DNA of 64,000 bases from Chachezhania sediminis (lineage in GTDB: Bacteria > Pseudomonadota > Alphaproteobacteria > Rhodobacterales > Rhodobacteraceae), in assembly GCF_009765275.1 (NCBI RefSeq), contig NZ_VOPH01000011.1, forward strand, positions 1-64,000, given 5' to 3'. This document shows positions 1-64,000 of the stretch, one piece after another. Both the position numbers and the translations under genes were made by a program. Numbering within the stretch: the first letter of the stretch is position 1; each line of letters begins with the position of its first letter. The notes under the pieces are model-generated. The model worked only from the letters and a program-made list of their open reading frames with translations, had not been told where the DNA came from and did no database searches.

Positions 1-200
<200 letters not shown>

Positions 201-208
201 GTCCCGGA

Positions 209-2332
<2,124 letters not shown>

Positions 2333-2558
2333 AGGGGTTGGTCCTTGTAGGGCCGAAGCAGGTTACGATTAGGCGGTCTCGTGATCGAGAACGGGGCGGC
2401 GTGCAATGCGGTCTTCGCGCACAGCGAACGTGAACACGCAAGCACCCGCCCGGTCCGGCCCGCGCCCGAAGATCTTTCGATCCAACAAGACGACGCCGCC
2501 GGCCACATGGGCCGGGGCGAAGGTCATCTCGTTTGTGGCGCGGGGAGCGGACATCGAG

Positions 2559-3041
<483 letters not shown>

Positions 3042-3413
3042 TTATTTCGGGCGCTTGGCGCCATATTTCGAACGGCGCTGTTTCCGGTTCTTCACGCCCT
3101 GCGTATCGAGCACGCCGCGGAGGATGTGGTAGCGCACACCGGGAAGGTCTTTCACACGACCGCCGCGGATCAGGACCACGGAGTGTTCCTGCAGGTTGTG
3201 GCTTTCACCCGGGATGTAGGAGATGACTTCGTAACCGTTGGTCAGACGCACCTTGGCGACTTTCCGCATGGCCGAGTTCGGTTTCTTAGGCGTCGTGGTG
3301 TAGACGCGCGTGCACACACCGCGTTTCTGCGGGCACTGCTCAAGGTGCTGAGACTTCGAGCGTTTGATTTTAGGCTGCCGCGGCTTGCGGATCAGCTGTT
3401 GGATCGTTGGCAT
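3042..3413 (-). CDS. rpsL: 30S ribosomal protein S12
   Basis: S12 sits at the decoding centre and controls translational accuracy. The start at 3413 ([12 protein letters not shown]) gives 123 residues, the family length. An in-frame start 15 codons upstream only adds non-homologous sequence. The segment [16 protein letters not shown] contains the lysine whose substitution gives streptomycin resistance, so the wild-type (sensitive) residue is present. This is the first gene of the str operon and is preceded by a strong promoter candidate at 3648-3676. Confidence 0.98.
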
Positions 3414-3647
3414 TCCGGCGTTCTTCCCCGTTTCGCAACACACATGTCTGGCACGCATGTGCGTGCGGTTTCAGTTCGTACGGCGGCTCGCATTTCGGCA
3501 AAGCGCCAAAGACCGCGGTCGTCCTCCGAGTACGGGAACGATGCGGTCCTATTTCAGAGGATCGGGCCCGCAAGCGAACCGGATCGTGACCACTTCCATA
3601 ACTGGAGTCGGCGGAGGGGATTACCCCTAGCGCCGAGATGAGCCCGG

Positions 3648-3676
3648 CGTATAGGGGGAGTCGGACGGGCTGTCAA
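3648..3676 (-). promoter_or_regulatory. Sigma70-type promoter of the rpsL (str) operon
   Basis: Read on the minus strand, TTGACA (3676-3671) is followed by a 17-base spacer and TATACG (3653-3648). The -35 box is perfect, the spacing ideal and the -10 box good. It points at rpsL and leaves an untranslated leader of about 230 bases. The rest of the 3414-3765 gap shows no gene. Confidence 0.75.
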
Positions 3677-3765
3677 CAGCCCCCGGCCCCTTACGGACGT
3701 ACAGCTGGGCGATTGCCCAGATAGGCAGCCCGACTGCCGGTTGCAACAGCGAAATCGTCGCCCTG

Positions 3766-4635
3766 TCACGCGTCCTGTTCGCGCACCCTCTGACGGGCGA
3801 ACATGAACAGCCCAGAGGCCACGACCACCCCTGCCCCCATCAGGGTCACAGGCGTCGGCCATTCGCCGAACAGCAGCCACCCCAGGACCAGGGCGATCAG
3901 CAGGCTGGAATAGCGGAACGGCGCGACAAAGGAGATCTCGCCCACGCGCATGGCCATGACGCTGAAGAGGTAGCCGCCCGTCACGAAGATCGAGGACGCC
4001 GCGATCAGGATCCCCGTCCTTGGATCCACGGGTGCCCAGTCGATCCCGACAGACGTGATCGCCGAAAAGATCAGCACCGCGGCAGAGGCCGCGAAGGTCA
4101 CCGTCAGGGAAGGCACCGATGGCGACAGCTTGCGGACCGACAGATCCCGGATGGCCACCACGAAGACCGTCACCAGGACGTAGAGCGCGCCCGTGTCGAA
4201 GCCTTCGGGCCCTGGGCGGATGATGATCAGGACGCCGACAAAGCCCGCCAGGATGGCCATGGCGCGGCGCCAGCCCACCTTCTCGCCATAGAACAGGACC
4301 GCCCCCAGCGTCACCGCCAGCGGCAGGACCTGCAGCACCGCCGCGACATTGGCGAACTTCATCCGGAACAGGGCCGCGAAGAAGAAGATCGCCGCCAGGA
4401 ACTCGCAGGTGCTCCGTATGCCGATGATGATCCAGTCCCGGCGGGACTGGTCGAATCGTAGCCCTCCCAGCGCACGCGCCAGGAAGAAGATGCCGATGGT
4501 GGTCAGGACCGCCCGCAGGACCATGATCTGTATGACGGGCAAGCTGCCGCCCGTGGCCTTGATACAGATGTCGCTGATGCCGAAGGACGCCATGGCGGCG
4601 ACCATGATCAGCGCGCCGCGCGCGTTGGGTGACAT
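3766..4635 (-). CDS. DMT-superfamily (EamA) permease
   Basis: This is an inner-membrane drug/metabolite-type exporter of unknown substrate. The 289 residues form about ten hydrophobic segments in two EamA repeats. The first begins ARGALIMVAAMASFGISDIC, and the second starts near residue 150 with its conserved region around SVMAMRVGEISFVAPFRYSS. The tail QRVREQDA is charged and cytosolic. The gene is transcribed with the surrounding ribosomal genes but is separated from rpoC by a terminator and from rpsL by that gene's own promoter, so it is probably a separate unit inserted between the rpo and str operons. Paralogues that export amino acids or other metabolites share this fold, so no substrate can be inferred. 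Confidence 0.85.
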   Translation of the reverse strand: MSPNARGALIMVAAMASFGISDICIKATGGSLPVIQIMVLRAVLTTIGIFFLARALGGLRFDQSRRDWIIIGIRSTCEFLAAIFFFAALFRMKFANVAAVLQVLPLAVTLGAVLFYGEKVGWRRAMAILAGFVGVLIIIRPGPEGFDTGALYVLVTVFVVAIRDLSVRKLSPSVPSLTVTFAASAAVLIFSAITSVGIDWAPVDPRTGILIAASSIFVTGGYLFSVMAMRVGEISFVAPFRYSSLLIALVLGWLLFGEWPTPVTLMGAGVVVASGLFMFARQRVREQDA

Positions 4636-4771
4636 CTTCGGTCCTTCCGGTGGGATCCCCAGCCGGAACCGGAGGGGTTGCGCCCTGCCCTAGCATCGGG
4701 TCCGGCGTCCGGCAATCGCTGCAGGCGCAGCAAGGACCGGAACAGGCCGGGGCCCCAACTGGGGCCGTCGC

Positions 4772-4802
4772 AAAAGAAAAACCCGCGCCTTGACGCGGGT
4801 TT
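4772..4802 (-). terminator. Rho-independent terminator of the rplJL-rpoBC operon
   Basis: On the minus strand ACCCGCG-TCAAGG-CGCGGGT is followed by TTTTTCTTTT, starting about 30 bases after the rpoC stop. The 7-bp GC stem and T-tract are textbook. A second GC hairpin (GGCCCCAACTGGGGCC, about 4750) follows and may back it up. Confidence 0.85.
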
Positions 4803-4832
4803 CCCTTGTTCCGTTCAGGTCGGACGGACCGG

Positions 4833-9077
<4,245 letters not shown>

Positions 9078-9113
9078 GAGGTGTCCTCGAATATCGTTCG
9101 GATGGAGGGGGGC

Positions 9114-9170
9114 GGCGGGGGAAACCCCGCCCTACCCGGGACATTTGCGTTGGGCGGGGTTCACCCCGCC
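9114..9170. repeat. Paired GC-rich inverted repeat (family 1, copy 2)
   Basis: GGCGGGGGAAACCCCGCCC starting at 9114 and its inverted partner GGGCGGGGTTCACCCCGCC (9152-9170) face each other with CCTAC/TTG between them. Same design as 148-200. It lies between rpoB and rpoC and so would be transcribed as two hairpins within the operon mRNA. Confidence 0.8.
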
Positions 9171-9189
9171 GCGCGCGATGCCGTGTCGG

Positions 9190-13326
<4,137 letters not shown>

Positions 13327-13467
13327 GTGAGATGTCACCTTTGCAAGTTCTCATCGGACAAGGAGCCGCCGGGCACCGGCTGCCTGTCCCATCGAGACGA
13401 CGAAGATCCGCATCCATTCCATGCTGCCATCCCGACCGGCAGCGTCCCGATGCGAAAACCACGTCCA

Positions 13468-13497
13468 AGAAAGGCCCGAAACCCGCCGGGCCTTTCT
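13468..13497 (-). terminator. Hairpin between rplL and rpoB, possible attenuator
   Basis: AGAAAGGCCCG and CGGGCCTTTCT form a perfect 11-bp stem with an 8-base loop. On the minus strand the stem ends CTTTCTTGG, so the T-tract is short. A smaller stem (ACCCGGA/TCCGGGT type) lies just beside it at about 13515-13535. A weak terminator in the rplL-rpoB gap is known in E. coli, where it lowers rpoBC expression relative to rplJL. Confidence 0.6.
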
Positions 13498-13596
13498 AAG
13501 ACAGGTTCGGCTGAACCCGGATTTTCCGGGTCCAGCCCAATTCAAGCGCGCCGCTATGCGGCCGCGACAAGGTGGGAACGCCCCACCCCGGTGGCC

Positions 13597-13974
13597 TTAG
13601 GCCAGCTCGACTTCGGCGCCAGCTGCTTCCAGCTTGGCTTTGATGTCTTCGGCTTCCGACTTGGCGACCGCTTCCTTGATCTTGCCGCCGGCTTCGACCA
13701 GTTCCTTGGCTTCTTTGAGGCCCAGGCCGGTGATGCCGCGCACTTCTTTGATCACGTTGATCTTCGAAGCGCCTGCGTTCTTCAGGACGACGTCGAATTC
13801 GGTCTTTTCTTCCTCGGCTGCGGCGCCAGCGCCGTCAGCAGGACCGGCCATCATGACAGCGCCGCCGGCTGCGGGCTCGATGCCGTACTCGTCCTTGAGG
13901 ATGGTTTTCAGTTCTTGTGCTTCCAGAAGCGTCAGGTTGACGATTTCTTCTGCGAGTTTCTTCAGATCAGCCAT
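13597..13974 (-). CDS. rplL: 50S ribosomal protein L7/L12
   Basis: L12 forms the flexible stalk that recruits translational GTPases. Start at 13974 ([20 protein letters not shown]) gives 125 residues, the family length. The N-terminal dimerisation helices are followed by an Ala/Gly-rich hinge near residues 38-52 and the conserved globular domain [20 protein letters not shown] to the end ([12 protein letters not shown]). A longer reading from 14010 lacks homology. It follows rplJ by 72 bases and is expressed in molar excess in related bacteria. Confidence 0.98.
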
Positions 13975-14046
13975 TTTCAGCTCTTTCCGTATAAAAAAGG
14001 TGTGTTCCAACGACGCGTGATTACGACACTCGCCGGTCTACGATGC

Positions 14047-14562
14047 TCAGGCCGCCGCCTTGTCCTCGATGGTGGACAGGATGGAGGCAATGTTCGAAGC
14101 AGGTGCGCCAATGGCCCCGGCGATGTTCGATGCGGGCGCGCCGATGCAGCCGACGATGGAAGCGATAAGCTCCTCGCGCGACGGCATTTTCGACACGGCC
14201 GCGACACCGGCACGGTCCAGAGCATTCTCACCCATGGCACCGCCAAGGATCACGAACTTGTCGTGGGTCTTGGCGAAGTCTTCGGCGACCTTGGCAGCCG
14301 CGACAGGGTCTTCCGAGTAGGTGAGAACGGTCATGCCCGTCAGAAGATCGGCCATGCTTGCGCAGGGCTGTCCTTCCAGGGCAATCTTGGCGAGCCTGTT
14401 CTTTGCAACACGCACGGCGCCGCCCGATTCACGGGCTTTGATCCGAAGCGTCTGCATCTGAGCAACTGTAAGACCGGTGTAGTGGGCAACCACGACAACG
14501 CCAGAGCTTTCGAAGATCTGGCCGAGTTCCTCGACCACTTTCTCTTTCTGGGCTCTATCCAC
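14047..14562 (-). CDS. rplJ: 50S ribosomal protein L10
   Basis: L10 anchors the L12 dimers to 23S rRNA and is the autogenous repressor of its own operon in E. coli. I place the start at the GTG at 14562 ([15 protein letters not shown]), because GGAG lies 8 bases upstream and this gives 171 residues, the usual length. The reading can be extended to 14655 but the extra 31 residues are not L10-like. The C-terminal half is rich in alanine and includes repeated GAPASNIA, the helix region that carries L12 dimers. Confidence 0.97.
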
Positions 14563-14892
14563 AGTTTCACTCCAGTAAGGGAGGTTTGACCCTCCGGCTC
14601 GGTTCTGCCGGGACGAAAAGCCCCGGCTATCGGGTCCTTTACGGGTCCTGCGCAACGCCCCGGATCGCTGAAACGGTCCGAAGAAACTTTGTTCATTTCC
14701 CGTCTCAGGCAGGATTTATGAGAGGAGGCCCCTCACCCACCGTCTTGGACGAAATACGGACCCCCCCGAATCGTGAGGGTGCCCGAGTGAGCTTAGCTAG
14801 ACCCTTGCGGGCCGGATGTGAAGGGGGTACGAAAAACTTTCACGCCGCACACGGCCGCCCGAAGTATCCGGCAGCCCAGTTGCAGGGGGAAA

Positions 14893-14922
14893 TCATCCCC
14901 GCCAAGGCCGGGGCATGTCAAG
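14893..14922 (-). promoter_or_regulatory. Candidate promoter of rplJL-rpoBC and its leader
   Basis: On the minus strand TTGACA (14922-14917) is followed after 18 bases by GATGAT (14898-14893). The -35 is perfect and the -10 weak. It would give a leader of about 325 bases before rplJ, enough for an L10 autoregulatory structure, which I could not fold by hand. The remaining part of the gene-free stretch 14563-15227 shows no convincing coding sequence. Confidence 0.5.
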
Positions 14923-15227
14923 TCAATAGGGACTTCACTGCTCCGCAAAGCGCTGTCGACACCCTCGATTGTCTTCGTGACAGCCCTATTGCGCCGGCGC
15001 CTTCCAGCAAATCCCGTCCTTGGCGGCGAAACGCACCACGACACAGCCCGGCATACCGACCGGCCCGAAATGACCGGCCCCCTGCTTCAGGCCAAGTCTC
15101 ATTTCGACTGCGACCGCGGCCTGACGGTTGATCCACGGGGTGCCCCATGTCCGGGCAGACAGGCAATTGGCCTTGTGGGGCGTCGGCCCTATTGTCACCC
15201 GACAGCCATGACCGAAGGGACGCAGGG

Positions 15228-16007
15228 ATGAATCGCAAGCCCGCCGGCGCGCCGACCACCAGGCGTCGCAAGGGATCCGTCGGGACAGTCGCCGATCTGC
15301 GGGCAAGACTGGGACGGGCCCGTGCCCGGGGCATGCCCAGGGCGCTTGAAGATCGCGGGCGCAGGATCCTGGATGACTGGCTGGCCGCCGAGGATCGGCG
15401 CGGCCGGCCGGTCGCCCAGGTCGTGCAGGATCTTACGGCCGGAGAGGCCGCGCGGCTGCTGGCCGCCACAACGGAAGCGCAGATCCGGGCCGGGAACCCG
15501 CCCGAACTGGCCCATGCGGTCTGCAGCGCGGGCTGTGCGTTCTGCTGCATCATGCTGGAAGGCGACGGCGGACTGATAACCGAAGCCGAGGCCCTGGCGG
15601 TTCATGCCGCACTGGCGCCGCTGGCCGGACAGCCGGACGGGCGCACCTGGACACCGCTTGCCTGCGCCGCGCTGGACCCCGCCAGCCGGATGTGCCGCGC
15701 CTACGACGCGCGGCCGACCGTATGCCGGTCCTTCCTGTCGTCGGATGTCGATGCCTGCCGCATCAATGCCGTCGGCGGCGATGCGGACGGGTCCGGCCTT
15801 CTGGGCAATCACCTGGACTACCTGGCGATCCTGGCACTGTCCCGGGACCTGCTGAAGGACGTCGCCAAGGTCCGGACCTATGCGCTGGACCGGCTGGCCA
15901 TCGCGGCGGTCGAGGGGCTTGCGGCAGGCGCCGCATTGGCGGCCGCACGACATTCAACCGCGGAACTGGCAGAAACCTGCGAGGATATCGGGGGATCGGC
16001 CGTCTGA
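15228..16007 (+). CDS. Cysteine-cluster (YkgJ-type) putative metal-binding protein
   Basis: The function is unknown; the family is predicted to bind zinc or iron through a cysteine cluster. The 259 residues contain AVCSAGCAFCCIMLEGDGG near residue 100 and a second set CRAYDARPTVCRSFLSSDVDAC near 150-170, the pattern of YkgJ-like proteins. The N-terminus is basic and Arg-rich. The start ATG at 15228 has AGGG just upstream, though the spacing is short; an in-frame ATG at 15147 is possible. It is the only plus-strand gene inside the ribosomal block and lies convergent to rplA, so it interrupts the usual rplKAJL-rpoBC order. Confidence 0.75.
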   Translation: MNRKPAGAPTTRRRKGSVGTVADLRARLGRARARGMPRALEDRGRRILDDWLAAEDRRGRPVAQVVQDLTAGEAARLLAATTEAQIRAGNPPELAHAVCSAGCAFCCIMLEGDGGLITEAEALAVHAALAPLAGQPDGRTWTPLACAALDPASRMCRAYDARPTVCRSFLSSDVDACRINAVGGDADGSGLLGNHLDYLAILALSRDLLKDVAKVRTYALDRLAIAAVEGLAAGAALAAARHSTAELAETCEDIGGSAV

Positions 16008-16024
16008 TCCTTGACCGCCGGGGC

Positions 16025-16079
16025 GGCGGGGTGAACCCCGCCCTGCGCATGCAAAAAGGGCGGGGAAAACCCCGCCCTT
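16025..16079. repeat. Paired GC-rich inverted repeat (family 1, copy 3)
   Basis: GGCGGGGTGAACCCCGCCCT (16025-16044) matches copy 1 almost exactly. Its partner AAGGGCGGGGAAAACCCCGC (from 16056) has a changed loop. It lies between the convergent YkgJ-type gene and rplA, where the right half serves as a terminator. Confidence 0.8.
16051..16079 (-). terminator. Rho-independent terminator of rplK-rplA
   Basis: On the minus strand the 10-bp stem AAGGGCGGGG/CCCCGCCCTT has a 4-base loop and runs into TTTTTGC, about 25 bases after the rplA stop. The hairpin is the right half of a family 1 repeat, so the repeat has been recruited as a terminator. Confidence 0.75.
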
Positions 16080-16103
16080 CGCAATTCTGGATCCGGTCCG
16101 GTG

Positions 16104-16802
16104 TTATTCGGCGGTTGCAGAGTCGACGTCGACCGACACGCCCGGGCCCATGGTCGAGCTGAGCGAGACCTTCTTCATGTAGGCACCCTTGGCCCCCGAC
16201 GGCTTGGCGCGAGCAACGGCACCGACGAAGGCGCGGATGTTTTCGACCAGCTTGGCTTCGTCGAACGAGACCTTGCCGACACCTGCGTGGATCACGCCGG
16301 CCTTTTCGACCTTGAACTGGACTTCACCGCCCTTGGCGTTCTTGACCGCTTCGGCCACGTCCATGGTCACGGTGCCGACCTTCGGGTTCGGCATCAGGTT
16401 CCGCGGGCCCAGGATCTTGCCCAGACGGCCCACAACCGGCATCATGTCCGGCGTCGCGATGCAACGGTCGAACTCGATCTTGCCGGACTGGATGGTTTCC
16501 ATCAGGTCCTCGGCGCCGACGATGTCCGCACCTGCGGCCGTGGCTTCATCCGCTTTGGCGCCACGGGCGAAGACGGCGACGCGCACGGTCTTGCCGGTGC
16601 CGTTCGGCAGGCCGACCACGCCGCGGACCATCTGGTCGGCGTGACGCGGATCGACGCCCAGGTTCAGCGCGACCTCGACGGTCTCGTCGAACTTGGCCGA
16701 GGCATTGGCCTTGATCAGGGCAACGGCTTCCTCGATCGTCAGATCTTCCTTGCCGGCGAAGGCTTCGCGCGCAGCGCGGGTACGTTTTCCGAGCTTTGCC
16801 AT
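16104..16802 (-). CDS. rplA: 50S ribosomal protein L1
   Basis: L1 forms the mobile stalk near the E site and represses the rplKA mRNA in E. coli. The 232 residues match family length. They run from [20 protein letters not shown] through [20 protein letters not shown] to the RNA-binding region [10 protein letters not shown] and [15 protein letters not shown] near the C-terminus. It starts one base after rplK ends, so coupling is likely, and a strong terminator follows. Confidence 0.98.
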
Positions 16803-16803
16803 G

Positions 16804-17229
16804 TTACTTCACCTCGATGCCCATGGACCGGGCGGAGCCCAGGATGATCTGCATTGCAGCTTCGACGTCGTTCGCCGAGAGGTCCTTCATCTTGGCTTCC
16901 GCGATCTCGCGCACCTGGGCGACGGTCACGGAACCGGCGGTCGCGCGACCCGGGGTCTTGGACCCGGACTGCAGCTTGGCCGCCTTCTTCAGGAAATAGG
17001 ACGCCGGCGGCGTCTTGATTTCCATCGTGAAAGACTTGTCCTGGTAATAGGAAATCACGGTCGGGCACGGAGCGCCCGGCTCCATGTCTGCGGTCTTGGC
17101 GTTGAACGCCTTGCAGAATTCCATGATGTTGATGCCGCGCTGACCCAGCGCCGGGCCGACGGGCGGCGACGGGTTCGCCTGGCCGGCCTTCACTTGCAGC
17201 TTCAGGCTGCCAATCAGTTTCTTGGCCAT
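16804..17229 (-). CDS. rplK: 50S ribosomal protein L11
   Basis: L11 binds the GTPase-associated region of 23S rRNA and is needed for RelA-dependent stringent signalling. The ATG at 17229 ([20 protein letters not shown]) gives 141 residues, the normal length, with AGGAG 7 bases upstream. The proline-rich loop [20 protein letters not shown] is typical. Longer in-frame readings upstream are not homologous. The gene is first in the rplKA unit and is served by the promoter at 17401-17429. Confidence 0.98.
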
Positions 17230-17400
17230 TGGCCATCTCCTGTGTTCATCGCGTATTAGGACAGGAAGATCCCTGCCCTGCGCCTGTTCCCGCCGGCGCG
17301 CCGTTGGGAACGGATTCGCGTGGTCTGGTCCGGCGGTCGCGACCACCTCGCCTCCCACGTATGAACGGGACACTTCCCGAAAGAAGCGTCCGCGGGCCGC

Positions 17401-17429
17401 CTATTAGACGTCCGGCGCCGGAATGACAA
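17401..17429 (-). promoter_or_regulatory. Sigma70-type promoter of rplK-rplA
   Basis: Minus-strand TTGTCA (17429-17424), a 17-base spacer and TAATAG (17406-17401) form a near-consensus promoter. The leader to rplK is about 165 bases, a plausible site for L1 autoregulation. The rest of the 17230-17641 gap contains only the nusG terminator. Confidence 0.7.
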
Positions 17430-17574
17430 CGTGATTCTTCAGGACATTCCGGCAGATCGCCCGCCAGCCGGCAAAGTGCCCCCCCCCGGCACAAAAGGCC
17501 TTGGATCCACGCCGTCCCCGTCTTCCGCGCAATTGCACCGCTGCAAGGCACGCGGCCTGCCCCGCTGCCGAAGA

Positions 17575-17615
17575 CCTTTAAACAGCAAAGGCGCGCAACC
17601 TCGTCGGTGCGCGCC
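17575..17615 (-). terminator. Putative terminator after nusG
   Basis: GGCGCGC (17590-17596) and GCGCGCC (17609-17615) form a 7-bp stem with a 12-base loop. On the minus strand it is followed by TTTGCTGTTTAA, a weak T-tract. It starts 27 bases after the nusG stop. Confidence 0.55.
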
Positions 17616-17641
17616 TGAAAAGTTTCGTCGATGGGCCGCGT

Positions 17642-18175
17642 TCAGCCCTGCTTGGTCACCTGGGTGAATTCCAGTTCGACCGGGGTTTCGCGACCGAAGA
17701 TCGACACCGTCACCTTCAGGCGCTGGTTGTCGTCGTCGACAGCCTCGACCATGCCGTCGAAATCCTCGAACGGGCCGTCGTTGACCTTCACGCGCTCGCC
17801 CACCTCGAAGTGGATCAGGGTGCGCGGGGTTTCCTCGCCTTCCTGGACGCGGTTCAGGATCTGGTTCACCTCGGCATCGCGCATCGGCATCGGGCGGCCT
17901 TGCGGGCCCAGAAAGCCGGTGACGCGGTTGATCGAGTTGATCAGGTGATAGCCGCTGTCCGACATTTCCATGTGCACCAGCACATAGCCGGGCATGAAGC
18001 GCCGTTCGGTCGTCACCTTCTTGCCGCGCCGGACCTCGATCACTTCCTCGGTCGGCACCAGCACTTCGTCGATCTGGTCTTCCAGACCCTTCTCGGCAAC
18101 CGACGTGCGGATCTGCTCGGCGATCTTCTTCTCGAAATTCGAGAGCACGCTCACCGAATACCACCGTTTCGCCAT
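17642..18175 (-). CDS. nusG: Transcription termination/antitermination factor NusG
   Basis: NusG binds RNA polymerase, couples it to the ribosome or Rho, and suppresses pausing. The 177 residues contain the NGN domain (MAKRWYSVSVLSNFEKKIAE, then GYVLVHMEMSD) and a C-terminal KOW domain with VKVNDGPFEDFDGMVEAVD. Length and start are those of alphaproteobacterial NusG. It follows secE by 234 bases without a gene in between. Confidence 0.98.
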   Translation of the reverse strand: MAKRWYSVSVLSNFEKKIAEQIRTSVAEKGLEDQIDEVLVPTEEVIEVRRGKKVTTERRFMPGYVLVHMEMSDSGYHLINSINRVTGFLGPQGRPMPMRDAEVNQILNRVQEGEETPRTLIHFEVGERVKVNDGPFEDFDGMVEAVDDDNQRLKVTVSIFGRETPVELEFTQVTKQG

Positions 18176-18409
18176 GATGCTCCGTCTCCGCCTGTCGTTC
18201 TGCTGCCCGACCTCGCGGGCGTGTTCCCTGCCCCGGTGTCGAAGTGTCTTGCCAGTCTGTCCGGCAATATCTTCATGCGGGCGCCGCGAATCATCGGGCG
18301 CCCATTCCGCAAGGCAGGCCGCCTGTTACCGCCGCTGCCATTCTTTCGCAAGGGCAAGGCGCGGCCTTTTTTGCCCGCGCCCGCATTCCGGGTCCCGTTC
18401 GGCCGGGGC

Positions 18410-18604
18410 TCAACCGAAGATACTGAGGATCCCCTGAAGTCCGCTGCGGATACCCAGATCGACCAGCGCGAAGAAGGTCGCCATCAGCGCCGCCATGATG
18501 AAGACCATGATCGTGGTCACCATGACCTCGCGCCGGGTCGGCCAAACGACCTTCGCGATCTCGGAGCGCACCTGCTGGATGAACTGGATCGGGTTGACGG
18601 CCAT
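18410..18604 (-). CDS. secE: Preprotein translocase subunit SecE
   Basis: SecE clamps SecY in the protein-export channel of the inner membrane. The ATG at 18604 (MAVNPIQFIQQVRSEIAKVV) gives 64 residues, the usual size for single-span alphaproteobacterial SecE. The amphipathic helix with VVWPTRREVMVTT is diagnostic and is followed by one membrane span. In-frame extension upstream to 18778 is non-homologous. The usual upstream neighbours tuf and tRNA-Trp are not seen. Confidence 0.96.
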   Translation of the reverse strand: MAVNPIQFIQQVRSEIAKVVWPTRREVMVTTIMVFIMAALMATFFALVDLGIRSGLQGILSIFG

Positions 18605-18644
18605 GAGGGGCAATCCTTTTGCGTAGGCGGACGGTCGAGTGCGG

Positions 18645-18673
18645 CATCTAACCAAGCCGCGCCCGGGTTTCAA
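18645..18673 (-). promoter_or_regulatory. Sigma70-type promoter of secE-nusG
   Basis: Minus-strand TTGAAA (18673-18668), a 17-base spacer and TAGATG (18650-18645) lie about 40 bases before secE. Spacing is ideal and both boxes are recognisable. Confidence 0.6.
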
Positions 18674-18858
18674 GCGAAACCCTTGCCGATGCGCCGTTCG
18701 GCCGTCTTCCGCACGCTTGCAGGTCGTCTGGAAAACCGGGTCGCTCGCGCTTCGGCAGCGTAGTCTGGCAGGCCACACGCCCGGTCAGCCCGGTGCGCCG
18801 GCCGAACGTTATGCTGAAGCTTCCAACTTTTGCAGGCACAAACGCGAACGCCTCCCCG

Positions 18859-19010
18859 AGGGGATGGCCACGTGGCAGAGAAAGCCCGGAGGGAAAGTTC
18901 TGGTCCACTCCGACCAGGGCAGCCAGTTCACCCGCATGAACCGGGCAGCATTCCTTCGCGCCCACGATCTGGAGCACTCGACGAGCCGTCGCGGGAACTG
19001 CCAAGACTGA
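18859..19010 (+). pseudogene. IS3-family transposase remnant (DDE integrase-core fragment)
   Basis: The reading GMATWQRKPGGKVLVHSDQG, followed by SQFTRMNRAAFLRAHDLEHS and TSRRGNCQD, matches the segment around the second Asp of IS3-family OrfB (HSDQGSQ...SRRGNC-DNA). A stop follows at once where DNAVAESFF would be expected. No N-terminal domain, third catalytic Glu or terminal inverted repeats are visible. It marks the junction between the conserved ribosomal block and the accessory region. Confidence 0.75.
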
Positions 19011-19407
19011 AAATGTGGTATCGCGGCTTGATGGCCTGCCCCCTGCCACGGTTGACTTTGTGTCATTGCGTTGACGTGTCGGCCATCAGGCTGCCCCGGC
19101 AGCGGGCTAGATGTGACTTCATAGGAGCCTGACGGGTGGCGGAGCTTCACAGTCCTGTCCTCTTCGACCGGGCCCCGGCTGGTCTGGCCCCCATTTCAGC
19201 GGACACTCAGGCGGTTGCGGTTTGAGCTGCGATGAACGCGCGCGGTGGCGCCCGTACACTTCGAGCGACAGCAGTAACTGAGACAAGAAGGCGACTAAGA
19301 AACGCGGGGCTATTCAGAGGTTGGAGACGGGGCGGTGAACAAACAAGCTGTGACGGAACCCCGCGGGGCATCCGGGCCGTCTGAACAGGCCACTTTCGGG
19401 CCCAGGC
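19011..19407. other. Gene-free stretch, possible insertion-sequence debris
   Basis: No open reading frame with recognisable similarity is seen. The stretch lies between the IS3 remnant and the gntR stop. The phrase GGCCCCCATTTCAGCGGACA near 19188 resembles the kind of end sequence found on IS3-type elements, but I cannot match it to a partner. Confidence 0.35.
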
Positions 19408-20202
19408 CTAGGCCTGTTCGCCCCCGGCGAGGGCGCCGGGGATCACTTCGAGATTGGAAAGAACGCGGTCCCGGATCAGGTTAAGCCATATGCGTGTGTT
19501 GCGCTCCGCGGCGTCGGGATCGCCGTTACGGATGGCCATCACGGTCGCTTCCACCTGTGCCAGCCTCTCCTGTCGCTCGGCCACCGTAAAGGCATCCTGC
19601 GGCTTCTTCCATATGGCCGACCAGAACGTGTGGTCGTTCAGCTCGGCCCATATATCTTGCAAAAGCTGGTTCCGGCTGGTGACAATGATCGTGTAGACGA
19701 TGCGAGTCATCTGGAAGCTGTAGTCCAGCGGCTGGCAGGTCTTCTTCGCCGCCATGCCCCGCAGCTGTTCCAGCCTGCGGTCCAGTTTCAGCATCACGTT
19801 TGCCTCCGGGGATTCGGTTACGCGCCGGGCGACATGCGCCGCCGCCATGCCAGCGAGCGTGTTGCGCACGTTGAACAAATCGGCGATCGAATCCCGCGTA
19901 ACAGGGCGCACGAAGGCGCCTCGGCGGGGAATGATCTCGACCAACCGCCGTTTCTCGAGCACGCGGAAGGCATCGCGCACCGGCCCACGGCTGACGTGAT
20001 AGAGATCGGCGAGCTTTTCCTCGCCGATCCGTTCATGGGGCACCAGCGTGCCGTCGACGATCATGGCCCCCACCGCATCGGCGATCTGCTCGGCCGTGGT
20101 CAGCGGCCTGCGGATCCGGCGCAGCCGTCCGGCAGGCGTACCGGGATCCGATCCCGTGACCTTCGAAAGCGACGCTGTGATAGGTTTGGCCTTCCTCGGC
20201 AT
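19408..20202 (-). CDS. GntR-family (FadR subfamily) transcriptional regulator
   Basis: This is a DNA-binding repressor or activator, probably for the adjacent transport/carboxylase operon. The 264 residues contain a winged helix near residues 35-100 (EQIADAVGAMIVDGTL, then LADLYHVSRGPVRDAFRVLE) and an all-helical FCD-type effector domain to the end. FCD proteins commonly sense carboxylic acids through a bound metal. The gene is last in the minus-strand operon, 39 bases after the carboxylase stop. The palindrome with TTGTTGACAA at 30950-30978 upstream of the first transporter gene is a candidate target. Confidence 0.88.
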   Translation of the reverse strand: MPRKAKPITASLSKVTGSDPGTPAGRLRRIRRPLTTAEQIADAVGAMIVDGTLVPHERIGEEKLADLYHVSRGPVRDAFRVLEKRRLVEIIPRRGAFVRPVTRDSIADLFNVRNTLAGMAAAHVARRVTESPEANVMLKLDRRLEQLRGMAAKKTCQPLDYSFQMTRIVYTIIVTSRNQLLQDIWAELNDHTFWSAIWKKPQDAFTVAERQERLAQVEATVMAIRNGDPDAAERNTRIWLNLIRDRVLSNLEVIPGALAGGEQA

Positions 20203-20241
20203 GAAGGACCCTCGTTCAGGAAGAAACCGGAGAAAGCTCCA

Positions 20242-23200
20242 TTACCACGTATCCACGAAACCGCGCACCCCCTGCCCGCGCGGAGGCGCAGACCGGGACG
20301 CGTTCGTCAGCCACCGGCGCGTGTCCATCGGATCGATCACCGCGTCGATCTCGGTCGCGACGGCATAGTTGATGGCCTTGCCGCTATCATAGAAATCGGC
20401 CAGCAGCGTTTCGAACAGGGCCTGCTTCCTCTCTGGGTCGGTTTCGGCTTCCAGTTCCTTGCGGAAGCCAAGGCGTACAGCGCCTTCCAGCCCCATGCCG
20501 CCGAATTCGCCCGACGGCCAGGACACCGTCAGCGCCGCTTCCTTGAAACCGCCCGCGACCATGGCCATCGCCCCCAGCCCGTACCCTTTCCGCAGGACCA
20601 CCGCGTAGACCGGGACCGAAAGCGCGGCACCGGTCACGAACATGCGGCAGACATGACGGACAAGGCCCGTCTTCTCGGCCTCGGGTCCAACCATGAACCC
20701 CGGCGTGTCGCAAAGCGAGACGACGGGCAGCCCATGCGCGTTGCACAGCTGCATGAAGCGCGCGGCCTTGTCGGCCGCATCGGCATCAATCGCCCCGCCA
20801 AGGTGGCGGGGATTGTTCGCGATCAGGCCATAGGGTTTGCCTTCGATCCGGACCAGCGAGGTGATCATCCCGCCCCCCCAGCCGCGGCGAAGCTCCAGGA
20901 CCGACCCTTCGTCGGCAAGAATGTCGATCACGTTGCGCACGTCGTAGACCCGCAGCCGGTTTTCCGGGATGGCGCGCCGCAGCCGCCGCTGATCGGGAGC
21001 CGACCAGCCGGCCACGCTTCCCTGGAAATAGGACAGGTACTGCTTGGCCACGGCGCAGGCCTCGGTCTCGTCCTTGACCCGTATATCGACGACACCGTTG
21101 GCCAATTGCACGTCGATCGGGCCGATCTCTTCCGGCTTGTAGACGCCAAGCCCGCCGCCTTCGATCATTGCCGGTCCGGCCATGCCGATATTGCTGTCTT
21201 CGGTCGCGATGATCACGTCGCAGCAGCCCAGAAGGGCCGCGTTCCCCGCAAAGCAGCGCCCGGCCACGACGCCGACCACCGGCACCTTGCCCGACAGCGC
21301 CGCGAAGGCCGCAAAGCTGTGCCCGTCGAGGCCTGCCACCGTGGCGCGGTCGGTATCCCCCGGACGCCCGCCGCCGCCTTCGGCGAAGAAGATCAGCGGC
21401 AGGTCGTGATTCCCTGCAAGGCTGAAGATCCGGTCCAGTTTGCGGTGGTGCCTCTGGCCCTGCGTTCCCGCCAGCACGGTGTAATCCCCCATGGCGAAGG
21501 CGCATCGCCCGGCCTCCGGCCCGAAAAGAGCACCGTTCACGCTGCCGGTGCCGGTCAGGATCCCGTCGCCGGATGTGTTGCGGATCAGGTCGTCGCGGCT
21601 GCGCCGCAGTGACTGGGCCGCGATGGCCAGTTCGCCGTAGGGATTGAACGTGCCGTCATCGCAGAGATCGGCAAGGTTTTCCGACACCGTCCGCTGCCCG
21701 CGGTCATGGCGTTTGCGCACCGCATCCGGGCGCGCGCCGTCCTGTCCCAGCGCAAGCCTGTCCAGAAGCTCCTGCAGGTCAGGGCGGACGGCGTCCAGAT
21801 CCACCTCGGCCTCGTCATCAGCGGCAAAATCAGGGCCGTCGCCGGGTTCGATGGCAAGGATCGGATCGTCGGGCATCAGCGTCTGCCCCGTCGTCACGAA
21901 CAGCGCATCGACGCGCCCCGATACCGGCGCCTCGATCGTGTGTTCCATCTTCATCGCTTCAAGAAGGGCAACCACCTCTCCCTTCCTGACCGTATCGCCC
22001 GCTGCGACCTTCAGTTCGAAGACGGTCGCCTGCATCGGTGTCACGACGCCGACTTGGTCGTCGGGCACCGAAACGGATCCGCTGGCTGCATCTTCCGTAT
22101 CAGACGCGGCGCCGAATACGGATCCGGGCGCAGCTACCGCAGCTTCCGCCAGCTCGGCACCCTTGGCTTCGATGAACCGTGTCGAAACATCGTATTCCGC
22201 CATTTCGGGCCGGTTCAGCAGCGCATGCAGCCAAGCCAGGTTGGTCTCGAACCCTTCAATGCGGAATTCGGTCAGCGCCCGGATACTGCGCCGAAGCGCT
22301 GCAGGATAGCTGTCGCCCCGCGCGATAACCTTGGCCAGCAGGGAATCGTAGGCAGTCGAGGTGCGGTAGCCCGCATAGCCGAACCCGTCGACCCGGATGC
22401 CGGGACCGGCAGGCGGATCATAGGCCTTCAGCGTACCGCCCGACGGTCGAATGCCGCCATCGGCGCCGATGCGTTCCATGTTGATGCGCGACTGGACCGC
22501 GAACCCGCGCGGCGCGGCCGGCAAGGCAAGATCGCCAAGGTTTTTGCCTTCGGCGATCTGAAGCTGAACCGCGACCAGATCGATGTCGAAAATCGCCTCG
22601 GTGATCGTGTGTTCCACCTGGATACGGGGGTTGGCCTCGATGAAGAGGGCCTCTCCGGTGGCCTTGTCCAGCAGGAATTCGAAGGTGCCGAGGCTGCGAT
22701 ACTCTCCGGCCGCGGCAAGGGTGCGAGCGTAGTCGTGCAGCAAGTCACGGGTCGCATCATCGAGACCGGGGGCAGGCGCAATCTCGATCACCTTCTGGTG
22801 GCGGCGCTGTAGCGTGCAATCGCGCTCTCCCAGCACGGCGATGCCGCCCTGCCCGTCGCCCACGATCTGAACCTCGATATGGCGGGCGCTTTCGATGAAG
22901 CGTTCGACGTAGACATCGCCGTTCCCGAACGCCGCCTCGGCTTCGCGCCGCGCGGCTGTCACGGCGGCTTCGGCCTCGTGTGCCTTTCTGACGATGCGCA
23001 TGCCGCGTCCGCCCCCGCCCGCGACGGCCTTCACGATCATCGCCGCCCCGTCCGGCAGGTCGGCAAGGAACGCAGCGGCCGCAGCCCCGTCAACCGGGTC
23101 CGGCGTGCCGGTCACAACCGGCACACCGCATTTTTCGGCCAGTTTCCGCGCCGCGACCTTGTCGCCGTATAGCCTGAGCGATTGCGGCGTGGGCCCCACG

Positions 23201-23508
23201 AAGACCATGCCCGCGGCTTCGACGGCGGCTGCGAAATCGGCGTTCTCGCTCAGGAAGCCGTAGCCGGGATGAACCGCGTCGGCCCCGCTGCGCCGCGCGG
23301 CCTCGACCACTTCGGCGATATCAAGATAGGCCCGCGCGCCTTGCCCCGGCAGCAATTCGGCCCTGTCGGTACGCAATGCATGCAGGGATCTGGCATCGTC
23401 GTCGGGGCAGATGGCAACGGTCGCAATCCCGGCATCCGAGGCGGTCCGGGCGATGCGCAAGGCGATTTCGCCCCGGTTCGCGACGAGAAGAGTATCGATC
23501 TTGGTCAC
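20242..23508 (-). CDS. Single-chain biotin-dependent acyl-CoA carboxylase
   Basis: The enzyme carboxylates a CoA thioester using ATP, bicarbonate and covalently bound biotin. All parts are on one 1088-residue chain. Biotin carboxylase occupies about residues 1-445 (LLVANRGEIALRIARTA, the Gly-rich loop KAVAGGGGRGMRIV, then EANPRIQVEHTITE). A biotinyl domain follows at about 487-560, with EAMKMEH and the biotin lysine near 519. The carboxyltransferase domain fills about 600-1088 (AEGGGGRPGDTD, SLCDTPGFMVGPE). This length and layout match the 120-kDa single-chain long-chain acyl-CoA carboxylases rather than two-subunit propionyl- or methylcrotonyl-CoA carboxylases. It overlaps the upstream CoA ligase by 4 bases, so the ligase product is the likely substrate. 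The substrate itself cannot be read from sequence. Confidence 0.92.
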   Translation of the reverse strand: MTKIDTLLVANRGEIALRIARTASDAGIATVAICPDDDARSLHALRTDRAELLPGQGARAYLDIAEVVEAARRSGADAVHPGYGFLSENADFAAAVEAAGMVFVGPTPQSLRLYGDKVAARKLAEKCGVPVVTGTPDPVDGAAAAAFLADLPDGAAMIVKAVAGGGGRGMRIVRKAHEAEAAVTAARREAEAAFGNGDVYVERFIESARHIEVQIVGDGQGGIAVLGERDCTLQRRHQKVIEIAPAPGLDDATRDLLHDYARTLAAAGEYRSLGTFEFLLDKATGEALFIEANPRIQVEHTITEAIFDIDLVAVQLQIAEGKNLGDLALPAAPRGFAVQSRINMERIGADGGIRPSGGTLKAYDPPAGPGIRVDGFGYAGYRTSTAYDSLLAKVIARGDSYPAALRRSIRALTEFRIEGFETNLAWLHALLNRPEMAEYDVSTRFIEAKGAELAEAAVAAPGSVFGAASDTEDAASGSVSVPDDQVGVVTPMQATVFELKVAAGDTVRKGEVVALLEAMKMEHTIEAPVSGRVDALFVTTGQTLMPDDPILAIEPGDGPDFAADDEAEVDLDAVRPDLQELLDRLALGQDGARPDAVRKRHDRGQRTVSENLADLCDDGTFNPYGELAIAAQSLRRSRDDLIRNTSGDGILTGTGSVNGALFGPEAGRCAFAMGDYTVLAGTQGQRHHRKLDRIFSLAGNHDLPLIFFAEGGGGRPGDTDRATVAGLDGHSFAAFAALSGKVPVVGVVAGRCFAGNAALLGCCDVIIATEDSNIGMAGPAMIEGGGLGVYKPEEIGPIDVQLANGVVDIRVKDETEACAVAKQYLSYFQGSVAGWSAPDQRRLRRAIPENRLRVYDVRNVIDILADEGSVLELRRGWGGGMITSLVRIEGKPYGLIANNPRHLGGAIDADAADKAARFMQLCNAHGLPVVSLCDTPGFMVGPEAEKTGLVRHVCRMFVTGAALSVPVYAVVLRKGYGLGAMAMVAGGFKEAALTVSWPSGEFGGMGLEGAVRLGFRKELEAETDPERKQALFETLLADFYDSGKAINYAVATEIDAVIDPMDTRRWLTNASRSAPPRGQGVRGFVDTW

Positions 23509-25211
23509 GCAGTCTCGTCCTTGTCTTCAACCCAGGTCTGAAGTTCCGCCTTGCGGACCTTGCCGGTTGCCGTCATCGGCAGCGCATCGACGATGCGGAT
23601 TTCCGGGATTTTGTATTTTGACAGTCTCCCCGAAAGCCAACGCGAAAGCGCGGTGGCATCGAGGCCGGGCTTGACCGGCTGAATGAAGGCCACGGGGATC
23701 TGCCCCGCATGTGCATCTGTGCGCCCCACCACGCCGGACCCCTGAATATCCGGATGCTTGCCCAGCACCGCTTCGATTTCGGCCGGGAAGACGGACATGC
23801 CGCGCACCTTCAGCATCTCCTTCCGGCGGCCCAGGTAGTGGAGATAGCCCATTTCATCCAGAACGCCGATATCGCCGGTATGAAGGAACCTGTCGCGGAT
23901 CGCTTCGGCCGTGGCGTCGGGCTTGCCCCAGTATCCTTTCAGCAGCGCGGGCGTGCGCACGGTGATCTCCCCCTCTTTGCCAAGGGGCATGATGGCGCCG
24001 GTGTCGAAATCGCGGATCACAAATTCGGTCTCAGGGACCGGTAGCCCCACGAAGACAGGCTGCTGCTTCAGGTCGAAATCGTCGTCCTGCATGCCGGTGG
24101 TAAAGGTGTTCGACGTGTGGGTTTCGGTCATCCCCCAGGCGGCTTCTGCCAGGATCGTCCCCGTCAGATCGAACCAGCGCTTGCGGATGTCGGTATCCAG
24201 TTTCTTGACGAAGCTCACCACCCGCACCCGCGTCAGCGAAGACAGGTCGAAGTCGCCGAAGTCGGTCCGGTTCATCAGCTCGACCGCACCGTCGACGATC
24301 ATGGCGGTGGTGGTGACGTGGTATCTCTCGATGGCTTGCAGAACGCCCAGCGGGTCCCAGCGGGTCATCAGTACCACCGCATCGCCTGTCATCGGCGGCA
24401 TCACAAGTGCCGCGTTTTCACCCGCGATCCAGAACTCGGGGAAGAAGGACAGGCTGACACCTGTCGCACGGCCTGTCGAGACGGACCAGTTCGACGCGCC
24501 CGTGAACACCATGTCGCGCTGGGTGTGGATACAACCCTTGGGCATACCGGTTGTTCCGCCGGTATAATTCAGCGCCGCCGGGCTATCGAGGTCGCCAAGA
24601 TCGACAGGATCAGCCGATTGTTCCGCCAGCGCGGGCAGAAACGCCGTGGTCCCCGGGCAGGGCAACGGGTCGGTCGCGACGCTGGCGGGCAAGTGGATGG
24701 CAGGTGTTTCAGGCAGCATCTCGGCCAGCGCGGTCGAGAAGATTTCGTCGACTGAAACCTCCTTCGTGGCGGTCTCAGCCACGGGCAGGAGGGTGTCGAG
24801 CAGTACGAGCATCCGGGCACCGGTATCGCGCAGCACGTAAGCCAGTTCGTCGGGCGTCGACAATGGCGAGACGGGAACATGCACTGCCCCAGCCTTCAGG
24901 ATCCCGAAGAAGGCAATATGGAACTGCGGGCAGTTGGGCAGGAAGACCGCCACGCGGTCACCCTTTTCGATACCTCGCGCGCCAAGCAGACGGGCGAACC
25001 GGTTGGACTGGGCATCCAGTTCCGCCCACGAAATCGCGCGCCCGTAGTAGATGACGGAAGGCGCATCGGGCGTGCTCTTTGCCCAGTGCGTCACGTGAGC
25101 GGTCAGCGGGATCTCTCCCAGGGGGTAGCTGACCTCGCGGTCCAGATCCTTTGGCCACGATTGTTGCTGTCGTTGCGCGACGTCCGCCAGGTAATCTGTC
25201 AGTTCGCTCAT
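23505..25211 (-). CDS. Acyl-CoA synthetase (AMP-forming)
   Basis: The enzyme activates a carboxylic acid to its CoA thioester through an acyl-adenylate. The start at 25211 (MSELTDYLADVAQRQQQSWP) gives 568 residues and has GGAG 9 bases upstream; the reading can be extended to 25424 without homology. Motifs are in order: NYTGGTTGMPKGCIHTQ (P-loop), WGMTETHTSN, LHTGDIG, GRRKEMLKVRGMSVFPAEIE (hinge) and the catalytic-lysine motif TATGKVRKAEL. It sits between an ABC importer and the carboxylase, overlapping the latter by 4 bases. This suggests import, activation, then carboxylation. The acid is unknown. Confidence 0.92.
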   Translation of the reverse strand: MSELTDYLADVAQRQQQSWPKDLDREVSYPLGEIPLTAHVTHWAKSTPDAPSVIYYGRAISWAELDAQSNRFARLLGARGIEKGDRVAVFLPNCPQFHIAFFGILKAGAVHVPVSPLSTPDELAYVLRDTGARMLVLLDTLLPVAETATKEVSVDEIFSTALAEMLPETPAIHLPASVATDPLPCPGTTAFLPALAEQSADPVDLGDLDSPAALNYTGGTTGMPKGCIHTQRDMVFTGASNWSVSTGRATGVSLSFFPEFWIAGENAALVMPPMTGDAVVLMTRWDPLGVLQAIERYHVTTTAMIVDGAVELMNRTDFGDFDLSSLTRVRVVSFVKKLDTDIRKRWFDLTGTILAEAAWGMTETHTSNTFTTGMQDDDFDLKQQPVFVGLPVPETEFVIRDFDTGAIMPLGKEGEITVRTPALLKGYWGKPDATAEAIRDRFLHTGDIGVLDEMGYLHYLGRRKEMLKVRGMSVFPAEIEAVLGKHPDIQGSGVVGRTDAHAGQIPVAFIQPVKPGLDATALSRWLSGRLSKYKIPEIRIVDALPMTATGKVRKAELQTWVEDKDETA

Positions 25212-25299
25212 CGATGGGTCTCCGTTTTGATGCCCAGTTCGGGCTGCAGCCTCTGCTGCCGATCGTCGGGTTGATCCTGGTTCTGGGCGGTCCCGGCCA

Positions 25300-26190
25300 T
25301 CAGGGTTTTGCCGAAGTCGGATCGAGCGCTTCGCGCAGGGATTCCCCCACGGTGTTGAAGGCCAGTGCCGTGACAAGGATCGCGATACCCGGCGCATACA
25401 TCTGGGCCGGTGCAATCTGGGCATACAGGTAGGCCCGCGCGATCATCGATCCCCATGACGGGTCGGGCGGCTGCATCCCCAACCCGAGGAAACTGAGCGA
25501 GGCTTCCGCCAGAAGTGCCACAGCCATCAGCAGTGTCATTTGCACCAGAACCGGCTGGATCGCGTTCGGCAGGATATGCCGGGCCAGGATCCATGCCGGC
25601 GAGGCGCCGAAACAATGCGCTGCATCGACGTATAGCTCCTGCTTCAGGACAAGCGTCCGGGCACGGGCCAACCGGGCCAGCTGGGGCGCGAACACGATGC
25701 CGACGGAAATCATGGCATTGGTCAGCCCGATGCCCAGTACGCCGGTCACCGCGATGGCCAGAACAATGGCGGGGAAGGACAGGAATGTGTCGATGACCCG
25801 GCTGATCGCCTCGTCCACCCAACCCCCGGCATAGCCCGCGATCAGGCCCACCGGGATACCCAGCAGCGAGGCCACGCCAACGGCAAGACAGGACGCGTAG
25901 ACCGAGGCGGACGCCCCGTGGATCAGGCGGGAGAACACGTCGCGGCCAAGGTCGTCGGTGCCCAGCAGATGCGCGGCAGACGGCCCTTCCAGCATCGCGT
26001 CATAGTTCTGCAAGGTCGGGTCATAGGGCGAGATCCATGGCGCGAAGATCGCGCAGCCGACGATCATGCACAGCACGGCCAACGCGATGGCCGCCACCGG
26101 ATCGTCCGTCAGCCAGTGACGGAACCGGGTAACGAACCCGTCGCGGTCGATCTGTGCCTGATGCGGGGCCTGAACAGTGGCGTCGGTCAT
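25300..26190 (-). CDS. ABC transporter permease, DppC/OppC type
   Basis: This is the inner-membrane permease of a peptide/opine/nickel-class importer. Of its 296 residues, the N-terminal span begins near AAIALAVLCMIVGCAIFAPW. The cytosolic coupling loop (EAA-type) is near YVDAAHCFGASPAWILARHI, then LPNAIQPVLVQMT. The conserved DLGRDVFSRLIHGA segment is typical of the DppC group. It overlaps the upstream permease by 4 bases. The gap of 88 bases to the CoA ligase is the largest within the lower half of the operon. Confidence 0.92.
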   Translation of the reverse strand: MTDATVQAPHQAQIDRDGFVTRFRHWLTDDPVAAIALAVLCMIVGCAIFAPWISPYDPTLQNYDAMLEGPSAAHLLGTDDLGRDVFSRLIHGASASVYASCLAVGVASLLGIPVGLIAGYAGGWVDEAISRVIDTFLSFPAIVLAIAVTGVLGIGLTNAMISVGIVFAPQLARLARARTLVLKQELYVDAAHCFGASPAWILARHILPNAIQPVLVQMTLLMAVALLAEASLSFLGLGMQPPDPSWGSMIARAYLYAQIAPAQMYAPGIAILVTALAFNTVGESLREALDPTSAKP

Positions 26191-27146
26191 CGCTGGCTGA
26201 TCCTCGGGTCGAGTACGGAATAGAGCATGTCGGCGATCAGATTGACCGTGATCACGGTCAGGACCATGGCAAGCACCGCTCCCTGCACCACGGGGAAATC
26301 CCGCTGGAGCGTCGCGTTCACGATGGTGTTGCCCATGCCGGGAATGGCGAAGACGACCTCGACCACCACGGTGGCCGCCAGCGTCCGGTTCACCAGAAGC
26401 GAAATGACGGTCAGCAGGTTGACGGAAACATTCCTGAGCCCGTGTTTCCAAAGGACCGTTCGGAACGGCAGCCCCTTGGCATGAAGCGTTCGGAAGTGCT
26501 GGGAATTCAATACCTCGACCAACGATGACCGGAGCTGCCGAGCCACCTCGGCAACGCCGGATGCCGCAAGGGCAACGGCAGGCAGTGTCGCGTACCAGAC
26601 CGCGCCCAGCGGGTCCTCCCATGGCGACACGAAGCCCGTCGCCGGGAACAATTGCCGGTTCAGCGCCAGCACGACGACGAGGATCATCGCGATCCAGAAG
26701 TTCGGCAGCGCCACCCCGACCGAGCTGCCCAGCATCACCAGCCGGTCGGCCAGCCCCCCGGCCTGCGACGCGGCCAGAAGGCCAAGCGGCACCCCGATCA
26801 CGATCGAAAGCACGATCGCATAGCAGACGATAAACATCGTGTTCGGAAAGACGCGGGCCAGCGTCGTGGTCACCGCCTCGCCCGACAGAAGCGAATTCGA
26901 CAGGTCGCCCTGCACGGCATTCCACGCCCACTGCCCGTATTGTACCAGCAAGGGCCGATCCAGCCCGTGGATCTGGCGGATCTCCTCGATCCGTTCGGAG
27001 GTGGCGTTTTCACCTGCCAACGTGATGGCCACGTCGCCCGGCAAAAGTTTCAGAAGCATGAAGACGGAAAAGGTCGCCATGATGATCACCGGCACGGCCT
27101 GGACGATCCGGCGTCGCAACATGCGTCTCTGAAGTGGGTTCAGCAT
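26187..27146 (-). CDS. ABC transporter permease, DppB/OppB type
   Basis: This is the partner permease of the same importer. Start at 27146 (MLNPLQRRMLRRRIVQAVPV) gives 319 residues. Starts at 27191 and 27122 are also open, and none has a strong ribosome-binding site. The sequence has the family-typical LLPGDVAITLAGENAT region after span 1, then the coupling segment TLHAKGLPFRTVLWKHGLRN. It pairs with the DppC-type permease by a 4-base overlap. Confidence 0.92.
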   Translation of the reverse strand: MLNPLQRRMLRRRIVQAVPVIIMATFSVFMLLKLLPGDVAITLAGENATSERIEEIRQIHGLDRPLLVQYGQWAWNAVQGDLSNSLLSGEAVTTTLARVFPNTMFIVCYAIVLSIVIGVPLGLLAASQAGGLADRLVMLGSSVGVALPNFWIAMILVVVLALNRQLFPATGFVSPWEDPLGAVWYATLPAVALAASGVAEVARQLRSSLVEVLNSQHFRTLHAKGLPFRTVLWKHGLRNVSVNLLTVISLLVNRTLAATVVVEVVFAIPGMGNTIVNATLQRDFPVVQGAVLAMVLTVITVNLIADMLYSVLDPRISQR

Positions 27147-27207
27147 CTTTCGGGCCTTTTGGGAATTGGAGGTCCGGGTGAAGGGGCGCACGCCCGGACC
27201 GTCGGGA

Positions 27208-28773
27208 CTAGCCCAGTTTCACATCGCGGAACTTGGGCTTGCCCAACAGGTTCGCCTGGTAGTCCCTGACATTCGCCGTGGCGGCGTCGACCTCGTACCG
27301 CACGGAGAGCGGGATCGAGAGCTGCGCTCCCATCGCCAGTTCCTGTGCCGTGGCAAGCGCCGCAGCCCGTTCGGACTGGTTGTCGGATTCCCGGCTTTTC
27401 TGGACCGCCGCATCATAGCCTTCCGGCGGAGCCACTCGGCCGGGATTGTAGTACGAGCTTTCGCTGTAGAGCAGCGCGTAGGTCAAACTGGGATCGGGGC
27501 GCCCCGTCCATGCGGACAACAGCAGGTCGCCCACTTTCTCCTCGCCGAAGAACCGGCCCGAGGCCTCGGCTACGGGGGCGTTCTGAAACCGGCCCGTCAC
27601 GCCGATCTTCTTCCACTGCGCCAGCAGGAATTCCTGACGCTGAACCGAACCCTGATCGGGATAGCCGCGCAGGTCGAGTTCGAGCCCGTCGCCATAGCCT
27701 GCCTCCTCCATCAGCGCCCTGGCGCCGTCGGGATCGAAGGTGGTGAGCTTCGCCGCATCTTCCGACCAGGCCCAGTGTGCCTTCGGAAGGTTCATGTAGG
27801 CGGGTTCGCCCACACCGGCCTGCGTCACTTTCACGAAGGCCTCGCGGTCTATTGCCATGGACAATGCGCGACGGACGCGGGCATCCTTAAGGGCCCCGCG
27901 GGCCGAGTTCACGTAGAGCTGGTAGATATAGAGCGTCGGCCCTGCCACCAGTGTCAGGTTCGGCATCTTGTCGACCAGCTGTTGCTGACGCTCGTCCAGC
28001 TGGTAGGCGATGTTGACCTGCCCGGACTGGACCGAACGCAGCCCGGTCGCGGCTTCCGGGATGACAAGGATCTCGATATTGTCGACGCCCGGCACGCCTT
28101 TGCGCCAATGGTCCGCGAACCGGGTTCCGGAGACCTTCTCGCCATCGGTCCAGCTTTCGAACGCCCACGGACCGGTGCCCACCGGGTTGCGTTCCATATT
28201 GGCCTCGGGATCGTTGCCAAGGGCCGCGGGCGATACCATCATCCCGGCCCGATCCGACAGGATCAGCGGCAGCGCCGTATCCGGCGCCGACAACGTAAGC
28301 GTGACCGTCAGGTCATCCGTCGCCTCGACATTCGCGATATTGGCAACGTCCCTCTTGATATTGGAAAGCGCCGCCGTGCGGTTGCGGTCAAGGTTGAATT
28401 TCACCGCCTCGGCATTGAAGGGGGTACCGTCCTGGAACGTGACACCGTCCTGCAACTTGAAGACAAGCGTCTTCGGGTCGGTGAATTCCCAGCTTGCGGC
28501 AAGGCCCGGTCTCGGCGCCAGGGTTTCCGGCTCCCAGTCCACAAGCGTGTCGAAGAAGTTGTAGAGATACACATGGTCGGACCCGGCCCCCCCGGTCGCG
28601 GGATCAAGGCTGGACGGGTTGGCATTGCCCCGGATCTTCAGCGTGTCGCCCGCCTGCGCCAAGGCCGCCTTGGGCAACAGGCCAGCCGCGGCGACGCCGG
28701 CCATCCCGGCCAGCACCTGCCGCCGTCGCAGGGGCGGCAGGGAGTTGATGATCTCCTCGGTTCGTCTGGACAT
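27208..28773 (-). CDS. ABC transporter solute-binding protein, peptide/opine class
   Basis: This periplasmic class C binding protein captures the imported solute. From 28773 it has 521 residues, with GGAGGAGA 8 bases upstream. The N-terminus SLPPLRRRQVLAGMAGVAAA, ending at AALAQA, looks like a Tat or Sec signal with a basic n-region and AxA cleavage site. Mature motifs include PSSLDPATGGAGSDHVYLYN and the later GTGPWAFESWTDGEKV. This class binds peptides, opines, glutathione or other compounds, so the ligand is not certain. In context it may be a carboxylic acid or conjugate. Confidence 0.92.
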   Translation of the reverse strand: MSRRTEEIINSLPPLRRRQVLAGMAGVAAAGLLPKAALAQAGDTLKIRGNANPSSLDPATGGAGSDHVYLYNFFDTLVDWEPETLAPRPGLAASWEFTDPKTLVFKLQDGVTFQDGTPFNAEAVKFNLDRNRTAALSNIKRDVANIANVEATDDLTVTLTLSAPDTALPLILSDRAGMMVSPAALGNDPEANMERNPVGTGPWAFESWTDGEKVSGTRFADHWRKGVPGVDNIEILVIPEAATGLRSVQSGQVNIAYQLDERQQQLVDKMPNLTLVAGPTLYIYQLYVNSARGALKDARVRRALSMAIDREAFVKVTQAGVGEPAYMNLPKAHWAWSEDAAKLTTFDPDGARALMEEAGYGDGLELDLRGYPDQGSVQRQEFLLAQWKKIGVTGRFQNAPVAEASGRFFGEEKVGDLLLSAWTGRPDPSLTYALLYSESSYYNPGRVAPPEGYDAAVQKSRESDNQSERAAALATAQELAMGAQLSIPLSVRYEVDAATANVRDYQANLLGKPKFRDVKLG

Positions 28774-28790
28774 GACATTCTCCTCCATTG

Positions 28791-29798
28791 TCAGTCGCTC
28801 GATACGCTTTCGCGCACGGGCAAGGGCGGCATCCCCTTCTCCGTGGCGTGATGGCAGGCCACCCGGTGATCCGGTTTCAGCTCGCGCCATTCCGGTTCGA
28901 GGCTGGCACAGTCCGGGGTGGCCCAGGGGCAGCGGGTGTGGAACCGACAGCCTGAAGGCGGATTGGCCGGGCTGGGTATGTCGCCTTCCAGTGTCATGCG
29001 GCGCCGGTGCCTCAAATGGGTAGGCAGCGGCTGCGGCTCGGCCGACAGAAGCGCGACGGTGTAAGGATGCAGCGGATCGTCGATGATGCCTTCGGTCGGC
29101 CCCAGTTCGACGAACTGGCCAAGGTAGGTCACAGCAATCCGGTCGCTGATCTGCGCGACAACGGAAATGTCGTGCGCGATGAAGGCGTAGGCAACGCCGA
29201 GGTCGTCCTGCAGTTCCTTGAAAAGGTTCAGGATCTCACCCCGGATCGACACGTCGAGCGCGGCGACCACCTCGTCGCAGACGATCAGCCTTGGCGACAG
29301 TGGCAGCACCCGGGCGATGTTCACCCGCTGCTTCTGGCCGCCCGACAGCTCGTGCGGGTAGCGTTGTGCCATGTCGCGGCGCAGCCCCACCTTTTCCAGC
29401 GCGGCCAGCGCGGTGTCCTGCATGTCGGCCTTGCTGCGCCCCCCTGCGATCCGCATCGGTTCCGTCAGGCTGTCGAGGATCGTCATCCGCGGGTTCAGCG
29501 CCGCGTTCGGGTCCTGAAAGATCATCTGGTAGTGGCGTCGCTCGGTCCGCCATTCGGCCCGGGTCATCGCGGCGCGGTCCCTGTCGCCGAAGGCCATCGT
29601 CCCGCTTGTCGGGGCCAGAAGGCCAACGAGCGTGCGGCCCACGGTCGATTTCCCCGACCCGCTTTCGCCGATCACGCCGAAGGTCTCTCCCGGTCGGATG
29701 TCGAAGGATACGCCATCGACCGCACGCACTTCGGACGAACCGTCGAGGCTGGGAAACCGCACGACCAGGTCGCGGACGGATACAACGGGGCGGGTCAT
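28791..29798 (-). CDS. ABC transporter ATP-binding protein, DppF/OppF type
   Basis: This is the cytosolic ATPase of the importer. The 335 residues contain Walker A GESGSGKST near residue 42, the signature LSGGQKQRVNIARVL, Walker B LIVCDEVVAALDVS and a C-terminal oligopeptide-transporter extension with SGCRFHTRCPWATPDCA. Four bases overlap the upstream ATPase gene. Confidence 0.93.
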   Translation of the reverse strand: MTRPVVSVRDLVVRFPSLDGSSEVRAVDGVSFDIRPGETFGVIGESGSGKSTVGRTLVGLLAPTSGTMAFGDRDRAAMTRAEWRTERRHYQMIFQDPNAALNPRMTILDSLTEPMRIAGGRSKADMQDTALAALEKVGLRRDMAQRYPHELSGGQKQRVNIARVLPLSPRLIVCDEVVAALDVSIRGEILNLFKELQDDLGVAYAFIAHDISVVAQISDRIAVTYLGQFVELGPTEGIIDDPLHPYTVALLSAEPQPLPTHLRHRRRMTLEGDIPSPANPPSGCRFHTRCPWATPDCASLEPEWRELKPDHRVACHHATEKGMPPLPVRESVSSD

Positions 29799-30811
29799 GC
29801 CGTCTCTCCCGCGACCGCACCGTCGAGGACGAAATCATCGGCCCGCACGCAGCGCACGCGACGGTCGGCCGCGATATCGCGAAGCTCCTGCGGCGCGGTG
29901 CAGGCGTCGGCGGCATGGGCACAGCGCGGCGCGAACCGGCAGCCGGTCGGCATGGCACCTGGCGATGGCACCCGCCCGGGAATATGCGCGAACCGCCCTT
30001 TTTCCATGTTGAAATGCGGCAGGGACCGGAGCAGCCCGGACGTATAGGGATGGCGCGGCGACAGGAGCGCGTCGTCAACGGGCGCATCTTCCACGATTTC
30101 CCCGGCATACATCGTGATCATGCGCTGGCAGGTTTCGGCCACGACGCCAAGGTCATGGGTGATGAACAGAAGCGCGGTGCCGGTATCTTCGGAAAGCCGC
30201 GTCAGCAGGTCCATGATCTGGGCCTGGATCGTGACATCCAGCGCCGTCGTAGGTTCATCGGCGATGATCAGATCGGGCCGGTTGATCAGAGCCATGGCAA
30301 TCATCACCCGCTGGCGCATGCCGCCGGAAAGTTGATGCGGATATTCGTCATAGCGCCGCTTGGGCGCCGGAATTCCAACGTCGGCCAGCGCGGCGATCAC
30401 GCGGTCGCGCTCATCGGCCTTTGACAGGTTTTCATGCAGCCGCAACGCCTCGGCGATCTGTTCGCCGACGGTGAAAACCGGGTCGAGCGCGCTCATCGGC
30501 TCCTGGAAGATCATCGCGATCTTCTTGCCCCGCATGCGCCGGATCTCGCCCTGCGAAACGGTCGCCATGTCCTTGCCGTCCAGCAGGATCTGGCCACCGA
30601 TCTGTGCCGCGCCGGGCAGCAGCCGCATCAACGCCAGTCCGGTGACCGACTTACCGCAACCGGATTCCCCGACGAGCCCCACCCGTTCGCCGGGCGCGAT
30701 CCGGAAGTTCAGGTCATGCACGATATTCAGCGCCGGCTGACCCCGTCGCCCCCGGAAGCCGATTGACAGATCGCGCACGTCGAGAATGGGTCGGATCGCA
30801 GCGCCGGTCAT
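29795..30811 (-). CDS. ABC transporter ATP-binding protein, DppD/OppD type
   Basis: This is the second ATPase of the importer and the first canonical gene of the operon. Its 338 residues show Walker [10 protein letters not shown], signature [15 protein letters not shown], Walker [15 protein letters not shown] and the C-terminal Cys-rich extension with [15 protein letters not shown], which can bind an iron-sulphur cluster in some relatives. The ATG at 30811 overlaps, by ATGA, the end of a 28-codon frame that has a strong ribosome-binding site, so its translation may be coupled to that frame. Confidence 0.93.
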
Positions 30812-30894
30812 GGATGGCGTACCGCCGAAGGCCCTGCAGCCAAGGCTCCGCCATCCCGCTTGAACAGCGGCTCGATCCTGCCGGATCCATCCAT
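30808..30894 (-). CDS. Possible 28-residue upstream ORF coupled to the ABC operon
   Basis: The ATG at 30894 (MDGSGRIEPLFKRDGGALAA...) has GGGAGG 6 bases upstream, better than any site before the ATPase gene itself, and its stop overlaps the ATPase start by 4 bases. It may be a leader peptide or simply a way to couple translation. It is also the in-frame tail of the RepC-like reading, so the two readings are alternatives. Confidence 0.35.
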   Translation of the reverse strand: MDGSGRIEPLFKRDGGALAAGPSAVRHP

Positions 30895-31782
30895 TATTGT
30901 CCTCCCTGACAACTCACAGGTTGCTGGGAGGCACCGTTTCATACCGTCGATATTTTTGTCAACAATTAACAAAAATATTTGACGAAGCCAGATGGAGACT
31001 GAAGATAACCATATGGTTTTAAACTTTTTTATAAAGAATAACCGCAATTCTGACCCTCTATCGGCATTCAAAGATTGCCCCGGCGGAGCGCACGGGTAGC
31101 TGGCCCGATGCGGTGCAGCCACCCTGTGTGCGACTTCCGCGTCGCACCGGTCGGACATTTCCACTGCCACAGGCGCGTCAGCGAGCGCTTCGATCAACGC
31201 CTCCAGGGCGTCGGCGATTTCCTTCAGCCGCGCGTAGCGCCAGATGCGGGAGGCATGCCGAGATGGCAGGGTCGCTTCCGCGACCTCTTCGGCGGAAGCG
31301 TCCCCGGAGGTGCGGGCCCGCTCCAAGAGCTTCGGAATATGTAGCCGCAGGCGCTTGGCCTCTTCCTTCTCGAAGCAAACCTTCCGCGCGGCGGCCTCGA
31401 TCTCGCGGGTCCGGTCCACGAGCGGGGCGAGGTTGATGCCGAAAGCGTAGCGGATGAAGTTTTCGGACCTGACTCCATAGCGTCGACAACGTGCCGCGCT
31501 GGATGTCACGATGAAGCCCAGCTCCGCCAGGTGCGCCTCGGCCCGGGCAATCTGGCGTGGGTCCGCCTCAAGCTGCGATGCGGTTTCCGAAACCGAGGGC
31601 CACAGGGCGCAGATCCTGCCTGCTGCATAATCCTGATCCTGTGTCCGGGAGATCGCGAAGCGCAGGTACTTGAGCGTCGTATCGGTCAGGCCGAAATGCT
31701 TCGGCGCCTTCACCAGGAGGCCGTAGAGGTCCCATCGGTTCATCCCGTCCGGCAGACCGCGGTGCGTCAATACATGCGTCAT
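30808..31782 (-). CDS. RepC-like plasmid replication initiator with abnormal C-terminus
   Basis: The first roughly 220 residues (MTHVLTHRGLPDGMNRWDLY, KYLRFAISRTQDQDYAAGRI, FIRYAFGINLAPLVDRTREI) match the N-terminal domain of RepC, the replication initiator of alphaproteobacterial repABC and repC plasmids. After about residue 225 the frame runs through an AT-rich, promoter-like stretch (FFIKKFKTIWLSS...) and ends at 30808 on the transporter start, so the native C-terminus has been lost or replaced. No repA or repB is adjacent. It is probably a remnant of an integrated plasmid and may be inactive. The start at 31782 has GGGAAG upstream; 31812 is also open. Confidence 0.65.
   Translation of the reverse strand: MTHVLTHRGLPDGMNRWDLYGLLVKAPKHFGLTDTTLKYLRFAISRTQDQDYAAGRICALWPSVSETASQLEADPRQIARAEAHLAELGFIVTSSAARCRRYGVRSENFIRYAFGINLAPLVDRTREIEAAARKVCFEKEEAKRLRLHIPKLLERARTSGDASAEEVAEATLPSRHASRIWRYARLKEIADALEALIEALADAPVAVEMSDRCDAEVAHRVAAPHRASYPCAPPGQSLNADRGSELRLFFIKKFKTIWLSSVSIWLRQIFLLIVDKNIDGMKRCLPATCELSGRTIMDGSGRIEPLFKRDGGALAAGPSAVRHP
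30950..30978. promoter_or_regulatory. Perfect 10-bp inverted repeat, candidate operator of the ABC/carboxylase operon
   Basis: ATATTTTTGT (30950-30959) and ACAAAAATAT (30969-30978) flank a 9-base spacer. The minus strand reads TTGTTGACAA inside it, similar to the TNGTNNACNA-type sites of GntR regulators. It lies about 140 bases upstream of the first ATPase gene in an AT-rich stretch, where a promoter would be expected. The TTGACA within it could be a -35 box, but no well-spaced -10 follows. Confidence 0.5.
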
Positions 31783-32082
31783 ACGAACTTCCCATCGGGA
31801 AGGTCGCCCCACAGGATTTTCGTTGTGACAGGGCGGCTCGACGCGCTACACTCGGGAAAGCAGAATTTCGTGTCTGCTTTTGAATTTGCCTCGGTTTCGG
31901 TTGCCGCCGGACCGAGGTTTTTCTCTGCCAATTTCCCAGCTGAATCAGAGCCAGCCCGATCCGACTGTGCGGGTTTTGTACGGGACACTCTCGGTCCAGC
32001 ACTGAGAACCGCCGAAAAATCCTGCAAGAAGCTGCATGATGTGCTCGCACGGAACACACAAGCATCTGATATCAAATTGAAA

Positions 32083-32101
32083 AGTGGTGACCCCGACAGG
32101 A
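32083..32101. repeat. Left attachment-site repeat (attL) of the tRNA-Arg element
   Basis: AGTGGTGACCCCGACAGGA matches 18 of 19 bases of the tRNA-Arg 3' end at 42923-42941 (T for C at position 6), in the same orientation. The 13-base core GACCCCGACAGGA is exact. It defines an element of about 10.84 kb with the integrase at the tRNA end, as expected for tyrosine-recombinase islands. Confidence 0.8.
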
Positions 32102-32204
32102 CACGAAGAGTGTCCATGAAATCAGTAAGGTAATCCGTCCAACCCGGCCAGAAGGCCACATTGAAAACGTTGGCGAAAATCCGGGTTTGTCCAACCCGAA
32201 ATCG

Positions 32205-32244
32205 GCAAAAGAAAACGCCGCTGCGGCTGGTCCCCGCAACGGCG
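32205..32244 (-). terminator. Rho-independent terminator-like hairpin at the element's left end
   Basis: CGCCGCTGCGG (32216-32226) pairs with CCGCAACGGCG (32234-32244) with one mismatch and a 7-base loop. On the minus strand it is followed by TTTTCTTTT. No minus-strand gene reads into it from inside the element, so it may end an antisense transcript or insulate the element. Confidence 0.5.
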
Positions 32245-32321
32245 CTGTCAATGCATGTGAAGCCCCTCAGCTTCGCGGACATGATACCCCGAGGCGGGGC
32301 ACCTCCGCAATCAGCAAGTAC

Positions 32322-32696
32322 ATGAAACCCGAGCACAAGCGCCTGTCGCGGATGCTTGGCTACTGCCTGGTGCGCGGCTGCGATTATGAGAATTGGGCGG
32401 GCTTCGCCATCGTGGCGCAAGCGCGCCTGTCGGTGCAGGAGCGCGTGGCGCTCGCCTTCGCCTGCCTGAAGGCCCTTCCCGGCGATCTGATCGAAGATAC
32501 TGCCGGGGCCGTTCTCGGCGCTCGGGGCTATCCACTGCCGTCCACACTCGGCGGCATGTTCGACGCCCGCTGGTGGGCGAGCGCTGCGACACGGCCGGAA
32601 CTGAAAGCATACGCAGTCGCGGCCTTCGAAGCGATGAGCCGCGAGGACCGCCGCGCCTTTCTCGATTTTCTCACCGACTTGGAGCAGGCGGCATGA
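32322..32696 (+). CDS. Hypothetical protein of the integrated element
   Basis: Function not recognised. The product has 124 residues, starting MKPEHKRLSRMLGYCLVRGC, mostly helical, with no signal or membrane span. The reading is open further upstream but the conserved-looking part begins here; no good ribosome-binding site is visible. The stop overlaps the start of the next gene by 4 bases, so the two are a pair. It is the first gene of the element after attL. Confidence 0.65.
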   Translation: MKPEHKRLSRMLGYCLVRGCDYENWAGFAIVAQARLSVQERVALAFACLKALPGDLIEDTAGAVLGARGYPLPSTLGGMFDARWWASAATRPELKAYAVAAFEAMSREDRRAFLDFLTDLEQAA

Positions 32697-32926
32697 CCGA
32701 GACAGAGCTGGACATGATCCTGACGTTCCGCTGGCCGCGTGTGGTGCGCCGGGTGATGGGCGCGGGCGACGATCCGAAGCTGATGGGCTTTGTGCGGTCC
32801 ATATCCCGCAACGGGCGGCGCAAGACCTGGCATCCGAGCCCGAAGCAGGAGGCGTGGATGCACGCCATCCTGTCCGACTTCGACGCTGAGCACGAGCCGG
32901 ATTTGGAGGTGATCGAGAGGGAATAA
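32693..32926 (+). CDS. Hypothetical protein of the integrated element
   Basis: Function not recognised. The 77-residue, basic protein starts MTETELDMILTFRWPRVVRR, with a central RSISRNGRRKTWHPSPKQEA that could contact nucleic acid, and an acidic C-terminus. It overlaps the preceding gene by 4 bases (ATGA). Small genes of this kind at the head of prophages and satellites are often early regulators, but nothing in the sequence proves that. Confidence 0.65.
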   Translation: MTETELDMILTFRWPRVVRRVMGAGDDPKLMGFVRSISRNGRRKTWHPSPKQEAWMHAILSDFDAEHEPDLEVIERE

Positions 32927-33302
32927 CTCCGCATTGGCCGGCCCCTGATCAGGGCCAAGGCCAAGAACAACACGCGCTGCGAGTGGGCTTGACGACTTGT
33001 ACGGGCGCAGCGTGACACGGGCGGTATCGTAGAAACTATCAGCCGCCAGGCCAGCCATGCAGCTTCGTGCTGTCACCCCAAGGCCGAAGATAGCACTGCC
33101 ACCTGCGGGCGGTGAACAGAGGGGGTGCGCGCTTTCGATGCTGGATAGCGGAAGCGTGGCCTAAGCGGCGGCCCGGCTCCGGTGAGCAGGCAAGATCGCG
33201 GCGGTCAGGGGCGGCTGCAAAGTCGCCTGCTGACCGTCACAACAACCCTCACCAATGAGCAGGTGGGGATAGAGCAACGATAGAGAAGAGAGAGGAAGGC
33301 AG
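32927..33302. other. Gene-free stretch within the element
   Basis: No convincing gene. A minus-strand reading at 32528-33076 looks like a shadow of the two genes before it. The stretch contains a large hairpin at 33202-33236 and ends with GAGAGAGGAAGGCAG, the ribosome-binding site of the 53-residue gene. Confidence 0.5.
33202..33236. repeat. Long interrupted inverted repeat upstream of the small genes
   Basis: CGGTCAG (33202-33208) and CTGACCG (33230-33236) form an outer stem, with GGCG/CGCC inside it. No T-tract follows on either strand. It could be an operator or a structured 5' leader for the genes at 33303 onward. Confidence 0.4.
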
Positions 33303-33464
33303 ATGAAGACGACAGACTGGCGACACGTCTCCGAAGTCCTGGAAGACCTGGTCAGGCGACTTCGACGGCTCTGCCCCGACCATCACGACCCGCACCGCTT
33401 TCACGAGGAAAAGAGCGAGATCGCTTTCGAACTGACCAAGCTTGGAAGGAGCATTTCAGAATGA
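33303..33464 (+). CDS. Small hypothetical protein (53 residues)
   Basis: Not recognised. The product reads MKTTDWRHVSEVLEDLVRRL, then LCPDHHDPHRFHEEKSEIAF and ends ISE. It is charged and helical with several histidines. A strong purine-rich ribosome-binding site (GGAAGG) lies about 5 bases upstream and the stop overlaps the next start by ATGA, both of which support a real gene. Confidence 0.6.
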   Translation: MKTTDWRHVSEVLEDLVRRLRRLCPDHHDPHRFHEEKSEIAFELTKLGRSISE

Positions 33465-33730
33465 CCGAACACGACAGAACCCCCGAGCAGTCCACAGAGA
33501 TCGTCGCCAATTGCGTCTCTGACCTTATCCTGCGCCTGCACAAGGAGGCAGGGATACCTTTGCAGATGGTGATCGCTGCGGCGCATGCCGAGATCGTCAC
33601 CGAAATGGCCCTGATGGTCGGCGGGGAGATGGCCTATGAGCTCTGCCTTGGCGCCGGTGAGCGCGTCCGACCGCTGTTGAGCGTGAGCGATATTGCCCTC
33701 GCCGCATCCACCCCTCACGGCAGCGCCTGA
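33461..33730 (+). CDS. Small hypothetical protein (89 residues)
   Basis: Not recognised. It starts MTEHDRTPEQSTEIVANCVS and continues with a helical middle (LRLHKEAGIPLQMVIAAAHA) of mild hydrophobicity. No membrane span is certain. It is translationally coupled to the 53-residue gene by a 4-base overlap and lies just before the terminase genes, so it belongs to the early or packaging part of the element. Confidence 0.6.
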   Translation: MTEHDRTPEQSTEIVANCVSDLILRLHKEAGIPLQMVIAAAHAEIVTEMALMVGGEMAYELCLGAGERVRPLLSVSDIALAASTPHGSA

Positions 33731-33824
33731 TGGCGCGCGGGTCCTTCCCCGCCCCCCACCGCATGGGGGTAATTCGCGCCCCGACACTTCGGCCTGCGCA
33801 AGAATTTATAAGGGGCTGAAAATC

Positions 33825-34325
33825 ATGAGGATTTTGGAGGAGCTGCCCCTTGGCGACAGCGGCGCCAGCGTCATGCGCATTGGCGGCGCTGATCTTTGCG
33901 ACCTCCTGGGTATCAGCCCGGCGCTGCTGTCGGACCTGAAGCGCCGCCAGATCGCCATTCACATCGGGCACGACGCCTATGACCTCGGCGCCACCGTGAA
34001 AGCCTATGTCGCCCATCTGCGCGAAACCGCCAGTGGCCGCGGGGGCGAGCAGCATGTGAACACCCTGACGGCCGAGCGCGCCCGGCTGGCAAAGGAACAG
34101 GCCGACGCCCAGGCGCTGAAGAACGCCCGCCTGCGCGGTGACCTGGTCGAGGCGGCCGAGGTCGAACGCACCTGGTCGGACACGCTGCGCCACGTGCGGT
34201 CCCGGATGCTGGCGGTTCCGTCCCGGCTTCGGGCCGACTTCCCCCAGGCGGATGCCGCCATCTTCACAGCCATGGACCGCGCCCAACGCGATGCCCTGAC
34301 GGAGCTTGGCAATGACGACGCTTGA
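33825..34325 (+). CDS. Terminase small subunit (Nu1-like)
   Basis: The small terminase recognises DNA for packaging into the capsid. From MRILEELPLGDSGASVMRIG the product has 166 residues. An N-terminal winged helix (GADLCDLLGISPALLSDLKR) resembles the Nu1/MerR-like DNA-binding domain. The middle ERARLAKEQADAQALKNARL, then RGDLVEAAEVE, is the conserved Nu1-type helical signature. AAGGGG upstream supports the start at 33825. It overlaps the large-subunit gene by 14 bases. Confidence 0.85.
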   Translation: MRILEELPLGDSGASVMRIGGADLCDLLGISPALLSDLKRRQIAIHIGHDAYDLGATVKAYVAHLRETASGRGGEQHVNTLTAERARLAKEQADAQALKNARLRGDLVEAAEVERTWSDTLRHVRSRMLAVPSRLRADFPQADAAIFTAMDRAQRDALTELGNDDA

Positions 34326-36087
34326 ACTGATCCGCCGCAACGCCCTGGGCGCGCTCACCCCGCCGCCCCGCCTGCGTCTGTCCGAATGGATCGAAGGCCA
34401 CATCGCCCTGCCGGATGGCGTCAGCGCCCAGCCCGGGCCGGTGCGGCTCTGGCCTTTCCAGCGCGAGATTGCCGACGCCATCGGCGATCCGCTGATCGAG
34501 CGCGTGACGCTGGTCAAGCCGGTGCGCGTCGGGTTCACCACCCTCCTGACCTCGGCCGTTGCATCCTTCGTCGCCAATGAGCCGTCGCCGATCCTCTGCC
34601 TTCTGCCGGCCGAGGCGGATTGCCGGGATTACATGGTCAGCGACGTGGAACCGATCTTCGCCGCGTCCCGCAGCGTGGCGGACGCCCTGGGCGACGATCA
34701 GGACGAAGGCGAGCGCAACACGCTGCTGTCCCGTCGCTTCCCCGGCGGGTCGCTGAAGGTGGTCGCCGCGAAGGCCCCACGCAACCTGCGCCGGCACAAC
34801 GTGCGCGTCCTGTTCATCGATGAGGCGGACGGCATGGACGCCACGGCCGAAGGCTCGCCGATCCTGCTGGCCGAGCGCCGCACGCTGTCCTTCCCGGATC
34901 GCAAGATCGTCCTGGGCAGCACGCCGGTGCACGATGAGACCAGCCATGTCCTGCGCGCCTATGCCCAGTCGGATGCCCGCATCTTCGAAGTGCCCTGCCC
35001 CGAATGCGGCAGCTTCGCCGAAATCGTCTGGGACCAGATCGTCTGGGACGACACGCCCGCATCCGCCCGCTGGAAGTGCCCGCACTGCCGGGCCGAGGTC
35101 GAGGAGCGACACAAGCCCGCGATGGTCGCACAAGGCCAGTGGCGTGCCACGCGGCCCGAGGTGCAGGGCCATGCCGGGTTCCGGCTGAATGCCTTGGTCA
35201 GCCTGCACACGAACGCGTCCTGGGCGAAGCTGGCGGCAGAGTTCATCGGCGCCAAGGACGATCCGACCACGCTTCAGACCTTCGTCAACACGATCCTGGG
35301 CCAAGGCTGGCGCGGGGAAGGCGAAGAACTGTCCGAAGAGGATCTGGCCGGCCGTGGCGAAGACTGGGGCCTGTCCGCCGTGCCCGAAGAGGTTCTGGCG
35401 CTGACGGTGGGCTGCGACGTCCAGCACGACCGCCTGGAGCTGACCTTTGTCGGTTGGGCCGAAAGCGGCATTGCCTATGTCCTGGGGCACCGCGTGATCT
35501 GGGGCGACTGGGACGACGACGATACCTGGGCGGCGCTGGACGTGCAGCTGCGCGAGACCTTCCCCCACGCCCTGGGCGGGCGCATCGGGATCGACGCCTG
35601 CGCGGTGGATGCCGGCGACGGCACCACCATGAACCGCGTGACCGACTTCGCGCGGGCGCGCACCCGCCGCAAAGTGCTGGCCATCAAGGGCGCCGCTGGC
35701 AGCCGGCCGCTGATCGAGCGGGCCGGGTCGAAGACGAAAACCGGTGCCCGGCTGTGGATCGTGGGCGTGGACACGGCGAAGGAACAGATCTTCGCGCGCC
35801 TGTCCCGCGGCAGCACGATTCGCCTGTCAGGCGACTTACCCGCCGTCTGGCATGAACAGGTGGCATCGGAACGTGCCGTGCTGCGGTATCGGCGCGGTCA
35901 GCCGGTGCGGAGCTTCGAGAGGATACCTGGGAAGAGGGCGGAGGCGCTGGATTGCTTGGTCTATGCGCTCGCGGCACGGCAGATGCTGCGGCCGGATTGG
36001 GAGGAGTTACGAAAGCACTGCGCGAGACAGGAAACCGCAAGGAAGAACCCAGTGCCCGTGCTTAAATCTGACTGGATGAAGCGTTGA
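34312..36087 (+). CDS. Terminase large subunit (GpA family)
   Basis: This is the ATP-driven packaging motor and nuclease. The 591 residues start at the ATG at 34312 (MTTLELIRRNALGAL); a TTG two codons earlier is possible. The ATPase shows VTLVKPVRVGFTT (Walker A-like, about residue 75) and VRVLFIDEADGMD (Walker B, about 168). A zinc ribbon CPECGSF...CPHCRAEV lies near 230-260, and the C-terminal nuclease region includes LTVGCDVQHDRLELTFVGW. This architecture is that of the lambda gpA group, which cut at cos sites. It indicates the element packages its own DNA. Confidence 0.93.
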   Translation: MTTLELIRRNALGALTPPPRLRLSEWIEGHIALPDGVSAQPGPVRLWPFQREIADAIGDPLIERVTLVKPVRVGFTTLLTSAVASFVANEPSPILCLLPAEADCRDYMVSDVEPIFAASRSVADALGDDQDEGERNTLLSRRFPGGSLKVVAAKAPRNLRRHNVRVLFIDEADGMDATAEGSPILLAERRTLSFPDRKIVLGSTPVHDETSHVLRAYAQSDARIFEVPCPECGSFAEIVWDQIVWDDTPASARWKCPHCRAEVEERHKPAMVAQGQWRATRPEVQGHAGFRLNALVSLHTNASWAKLAAEFIGAKDDPTTLQTFVNTILGQGWRGEGEELSEEDLAGRGEDWGLSAVPEEVLALTVGCDVQHDRLELTFVGWAESGIAYVLGHRVIWGDWDDDDTWAALDVQLRETFPHALGGRIGIDACAVDAGDGTTMNRVTDFARARTRRKVLAIKGAAGSRPLIERAGSKTKTGARLWIVGVDTAKEQIFARLSRGSTIRLSGDLPAVWHEQVASERAVLRYRRGQPVRSFERIPGKRAEALDCLVYALAARQMLRPDWEELRKHCARQETARKNPVPVLKSDWMKR

Positions 36088-36121
36088 ACGCCACCGGCTT
36101 TGTGGCCGGCGCAAAAAGCAC

Positions 36122-36598
36122 TCATCGTAGCGGAGGATCTAAGTAGCGTTCTTCAGGTGGAATTGCCGCGAGCTTGTCGAAAATCTCGTGAAGTTGTGCC
36201 GTTATCTGTCGTTGACGTAGGAACTCGCGTTCCATTGCAGCCTTTTGTGTTTGAAGGATTCCAATTGCCTCATCCCATTTCCGAAGTGACATACTATTGC
36301 CTCGTATAAGGATTTCCCGGTCGGCCTCCAGCTTCCTCATCCCTTCCTGGTACTCGTTGACAACTTTTAACAAACCTTGTCGCGGGGCCTCCCAAAGCTC
36401 AGGATTCGCCGGAACGAGGTCCATTTGCCGGTGCGTTAGGCGCATGACTTCGTTCGTAAGAAAGTCGGAAAGCTGCCCAACTAAACCTATGGTTTCAGCG
36501 CTAAGTGCCAGCGCCGCATTTCGCTTTGCGCTGATTTGGCTTGATCTAGTCGACCCCAACCCGATCAACGAGAACAATGCAGATACCGGGTCCGTCAT
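36122..36598 (-). CDS. Hypothetical helical protein, opposite strand within the element
   Basis: Not recognised. The 158 residues start MTDPVSALFSLIGLGSTRSS and are rich in Glu, Gln, Arg and Leu, with probable coiled-coil segments (NEYQEGMRKLEADREIL, then AIGILQTQKAAMEREFLRQR). The gene is transcribed against the terminase and portal genes and has visibly lower GC than they do. It may be a cargo gene (a moron) expressed from the integrated state, for example in host defence or interference, but the sequence gives no direct evidence. Confidence 0.65.
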   Translation of the reverse strand: MTDPVSALFSLIGLGSTRSSQISAKRNAALALSAETIGLVGQLSDFLTNEVMRLTHRQMDLVPANPELWEAPRQGLLKVVNEYQEGMRKLEADREILIRGNSMSLRKWDEAIGILQTQKAAMEREFLRQRQITAQLHEIFDKLAAIPPEERYLDPPLR

Positions 36599-36664
36599 GT
36601 TGTTCGCCTCCGCGTTGCGCAATCAATCCTAGTCACCCTGCGCCCAACCGAACAACAGCGGTGA

Positions 36665-36952
36665 TCAGTCGGACCCCGATTCCAGATACTTCGGATGCGG
36701 CACGTAATCTATTGATCGTCCGTTCATGTGAAGCGTGACCGTATCTGGCAGATCCTTGCCGCAGGCGCTCTTTGATGCCGCAGTTTCACATGTAAATTGG
36801 TTCGACGCGCCCAGCCACGCTTCCAGCGCCGCCAGGATTTCCGCGTTCATGCTGCGTCGGTTCTCGGCCGCCAGGTCCTTAACCTGGTCCCGCATGCCGT
36901 CCGGCAGCCGGAGCATGAACTTGTCACTTTCCCGGTTTGCGCCGCCAGTCAT
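36665..36952 (-). CDS. Arc-family (ribbon-helix-helix) DNA-binding protein
   Basis: This is a probable repressor. Start at 36952 gives 95 residues. The N-terminal SDKFMLRLPDGMRDQVKDLA followed by AENRRSMNAEILAALEAWL is the ribbon-helix-helix pattern of Arc-like phage regulators. The C-terminal tail with two cysteines and LHMNGRSIDYVPHP is unusual. It is divergent from a second Arc-like gene at 37053, with a perfect inverted repeat between them, which suggests a two-repressor switch. Confidence 0.85.
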   Translation of the reverse strand: MTGGANRESDKFMLRLPDGMRDQVKDLAAENRRSMNAEILAALEAWLGASNQFTCETAASKSACGKDLPDTVTLHMNGRSIDYVPHPKYLESGSD

Positions 36953-37004
36953 CGTGCCTCCAAGCTTTGTGGCACCGTGACACCAGAAAACACTTGACCG
37001 CAAT

Positions 37005-37041
37005 AAAGTCACCGTGACACATGTGATGTCACGGTGACTTT
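37005..37041. promoter_or_regulatory. Operator: perfect 15-bp inverted repeat between divergent Arc-like genes
   Basis: AAAGTCACCGTGACA (37005-37019) and TGTCACGGTGACTTT (37027-37041) flank 7 bases. The half-site CACCGTGACA occurs again at 36973-36982. Each arm contains the smaller palindrome TCACCGTGA. The site ends 11 bases before the plus-strand ATG and lies about 50 bases upstream of the minus-strand ATG, so it can control both. Confidence 0.8.
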
Positions 37042-37052
37042 GGAAACTTGAT

Positions 37053-37208
37053 ATGACCAACCGCAAACCGCTTCAGCTGCGGCTTCCGCCCGAGCTCAAG
37101 GCATGGATCGAAGAGCAGGCAGAGAAGAACGGCAGCAGCCAGAATTCCGAGATCATCCGCGCCGTGCGCGACCGGATGGACCGGACCCAGGAGGCGCATA
37201 GCGCCTGA
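37053..37208 (+). CDS. Small Arc-family DNA-binding protein (51 residues)
   Basis: This is a second ribbon-helix-helix protein: MTNRKPLQLRLPPELKAWIE, then SSQNSEIIRAVRDRMDR. The beta-strand motif (QLRLPPEL) and the helix with NSEIIRAV are typical of Arc/MetJ-type dimers. At 51 residues it is close to the minimal Arc size. It is divergent from the 95-residue Arc-like gene and shares its operator region. Confidence 0.8.
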   Translation: MTNRKPLQLRLPPELKAWIEEQAEKNGSSQNSEIIRAVRDRMDRTQEAHSA

Positions 37209-37282
37209 AATGAAGCGGGCCAGGCGGTGCTCCAACACCATCCCGGCCCTGACATGAAACCGATCTAATGAGGAGATCGCCC

Positions 37283-37678
37283 ATGGCTGACAGCCAATAT
37301 ATGACCCGTCGCGTCCTGGTGAAAGGCCTTCCCATGGCCGCAGGGGGCGCAGTGTTTCCGTTGGCCGCAGAGACTGGCGCAGAAAAGGTGCCGCAATGTG
37401 CCGATCCGCATCCCGAGTGGCTGGCGCGCTGGCGAAAGGCCAGGCACGAAATGGACCAGCTCCTACGGGTCGATGATATGACCGACGCGGCGGAAGAAGA
37501 TGCACTTTGGGCCCGGCGGATAGGGATCGAGGATCTTTTGACCGGCACCCCTGCCGGGACCATCGCAGGGGCCTGGGCGCAAATTCAGTTTCTGATCGAG
37601 GATGGCGAGCGCCATTACCTGGAAGACTACCAGATGAAGGCCCTTCAGTCTGTCGCTGCCACGCTTGGCATGGCTTAG
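37283..37678 (+). CDS. Hypothetical protein with twin-arginine-like signal
   Basis: Not recognised by function. From the ATG at 37283 (GGAG 7 bases upstream) it has 131 residues. The N-terminus MADSQYMTRRVLVKGLPMAA followed by GGAVFPLAA looks like a twin-arginine signal, an uncommon feature for a phage-type gene. The mature part is acidic and contains GTPAGTIAGAWAQIQFLIED. Small Tat-signal proteins of this layout are found in alphaproteobacterial prophages as far as I recall; their role is unknown to me. Confidence 0.65.
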   Translation: MADSQYMTRRVLVKGLPMAAGGAVFPLAAETGAEKVPQCADPHPEWLARWRKARHEMDQLLRVDDMTDAAEEDALWARRIGIEDLLTGTPAGTIAGAWAQIQFLIEDGERHYLEDYQMKALQSVAATLGMA

Positions 37679-37730
37679 GCGAGCTTCGAACGCCAAGGCG
37701 GAGTCCGCGCTGGTTCACCATTCTGAAACA

Positions 37731-37796
37731 GGTTGCCAGAAACCATTTTACGAGCTATCTTACCGACAAGTCAAAAGTGGTTGACCGAAACCACTT
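37731..37796. promoter_or_regulatory. Two related palindromes upstream of the MerR-like gene
   Basis: GGTTGCCAGAAACCA (37731-37745) and GGTTGACCGAAACCA (37779-37793) share 13 of 15 bases. The second extends to AAGTGGTT-N6-AACCACTT (37775-37796). They lie within 80 bases of the start at 37809 and are probable operator copies for the element's control of its late genes. Confidence 0.6.
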
Positions 37797-37808
37797 CGGA
37801 GTTGAGAG

Positions 37809-38330
37809 ATGAGCGACGACAAGATGCGTTTCCGGCCGATGTTGATTGCGGAGGTTGCTCGCGTGGCGGGTGACCCCCGCGAAACCATCCGGACACGGCT
37901 GAAGCAGGGCGTTTTCAGCTTCGAACGCGGCAAGGGGTGGAAGCGCTTCACCGACTTCGAAACGATTACGATCAGCATCCACGCCCGCCTGAAACGCGCC
38001 ACGAACGACGACAGCTTGGCGGAAATCGGAATGCTTCTGGCCGCCAAGGTGCTCATGGATGAGTGGATCGAGGACGAGAACGGCGTTCCGTATTTCGCCA
38101 TGAAAACATTCGAAAAAGATCGCTTCATCATGTTTCGGCGCGGGGAGACCGGTGATTGGGTCGCGAACCTTGTCGAGAGCAACGAAGAGCTGAATGCCGA
38201 GATCAATCAGCGCCTGGATGAAAGCTTCACGACCGCGCCGGTCTTCACTTGTATCAATCTCCGCACGCTGCTGCGCCAGACCTTGCTTGCAATCCTGAAA
38301 GTCCAAGTTGAAGCGGAGGAAGGCAAATGA
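37809..38330 (+). CDS. MerR-like HTH protein of the element
   Basis: This is a putative DNA-binding regulator. The 173 residues begin MSDDKMRFRPMLIAEVARVA, then GDPRETIRTRLKQGVFSFER and GKGWKRFTDFETI, which fits a MerR-type helix-turn-helix with wing. The C-terminal part is helical and acidic. The stop overlaps the portal start by 4 bases, so it heads or joins the head-gene operon. Two palindromes upstream may be its own sites. Confidence 0.6.
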   Translation: MSDDKMRFRPMLIAEVARVAGDPRETIRTRLKQGVFSFERGKGWKRFTDFETITISIHARLKRATNDDSLAEIGMLLAAKVLMDEWIEDENGVPYFAMKTFEKDRFIMFRRGETGDWVANLVESNEELNAEINQRLDESFTTAPVFTCINLRTLLRQTLLAILKVQVEAEEGK

Positions 38331-39646
38331 ACGCCATCACCCGCACCCTTGGCCGAGTGTTTCGCCGCTCCGGCATCGAAGCCGGTGGCGGCGGTCGCCG
38401 TTGGGATGGTGCTTCCGTCCTGACCAATCCGCAGCAACAGACGCTTGCCGCCCGCGGTGCCGCCAAGGCCCGCGCCTCGGCCGCGTATGTGAACACACCC
38501 TATGGGCAGAGGATCGTGGAAGCCTGGACGGCCGCCCTGGTCGGCAAAGGCTGGCAGGCCCGTCCCCGTCATCCCGACGAAACGGTGCGCCGGCAGCTGA
38601 GCGATGACTTTGAGCACATGGTGGGCCAACACCTGACCGCCATCGCCCGTTCGCTGATCCGGGACGGCGAAGCCTTCGTCCGCATCCTGGTCAACGAAGA
38701 CGGCACCACGCGCCTGCGGGTCATCCCCGCCGATCAGGTGGACCCGTCGCTGTCCCGCGATCTGGGCGGCGGCGCCCGGATCGTGTCCGGGGTGGAGTTC
38801 GATGCGTCCGAAACAGTGGCGGCCTATCACATCCTGCGCGAAGCCCCCGGGGCGCCGTTCGCCACGTTCGGTGAAACGGTCCGGGTTCCGGCAACGGATA
38901 TGCTGCATATCTTCGACACGCTGTTTCCCGGCCAGGTGCGCGGCCTGTCATGGCTGACCCCGGTACTGCTGAAGATGCGCGACCGTGACGAGGCATCCGA
39001 CGCCATGCTGATGCGCGAGAAGACCGCGGCCCTTCTGACCGGCTTCATCCGGGATCTGGATGGCGGCCCCGGTGGTCCCGCCGGTTTCGACGGTGAATTG
39101 TCGGGCGCCGCGGTGAATGTCTCGCTGGAACCCGGGGCGATGCGCGTGCTGCCGTCCAATACGGAAGTGACCTTCAGCCAGCCCGGCCAGGGCCTCGCCC
39201 AGGCCGTTGAATTCCTGCGCGCCCAGGACCGCGAGATTGCCGCCGGCGTCGGGCTTACCTTCGAGGCGCTGACCGGCGACCTGGGCGAAGCGAACTATTC
39301 CTCGGCCCGTGTCGGGCTTCTGGAATTCCGGCGCCGGGCGGAGATGCTGCAACGCAACCTGATCGAAGCGCAGTTCCTGCGCCCGCTGTGGCGGCGCTGG
39401 ATCGACATTCAGGCCCTGTCCGGCGCCATCACCGGCGGCAGCGCCGATTTCAAGGCCGTCCGCTTCGTGGCGCCCGGCTGGCAGTGGGTCGACCCGCAGA
39501 ACGAAGTGCAGGCCGATGTCTCGGCTATCGAAGCCGGCCTGAAGAGCCGGGAAGAGGTCGTCGCGGGGCGCGGGCGGGACATTGACGAACTGGATGCCGA
39601 GATCGCCCGCGATGCGCGCCGGCCGGATCAGGGGACCGCTACATGA
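38327..39646 (+). CDS. Phage portal protein (lambda family)
   Basis: The portal forms the dodecameric DNA entry ring of the capsid and docks the terminase. Its 439 residues show the lambda-portal pattern: AARGAAKARASAAYVNTPYG, then GEAFVRILVNEDGTTRLRVI, and the C-terminal WQWVDPQNEVQADVSAIEAG with EEVVAGRGRDIDELDAEIAR. It overlaps both neighbours by 4 bases, so it is cotranscribed with the MerR-like gene and the protease-capsid fusion. Confidence 0.92.
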   Translation: MNAITRTLGRVFRRSGIEAGGGGRRWDGASVLTNPQQQTLAARGAAKARASAAYVNTPYGQRIVEAWTAALVGKGWQARPRHPDETVRRQLSDDFEHMVGQHLTAIARSLIRDGEAFVRILVNEDGTTRLRVIPADQVDPSLSRDLGGGARIVSGVEFDASETVAAYHILREAPGAPFATFGETVRVPATDMLHIFDTLFPGQVRGLSWLTPVLLKMRDRDEASDAMLMREKTAALLTGFIRDLDGGPGGPAGFDGELSGAAVNVSLEPGAMRVLPSNTEVTFSQPGQGLAQAVEFLRAQDREIAAGVGLTFEALTGDLGEANYSSARVGLLEFRRRAEMLQRNLIEAQFLRPLWRRWIDIQALSGAITGGSADFKAVRFVAPGWQWVDPQNEVQADVSAIEAGLKSREEVVAGRGRDIDELDAEIARDARRPDQGTAT

Positions 39647-41403
39647 CCATTCATCTTCGCGCGATCACCCCCAGGCCGACCACGGTCGATATCAAGGGCC
39701 GCACTGTCGAGGCCATCGTTTCCACCGGCGCGGACGCGGTCCGCCCGGGATATATCGAGCGGCTTGACCTGCGCGGTGCCGACCTGTCCCGCCTGGTCGG
39801 CGCGCCCGTTCTGGACGGGCACCGCTCCGGTTCGACCCGCGATCAGCTGGGCGTCATCGAGGCCGCGGAACTGCGGTCCGAGGGGCTGTGGGTCCGGATG
39901 CGGTTCCGCAGCAACGACGCCGCGCAGGCGGTGCTGACCGATATCGGTGACGGCACCCTGCGCGGGCTGTCCATCGGCTACACCGTGGCCGAGTGGCAGG
40001 ACGGGCGGGACGGCAAGAACCGTGTCCGCACGGCAACCCGATGGACGCCCCTGGAAGTGTCCATCGTCCCCGTCCCGGCCGATGCCGGGGCTCACTTCCG
40101 CAACGGAGAATTCGGCATGGAACCCGACGAGCAGACGGCCGAACGGCCGAACGAGACCGAGCGCCAGACGCGCGCGCAGGTGAACGCAGAGATCCGCAGC
40201 ATTGCCCAGACCGCCGGCCTGAACCGCGCCTGGGCGGATGGCCAGATCGACGCCGAAGTGACCGCAGACGCGGCCCGCCAGTCCGCCTTCGCTGAAATGC
40301 AGCGGCGCAGCGCAGACACCACCACTCGCACCACCCGGGCCGTGATCACCCACGACAACACGGCACCCGAGGTCGTGGCGCAGCGTGCGGGCGAGGCGCT
40401 GTTCGCCAGGTCGCACCCGGATCACCAGATCAGCCCGGAAGCCCGCCAGTGGGCCGGCCTGACCTTCCGCGAGATCGCCCGGGAAGTGCTTCAGATGCGC
40501 GGTGCTGCCACCATGGCCATGACCGGGGACGCGCTGATCACCCGGGCGCTTCACAGCACCTCGGACTTCCCGATGATCCTGGGCGACGCTGTCGGGCGGG
40601 AGCTGCGCCGATCCTATGGCGCCGCCCCCTCGGCCGTGCGTCAGCTGGCCCGCCAGACGACGGCGCGGGACTTCCGGGCCAAGCGGGCGATCATGCTGGG
40701 CGAAGGCCCGGAACTGGAACGGGTCGGGGAAGGCGGCGAGTTCAGCTATGGCACCATCGACGAATCGGAAGAGAGCTACAGCGCCGAGACCTTCGGGAAG
40801 ATCTTCGCGATTTCCCGGCAGGCGATGGTCAACGACGACCTGGGCGCCTTCACCCGGGTGCCGACGCTCCTGGGCGCATCCTCGGCCGCATTCGAGGCGA
40901 GTCAGCTGGTCGCCAAGATCACGGCGAACCCGGTGATGAGCGACGGTGTCGCCGTCTTCCACGAAGACCATGACAACCTGTCGGGCGCCTACGGTGCCCC
41001 GAGCATGACCACGCTGTCGGCCGCACGGCTCGCGATGCGCCGTCAGACCGGGATTTCGGATCGGCTGATCGACGTGAAGCCCCGCTTCCTGGTCGTCCCG
41101 CCGGAATTGGAAACCACGGCCGAACAGGTGCTGGCTGAGATTGCCGCAACGAAGACCGACGACGTGAACCCGTTCTCCAAACTCAGCCTGATCGTGGAAC
41201 CCCGGTTCACCGACGCCCAGCAATGGTATCTGACCGCCGATCCCGCCCTGATGGATGGCCTGGAATACGCCTACCTGGAAGGCGCGCCAGGCCCGCAGAT
41301 CGAGACCAAGGCCGGCTTCGAGGTTGACGGGCTTCAGATCAAGGTGCGGCTCGACTTCGGCTGCGGCTGGATCGAGCACCGCGGCTGGTATCGGAACGGC
41401 TGA
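39643..41403 (+). CDS. Prohead protease / major capsid protein fusion
   Basis: One 586-residue chain carries two head functions. Residues 1 to about 155 form an HK97-type (S78) prohead protease, with candidate catalytic His60 (PVLDGHRSGST) and Ser110 (TLRGLSIGYTV). A linker to about 230 is rich in charged residues and could act as scaffold. From about 240 to the end lies the major capsid protein (ARQWAGLTFREIAREVLQMR, STSDFPMILGDAVG, ending in VRLDFGCGWIEHRGWYRNG, like Mu-type capsid proteins). The protease would presumably cut itself off during maturation. It overlaps portal by 4 bases and the head-joining gene by 1. Confidence 0.9.
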   Translation: MTIHLRAITPRPTTVDIKGRTVEAIVSTGADAVRPGYIERLDLRGADLSRLVGAPVLDGHRSGSTRDQLGVIEAAELRSEGLWVRMRFRSNDAAQAVLTDIGDGTLRGLSIGYTVAEWQDGRDGKNRVRTATRWTPLEVSIVPVPADAGAHFRNGEFGMEPDEQTAERPNETERQTRAQVNAEIRSIAQTAGLNRAWADGQIDAEVTADAARQSAFAEMQRRSADTTTRTTRAVITHDNTAPEVVAQRAGEALFARSHPDHQISPEARQWAGLTFREIAREVLQMRGAATMAMTGDALITRALHSTSDFPMILGDAVGRELRRSYGAAPSAVRQLARQTTARDFRAKRAIMLGEGPELERVGEGGEFSYGTIDESEESYSAETFGKIFAISRQAMVNDDLGAFTRVPTLLGASSAAFEASQLVAKITANPVMSDGVAVFHEDHDNLSGAYGAPSMTTLSAARLAMRRQTGISDRLIDVKPRFLVVPPELETTAEQVLAEIAATKTDDVNPFSKLSLIVEPRFTDAQQWYLTADPALMDGLEYAYLEGAPGPQIETKAGFEVDGLQIKVRLDFGCGWIEHRGWYRNG

Positions 41404-41612
41404 TGGCGATCGAGGCCACCGAGCTTGAAGAAATGCGCGACGCCCTGATCAGGGCGCGCGCAAAGGGCGTGCGCGAGTTGCAGATGAACGGCGAGCGCGT
41501 GCGCTATGGATCCGATGCGGAAATGGCTGCGGCGATTGCTGCGCTCGACCGCCGCCTCGCAAGCCCCACCCGTGTGCGCACCGTCGCTTTCAAGACTTCG
41601 AAGGGGGTCTGA
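41403..41612 (+). CDS. Phage head-tail joining protein (gpW-like)
   Basis: This small connector would close the packaged head and present a surface for tails. The product has 69 residues: MAIEATELEEMRDALIRARA, then GVRELQMNGERVRYGSDAEM and AAAIAALDRR, the two-helix and beta-hairpin layout of gpW-type joining proteins. It starts on the last base of the capsid stop (TGATG). It is the last structural gene; no tail gene follows. Confidence 0.75.
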   Translation: MAIEATELEEMRDALIRARAKGVRELQMNGERVRYGSDAEMAAAIAALDRRLASPTRVRTVAFKTSKGV

Positions 41613-41621
41613 CCTCAAGCC

Positions 41622-41816
41622 ATGTCGAACCGTCCCGCCAAGATCACGCAAACCGAGATCAGCCGCACCATAAAGGGTGCGGCCGAAGCCGGTATGCAGA
41701 TCGGCGAGGTTAGAGTTAACCATGCCACCGGCGAAGTGACGATCCTCCCCGTTTCGTCAAGCATCTCGACGAACGGAATCGCGGATATCGACCGCATGCT
41801 GGATATCAGGAAATGA
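41622..41816 (+). CDS. Small hypothetical protein coupled to the integrase
   Basis: Function not recognised. Its 64 residues run MSNRPAKITQTEISRTIKGA, AEAGMQIGEVRVNHATGEVT and on to LDIRK. The stop overlaps the integrase start by 4 bases. Position and size suit an excisionase or recombination directionality factor, but no clear helix-turn-helix is seen. Confidence 0.6.
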   Translation: MSNRPAKITQTEISRTIKGAAEAGMQIGEVRVNHATGEVTILPVSSSISTNGIADIDRMLDIRK

Positions 41817-42913
41817 AGCGCAGGAACCCTTTCCCCGGGCTGGGAAATCAGCCCGTCATTGATCGACACGGCAAAAAGCGCTGGCGGCTCCGGCTGACGA
41901 TCAAGGGCCGCAAGATCGACACCTATATCCACGGCGCCTATGGTTCTGCGCAGTTCCGGGCCGAATACGAAGCTGCGACCACCGCGGCCCCGGAACCCCA
42001 GACCGCGGGCGACTGGGGCACCGTGGAATACGTGCTTTCCAAGTACCGTGCCGACAAGAAGTACAAGGCGCTGGCAGCGTCCACGCGGTACGCAAAGGGC
42101 AAGCGTCTCGACTGGATCGGCTCGCTGATCGGTCGCGCCCGCATGGCCGAGCTTCAGCCCTACCACATCGAAAACCTGATGGATCGCAAGGGCGGCCCTG
42201 ACGCGGCAAATCGGCTGCGCAAGGAGGTGTCCGAACTATTCACCTTCGCCCGCAAGAAACTGGGCATGAACCACCCGGACCCGACCGAAGGCATCGATGA
42301 GCGCAAGACCAACAAGAGCGGTTTCCACACCTGGACCGCGGCCCAGGTCGAGCAATACCGCGAGGCCCATGCCAGCGGGACCATGGCGCGCCTGGCGCTT
42401 GAGCTGATGCTTGCGACAGGCGCTGCCCGACAGGATGCCTGCGCCATCGGCCGCCAGAACATCAAGGGCGATGTGATCTACTATCGCCGCGGCAAGACCG
42501 GGCAAGATACGGAACTGCCGTTGAAGTACATGGCCGCCCTAGTCGCCGAAATCGTCCAGCTGCCCTACGGCACCACGATCTTTGTCACGCATGGCGGCAA
42601 GCCCTACACCGTAGAAAGCTTCGGAAACTGGTTCGCAGATCAGTGCAAGGCTGCGGGGCTTCCCGACGAATGCCGGGCACATGGCCTCCGCAAACTGGGG
42701 GCCACGACACTCGCAGAAGCCGGCGCGAACGAATTTCAGATCATGTCGTTCCTCGCACACAAGAGCACCCGCGAGGCGCTCCGCTACGTCCGGGCTGCGC
42801 AGCGGAAGAAGCTCACGGCCGCCGGCATGGCCCTCGCACACAGTGAAAACGTGTCCAACCTTTCCGAGTGGTTGGACAAAACAGACACGCAAGCACCTGA
42901 AAATAGGGAGTAA
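41813..42913 (+). CDS. int: Tyrosine-type site-specific integrase
   Basis: This recombinase integrates and excises the element at tRNA-Arg. Of its 366 residues, the N-terminal part includes an arm-binding-like segment (GKKRWRLRLTIKGRKIDTYI) and a core-binding domain to about residue 165. Catalytic residues are all present: Arg206 (TGAARQDAC), Lys228 (YRRGKTG), His290 and Arg293 (HGLRKLGATT), His316 (LAHKST) and Tyr325 (ALRYVRAAQ). The gene ends 11 bases before the tRNA 3' end, the standard arrangement. Confidence 0.93.
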   Translation: MKRRNPFPGLGNQPVIDRHGKKRWRLRLTIKGRKIDTYIHGAYGSAQFRAEYEAATTAAPEPQTAGDWGTVEYVLSKYRADKKYKALAASTRYAKGKRLDWIGSLIGRARMAELQPYHIENLMDRKGGPDAANRLRKEVSELFTFARKKLGMNHPDPTEGIDERKTNKSGFHTWTAAQVEQYREAHASGTMARLALELMLATGAARQDACAIGRQNIKGDVIYYRRGKTGQDTELPLKYMAALVAEIVQLPYGTTIFVTHGGKPYTVESFGNWFADQCKAAGLPDECRAHGLRKLGATTLAEAGANEFQIMSFLAHKSTREALRYVRAAQRKKLTAAGMALAHSENVSNLSEWLDKTDTQAPENRE

Positions 42914-42922
42914 AAATGAAAC

Positions 42923-42941
42923 AGTGGCGACCCCGACAGGA
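42923..42941. repeat. Right attachment-site repeat (attR) within tRNA-Arg
   Basis: AGTGGCGACCCCGACAGGA covers the CCA, discriminator, acceptor 3' strand and start of the T-stem of tRNA-Arg. It matches 32083-32101 at 18 of 19 positions. The tRNA remains intact because the element carries or restored the 3' end. Confidence 0.8.
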
Positions 42942-43001
42942 TTCGAACCTGTAACCTGCCCCTTAGGAGGGGGCTGCTCTATCCAGTTGAGCCACGGGGC
43001 C
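42925..43001 (-). tRNA. tRNA-Arg (anticodon CCT)
   Basis: A full cloverleaf can be drawn: acceptor GGCCCCG/CGGGGTC with one G-T pair, D-arm GCTC...GAGC, anticodon stem GCCCC/GGGGC with loop CTCCTAA, T-arm ACAGG-TTCGAAT-CCTGT, discriminator G and an encoded CCA (77 bases). The anticodon CCT reads AGG codons. Its 3' end faces the integrase and is duplicated at 32083. Confidence 0.97.
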
Positions 43002-43192
43002 ACTGCCCGGGGCGTCACAGCGCTTCGGGCCGGGACCGCCTAGCACAGACGGTTCGGCTTGTCTCGTCACAATCGCCCGGTGCGGCGCTTGCGAAATGTC
43101 CGGGAAAGCGCCCCCCTGCATCCGCGGGATATTGAACCGGGCCCGTTGATCACGCTAACATCCCTTTACTCGACCGTTTGAAGGTTTCTCCC

Positions 43193-44227
43193 TTGCCCCC
43201 GTCACCGACCCGCCCCCTGACGTTGCGCGACGTCTCCGAAGCGTCCGGCGTGTCCGAAATGACCGTCAGCCGCGTTCTGCGAAACCGGGGCGATGTGTCC
43301 GACGCCACCCGCGCGCGGGTGCTGCAGGCGGCCAAGGACCTGGGCTATGTCCCGAACAAGATCGCGGGCGCCCTGGCCACCAGCCGGGTCAACCTTGTCG
43401 CGGTGATCGTGCCGACCCTGTCCAACATGGTCTTCCCCGAAGTGCTGATGGGCGTGAACGAGGTCCTGGACGATACCGAGTTGCAGCCCGTCATCGGCCT
43501 GACCGATTATACCCCCGCCAAGGAGGAACGCGTCCTTTACGAGATGCTGTCCTGGCGGCCTTCGGGCATCATCATCGCGGGGCTGGAACACTCCGACGCC
43601 AGCCGGGCGATGCTCAAGGCCTCTGGCATTCCGGTGGTCGAGATCATGGACACCGACGGCACGCCCATCGACGCGATGGTGGGCATTTCCCACCGCCGCG
43701 CTGGCAAGGAAATGGCCGAGGCGGTGCTGGCCGCCGGTTACCGCCATATCGGGTTCATGGGCACCAAGATGCCGCTGGACCACCGGGCGCGGAAACGGTT
43801 CGAAGGTTTCACCGAACGGCTGGCCAAGTCGGGGGTCGAAATCCAGGACCGAGACTTCTATTCCGGCGGGTCCGCGCTGGCCAAGGGCCGCGACATGACC
43901 GAGGCGATGCTGAATCGCTCTCCCGATCTGGATTTCCTATATTATTCCAACGACCTGATCGCTGCGGGCGGGCTTCTTTACCTGCTGGACAAGGGCGTCG
44001 ACATTCCCGGGCAGGTTGGCCTGGCTGGCTTCAACGGGGTCGACCTGTTGCAGGGCCTGCCGCGAAAGCTGGCGACGATGGATGCCTGCCGGAAGGAGAT
44101 CGGACGCAAGGCCGCGCAGATCGTCCTGAAGCGGCTGGCGGAACCCAAGTCGGAAGATTGCGGGTCAGTCACGCTGACGCCGACCATCGCCTGGGGCGAC
44201 ACGCTGAAGCGCACCGCCCGGACGTGA
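43193..44227 (+). CDS. LacI-family transcriptional regulator
   Basis: This is a sugar- or polyol-type repressor. The start must be non-ATG: TTG at 43193 has AAGG about 8 bases upstream, and a TTG at 43178 is also possible. From 43193 there are 344 residues. The helix-turn-helix LTLRDVSEASGVSEMTVSRV with hinge GYVPNKIAGAL is followed by a periplasmic-binding-like effector domain. The GluR/GntR-like sequence LVAVIVPTLSNMVFPEVLMG suggests the gluconate-regulator group, but the ligand is uncertain. It overlaps the next gene by 4 bases. Confidence 0.9.
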   Translation: MPPSPTRPLTLRDVSEASGVSEMTVSRVLRNRGDVSDATRARVLQAAKDLGYVPNKIAGALATSRVNLVAVIVPTLSNMVFPEVLMGVNEVLDDTELQPVIGLTDYTPAKEERVLYEMLSWRPSGIIIAGLEHSDASRAMLKASGIPVVEIMDTDGTPIDAMVGISHRRAGKEMAEAVLAAGYRHIGFMGTKMPLDHRARKRFEGFTERLAKSGVEIQDRDFYSGGSALAKGRDMTEAMLNRSPDLDFLYYSNDLIAAGGLLYLLDKGVDIPGQVGLAGFNGVDLLQGLPRKLATMDACRKEIGRKAAQIVLKRLAEPKSEDCGSVTLTPTIAWGDTLKRTART

Positions 44228-45441
44228 CCGGCCTTCACCTGGACAACCGCGCCGCGCGGCGGCTGTTCCTGCACCGGCATGGCCTGGGCGATGCGCCCAC
44301 CGGATCCGGCAAGGGGCCTGACCTGCTGGACGTGATCGAACGGCTGGGTTTCGTCCAGTTGGACAGCGTCATGACCGTGGCGCGTGCCCATGACATGATC
44401 CTGCGGGCGCGACGCACGTCCTATCGGCCGGCCCATCTGAAACGGCTTTACGAGGTCGACCGGCAACTTTTCGAACACTGGACCCATGATGCCGCCGTCA
44501 TCCCGCGTTCGTATTATCCGCACTGGCACCTGCGTTTCGCCCGCGACCGCGAGATGCTGAAAGCGCGCTGGCAGAAATGGCGCGGCCACACATTCGACGA
44601 CCAGTTCGACACGGTGCTAAGCCATATCCGGGACAACGGCCCTGTCTCCTCGGCCGAAGTCGGGCCTCAGGAGGGCAAGAAAAGCGGCGGCTGGTGGGAG
44701 TGGCACCCGTCCAAGACGGCTTTGGAATATCTCTGGCGAACCGGGACCCTGACGGTGATCGGGCGGGACGGCTTCCAGAAACGCTATGACCTGACCGAAC
44801 GGGTGATCGAGGAGCATCTGCACGGCCCCGCCGCCCGGCCCGATCCCGAGGAGACCATCGACTGGTGCTGCCGGACGGCGATGGACCGGCTGGGCTTTGC
44901 CACCTCGGGCGAACTTGCGGCCTTCTGGGCCACGATCACCCCGCAGGAGGCGAAGGACTGGTGCGCCGCCAAACTGGCGAGCGGAGAAATCGTCGCCGCC
45001 ACGATCGCGGGCCATGACGGCGCCCTGCGCAAGGTCTTTGCCTGGCCCGACGTGGATCAGGCCGCGGCCGCCCTGCCCCCGGTCCCGGGCCGTCTGCGCG
45101 TCCTGTCGCCCTTCGACCCGGCGCTCCGCGACCGGAACCGTGCCCAACGGCTGTTCGGGTTCCACTACCGGATCGAGATCTTCGTGCCGGCGCCCAAGCG
45201 GGTCTATGGCTATTACGTCTTCCCCCTAATGGAGGGCGACCGCCTGGTCGGCCGCGTCGACATGAAGACGGACCGCGAGAGCGCGCAACTGGTGGTGACG
45301 GCGCTCTGGCCCGAGAACGGGGTGCGCTGGGGCGGGGCACGGCAGGCGCGGCTGGAAACGGAACTGGATCGGGTGGCCCGGTTTGCAGGGATGGAAGGGG
45401 TGACCTTCCTGGATGGCTGGATGCGGGACCCGCAACCGTAG
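44224..45441 (+). CDS. YcaQ-like DNA glycosylase (winged-helix, HTH_42 family)
   Basis: E. coli YcaQ (AlkX) unhooks DNA interstrand crosslinks by base excision. The 405 residues start at a GTG (44224) that overlaps the lacI stop. The sequence GFVQLDSVMTVARAHDMILR contains the Q-x-D motif seen in the YcaQ branch (the related AlkZ branch has Q-x-Q). Other conserved blocks are FEHWTHDAAVIPRSYYPHWH and SPFDPALRDRNRAQRLFGFH. Coupling to a LacI regulator is odd for a repair gene. The glycosylase role is inferred from family membership. Confidence 0.85.
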   Translation: MTGLHLDNRAARRLFLHRHGLGDAPTGSGKGPDLLDVIERLGFVQLDSVMTVARAHDMILRARRTSYRPAHLKRLYEVDRQLFEHWTHDAAVIPRSYYPHWHLRFARDREMLKARWQKWRGHTFDDQFDTVLSHIRDNGPVSSAEVGPQEGKKSGGWWEWHPSKTALEYLWRTGTLTVIGRDGFQKRYDLTERVIEEHLHGPAARPDPEETIDWCCRTAMDRLGFATSGELAAFWATITPQEAKDWCAAKLASGEIVAATIAGHDGALRKVFAWPDVDQAAAALPPVPGRLRVLSPFDPALRDRNRAQRLFGFHYRIEIFVPAPKRVYGYYVFPLMEGDRLVGRVDMKTDRESAQLVVTALWPENGVRWGGARQARLETELDRVARFAGMEGVTFLDGWMRDPQP

Positions 45442-45588
45442 GGTGCGTGGTTTCCACCCGCATTGCCCCTCAGGCCGGTGCTGGGTTCCCAGTGCCGGTG
45501 CGGTGCGCGCCAAGCACGCGCCCTACGGTATGAACGGCGACCGCCCCTTTGGCCACATGTCATAGGGTGCGTAGTGTCCACACACCAT
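45438..45588. repeat. Dispersed inverted repeat (family 2), two units
   Basis: GTAGGGTGCGTGGTTTCCAC (from 45438) faces GCACGCGCCCTACGG (ending 45528), and a further degenerate unit TAGGGTGCGTAGTGTCCACA begins at 45563. The same words recur at 50417-50478. The repeats fill the gap between the convergent ycaQ-like and boxR genes. Confidence 0.7.
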
Positions 45589-45623
45589 CCCCCTGCAGCC
45601 CGACCGATTGCCCCGCCCCGATG

Positions 45624-46535
45624 TCACGGCGTCGACAGGAACCCTCGTTCTTCGATCAGAGCCAGCAGGTCCTGCAGCGACGCATCCGTGGTCTTGCGGG
45701 ACGTATCAAGCTGCGCCTCGGCACGGGCATAAAGCTCCTCGCGATCCGTCAGGATGGATTTCAGCTGCTCCATCGCCTCGGGGTTGCCGGCCATGGGACG
45801 TTCGTCCCCCTGGGCACGGACGCGGGCCATGTGTTCGTCCGGCGACGTGCGGACCCAGATCGTATGGAAATGGGCCAGAAGTTCTCCATAGGTCTCGGTA
45901 TCGGCGACGATGCCGCCGGCCACCGCCAGGATCAGCGCGTCGTGCTGCCGGATCACCCGGGCCACCGCCTGCGCTTCCAGCCGGCGATAGCCTTCCTGGC
46001 CATACAGCGCCATGACCTCGCCCACGGGCATGCCGCTTTGTTCCTCGATCTCGCGGTTCAGTTCGACAAAGGGCAGGCCCAGAACCGCCCCGGCGCGGGT
46101 GCCCAGGGTGGACTTGCCGGCGCCACGCAGGCCCACAAGGCAGATCCGGTTGCGACGGGCGTCCGGGACCTCTCCCGGGGCCAGCAATTGCAGGACCTGC
46201 GCCTGCACCGCAGCCGGCGCGGCACGGTAAAGCTCGGCCACCCGCGCGGCTTCTGTCGGGACCGCCGGATCGCTTCCGATCAGCCACTCCAGCCGCCGGC
46301 CCAGCGCCACGGCGACCCTTTCCAGCAGCGCGATGGAGATGTTGCCCTGCCCCGCTTCCAGCTGTGCAAGATACCGCGCCGAAACGCCCGACGCCTCGGA
46401 CAGGGCGCGGCGCGGCAGGCCCTTTTCGGCCCTCGCCATGCGCACCCGCGCACCGACACGGCGCATCACGTCCGAGACGGGGGTCTCGGTCGCGTCGGCC
46501 GGCGCGGCGCTGGCGGGAAGCGGGGTTTCGGTCAT
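45624..46535 (-). CDS. boxR: BoxR, regulator of the benzoyl-CoA (box) pathway
   Basis: BoxR represses box genes and is released by benzoyl-CoA. Its 303 residues join an XRE-type helix-turn-helix (about residues 27-85, VGARVRMARAEKGLPRRALS, SGVSARYLAQLEAGQGNIS) to a shikimate-kinase-like domain (about 130-303) with an intact Walker A GLRGAGKST near residue 136. This HTH-kinase fusion is diagnostic of BoxR. It is at the end of the box gene run; TGCA sites upstream of boxC, the ligase gene and itself (46605) fit BoxR-type operators. Confidence 0.93.
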   Translation of the reverse strand: MTETPLPASAAPADATETPVSDVMRRVGARVRMARAEKGLPRRALSEASGVSARYLAQLEAGQGNISIALLERVAVALGRRLEWLIGSDPAVPTEAARVAELYRAAPAAVQAQVLQLLAPGEVPDARRNRICLVGLRGAGKSTLGTRAGAVLGLPFVELNREIEEQSGMPVGEVMALYGQEGYRRLEAQAVARVIRQHDALILAVAGGIVADTETYGELLAHFHTIWVRTSPDEHMARVRAQGDERPMAGNPEAMEQLKSILTDREELYARAEAQLDTSRKTTDASLQDLLALIEERGFLSTP

Positions 46536-46630
46536 GGATGCACGCTGGTATCAGAACAATAGCGCCATAAAGTAACCGAAGCGGCGCCCCGGGCAACGGA
46601 AATATGCACTATTTTTCCGGTTAATGCTCG

Positions 46631-47065
46631 TCAGGCCGGAATATACGGCTCCACCGCGGCGCGGATCTCTTCCGGGGCCGCGCGCGAGGTGAAATCGGCC
46701 GAATGCGTGAAGACGTTCACGAAAGTGCCTTCGAAGCACAGCGTTCCGTCCTGCGTGCCCGTCACCCGAAACTCGATCGACTTGGTGCCCAGCCGCACCG
46801 GTATCACCGCACAGATCAGGCGGTGACGGGGGGTGACCGGGGACCGGAAATCCAGGCTCATGTGCACGAAGGGCGTGCCATAGCCGCGGTCCAGTTCCAT
46901 CTGATACCAGCCGTCGCCATCCAGGACATGTTCCCAGAAGCCGTTGATGGCTTCCAACGCCCAGGACGGGATCCGGCCGGTATAGGCGATCTTGGCCGGG
47001 TCGCAATCGCCCCAGGCCACCCGGATTTCGTGCAGGTAGGGTCCGGTCTTTTCTGAACTCATCAA
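46631..47065 (-). CDS. Acyl-CoA thioesterase (4-hydroxybenzoyl-CoA type)
   Basis: This hotdog-fold thioesterase probably hydrolyses benzoyl-CoA or a pathway intermediate to free CoA when it accumulates. It has 144 residues, with EIRVAWGDCDPAKIAYTGRI near the N-terminus (the Asp in GDCDPAKI is the catalytic position in this family) and FRVTGTQDGTLCFEGTFVNV later. It overlaps boxA by 4 bases, placing it in the box operon. Confidence 0.88.
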   Translation of the reverse strand: MMSSEKTGPYLHEIRVAWGDCDPAKIAYTGRIPSWALEAINGFWEHVLDGDGWYQMELDRGYGTPFVHMSLDFRSPVTPRHRLICAVIPVRLGTKSIEFRVTGTQDGTLCFEGTFVNVFTHSADFTSRAAPEEIRAAVEPYIPA

Positions 47066-48252
47066 TAGGTTTCCACGTGATAGCGCCCGTCGGTGCGCAT
47101 CTCATCGCGGATCGAGGTCCAGTCAAGCCCGGCGCCACGGGCAATGTCCGAAAGCGCCTGTTCGACACCCTGTTCCATGGCCTTCAGGCCACAGATGTAG
47201 ATATGGCCCTTGGGGTCCTGCATCAGCTTCAGCACCCGGTCGCCTTCGGTCCGCAGGCGGTCCTGTACATAAGCCTTGGGTTCCCCCTCCTGCCGCGAGA
47301 AGGCGAAGAGCTTCGCCATGAAGTTTTCCGGCACCTTCTTCAGCGGGCCGAAATAGGGAAGCTCTCCCGGGCGGCGCGCACCGAAGACCAGCGTCAGCGA
47401 TTCCTTCAGCGACGGATATTCGCGCTGACGCCGCATGGTGAAGGCCCGGAACGGGGCGGACCCGGTGCCGGTGCAGATCATCATCAGGTGCGCTTCGGGG
47501 TCGGAGGGCATCAGGAAGGTGGCACCGAAGGGCCCCGTCACCTTGACCTTGTCGCCCACCTTCAGGTCGCAGACATAGTTCGAACACAGGCCGTTCGGTT
47601 CCCGCTTCACGGTCAGCGAGATGTTGTGATAGCCGGGCCGTTCCCCGTCCCGCGGGCTGGAGACTGAATAAAGCCGCGGCAGGTGCGCCTTGCCATCGTC
47701 GCCCGTACCGGGCGGGATGATGCCCAGCGACTGGCCTTCCAGCACCGGGAAGGGCTGTGCACCCATGTCCAGGATGATCAGGCGCACATCGCTGTCGCTG
47801 TCGGCCTCGGTCAGACGGTAATTGCCGGTCACAGTCGCCTCGGCTGGCTTGCCCAGGTTGTACATGTTGATCGTGGGCTTCGACGCGGTGGCCGGCGCCT
47901 TGGCCTTGCCGCCGGCACCGGAATGGGCCTGGGCCAGCAGGGCGGCGATCTGGTCATCGACAGCCCCGGCGTCGTCGCCGTCGGTGTCCGATGCCACCTC
48001 TTCCTGTTCGGGCAGCTCCATCCATTCGTACTGCTCTTCCAGCGAATAGGGTTCTGCCACCACGCGCCAGTTGTCGATGGACCCGGTCGGGCAGACCGGG
48101 ATGCAGTCCATGCAGAAATCGCATTTCGAGGCATCGACGACCACGTTGTTGTCGTCGTGCTGGATGGCTTCGACCGGGCAGGACATCTCGCAGGTATAGC
48201 AGCGGATGCAGATTTCAGGGTCGATCAGGTGCTGCTTCAGAGGCTTGTTCAT
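47062..48252 (-). CDS. boxA: BoxA, reductase component of benzoyl-CoA 2,3-epoxidase
   Basis: BoxA passes electrons from NADPH to BoxB. Start at 48252 (GGAAGG upstream) gives 396 residues. Two 4Fe-4S clusters are at C15-C18-C21-C25 (CIRCYTCEMSCPVEA) and C44-C47-C50-C54 (CDFCMDCIPVCPTGS). An Ala/Glu-rich linker to about 130 precedes a ferredoxin-NADP reductase module with RLYSVSSPRDGE (FAD) and MMICTGTGSAPFRAF (NADP). It overlaps its neighbours on both sides by 4 bases. Confidence 0.95.
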   Translation of the reverse strand: MNKPLKQHLIDPEICIRCYTCEMSCPVEAIQHDDNNVVVDASKCDFCMDCIPVCPTGSIDNWRVVAEPYSLEEQYEWMELPEQEEVASDTDGDDAGAVDDQIAALLAQAHSGAGGKAKAPATASKPTINMYNLGKPAEATVTGNYRLTEADSDSDVRLIILDMGAQPFPVLEGQSLGIIPPGTGDDGKAHLPRLYSVSSPRDGERPGYHNISLTVKREPNGLCSNYVCDLKVGDKVKVTGPFGATFLMPSDPEAHLMMICTGTGSAPFRAFTMRRQREYPSLKESLTLVFGARRPGELPYFGPLKKVPENFMAKLFAFSRQEGEPKAYVQDRLRTEGDRVLKLMQDPKGHIYICGLKAMEQGVEQALSDIARGAGLDWTSIRDEMRTDGRYHVETY

Positions 48253-48551
48253 GGGGCCTTCCGTGGCTCGTCGTCGGTCCGCCGCCGCGACGGCCGGTTC
48301 AGGACGGCGCCGGGCAGCATCAGGGCTTCGATCAGCTCGTGGCACAGGCCGTTGCAATCGGCGCAGTCGATGCAGGGGCCGTAAAGTGCGGAAAGCTGGC
48401 GGGAGAGATCGTCGGACAGGCTACGCGGGGCCTGCGTGCGGTCGATGATCATGTCGGGTGCGCGCTCCTTGGCCGAACTGTCAGGGTTCGAGGCCGCGGC
48501 GGTCTCGTCCTTGGCGCCTGTGGCGCGCTTGGGAAACGGTATGACTGTCAC
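48249..48551 (-). CDS. Small cysteine-motif protein encoded between boxB and boxA
   Basis: Function not recognised. The 100 residues start MTVIPFPKRATGAKDETAAA and contain CIDCADCNGLCHELIEALML near residue 61, a four-Cys pattern C-x2-C-x2-C-x3-C that could bind a metal or Fe-S cluster. The rest is basic or disordered. It overlaps boxA by 4 bases (ATGA), so translation is coupled to the reductase. A role in maturing or donating to the BoxAB clusters is an inference from position only. Confidence 0.75.
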   Translation of the reverse strand: MTVIPFPKRATGAKDETAAASNPDSSAKERAPDMIIDRTQAPRSLSDDLSRQLSALYGPCIDCADCNGLCHELIEALMLPGAVLNRPSRRRTDDEPRKAP

Positions 48552-48617
48552 GGCACCGCGCGGCGTCTTTCAGGTGAAGACGTTGCGCGGGCGCCCCCCG
48601 CGCAACGTCTGTGGCCA

Positions 48618-50069
48618 TCAAGCCATGTGAAGCTTAACGTATTCGAAGTCACCCGGCTTGTTGTCAATGCCAACTTTCGGAGCGGCGATCCAGCTGGCGT
48701 ACTTGCCCGGCTCCGTGCAGGGCTTCATCAGCGACTGGATGAAGTCACCGTCGGCCCTGGTCGGCAGCCATTCGGTGATGCCCTTGTCGTATTCGGCCCC
48801 CGACACCAGCGTCCCGTCCGGGGCGAAGGTCTTGCCCGAGAAGACGCCGATCTGACGGTGGAACGCCTCGTGCGGAAGCTTCATTTCGAACTGGACGCCG
48901 GTCTTCTCGATAATCTTGTTCCAGCGGCCGACACCACCGGCGGCGTCCTTGGTATAGTCATCGCGCAGGCGCATGTTGATCGCGGTCAGCGCCGGCACCG
49001 ACTTGCGCACCAGCTTGCCGTCTTCGAAGTCCCAGACATCGTAGGTGGCGTCGTTCAGCTTGTGGTCGTCGTCGATCCGGTTCTCCATGAACCGGCCCTT
49101 GATGCCCGAGTTGAACGCATTGGCAGCGTTGGTCGAGACTTCCTGGCCGAACAGGTCCAGCGACAGGGTATAGTGCAGGTTCAGTTTCTTCTGGATCGTC
49201 GGCAGGTCGATGACGCCCAGCGCACGGATGCGGTCGGTGTCATAGGGGTCGTCGATTCCCGCTTCGACCATCGCCTCGCAGGTGCGCTGGATGGTACGGC
49301 CGACGCCGGTTTCGCCCACGAACATGTGGTGCGCTTCTTCGGTCAGCATGAAGCGGCAGGTGCGCGACAGCGGATCGAAGCCGGATTGCGCCAGGCTTTC
49401 CAGCTGCATCTTGCCGTCACGGTCGGTGAAGTAGGTGAACATGAAGAACGACAGCCAGTCCGGCGTTTCCTCGTTGAAGGCGCCCAGCATCCGCGGGGCT
49501 TCTTCCGAACCCGACTGACGACGCAGCAGATCGTCCGCTTCTTCACGACCGTCACGGCCGAAATACTTGTGGAGCAGATAGACCATGGCCCAGAGGTGCC
49601 GGCCCTCTTCCACGTTGACCTGGAACAGGTTGCGCAGGTCATAAAGCGACGGGGCGGTCAGGCCCAGGAAACGCTGCTGTTCGACCGATGCCGGTTCCGT
49701 GTCACCCTGGATCACGATCAGGCGGCGCAGCAACGAACGGTATTCGCCCGGGACTTCCTGCCACGCCGGCTGGCCATAGTGCTCGCCACAGGGGATGCGG
49801 CGATCCTCGACCTGCGGCGCCAGCAGGACGCCCCAGCGATAGTCGGGCATCTTCACGTAATCGAACTTGGCCCAGCCCTTCGGGTCGACGCTGACGGCAG
49901 TCCGCAGGTAGACGAGGCTTTCCTGGAACTTCTGCGGGATCAGGTCGTTCCACCAGTTGATGTAGCCCGGGTGCCATTTCTCAAGCGCCTTCAGCACCTG
50001 CTTGTCGGAACTCAGGCCGACATTGTTCGGGATCTGCGTGTCGTAGCTGACGTTGATCAAGTCGAGCAT
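48618..50069 (-). CDS. boxB: BoxB, oxygenase component of benzoyl-CoA 2,3-epoxidase
   Basis: BoxB is a diiron oxygenase that turns benzoyl-CoA into its 2,3-epoxide. Start at 50069 (MLDLINVSYDTQIPNNVGLS, GGAG 7 bases upstream) gives 483 residues; the longer open reading to 50477 is not homologous. Candidate iron ligands are Glu125 (QGDTE), Glu155 and His158 (VEEGRHLW), Asp216 (FTDRDGK), and Glu245 and His248 (TEEAHHMF), the spacing expected for BoxB. The gene lies between two small unknown genes in the box operon. Confidence 0.96.
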   Translation of the reverse strand: MLDLINVSYDTQIPNNVGLSSDKQVLKALEKWHPGYINWWNDLIPQKFQESLVYLRTAVSVDPKGWAKFDYVKMPDYRWGVLLAPQVEDRRIPCGEHYGQPAWQEVPGEYRSLLRRLIVIQGDTEPASVEQQRFLGLTAPSLYDLRNLFQVNVEEGRHLWAMVYLLHKYFGRDGREEADDLLRRQSGSEEAPRMLGAFNEETPDWLSFFMFTYFTDRDGKMQLESLAQSGFDPLSRTCRFMLTEEAHHMFVGETGVGRTIQRTCEAMVEAGIDDPYDTDRIRALGVIDLPTIQKKLNLHYTLSLDLFGQEVSTNAANAFNSGIKGRFMENRIDDDHKLNDATYDVWDFEDGKLVRKSVPALTAINMRLRDDYTKDAAGGVGRWNKIIEKTGVQFEMKLPHEAFHRQIGVFSGKTFAPDGTLVSGAEYDKGITEWLPTRADGDFIQSLMKPCTEPGKYASWIAAPKVGIDNKPGDFEYVKLHMA

Positions 50070-50095
50070 GGTAATCTCCCTTGGGTATCTCTGCC

Positions 50096-50380
50096 TTAGG
50101 CGGCCGTGGCCGTGTCGTCTTCCAGGTCGGGCGCGGTGGCCACGATGTAGATCGTCACCGAGTTCTCGCCGCTGACGTCCGATGTGGTGGTGCACCAGAC
50201 CGACTGGGTTTTCTGGACGGGCACGGCGTCGAAGAAGTCTTCGTCCACCGTGAAGTCGAAGAATTCGGCGGACGGGTGGGTCGTGGCGAAGGTGTTCAGG
50301 GCCTCGGACATCGACGGCGCCCGGTATTGAGCGACGAAGCTCGCCCCGTTGTGGTCCGCGATGATGGTCCAGAGCTTCAT
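50096..50380 (-). CDS. Small conserved-looking protein encoded before boxB
   Basis: Function not recognised. The 94 residues run MKLWTIIADHNGASFVAQYR, APSMSEALNTFATTHPSAEF and end in DDTATAA. It is acidic and predicted alpha/beta, with no signal or span. It starts 113 bases after boxC ends and stops 26 bases before boxB. Its length and position between boxC and boxB suggest an accessory subunit or assembly factor of the epoxidase, which is inference. Confidence 0.75.
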   Translation of the reverse strand: MKLWTIIADHNGASFVAQYRAPSMSEALNTFATTHPSAEFFDFTVDEDFFDAVPVQKTQSVWCTTTSDVSGENSVTIYIVATAPDLEDDTATAA

Positions 50381-50416
50381 CCTGAAACCTTCCGATCCCT
50401 GTCCTGTCTGCCCGAT

Positions 50417-50478
50417 GGTGCGCGGGGACCGCGCACCCTACGGATGCCGCCGCGTAGGGTGCGTGGTTTCCACGCACC
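50417..50478. repeat. Dispersed inverted repeat (family 2), third unit
   Basis: GGTGCGCGGGGACCGCGCAC then CCTACGG (50417-50443) faces GTAGGGTGCGTGGTTTCCAC then GCACC (50454-50478). Each half is a hairpin and the inner ends are CCCTAC/GTAGGG, as in family 1. The unit lies between boxC and the 94-residue gene, inside the operon. Confidence 0.75.
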
Positions 50479-50492
50479 GCAACGCCTGGGCG

Positions 50493-52154
50493 TCACACAC
50501 GCTCCATGTTGTAGTCGCCACGCTTGCCGGTGCCATAGCGACGCAGCGCGCCGTCCTCGCCCACCGCGTTCGGGCGCTGGAAGATCCAGTTCTGCCAGGC
50601 GGTCAGCCGGCCGAAGATACGGGTCTCCATCGTTTCCGGGCCGGCAAAGCGCAGGTTCGCTTCCATGCCCGTCATCGCGTCGGGCGAGAAGCTGGCGCGT
50701 TCTTCCAGGAAGATCCGCACCTCGTCGTCCCAGTCGATGTCGTCCAGGATCATGGTGACCAGCCCGGCCTCGTCGGCCGCTTCGGCCTCCATCGGCTCGC
50801 CGATCCTGTCCTTCAGCGCCACCACGTCCTCGGGCGTGCCCAGGAAACGGGTCTGCAGGCGGGTCAGGTCGTTCGACATCGGGAAGGTCCCGAAGTTGCT
50901 TTCCGACAGGGTCACCGTCGCCAGCGGACGATTGTCGCCGTCGAACTCGCCTTCCATCATGTAGCTGCGGTCGACCGACCAAAGCAGTTCCGCCAGCACG
51001 CCGGCATAGCACGAGCCATGTTCGACCAGCGCCACCAGGCTGCGCGAAGTCATGTCGACCCGCTTCAGCACGCGCTTCCAGTAGGCCAGGATCTCGTTCG
51101 CCAGCCAGTTGTCCTTGTCGGCCAGCAGCACGGCCTCGTGCGCCAGGACCTTTTCCGGATCGCCTTGGGTGGTGAAGACCATCAGGCCCAGCTGCCGTTC
51201 GTTCAGGCGCAGGTGCAGGATCGCGTCGTCCAGCTCGCGCGCCAGGCGCAGCATGTAGGTCGACGCCCCTTCCGCCTGCATCGCGGCCATGTCGGCCGGC
51301 GCATCGCCGTCCGGGCCCTTGATCAGGATCGTGGCCTTGCCCGCATCGCGGTCCAGGGTCACCTCGACCAGCGAATAGGTCACGGAACCGTCGTCGCCGA
51401 AGGTCCGGTCGATGGGCGTCAGCTCGACGCCCTTCAGACCCGAAGCCTTGCCCGAGGCCGCGACGAATTCCTTCGCGCGTTCCTGCACGGTGTCGTCGAA
51501 CTTGGCGTTCGGGATCACCTCGTCAACCAGGTTCCAGTCGCGGGCGCGCTTGCCCTTGATACCTTCCTCGATCGAGCAGAAGATGTCGGCCCGGTCGCGG
51601 CGCACCTTGCGCTTGTCGGTGACGCGGGTCAGCCCGCCGGTGCCCGGCAGAACCGCCAGCAGCGGCACCTCGGGCAGCGCGACAGAGGACGAGCTGTCGT
51701 CCGTCAGCATGATGTAGTTGCAGGCCAGAGCCAGCTCGTAACCGCCGCCGGCGCAGGCGCCTTTCACGGCACAGATGTACTTCTGGCCCGAATCCGCCTC
51801 GGCGGCTTCGAAGGTGTTGCGCGTCTCGTTGGTGAACTTGCAGAAGTTCACCTTGTGGGCATGGGCCGCGCCGGCCAGCATGCGGATATTCGCGCCCGAG
51901 CAGAAGACCTTCTCTTTGCCGGACTGCATGATCACCACCTTCACCTCGGGGTGCTCGAACCGCATCCGTTGGACGACATCGGCAAGTTCGATGTCGACGC
52001 CCAGGTCATAGGAGTTCAGCTTCAGCTGATATCCATCGAAGAGGCCGCCATTCTCGTCCACATCCATGTAGAGATTGGCGATCTCGCCGTCGTACTCCAC
52101 CCGCCAGTGCCGGTAACGGGACGGGTCGGTCTGAAAGTCGATACGCTGGGCCAT
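50493..52154 (-). CDS. boxC: BoxC, benzoyl-CoA-dihydrodiol lyase
   Basis: BoxC opens the epoxidised ring by hydrolytic C-C cleavage, giving 3,4-dehydroadipyl-CoA semialdehyde and formate. From the ATG at 52154 (MAQRIDFQTDPSRYRHWRVE, GGAG upstream) it has 553 residues, normal for BoxC and twice the size of simple crotonases. The oxyanion-hole region FCSGANIRMLAGAAHAHKVN and the conserved KGACAGGGYELALACNYIML are intact. An in-frame start at 52178 is possible. It is the first gene of the box operon, below a TGCA-rich promoter region. Confidence 0.95.
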   Translation of the reverse strand: MAQRIDFQTDPSRYRHWRVEYDGEIANLYMDVDENGGLFDGYQLKLNSYDLGVDIELADVVQRMRFEHPEVKVVIMQSGKEKVFCSGANIRMLAGAAHAHKVNFCKFTNETRNTFEAAEADSGQKYICAVKGACAGGGYELALACNYIMLTDDSSSSVALPEVPLLAVLPGTGGLTRVTDKRKVRRDRADIFCSIEEGIKGKRARDWNLVDEVIPNAKFDDTVQERAKEFVAASGKASGLKGVELTPIDRTFGDDGSVTYSLVEVTLDRDAGKATILIKGPDGDAPADMAAMQAEGASTYMLRLARELDDAILHLRLNERQLGLMVFTTQGDPEKVLAHEAVLLADKDNWLANEILAYWKRVLKRVDMTSRSLVALVEHGSCYAGVLAELLWSVDRSYMMEGEFDGDNRPLATVTLSESNFGTFPMSNDLTRLQTRFLGTPEDVVALKDRIGEPMEAEAADEAGLVTMILDDIDWDDEVRIFLEERASFSPDAMTGMEANLRFAGPETMETRIFGRLTAWQNWIFQRPNAVGEDGALRRYGTGKRGDYNMERV

Positions 52155-52184
52155 GCCTTGCTCCGCTAATCTCGTCATTCTGGA

Positions 52185-52291
52185 TGCACTTTATGCATCC
52201 CTTTGCATCAGGTAAAGGAAAACATGCACGATAATGCTAATTTTCGTCCATATTTTCCGCTGAACTCGTCCAATCAATGCAAAATATTGCA
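52185..52291. promoter_or_regulatory. TGCA-rich operator region upstream of boxC
   Basis: TGCA occurs at 52185, 52194, 52204, 52225, 52278 and 52288. The last two form TGCAA-AATA-TTGCA (52278-52291). The first three are spaced 9-10 bases, on one face of the helix. On the minus strand TTGATT-17 bases-AATATG is a possible promoter between the two groups. BoxR of Azoarcus is known to bind TGCA-containing repeats. Confidence 0.6.
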
Positions 52292-52298
52292 CTATAAT

Positions 52299-52751
52299 TC
52301 ATAATTCACCTTCAAGCTGACCTTCGACCCGGTCCAGCCAGTCGATCAACCGCTGCGAGTCCCGGCCAAGAATCACCTTCCCCGGACCACCCAGCGTGTC
52401 GACCAGCGCGCGGGACATCCCGCACAGCCGCAGCGCCGCCTTCGGCCGGTCCATCCGCGCCTTCAGCGTGGCATTCGCCCCCTGGATCACCGCCTGCACG
52501 AAAACCCGTTCGTCGGAACCTTCGGGCAACGCCATCCAGACCGGCTCCAGCACCTCGTGGGCTTCCCAGCCGTATCCGGCCTCCATCAGGTCCCAGCCCA
52601 GGGCCCAGGACCGGCAGCCGGCCAGATCGGCTGAAGTCAGACCCGGCCGGATCTCGGCATGAAAGGGCGCAAACAGCGCCGCGTCGTGCCGGTCCGACTG
52701 GCCCGGCAGATAGACATGCGGCGGCCGCCAGTTGAGGTCAGGCCGTTTCAA
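52299..52751 (-). CDS. DUF309 domain protein
   Basis: The family has unknown biochemical function. The 150 residues contain the DUF309 signature in ALGWDLMEAGYGWEAHEVLE followed by PVWMALPEGSDERVFVQAVI, a helical fold with a conserved His-Glu pair (AHEVLEP). It overlaps the hydrolase gene by 14 bases and is last in the benzoate-CoA ligase operon. Why it travels with aromatic genes is unclear. Confidence 0.85.
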   Translation of the reverse strand: MKRPDLNWRPPHVYLPGQSDRHDAALFAPFHAEIRPGLTSADLAGCRSWALGWDLMEAGYGWEAHEVLEPVWMALPEGSDERVFVQAVIQGANATLKARMDRPKAALRLCGMSRALVDTLGGPGKVILGRDSQRLIDWLDRVEGQLEGEL

Positions 52752-53562
52752 CCTCGGCTGCCTCGATCAGTTCCAAATGGTCGATGAACTCCGCCACGCC
52801 CGCCAGCACCGCCTCGGGCTGTTCGAACTGGGGTGCATGCTTGCAATCGTCGATCACCAGCATCTCGACCGGTGCATAGGACCGTTCCTCGATCACCTCG
52901 ATCTGGGCCAGTGTCCCGTATTGGTCGTCGCGCCCCTGGATCGCCAGGCACGGCACGCGGAAATAGTCGATGGTATCCGCCACGTTCCATTTCTTGAAGT
53001 CCGGGTTCAGCCAGACCCCGTTCCAGCCCAGGAAGGCCCCTTCGGGATCCTTGTGGTACTTGCCCAGCCGCGCCTTCATGTCCGTCGTCTCGAAGGCGGT
53101 CTTCGCCTTCTCGATCTCGGCCAGGCCCATGTCTTCGGTGAAGAAATGCGGCGCCATCAGGATCAGGCCGCGGATGCGGTGGTCCTGAACATTGCCGGCG
53201 TGAAGCGCCGCGATGGTCGCCCCGTCGGAATGGCCGAAAAGGACGGCACGGTCGAAACCCACCTGGTCCAGCACTTTTGGCAGCACGTTCACCGCCTCGT
53301 GCGTCATGAAGTCGATGGGTTTCGGCAGCGCAGTCGGATCGGACTGGCCATAGCCCTGCCGGGAATAGACGAAGACGCCACAGCCCGTCCGCGCCGCCAG
53401 TTTCGCAGGAAAGTCGCGCCACAACGCGGTCGATCCCAGCCCTTCGTGCAGCAGGACGATGGTCAAGGCCTTGTCCGGCGCAGGGCCGAAACAGGCATAT
53501 TCCAGCGTCACGCCATCCACGATCAGCGGCGTCTTCGGGGTTTCCGACCAGTCCAGTGCCAT
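52738..53562 (-). CDS. Alpha/beta hydrolase
   Basis: This is a serine hydrolase of unknown substrate. The 274 residues show the strand-turn HEGLGSTALWRDFP, the nucleophile elbow LFGHSDGATIAALH (Ser in GHSDG), a late Asp (IQGRDDQYG) and His (CKHAPQFEQP), a complete catalytic triad. The stop of the ligase gene's neighbour and its start are only 4 bases apart from bclA's stop, so the two are cotranscribed. It could act on a side product or ester that yields benzoate. Confidence 0.87.
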   Translation of the reverse strand: MALDWSETPKTPLIVDGVTLEYACFGPAPDKALTIVLLHEGLGSTALWRDFPAKLAARTGCGVFVYSRQGYGQSDPTALPKPIDFMTHEAVNVLPKVLDQVGFDRAVLFGHSDGATIAALHAGNVQDHRIRGLILMAPHFFTEDMGLAEIEKAKTAFETTDMKARLGKYHKDPEGAFLGWNGVWLNPDFKKWNVADTIDYFRVPCLAIQGRDDQYGTLAQIEVIEERSYAPVEMLVIDDCKHAPQFEQPEAVLAGVAEFIDHLELIEAAEVETA

Positions 53563-53566
53563 GTTC

Positions 53567-55105
53567 TTACATGTCCCTCAGCTTGAAGCGCTGGATCTTG
53601 CCGGTGGCCGTCTTCGGCAGATCATCGGCAAACTGGATCCAGCGCGGATATTTCCACTTGCCCACGCGGTTCTTGACGAAGTCCTTCAACTCGGCCTCCA
53701 GCCCCTCGCGCGCGGCACCGTCTTTCAGGACGATGACTGCCTTGGGCTTTTCCAGCCCCTCTTCGTCCCGGGCGGCGATGACGGCGGCTTCCAGCACCGC
53801 CTCGTGCCCGATCAGGGCCTGTTCGACCTCGAACGGGGACACCCAGATGCCGGACACCTTGAACATGTCGTCGGTCCGGCCGCAGTAGACGAAGCGTTCG
53901 TCCTGCGTCATCTCGTACTTGTCGCCTGTCCGGGTCCATTCGCCTTCGAAGGTCGTCCGGCTCTTGTCCCGGCGGTTCCAGTATCCATCGGCGGCCGAAG
54001 CGCCGCGGACCAGCAATTCGCCGATCCCGCCCGGGCCCACGTCGTTGCCGTCCTCGTCGACCAGCCGCACCTCGTATCCCGGCACAGGCTTGCCCGAGGT
54101 TCCATAGACCACATCGCCCGGCACGTTCGACAGGAAGATGTGCAGCATCTCGGTCGAGCCGACACCGTCCAGGATGTCGACACCCCAGATCTGCTGCCAT
54201 TTTTTGCCGACTTCCTCGGGCAGTGCCTCGCCTGCGGAAATGCAGCGGCGCAGCGGTGCGTCGGGCTTGGGATTGCGTTCGTAATGGTGAACCGTCGCAG
54301 CATAGAGCGTGGGAACACCGCAGAAGATGGTGGGTTTCTCGGTCTCCAGCACTTCGGACACGGAACCCGGCGTGGGGCGGCCGTTGAACAGGATCGAGGT
54401 AGCCCCTGCCGACAGCGGGAAGGTCATGCCGTTCCCCAGCCCGTAGGCAAAGAACAGCTTCGCGGCCGAGAAGATCACGTCGTCTTCCTGGATCCCCAGG
54501 ACCTGCGCACCATAGGTGTCGGACGTGGCCTTCAGGCTGCCATGGACATGCTTCACGCCCTTGGGCTGCCCGGTGGAGCCAGAGGAATAAAGCCAGAAGG
54601 CGGTGTCGTCGATATGGGTGGAAAGCGTCTCGGACGGTTCGGCCCCGTCGATGAAGGCGGCAAAGCTTTCGGCGCCTTCGGGGGTGTTGCCGCCGATCAC
54701 CACGATATGGCGCAGGTCGGCTGCGGCGCGGGCGGCTTCCTCGACCACCGGCCACAGTTCGGCCGACACGAAGAGGATGCTGGCCCGGCTGTCCTTCAGG
54801 ATCACGTCATAGACCGAGGTGGCCAGAAGCGTGTTCAGCGGGATCGGCACGACACCGGCCTTGACCGCACCCCAGAACAACAGGGGGAATTCGATCTGGT
54901 CCAGTACCAGCATCGCCGCGCGTTCTTCCCGCCGGATGCCGGCCCGGCCCAGCGCGGTGGCAACCCGGGCCGACCCTTCGGCCAGTTCGCCGTAGGTGAT
55001 CGACCGCTTGTCGCCCCCGGCCTCGCGAAAGGCCGTCTTGGCGCCCCGGCCTTCGGCCATGTGTCGATCCACGAAATAGGTTGCTGCATTCGCCGACATG
55101 GACAT
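53567..55105 (-). CDS. bclA: Benzoate-CoA ligase
   Basis: The enzyme activates benzoate to benzoyl-CoA, the substrate of BoxAB. From the ATG at 55105 (GGAGG 9 bases upstream) it has 512 residues; ATGs at 55114 and 55099 are in frame. Motifs: FWLYSSGSTGQPKGVKHVHG, VGSTEMLHIFLSNVPGDVVY (typical of the BclA/BadA group), CGRTDDMFKVSGIWVSPFEV and the catalytic lysine in KTATGKIQRFKLRDM. It lies beside the box genes, with a palindromic TGCAA site upstream. Confidence 0.92.
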   Translation of the reverse strand: MSMSANAATYFVDRHMAEGRGAKTAFREAGGDKRSITYGELAEGSARVATALGRAGIRREERAAMLVLDQIEFPLLFWGAVKAGVVPIPLNTLLATSVYDVILKDSRASILFVSAELWPVVEEAARAAADLRHIVVIGGNTPEGAESFAAFIDGAEPSETLSTHIDDTAFWLYSSGSTGQPKGVKHVHGSLKATSDTYGAQVLGIQEDDVIFSAAKLFFAYGLGNGMTFPLSAGATSILFNGRPTPGSVSEVLETEKPTIFCGVPTLYAATVHHYERNPKPDAPLRRCISAGEALPEEVGKKWQQIWGVDILDGVGSTEMLHIFLSNVPGDVVYGTSGKPVPGYEVRLVDEDGNDVGPGGIGELLVRGASAADGYWNRRDKSRTTFEGEWTRTGDKYEMTQDERFVYCGRTDDMFKVSGIWVSPFEVEQALIGHEAVLEAAVIAARDEEGLEKPKAVIVLKDGAAREGLEAELKDFVKNRVGKWKYPRWIQFADDLPKTATGKIQRFKLRDM

Positions 55106-55267
55106 GTCGCGCATTCCTCCCTGGGCTGGGCCCGGGTGCGCCGGACCTTGCAATGCTCCCCCGCCGGAGCCCGCCCGAAGGCGGCCCATCCCGGCGCCCG
55201 TGTCCACGACGTCGCTCCCCGACGCGCGAACACGAATCCTGCACGCACCATAATGACCTTCGCGCAG

Positions 55268-55298
55268 AATATTGCAACATCTTGCGTGCATGTTGCAA
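55268..55298. promoter_or_regulatory. Operator: perfect 11-bp inverted repeat upstream of bclA
   Basis: TATTGCAACAT (55268-55278) and ATGTTGCAATA (55288-55298) flank 9 bases that contain a further TGCA; another TGCAA follows at 55302. The words match the TGCAA sites before boxC, so a common regulator, most likely BoxR, is expected to bind. The site is about 165 bases before the bclA start. Confidence 0.65.
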
Positions 55299-55309
55299 TA
55301 TAATGCAAA

Positions 55310-57121
55310 TTAGACGCGGATCACCGCCGGGTCATTGTCGTCGTACAGCCGGTCGAGCAACGCCTTGCGCCGGGTCAGCAGCTTGCGGAAGTTCAGGTTG
55401 CCCTTGGCCGTGATCTCGCCTTGGGCGATCAGCGGCGGCTGGGACATGAACATCGCCCGCGTCACACGGTTCGACGCGCCATGGGCATGCTGGGCCGCCT
55501 TCTCCAGCTTCTCGCGCAGGGCAGCCAGTACTTCCTCTCCCACGGCCGCACCATTGCCGTCGTCGCTCAGGCGCCCGTCGGCCAGCATCGCGGGCGGCGG
55601 GACGATCAGGATGCCGACCTCGGTCCGACCCTCGCCCGTCAGGGCCACATCCGCGGCCAGGGGCGCCAGCGATACCAGCATGTCCAGCCGCAGGTTCCCG
55701 GCCCGGACCCAGACGCCGGTCATCAGCTTGAAGTCCTCGGTGATGCGGCCGTCGAAGCGCAGGCCCCGGTTCGCATCGGCCGGATCGACCAGCGCGACCG
55801 CATCGCCGGTGCAGAAAAACCCTTCGTCATCGAAAGACTCGGCTGTGCGCTTTTCGTCCCGAAGGTAGCCGGGCGTGATATTGGGGCCCCGGACCCGCAA
55901 TTCAAACCGGTTGTCGATGCCCTCCTCGGGGACCAGCCTGGCCTCGGTCCCCGGCATCGGCACGCCGATCACGCCGGGTTCCGACGTTTCCTCCAACAGG
56001 ATGATGCAGGCCGGTGCGGTTTCGGTCATGCCCCAGCAGGTCGTCAGGCGCACGCGTTCGCCGCGTACCTCCTCCGACATGGCGACCAGGTCGTTCCAGA
56101 CGTCCCCGGGCAGCGAGGCCCCGGCATAGAAGATCATATCGAGGTCGCGGAAATAGCTTTCCCGCAGGGCGGCATTCGTCCGCATCTCGTCCCGCAGCAG
56201 CTTGAAACCGACCGGCACGTTATAGGCGACGGTGCCGTTCATGATCGTGTTGTTCTCGATCGACTGGCCGAACAGCGCGGGCGTGGGCTTGCCCCCGTCG
56301 ATGTAGAGCGACCCGCCCAGCGCCAGCATCTGGTTGAAGTTCGACGAGCCGCCGAAGACGTGGTTCCAAGGCAGCCAGTCGACGATCCGCGGCGGGCGGC
56401 GCTGCAGGAACAGCAGCGTGTCCGTGTACATGGCCTGGTTCACGCACATCATCCGGTGGGTCGTCATCACCCCCTTCGGGTTCGAGGTGGACCCCGAGGT
56501 CATCAGGATCTTCACCACCGAGTCCGGCCCGACCTTGTCCGCCGCCCCGTCGACGTCGGAACGGCCGCCCCTCAGCAGATCGTCCAGTGTGCCCTGCCCG
56601 GCCGACGGATTGCGCGCCACGACGATGTCGCGGCCGGCAAAATCCTCCATCGCCAGCGCGCCGGCATATTGTGCGCCGTCCTCGGCAAAGATCATCCGGG
56701 GCTGGATCAGGTCGGTGATGTAGCGCAGTTGCCCGTGGGCATCGGGGATCAGGGCGTATTGTTCCGCCACCGGCACGGTCGGGATGCCGACCCAATGCGC
56801 CGCCATCGACAGGATCCCGTGCGCCACGCTGTTGCCCGAGATGATCAGGATCGGTGTCGCAGGCCCCATCCCCCGGTCCAGCAGCGCCGCGGCGATGACC
56901 CGGGCCTGTGCCAGGGCTTCCGCATAGGTCACCTCGTACCAGCCGGGACCAGAGCGTTCGGCCAGGAACACCGTATCTGGGCGCTCTGCCGCCCAGCGTT
57001 TCAGCCACTGGTCCGTCGTGTCGACGGCTGTCGACAGCGCAAGGCCGGAGCTCAGGACGATGCTGCCATCGGCCCGGTCCTCGCGCAGCACGTGACTGCG
57101 TGCAAAGGCTTCAGCTTTCAT
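55310..57121 (-). CDS. Feruloyl-CoA synthetase-like AMP-forming ligase
   Basis: It probably activates hydroxycinnamates (ferulate, coumarate) or a similar aromatic acid. The 603 residues contain KILMTSGSTSNPKGVMTTHR (P-loop), WLPWNHVFGGSSNFNQMLAL (typical of feruloyl-CoA synthetases), TTCWGMTETAPACI and the C-terminal GEITAKGNLNFRKLL, where the usual TGK is changed to TAK but the lysine is kept. It overlaps marR by 11 bases and is last in the crotonase-marR-ligase operon. Confidence 0.88.
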   Translation of the reverse strand: MKAEAFARSHVLREDRADGSIVLSSGLALSTAVDTTDQWLKRWAAERPDTVFLAERSGPGWYEVTYAEALAQARVIAAALLDRGMGPATPILIISGNSVAHGILSMAAHWVGIPTVPVAEQYALIPDAHGQLRYITDLIQPRMIFAEDGAQYAGALAMEDFAGRDIVVARNPSAGQGTLDDLLRGGRSDVDGAADKVGPDSVVKILMTSGSTSNPKGVMTTHRMMCVNQAMYTDTLLFLQRRPPRIVDWLPWNHVFGGSSNFNQMLALGGSLYIDGGKPTPALFGQSIENNTIMNGTVAYNVPVGFKLLRDEMRTNAALRESYFRDLDMIFYAGASLPGDVWNDLVAMSEEVRGERVRLTTCWGMTETAPACIILLEETSEPGVIGVPMPGTEARLVPEEGIDNRFELRVRGPNITPGYLRDEKRTAESFDDEGFFCTGDAVALVDPADANRGLRFDGRITEDFKLMTGVWVRAGNLRLDMLVSLAPLAADVALTGEGRTEVGILIVPPPAMLADGRLSDDGNGAAVGEEVLAALREKLEKAAQHAHGASNRVTRAMFMSQPPLIAQGEITAKGNLNFRKLLTRRKALLDRLYDDNDPAVIRV

Positions 57122-57611
57122 CGTCGTCCTCCCGGCCGGCGGGCGCCCGCCCAGTCTGCTCCATGATCGAAAGCGCGCGGATCAGGGCCAGACGCTGCCC
57201 TTCGTCCAGGCCATGCGTCACCCGTGCCTCGTGCTCCGTCACGACCTGCAGGGCCTGCCGGCATAGGTCCTGCCCGGCCTCCGTTGCCTCCAGCGCATAG
57301 GCACGTTTGTCGCCCGGCGCCCGGCCCCGCCGGACCAGCCCGCGGGACTGCAGGTCGTCCAGCACCGACACCACGTTCGGCCGTTCCACCGCCAGCGCAT
57401 CGGCCAGCTGTGCCTGCCGCAGGCCCGGATTGTCGACGATCACCACAAGCGCCGAAAAGCTGAACATCCGCAGACCCAGCGGTGTCAGGGCCGCATTGAT
57501 GTCGTTGCGCACGACCGCGACGGCACGCTTCATCACGTAGCCCGAGAACTGGCGCAGCGTGGCATCGGGCGCAGTTTCCGCCCCTTCGATCGCCTTGTCC
57601 GGGGCGTTCAT
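57111..57611 (-). CDS. MarR-family transcriptional regulator
   Basis: This is a probable repressor of the hydroxycinnamate operon. From 57611 it has 166 residues. The winged helix spans LRQAQLADALAVERPNVVSV, LDDLQSRGLVRRGRAPGDKR (wing). MarR proteins of this setting (FerR, CouR, HcaR types) are typically released by the CoA thioester made by the adjacent ligase. It overlaps the upstream crotonase by 4 bases. The palindrome at 58131-58149 before the operon is the likely operator. Confidence 0.9.
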   Translation of the reverse strand: MNAPDKAIEGAETAPDATLRQFSGYVMKRAVAVVRNDINAALTPLGLRMFSFSALVVIVDNPGLRQAQLADALAVERPNVVSVLDDLQSRGLVRRGRAPGDKRAYALEATEAGQDLCRQALQVVTEHEARVTHGLDEGQRLALIRALSIMEQTGRAPAGREDDDES

Positions 57612-58066
57612 AGGAACACCGGCGGGCGCTTTTCCAGCAAAGCGGCCAGCCCCTCGGTCGCGTCGGGACTGGTCTGGGTCAGCGCCGCGCACAGGCTTTC
57701 GGTGAAAAGTCCATCGGACCGGGCCATGTCCCCGATCCGGGCGATGGCGTGGATCATGACGTAGTTCGACAGGGTCGCGTTATCGGCGACGTCCGCCGCC
57801 AGCTTGCGCGCCAGCGTCAGCCCCTCGCCTTCGGCGTCGCGCGCCTTGTGTTCCGACGGGTCCAGCCCCGCACAGAAATGCCCGTCGGTGCCTGTCAGGA
57901 TGATGCAGCGCACGCCCGTCGGGATATCGGAAAAGAACCCGTCCAGTTCGGCCAGAAGGCCATCGGACATCGCGTTGCGCTTGTCGGGACGATCCATGGC
58001 CACCGTGGCAATGCGCCCGTCGACCTCGATACGCGTAAACGCCCCCTCATGGCGCGAATTCGCCAT
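57608..58066 (-). pseudogene. Crotonase (enoyl-CoA hydratase) with internal in-frame deletion
   Basis: A hydroxycinnamoyl-CoA hydratase or enoyl-CoA hydratase gene that has lost its middle. From 58066 only 152 residues remain where the family has about 250-265. The N-terminal third is intact up to the first oxyanion-hole segment (IILTGTDGHFCAGLDPSEHK), then ARDAEGEGLTLARKLAADVA jumps directly to the C-terminal helical trimerisation region and ends TEGLAALLEKRPPVFL. The block with the second oxyanion-hole Gly and catalytic Glu residues is missing, so activity is unlikely. The frame is kept, so expression of the downstream marR and ligase is not broken. Confidence 0.8.
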
Positions 58067-58130
58067 AGGCAGTCCTCCCCCCTCTCTCGTGGCCCGTATT
58101 CCGGACCGGGCCGGTTCTCCGGCACTCACT

Positions 58131-58149
58131 TAGATATCGTTTGTATCTA
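58131..58149. promoter_or_regulatory. Candidate MarR operator before the crotonase-marR-ligase operon
   Basis: TAGATA (58131-58136) and TATCTA (58144-58149) form a perfect 6-bp inverted repeat with a 7-base spacer, and a second TAGA follows at 58154. The site is about 65 bases upstream of the first gene, in a local AT-rich spot. Confidence 0.5.
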
Positions 58150-58340
58150 TCATTAGATCCGCAGCCCCGAGTCGCACAAGCAAAACGCGAGTGGCCCAGC
58201 TGGCGGACAGGTCATTGCCGACACGCACGCAAGGGATCGCGCCCGCGGCGGGCAAGACGGATCCCGACAGGGATCCGCCGGAGGGCGGGCGGGTGGGCCC
58301 GTCGCGGGCGCGGGCCCGGGATGGACACCCGGGCGCCGCG

Positions 58341-59840
58341 CTAGTGCATGATCAGGAACAGCGTGATTACCGGGAAGGCGGTCAGGATCGCGACCCGGAT
58401 CAGGTCGGAGCCGACGAAGAAGATCACCGCCTTGTAGGTGTCCGCCATCTGCGTCTTGCGGTCCATCGCGTTGATGATGAAGAGGTTCATCCCTACCGGC
58501 GGCGTGATCAGCCCAACCTCGACCACGATCAGCACCAGGATCCCGAACCAGATCGCGACATATTCCGATTCGATCCGGTTGGCCATGCCGCGGGTCATGC
58601 GGATGTCCAGCGCCTTCATCTGTTCGCGCGTCAGCTCCACCCCGTCGGCGATACTCGCCTTGATCGATGCGATCATGTCCGCGCCCACCCCGTCCGGAAT
58701 GCCATGCTTCAGCACGTCCAGCGCCATGCCCGCCTGCAGGTCCGCCAGCGAGGTCAGGCCGAAATCCATGGACGAGATCACCGGGAAGAAGATCGGGATC
58801 GTCAGCAGGATCATAGACAGGCTGTCCATCAGGCAGCCGAAGACCAGGTAGAAGATCAGGATCAGCGTCAGCACCAGCCATGGGGAATAGCCCTGGCTGA
58901 CCACGAAGTTCGACAACTCCTGCGGGACCTGCGTCAGCGCCAGGAAGCCGTTGTAGAACCCCGCGCCCAGCACGATGAAGAAGATCATCGCCGAGGACCG
59001 GGCCGTCACGGCAAAGCTTTCCACCAGAGTCACCCGGGTCAGCCCGCCGTTCAGCCAGGCGATCAGCCCGGTGCCGGCGGCGCCCACGGCCGCGCCTTCG
59101 GTCGGCGTGAACCAGCCGGCATAGATGCCGCCCACGACCAGACCGAAGACCAGCAGCACCGGCCACACCTTCGACAGCGCGACCATCCGCGCGGGCCAGG
59201 GCATCCGCTCGCGGATACCGGCCCGGTCAGGATAGAGCCGGACATAGATCGAGATCACCACGACATAGCCCAGCGCCGCCAGGATGCCGGGAATGAAGGC
59301 GGCCAGGAACAGCTTGGCGATGTTCTGTTCGGTCAGGATCGCGTAGATCACCAGCACCACCGACGGCGGGATCAGGATCCCCAGCGTGCCGCCCGCGGCC
59401 AGCGTCGCGGTCGAAAAACCGCCGGAATAGCCGTACTTGCGCAGTTCGGGCATCGCGACGCGGCCCATCGTGGCCGCCGTGGCCAGCGACGACCCGCAGA
59501 TCGCGCCAAAACCGGCGCAGGCGCCGATGGCGGCCATGGCCACCCCGCCCTTGCGATGCCCCAGGAAGCCTTCGGCCGCCTTGAACAGCGCCGACGACAT
59601 GCCCCCCAGCGTCGCGAAATGGCCCATCAGCAGGAACATCGGCACGATCGACAAAGAATAGCTGGAAAAGGTCGAAAAGGTCTCGTTCTTCAGCTTGGCC
59701 AGCGCCACGGTGGTGCCGCCGGTCACCCAGACCAGGCCGCCCAGACCCACGACGAACATGGCGAGCCCGATGGGCATCCGAAGGAAGATCAGGATCATCA
59801 GGACCGGGAAGGACAGGATCCCGATTTCAAGCGCGGTCAT
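58341..59840 (-). CDS. TRAP transporter large permease (DctM type)
   Basis: This is the main membrane subunit of a sodium-driven, binding-protein-dependent importer for organic acids. Its 499 residues form about 12-14 spans. Family motifs include PMFLLMGHFATLGGMSSALF, AAIGACAGFGAICGSSLATA and GMNLFIINAMDRKTQMADTY. It overlaps the small permease by 4 bases. Beside ferulate/benzoate genes it may carry an aromatic acid, as some TRAP systems do, but this is context only. Confidence 0.93.
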   Translation of the reverse strand: MTALEIGILSFPVLMILIFLRMPIGLAMFVVGLGGLVWVTGGTTVALAKLKNETFSTFSSYSLSIVPMFLLMGHFATLGGMSSALFKAAEGFLGHRKGGVAMAAIGACAGFGAICGSSLATAATMGRVAMPELRKYGYSGGFSTATLAAGGTLGILIPPSVVLVIYAILTEQNIAKLFLAAFIPGILAALGYVVVISIYVRLYPDRAGIRERMPWPARMVALSKVWPVLLVFGLVVGGIYAGWFTPTEGAAVGAAGTGLIAWLNGGLTRVTLVESFAVTARSSAMIFFIVLGAGFYNGFLALTQVPQELSNFVVSQGYSPWLVLTLILIFYLVFGCLMDSLSMILLTIPIFFPVISSMDFGLTSLADLQAGMALDVLKHGIPDGVGADMIASIKASIADGVELTREQMKALDIRMTRGMANRIESEYVAIWFGILVLIVVEVGLITPPVGMNLFIINAMDRKTQMADTYKAVIFFVGSDLIRVAILTAFPVITLFLIMH

Positions 59841-60424
59841 TGCGGGGCCTCCTCGGTGCCGTCCCAGATGCGGATCCGGCCGGTCACGGCCTCAAGGACC
59901 CGGATGCAGGCCATGTAGACGCCCACGATCGCCGCCGCGACCGAGGCCACGAAGCTGGCGGCATAGGCCCACCAGACCGGGTATTGCAGCAGCAGCGTCG
60001 TCTCGCCGTTGCCGATCTTGGACAGCATGCCTTCGTAAAGCTGCCGCGCGATCAGGACCAGGACCGCGGCAAAGATCACCTCGACCACGGCCCGCAGGAT
60101 GCGGTTCACCCAGACCGGGAAGAAGTTCACCAGGATATCGACCGAGGCATGGCCGGCGGTGATCTGGCAGAAAGGGAGGAAGGCGAAGATGGCGAAGGCC
60201 ATCCCCGATTCCACGATCTCGAAATCGCCGTTGACGGGCCCCACGCCGGTGCCCAGCGCCCAGGCGGAAAAGCCGGGTGCGATCGACCGGATCAGGTCCC
60301 AGTGAAAGAAGCCGTTCAGCTGCCGTCCGATGATGGACACGCAGGTCAGAAGGATCAGCGCGGCCAGCATGAGACCGCCAAGGACGGCCATCGTACGGGC
60401 CAGCCCCAACATCGCCTTGTACAC
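59837..60424 (-). CDS. TRAP transporter small permease (DctQ type)
   Basis: This is the four-span accessory membrane subunit that pairs with the large permease. The 195 residues include GHASVDILVNFFPVWVNRIL and the closing amphipathic helix before EAVTGRIRIWDG. It lies 63 bases after the binding-protein gene and overlaps the large-permease gene by 4 bases. Confidence 0.9.
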   Translation of the reverse strand: MYKAMLGLARTMAVLGGLMLAALILLTCVSIIGRQLNGFFHWDLIRSIAPGFSAWALGTGVGPVNGDFEIVESGMAFAIFAFLPFCQITAGHASVDILVNFFPVWVNRILRAVVEVIFAAVLVLIARQLYEGMLSKIGNGETTLLLQYPVWWAYAASFVASVAAAIVGVYMACIRVLEAVTGRIRIWDGTEEAPQ

Positions 60425-60487
60425 GGATTTTGCCCCCTGCAGGCGACGCGCCGCGGCATTGTTCCGCCGCGGCGCGCCTGTTCCGGT

Positions 60488-61537
60488 TTATTGGTTTGCG
60501 TATTGATCGGTGTATTTGGCGATCAGCGCCTGGGCTTCGTCCAGAAGCGCCTGACCGTCCTTGCCGCGGGCGTTCATGTCGGCAACCCATTCGTCGTAGA
60601 TCGGCTGGGACAGGGCACGCCATTCCTGGGTGCCGGCCTCGTCGATCGTGATGATGTTGTTGCCAAGATCGACCGCGATCTGACGGGCCGGGCCGTCCGC
60701 ATCCGCCTGGGTGCCGCCGGCAAAGACCGAGAACTCCATGCCCGACGCGTCGTCGATGGCCGCTTTCAGGTCATCCGGCAGGCTTTCGTACTTTTCCTTG
60801 TTCATCGCCAGGACGAAGGTCAGCGTATAAAGCCCGTTGCCCGTGAATTCGGTGTGGTTTTCCACCAGTTCCGGCACCTTGAGCGAGGTCGTGACTTCCC
60901 ACGGGATGGTGGTCCCGTCGATCACGCCCTTGGACAGGCCTTCCGACACTGCCGGCACCGGCATGCCCACCGGGGTCGCGCCCAGCTTGGTCAGCAGGTT
61001 GTTGACCGACCGGCCACCGCCGCGGATCTTCATGCCTTCCAGGTCGGACGGCTTTTCCACCGGGTCGGCCGTGTGGATCATGCCCGGCCCGTGCACCCAG
61101 GTGCCCAGGATCTTCAGATCCTTGAACTCGTCGTCCTCCATATGCTCTTCGAACATCTCCCAGAACGCGCGCGACACGGCGCGGGCATTGGTCATGATGA
61201 AGGGCAGTTCGAACACTTCGGTCGTCGGATAGCGGCCGGGCGTATAGCCCACCACGGTCCAGACAACGTCGGCCACGCCATCGATGGCCTGGTCCATCAA
61301 CTGCGGCGGCGTGCCGCCCAGCTGCATCGACGGGTACATGTCCACCTGGATCCGGCCGTCGGAATTGGCTTCGACATCCTCGGCCCACTTTTCCAGGACC
61401 AGCTTCGGCACATTGGCTTGTGCCGGCAGGAACTGGTGCAGCTTCAGCGTCACTTCCTGAGCGGCCGCCGGCAATGCGCCCAGCGTGGCCAGCATCGCTC
61501 CCCCGGCAATCCCCAGGAACGTTCTACGTTGGGTCAT
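60488..61537 (-). CDS. TRAP transporter solute-binding protein (DctP type)
   Basis: This periplasmic receptor delivers the solute to the DctQM permease. It has 349 residues with a signal MTQRRTFLGIAGGAMLATLG ending in AAAQ, including a twin-arginine-like RRTFLG. The mature part shows the DctP pattern (LKLHQFLPAQANVPKLVLEK, then GMKIRGGGRSVNNLLTKLGA with the Arg that binds the carboxylate). GGAGGAG lies 6 bases upstream of the start. It is first in the operon. Confidence 0.93.
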   Translation of the reverse strand: MTQRRTFLGIAGGAMLATLGALPAAAQEVTLKLHQFLPAQANVPKLVLEKWAEDVEANSDGRIQVDMYPSMQLGGTPPQLMDQAIDGVADVVWTVVGYTPGRYPTTEVFELPFIMTNARAVSRAFWEMFEEHMEDDEFKDLKILGTWVHGPGMIHTADPVEKPSDLEGMKIRGGGRSVNNLLTKLGATPVGMPVPAVSEGLSKGVIDGTTIPWEVTTSLKVPELVENHTEFTGNGLYTLTFVLAMNKEKYESLPDDLKAAIDDASGMEFSVFAGGTQADADGPARQIAVDLGNNIITIDEAGTQEWRALSQPIYDEWVADMNARGKDGQALLDEAQALIAKYTDQYANQ

Positions 61538-62045
61538 GGTCTCCTCCTCTGACTCCCTGTAGTCTTTAACTTGTTTATCACTTCTCGTGTCGCCGCACTA
61601 TCTTGCGCTCGGCCGATGCGGGAAGGTCCCGCTCCGGTGCCCCGGCGCCGCCCCTGCGGCGGTTCGAGGGCGGGTTGCCCGGGCCGACCGACCGGACCCT
61701 CGGGTCCTTCGTCATGGCCCGAACGGCGCCTGGCCGTTCCGGCCGGCGGCACGGCCAGGCACGGGCCAGCGCGCACAGGAATTCATTGCGCGATGCAACA
61801 CGGCGACCATACGTCGGAGAATCGAGTCGTGAAACGGTGCCTTCGGCGTAGCGTCATCGCCCAACCGAATGCGCAGCGCACACGCCATCGCGTCAGGACA
61901 TCCCGGCCGCAGAGCACGGTCGCAGCGTCAGGCATAGATCACGTGAAACCATCGCCGGACTCCTCCCTGCCGACTGCCGTTGGGAAATGAGTATAGGTTA
62001 TAACTAATTCCGTCAACGACAGTGATCATCAACCGGCTTGATGCA
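61538..62045. other. Gene-free stretch upstream of the TRAP operon
   Basis: No convincing gene on either strand; plus-strand readings here have no recognisable similarity. It contains the promoter-like site at 61990-62016 and must hold the control region of the TRAP operon, and perhaps the 3' end of the tautomerase-like gene's transcript. Confidence 0.6.
61990..62016 (-). promoter_or_regulatory. Possible promoter and palindrome before the TRAP operon
   Basis: Minus-strand TTGACG (62016-62011) and TATACT (61995-61990) are 15 bases apart, shorter than ideal. Between them lies GTTATAAC inside the near-palindrome TAGGTTATAACTA on the plus strand strand order reversed, a plausible regulator site. 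The leader to the binding-protein gene would be about 450 bases, which is long. Confidence 0.35.
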
Positions 62046-62588
62046 TCAGGCACCCAGATCGTCCCAGATCTCGTGCCGCAGGATGCGCCCGCCCTTCAGC
62101 AGCAGACGGTCCACCCAAGCATAACCGGCAAAGGGGGTCCCGTCCTCGCGCACGCCTTCCATGGTGCCGGTCGCATAGACGACCACCTCGGCCCCCGCCG
62201 GCACCACGTCGATGGCAGTCACCTTCCGCTTCACATGCCGGCAGCCGCGGGTCACCGCCTTTTGATAATGCGCGAGATCGGTCGTCGCGGTCCGTCCAGG
62301 CAGGCGCAGGGTGAAACCCTCGGCCAAGTACGAACGGACAAGATCCAGATCGTCCCGGACCAGCACGTCCAGGTAGGACCTCACCAGCGCTTCGGGATCC
62401 GGCAGGGCGGGCGGCGATTGCCGCAACACGCCGTCGCGCATGAACCCCGACGCGGCATAGTCATGTGACATCACCGTCACCGAGGAAACGGGCAGGATCA
62501 GCTGGACCGCGCGGGTCACTGCCTCTCCCATCCGGACCCTGTCGTCATCGGTCAGCCCTTCGGGCATGTGCAGTTCGACAACCGCCAT
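62046..62588 (-). CDS. Tautomerase-like / SnoaL-like two-domain protein
   Basis: Function unknown. The 180 residues seem to join two domains. The first 60 (MAVVELHMPEGLTDDDRVRM, then VSSVTVMSHDYAASGFM) resemble a 4-oxalocrotonate tautomerase-type fold, but the catalytic Pro1 is absent (Ala follows Met). The rest (EALVRSYLDVLVRDDLDLVR, then GTPFAGYAWVDRLLLKGGRI) resembles a SnoaL/NTF2-like domain. It is divergent from a LysR gene. Domain calls are from pattern only. Confidence 0.65.
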   Translation of the reverse strand: MAVVELHMPEGLTDDDRVRMGEAVTRAVQLILPVSSVTVMSHDYAASGFMRDGVLRQSPPALPDPEALVRSYLDVLVRDDLDLVRSYLAEGFTLRLPGRTATTDLAHYQKAVTRGCRHVKRKVTAIDVVPAGAEVVVYATGTMEGVREDGTPFAGYAWVDRLLLKGGRILRHEIWDDLGA

Positions 62589-62863
62589 CGCGAAACCTCC
62601 GTTGCGCCAGCGCGGCCATGGAGCAGCCGACCCCGGGTGCTGTCAACGCCGCAGGGCAGCATCCGCACCGTCGTGTCGCCACCGTTCACGGGGGTTTCCT
62701 TTTTTCGTGCGATTTCAGAGGGTGACGCCATCGGCAAGGCCATGCCACAATTGTCGGGCCGGCCGGATCAGCGGCCTTCGGCAACAGTGGCCGAGTCGCG
62801 CCCCGTCCCGCCGTCGCGCGGTCCGACCCGGCACGACGATGCCGACAGATGCAGGGGGTTTTC

Positions 62864-63754
62864 ATGGAAATCAGGGGGCTGAAGACCTTCCTTCTGGTTG
62901 CCGACTTGGGCACCGCGGTCGAAGCCGCGCGCCAGTTGAACTGTGTCCAGTCCAATGTCACCTCGCGGATCAAGGCGCTGGAAGATGAACTGGGCGTGGT
63001 GCTTTTCATCCGCTCGCGGACGGGGATGACACTGACCTCGGCCGGGATCGTGCTGCGCGATCATGCCCGCGCGGTCTTGCGGGCTGAACGCGACGCCAGC
63101 GCCGCCATGGCCGGTTTTGCCGACGAATCCGGCCTGTTGCGGATCGGCTCGATGGAATCGACGCTGGCGGGCCCCTTGCCCGCGCGGCTGGCCGCGTTCC
63201 GGCGGCGATATCCGGGCGTGAAGCTGCACATCACCGCCGCCCCGACCGAGGAGCTTGCGGAAAAAGTGCTGGACGGCCAGATAGATATCGCCCTGGTCGG
63301 CGGTCCCTACCGGCAGGAGGCGCTGACCTGCACCCCGGTCTTCGACGAGGAAATGGTGCTGGTGACAGAGCCTGCATTGACCGCGCCCCCCGCCGCCGCG
63401 CGGGCCCCGGTAATCGTATTCCGCGCCGGCTGTTCCTATCGCAGCTATGCGCTGGACTGGTTGCGGCGGACCGGGCTTGCGCCCAACAATATCATGGAGA
63501 TGGGGACGCTCGACGGGATCCTGGGCTGCGTCGCCGCGGGCGTGGGCATCACGCTGCTGCCGCGTTCGGCGGTGGGCGGCGGCGCCCATGACGGCCGGCT
63601 GCGGCTGCATCCGCTGGACGATCCCGACCGCTTCATCCCCACCCACGCGATCTGGCGCGACATCGGGCCGAACGTGCAAATCGACCGTTTTGTACATCTT
63701 CTTCGCGCCTCAGAGTCCGGTTTGTACGAAGATCTGCAAGCCGATAGCATCTGA
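62864..63754 (+). CDS. LysR-family transcriptional regulator
   Basis: This regulator has 296 residues from the ATG at 62864. The N-terminal helix-turn-helix is clear (MEIRGLKTFLLVADLGTAVE, AARQLNCVQSNVTSRIKALE, DELGVVLFIRS), followed by the type 2 periplasmic-binding effector domain (IGSMESTLAGPLPARLAAFR). It is divergent from the tautomerase-like gene across 275 bases and may control it or the following nitronate monooxygenase gene. The effector is unknown. Confidence 0.92.
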   Translation: MEIRGLKTFLLVADLGTAVEAARQLNCVQSNVTSRIKALEDELGVVLFIRSRTGMTLTSAGIVLRDHARAVLRAERDASAAMAGFADESGLLRIGSMESTLAGPLPARLAAFRRRYPGVKLHITAAPTEELAEKVLDGQIDIALVGGPYRQEALTCTPVFDEEMVLVTEPALTAPPAAARAPVIVFRAGCSYRSYALDWLRRTGLAPNNIMEMGTLDGILGCVAAGVGITLLPRSAVGGGAHDGRLRLHPLDDPDRFIPTHAIWRDIGPNVQIDRFVHLLRASESGLYEDLQADSI

Positions 63755-63844
63755 AATCGAGAACGTAGCCTTCTGATCAATTCGTTTTTCAGGATGGGAG
63801 CCCCGCACTATCGTGTGACTGTCGCAACCCGAGCGAGGCCTGCC

Positions 63845-64000
63845 ATGCCCACCTGCCTGACCACCCGCTTCACCGAACGTTTCGGCCTGGATCACCCCAT
63901 CGCGCTGGCGCCGATGGACAAGATTTCCGGCGGAGCCCTTGCCGCTGCCGTGTCCGAGGCCGGGGGGCTGGGTCTGATCGGCGGCGGCTATGCCGATGGG
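63845..64000 (+). CDS. Nitronate monooxygenase family protein, N-terminal part (cut by window edge)
   Basis: This is an FMN-dependent enzyme of the 2-nitropropane dioxygenase family, oxidising alkyl nitronates or related compounds. The 52 visible residues read MPTCLTTRFTERFGLDHPIA, LAPMDKISGGALAAAVSEAG and GLGLIGGGYADG, the family N-terminus with its Gly-rich strand. In many relatives the first block is PIxxAPM-G; here MD replaces M-G. Only the start can be seen. Confidence 0.85.
   Translation, partial: MPTCLTTRFTERFGLDHPIALAPMDKISGGALAAAVSEAGGLGLIGGGYADG

Follow-up and report, generated by a model that had tools for sequence, protein, structure and literature searches.

A probable tail-less, capsid-coding phage satellite of an alphaproteobacterial lineage integrated in a tRNA-Arg gene of Chachezhania sediminis

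The 64,000 nucleotides of Chachezhania sediminis DNA analysed here (the window) carry an element that is, with a probability of roughly 0.86, an intact, site-specifically integrating and tail-less satellite belonging to an ancient capsid-forming lineage of the Alphaproteobacteria. Its 10,840 bp lie between att-like repeats at 32083-32101 and 42923-42941. The matching repeats about 10.8 kb apart that a first-pass annotation had described are identical at 18 of 19 nt, and the right-hand one overlaps the 3' end of a tRNA-Arg gene. The 13-nt att core GACCCCGACAGGA occurs twice, and no more, within the window. The features of the element and its target are the following.

32083-32101, unstranded: attL, the distal att repeat, AGTGGTGACCCCGACAGGA
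32322-32696, + strand: g1, small helical protein near attL, conserved, with homologues in the corresponding position of at least 12 elements
32693-32926, + strand: g2, conserved 77-aa protein with homologues in about 12 satellite loci
33303-33464, + strand: g3, conserved 53-aa protein with homologues in about 10 satellite loci
33461-33730, + strand: g4, conserved 89-aa protein upstream of terS, with homologues in about 10 satellite loci
33736-33790, + strand: candidate cos site, CGGGTCCTTCC...GGGGGTAATTCGCGCCCCGA, conserved upstream of terS
33825-34325, + strand: terminase small subunit (TerS), Nu1-like (phrog_57, E 4e-27)
34306-36087, + strand: terminase large subunit (TerL), GpA type (PF05876 and PF20454)
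36122-36622, - strand: cargo gene within the variable terL-portal gap, 166-aa protein, no Pfam or PHROG match
36665-37066, - strand: Arc-like ribbon-helix-helix regulator (PF03869, E 9e-14), likely start at 36952 by coding score
37053-37208, + strand: second, divergent Arc-like regulator (PF03869, E 2.5e-7)
37268-37678, + strand: cargo gene, 136-aa protein of no clear family in Pfam and PHROGs
37809-38330, + strand: g11, MerR-like HTH regulator, overlapping the portal gene start by 4 nt
38327-39646, + strand: portal protein of the lambda family (PF05136, Phage_portal_2, E 2e-73)
39643-41403, + strand: prohead protease-major capsid fusion, cap (PF04586, PF25209, phrog_4523)
41403-41612, + strand: gpW-like head-tail adaptor, Ad1 (phrog_2545, E 9e-14), aligning with phage gpW
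41622-41816, + strand: small protein before int, putative excisionase by position, with homologues adjoining int in sister elements
41813-42913, + strand: tyrosine integrase (PF00589, E 1e-15)
42923-42941, unstranded: attR, AGTGGCGACCCCGACAGGA, overlapping the tRNA-Arg 3' end
42925-43001, - strand: tRNA-Arg(CCT), integration target (ARAGORN and Rfam)

Pfam and PHROGs searches bore out the terminase subunits, portal, protease-capsid fusion, head-joining protein, regulators and integrase read in the first-pass annotation. TerL matches GpA ATPase and nuclease (E 7e-82 and 8e-84), the portal protein matches PDB portal 8gtd (E 3e-30), and the fusion of an S78 protease to a Phage_capsid_4 domain is covered by phrog_4523 (E 9e-184), His60 and Ser110 being invariant. 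The g11 product, whose homologues directly precede the portal gene in sister elements, is assigned as MerR-like from its alignment. The AlphaFold model of g1 has seven helices and gave no match when searched against the PDB. No element protein matched a tail, tape-measure, baseplate, lysis or replication family in Pfam and PHROGs, as the earlier reading had anticipated, and the same databases returned neither an HNH endonuclease nor an AlpA regulator, primase or initiator.

All core genes are open and their neighbours tightly coupled, with overlaps of 1-4 nt along g11-portal-cap-gpW, which agrees with what had been claimed for the element. A codon-based gene caller found the main genes and placed their starts as expected; g3 and g7 were missed. 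IMG/VR already holds the region, catalogued automatically as an uncharacterised provirus of 13,119 bp. A role for the RepC-like gene to the left of attL was rejected, the gene being absent from all satellite relatives.

The att repeat of the Chachezhania element is imperfect, and perfect repeats of 15-48 bp bound eight sister elements. In relatives that lack the element the right-side homology ends exactly at 42925. A search for the empty site found none, the relatives with the tRNA-Arg and LacI side having left flanks unlike the window; for the tRNA-His element L041 no match across the junction was found among the congeners searched. Given the att mismatch and the outcome of the empty-site search, the Chachezhania copy may be old.

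Capsid-based scans of GTDB genomes and of IMG/VR each gave at least 480 relatives. Recurrence between tRNA repeats without tail genes, which the first-pass annotation had proposed to look for, is seen in many Rhodobacterales genomes and beyond: many tRNA genes across the Rhodobacterales adjoin the same tail-less gene order, and modified forms of it are present in Rhizobiales and Rhodospirillales. It reads rep/g1-g2-(g3-g4)-cos-terS-terL-cargo-portal-cap-gpW-(cement)-xis-int-tRNA, with small genes or a replication gene at the left end, an optional cement gene (DUF2190) after gpW, and the integrase, usually next to a tRNA gene, at the right end. In the profile search, 47 of 395 genomes of the bacterial family (12%, counted by hand from the score table) scored 530 bits or more for the capsid.

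Three types can be distinguished. Type A comprises the closest relatives, with about 52-73% capsid identity, in Sinirhodobacter, Gemmobacter, Histidinibacterium, Celeribacter, Loktanella, Paracoccus, Rhodobacter, Roseovarius, Mameliella and other hosts; the nine type-A elements with mapped ends, the Chachezhania copy included, span 9,725 to 11,656 bp from att to att and sit at tRNA-Glu, His, Cys, Met and Arg. Type B has in addition a toprim primase and larger cargo, for example methyltransferases and an HNH gene, the latter found in the wider relative L033, which at 16.9 kb is the single type-B element with mapped ends. Type-B capsids of Zavarzinia are 96-97% identical to those of Ruegeria or Albimonas, an identity across orders that suggests far-reaching gene carriage. 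Type C variants come from Stappia, Labrenzia, Aquabacter, Pararhodospirillum and other hosts. An O-like initiator, an AAA helicase or a toprim primase is encoded by some of the sister elements.

The absence of tail genes extends to the family. Iterated profile searches were run with tail and lysis proteins from two sources, Rhodobacter phage RcMamaDuck and the prophage of the strain itself. None of the 80 related genome loci gave a match, and in 45 of them the sequence continues for 8 kb or more on the downstream side of the capsid gene; known tailed control loci do match in the same searches. The absence is thus a result of profile searches. Once terL, portal and cap are set aside, ten elements have 103 genes between them; integrase, TerS and Ad1 are present in 10/10 and cement in 5/10, none of the 25 commonest of 55 PHROG families is a tail or lysis family, and Pfam gave one FII-type attachment protein (in L090) and DUF6441 in two elements. 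In a second sample of 36 loci that were read, 30 of the 31 above 530 bits are tail-less, the exception being a broken chimera with a tail-gene fragment (L289), and all five below that score are tailed phages. The position of gpW separates the two groups, since it follows cap in the satellites and lies between terL and portal in the tailed phages. Close relatives in which the head genes lead into tail and lysis modules, by which the first-pass annotation proposed to recognise a deletion derivative, were not found.

The missing tail genes would also suit a domesticated particle of the gene transfer agent (GTA) kind or a head-only one, in which tail-less heads are released and their DNA is delivered by vesicles or by tails acquired outside the cell. 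The near-identity of type-B capsids between distant hosts shows that they spread over wide host ranges, and capsid-forming phage-inducible chromosomal islands (cf-PICIs) are reported to take up diverse phage tails (PMC13345588). This explanation is nevertheless very unlikely: the gpW adaptor is retained in nearly every element, which suggests tail docking, and an integrase with att sites is the signature of a selfish element and not of a GTA. Identity with a GTA in the strict sense, a fixed head and tail cluster devoid of integrase and att, was rejected, as integrase and att are present and the tail is absent.

A capsid tree and the selection acting on the head genes bear on the origin of the element. 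In a maximum-likelihood tree of 77 capsids, obtained by a quick search, 60 satellite capsids lie on one side of a branch (SH-aLRT 94) and 15 tailed-phage capsids outside it. Equal clustering was reached in 0 of 500 label shuffles; as the satellite labels derive from gene order, the tree tests clustering and is not proof of a single origin. Values of dN/dS of about 0.05-0.3 for terL, portal and cap indicate that the head genes are under purifying selection, and the comparison of the Chachezhania element with its nearest relative (L050) yields 0.15-0.20, with synonymous sites near saturation. Head genes are likewise intact in the close relatives, which does not bear out the disruption in most homologues that the first-pass annotation had named as a refuting outcome. 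The close pair L041/L025 has 98% identity for terL and capsid and 70% for gpW, a divergence that fits turnover at the head-tail joint.

These data leave a very slim chance to the alternative that the first-pass annotation had itself raised, namely that the element is what remains of a lambda-like phage after the loss of tail, lysis and replication genes. Its head genes are about 34% identical to those of lambda-like Rhodobacter phages and, as said, its att repeat is imperfect. Independent decay would, however, scatter remnants among the phages, whereas the 60 satellites form one clade, and dozens of genera share an identical end point, gene order and size. Purifying selection on open head genes, the satellite-specific gpW position and the intact integrase, att and cos-like sites also contradict decay.

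The preferred reading, an intact satellite, is complemented by a conserved block upstream of terS. In an alignment of about 280 nt around the terS start of 18 type-A loci, GGGTCCTT is invariant in 18/18, followed by GGG and a GC-rich block, and the intergenic stretch is otherwise variable. The cos-like block is found in all type-A elements whose sequence includes terS, in many type-C elements and in several tailed phages or prophages, and it is absent from the primase-bearing type B. Position and conservation suggest that this block is cos. Its long form, GGGTCCTTCC-N(10-22)-GGGGTAATTCGCRCCCCGA, is present at three places in the 5.6-Mb genome (a reversed-pattern control gave 0), the short pattern by itself showing no enrichment (23 genome matches vs 29 in the control).

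The three long-form sites are at 33739 in the window, at G000:C23:71957 and at G000:C18:1686. The C23 site lies just upstream of terS of a lambda-like prophage that carries tube, tape measure (TMP) and tail proteins, a GH108 lysin and an integrase. C18 is a circular capsid-coding plasmid; no close relatives of its capsid were found in viral_contigs. The motif subtype (with TAATTC or not) agrees between satellite and GpA-type tailed prophage in 4/4 carrier genomes, a small sample made up of the Chachezhania genome and those of L040, L041 and L090. Co-residence and the shared site make the C23 prophage the leading candidate helper.

The cos-like block common to the element and the co-resident prophage, with its subtype agreement in the four genomes, could also mean that the prophage terminase cuts the site and packages the DNA into helper heads, the element's own head genes serving to interfere, but this is barely credible because portal, protease-capsid and both terminase subunits are all kept by purifying selection and the narrow range of element sizes points to a dedicated small head.

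The life cycle that would follow for a satellite of this kind can be outlined. The element resides in tRNA-Arg, and its integrase gene adjoins the tRNA. A lambda-like helper phage would induce the element, which its Arc- and MerR-like regulators would switch on and which would then excise. Host or helper proteins would then copy the element DNA, since the Chachezhania copy codes for neither primase nor initiator. The protease-capsid and portal genes would build a small head of its own, which TerS and TerL of the element would fill with about 11 kb of DNA from the cos-like site upstream of terS.

The gpW-type adaptor would close the portal, and a lambda-like siphophage would supply head closure (Hc1/FII), tail and lysis. 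Satellites keep Ad1/gpW and the head-closure protein found after the prophage cement gene (phrog_82) is usually missing, hence the boundary between own and borrowed parts is probably at the adaptor/head-closure step. With head genes present and tail genes absent, the element would borrow tails from other phages to spread.

More tentatively, at slightly less than even odds, these elements may form an ancient radiation separate from the PICIs and largely alphaproteobacterial, whose smallest members shed replication genes and whose exchangeable gpW docks to different helper tails; prophage, satellite and capsid-coding plasmid would then be a three-member network sharing one packaging site. If the satellite reading is correct, head-building combined with tail-borrowing had more than one origin and is common among Alphaproteobacteria, a second architecture, with terminase, portal and capsid genes of other families, being carried by about 12% of the sampled family genomes by capsid score. 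Element and co-resident prophage, which share the cos-like site, give a candidate helper pair that can be tested within a single strain.

Most descriptions of capsid-forming satellites concern Enterobacteria, Pasteurella and Gram-positive hosts, and an AlpA regulator and a primase-replicase are PICI-type features. Among tailed phages, the Rhodobacter siphophages of the RcMamaDuck group and the C23 prophage have a homologous head module, and the latter has the cos-like block in common with the element. They differ in their full tail and lysis modules, in the position of gpW between terL and portal, and in capsids that fall outside the satellite clade. By description, the Streptomyces satellites MulchRoom and MiniFlayer are similar in having head and packaging genes without a primase, and MulchRoom also in having an integrase and no tail genes (PMC10690885). 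Their actinobacterial hosts, virulent helpers and direct terminal repeats set them apart.

The cf-PICIs are the closest in design. As described, they code for capsid, protease, portal, connectors, TerS, TerL and HNH and need helper tails (PMC10690885), have a mean size of 14 kb (PMC10803314) and group in three published capsid radiations (PMC11389934); the host summary in PMC10803314 does not list Alphaproteobacteria. The Chachezhania element resembles cf-PICIs (EcCIEDL933), as these sources define them, in being an integrated island with its own nearby integrase and att sites (PMC10690885, PMC11389934), in its own TerS, TerL, portal, protease, capsid and adaptor, and in the absence of tail and lysis genes, for which helper tails would be needed. 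Relative to the same definition it differs in its GpA/Nu1 terminase, lambda portal and fused S78 protease-capsid, in the lack of HNH endonuclease, AlpA and primase, in the gpW-type adaptor placed after the capsid, and in its size of 10-11 kb and alphaproteobacterial host (PMC10803314).

The likeness to cf-PICIs put forward in the first-pass annotation holds for the design of head and packaging genes without tails. Membership proper is not supported, as the genes of the element belong to other families and include no HNH, AlpA or primase. Its proposal of an independent alphaproteobacterial version is upheld by the capsid tree, where the satellites make up one clade, and by gene families unlike those in cf-PICI descriptions. 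Set against those descriptions, the comparison supports the view of the element as a new variant that would be functionally cf-PICI-like, rather than as a cf-PICI.

The genome that carries the satellite of the window also holds, at about 66-97 kb of contig C23, an apparently complete lambda-like tailed prophage (L230, L231). The cos-like block upstream of its terS is that of the window element, and the prophage is a candidate helper of this element. The long cos-like site is also common to the window element and contig C18 of the same genome (L229, the whole contig, 9,003 bp). The ends of C18 overlap by 123 bp and it is therefore probably a circular 8.9-kb plasmid. Its genes are for an initiator (Rep_3) and a phage-type primase, for the toxin-antitoxin pair BrnT/BrnA, and for two head proteins, a ClpP-like protease and a major capsid protein, while terminase, portal and tail genes are absent from the whole contig. 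C18 is possibly a capsid-coding plasmid satellite.

Two features of the window lie outside the element:

30808-31812, minus strand, RepC-like plasmid initiator, just outside attL
13359-13453, minus strand, Rhodo-rpoB cis-regulatory RNA (Rfam RF03074)

The RepC-like initiator has an intact amino-terminal domain and an odd carboxyl-terminal half, and is likely a remnant. Its assignment to the satellite family was rejected, as no satellite relative carries such a gene. The Rhodo-rpoB RNA is unrelated to the element.

The gap between terL and the portal gene is a variable cargo slot in L033 (8876-12550) and other elements, often occupied by large or opposite-strand genes. In L033 it codes for methyltransferases and an HNH protein. 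A role of such genes in defence is possible; when type-A and close elements were scanned with PADLOC, only weak or single matches came up, e.g. CapP. The satellites L041 and L025 are near-identical (about 94-97% in DNA) yet differ in part of the cargo, in gpW and at the integrase end, a pattern showing modular exchange. Some satellites feature next to terS an extra FII-type attachment protein gene or a gene for a DUF6441 neck/tail-related protein, which perhaps suit them to other helpers:

L090, 4328-4648, FII-type or DUF6441 gene
L090, 3143-3757, FII-type or DUF6441 gene
L051, 4397-5053, FII-type or DUF6441 gene

Among the type-B relatives compared (L066, L069, L070 and L067), the Zavarzinia capsid protein is 96-97% identical to those of Ruegeria or Albimonas (91-93% in DNA), and the Ruegeria and Pararhizobium proteins share 87% identity. 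Such likeness between orders suggests recent transfer across them. A further type-B-like integrase is found no more than a few genes past the capsid module in L077, L089, L092, L095, L132 and L137, which suggests tandem satellite arrays at one site.

Two other small plasmids, Rhodovastum RHOAph (L035, 10,690 bp) and Klebsiella aerogenes pYD-K10_2 (L283, 10,541 bp), code for protease and capsid in one fused protein and also for a large primase-like protein (DUF3987, DUF927), with portal, large terminase and tail genes absent from their annotation. pYD-K10_2 additionally carries an integrase, AlpA and a DUF1441 gene. The family member L032 resides in tRNA-Glu of Paracoccus versutus pBEN, a 2.2-Mb plasmid typed as conjugative, and could therefore move by conjugation too.
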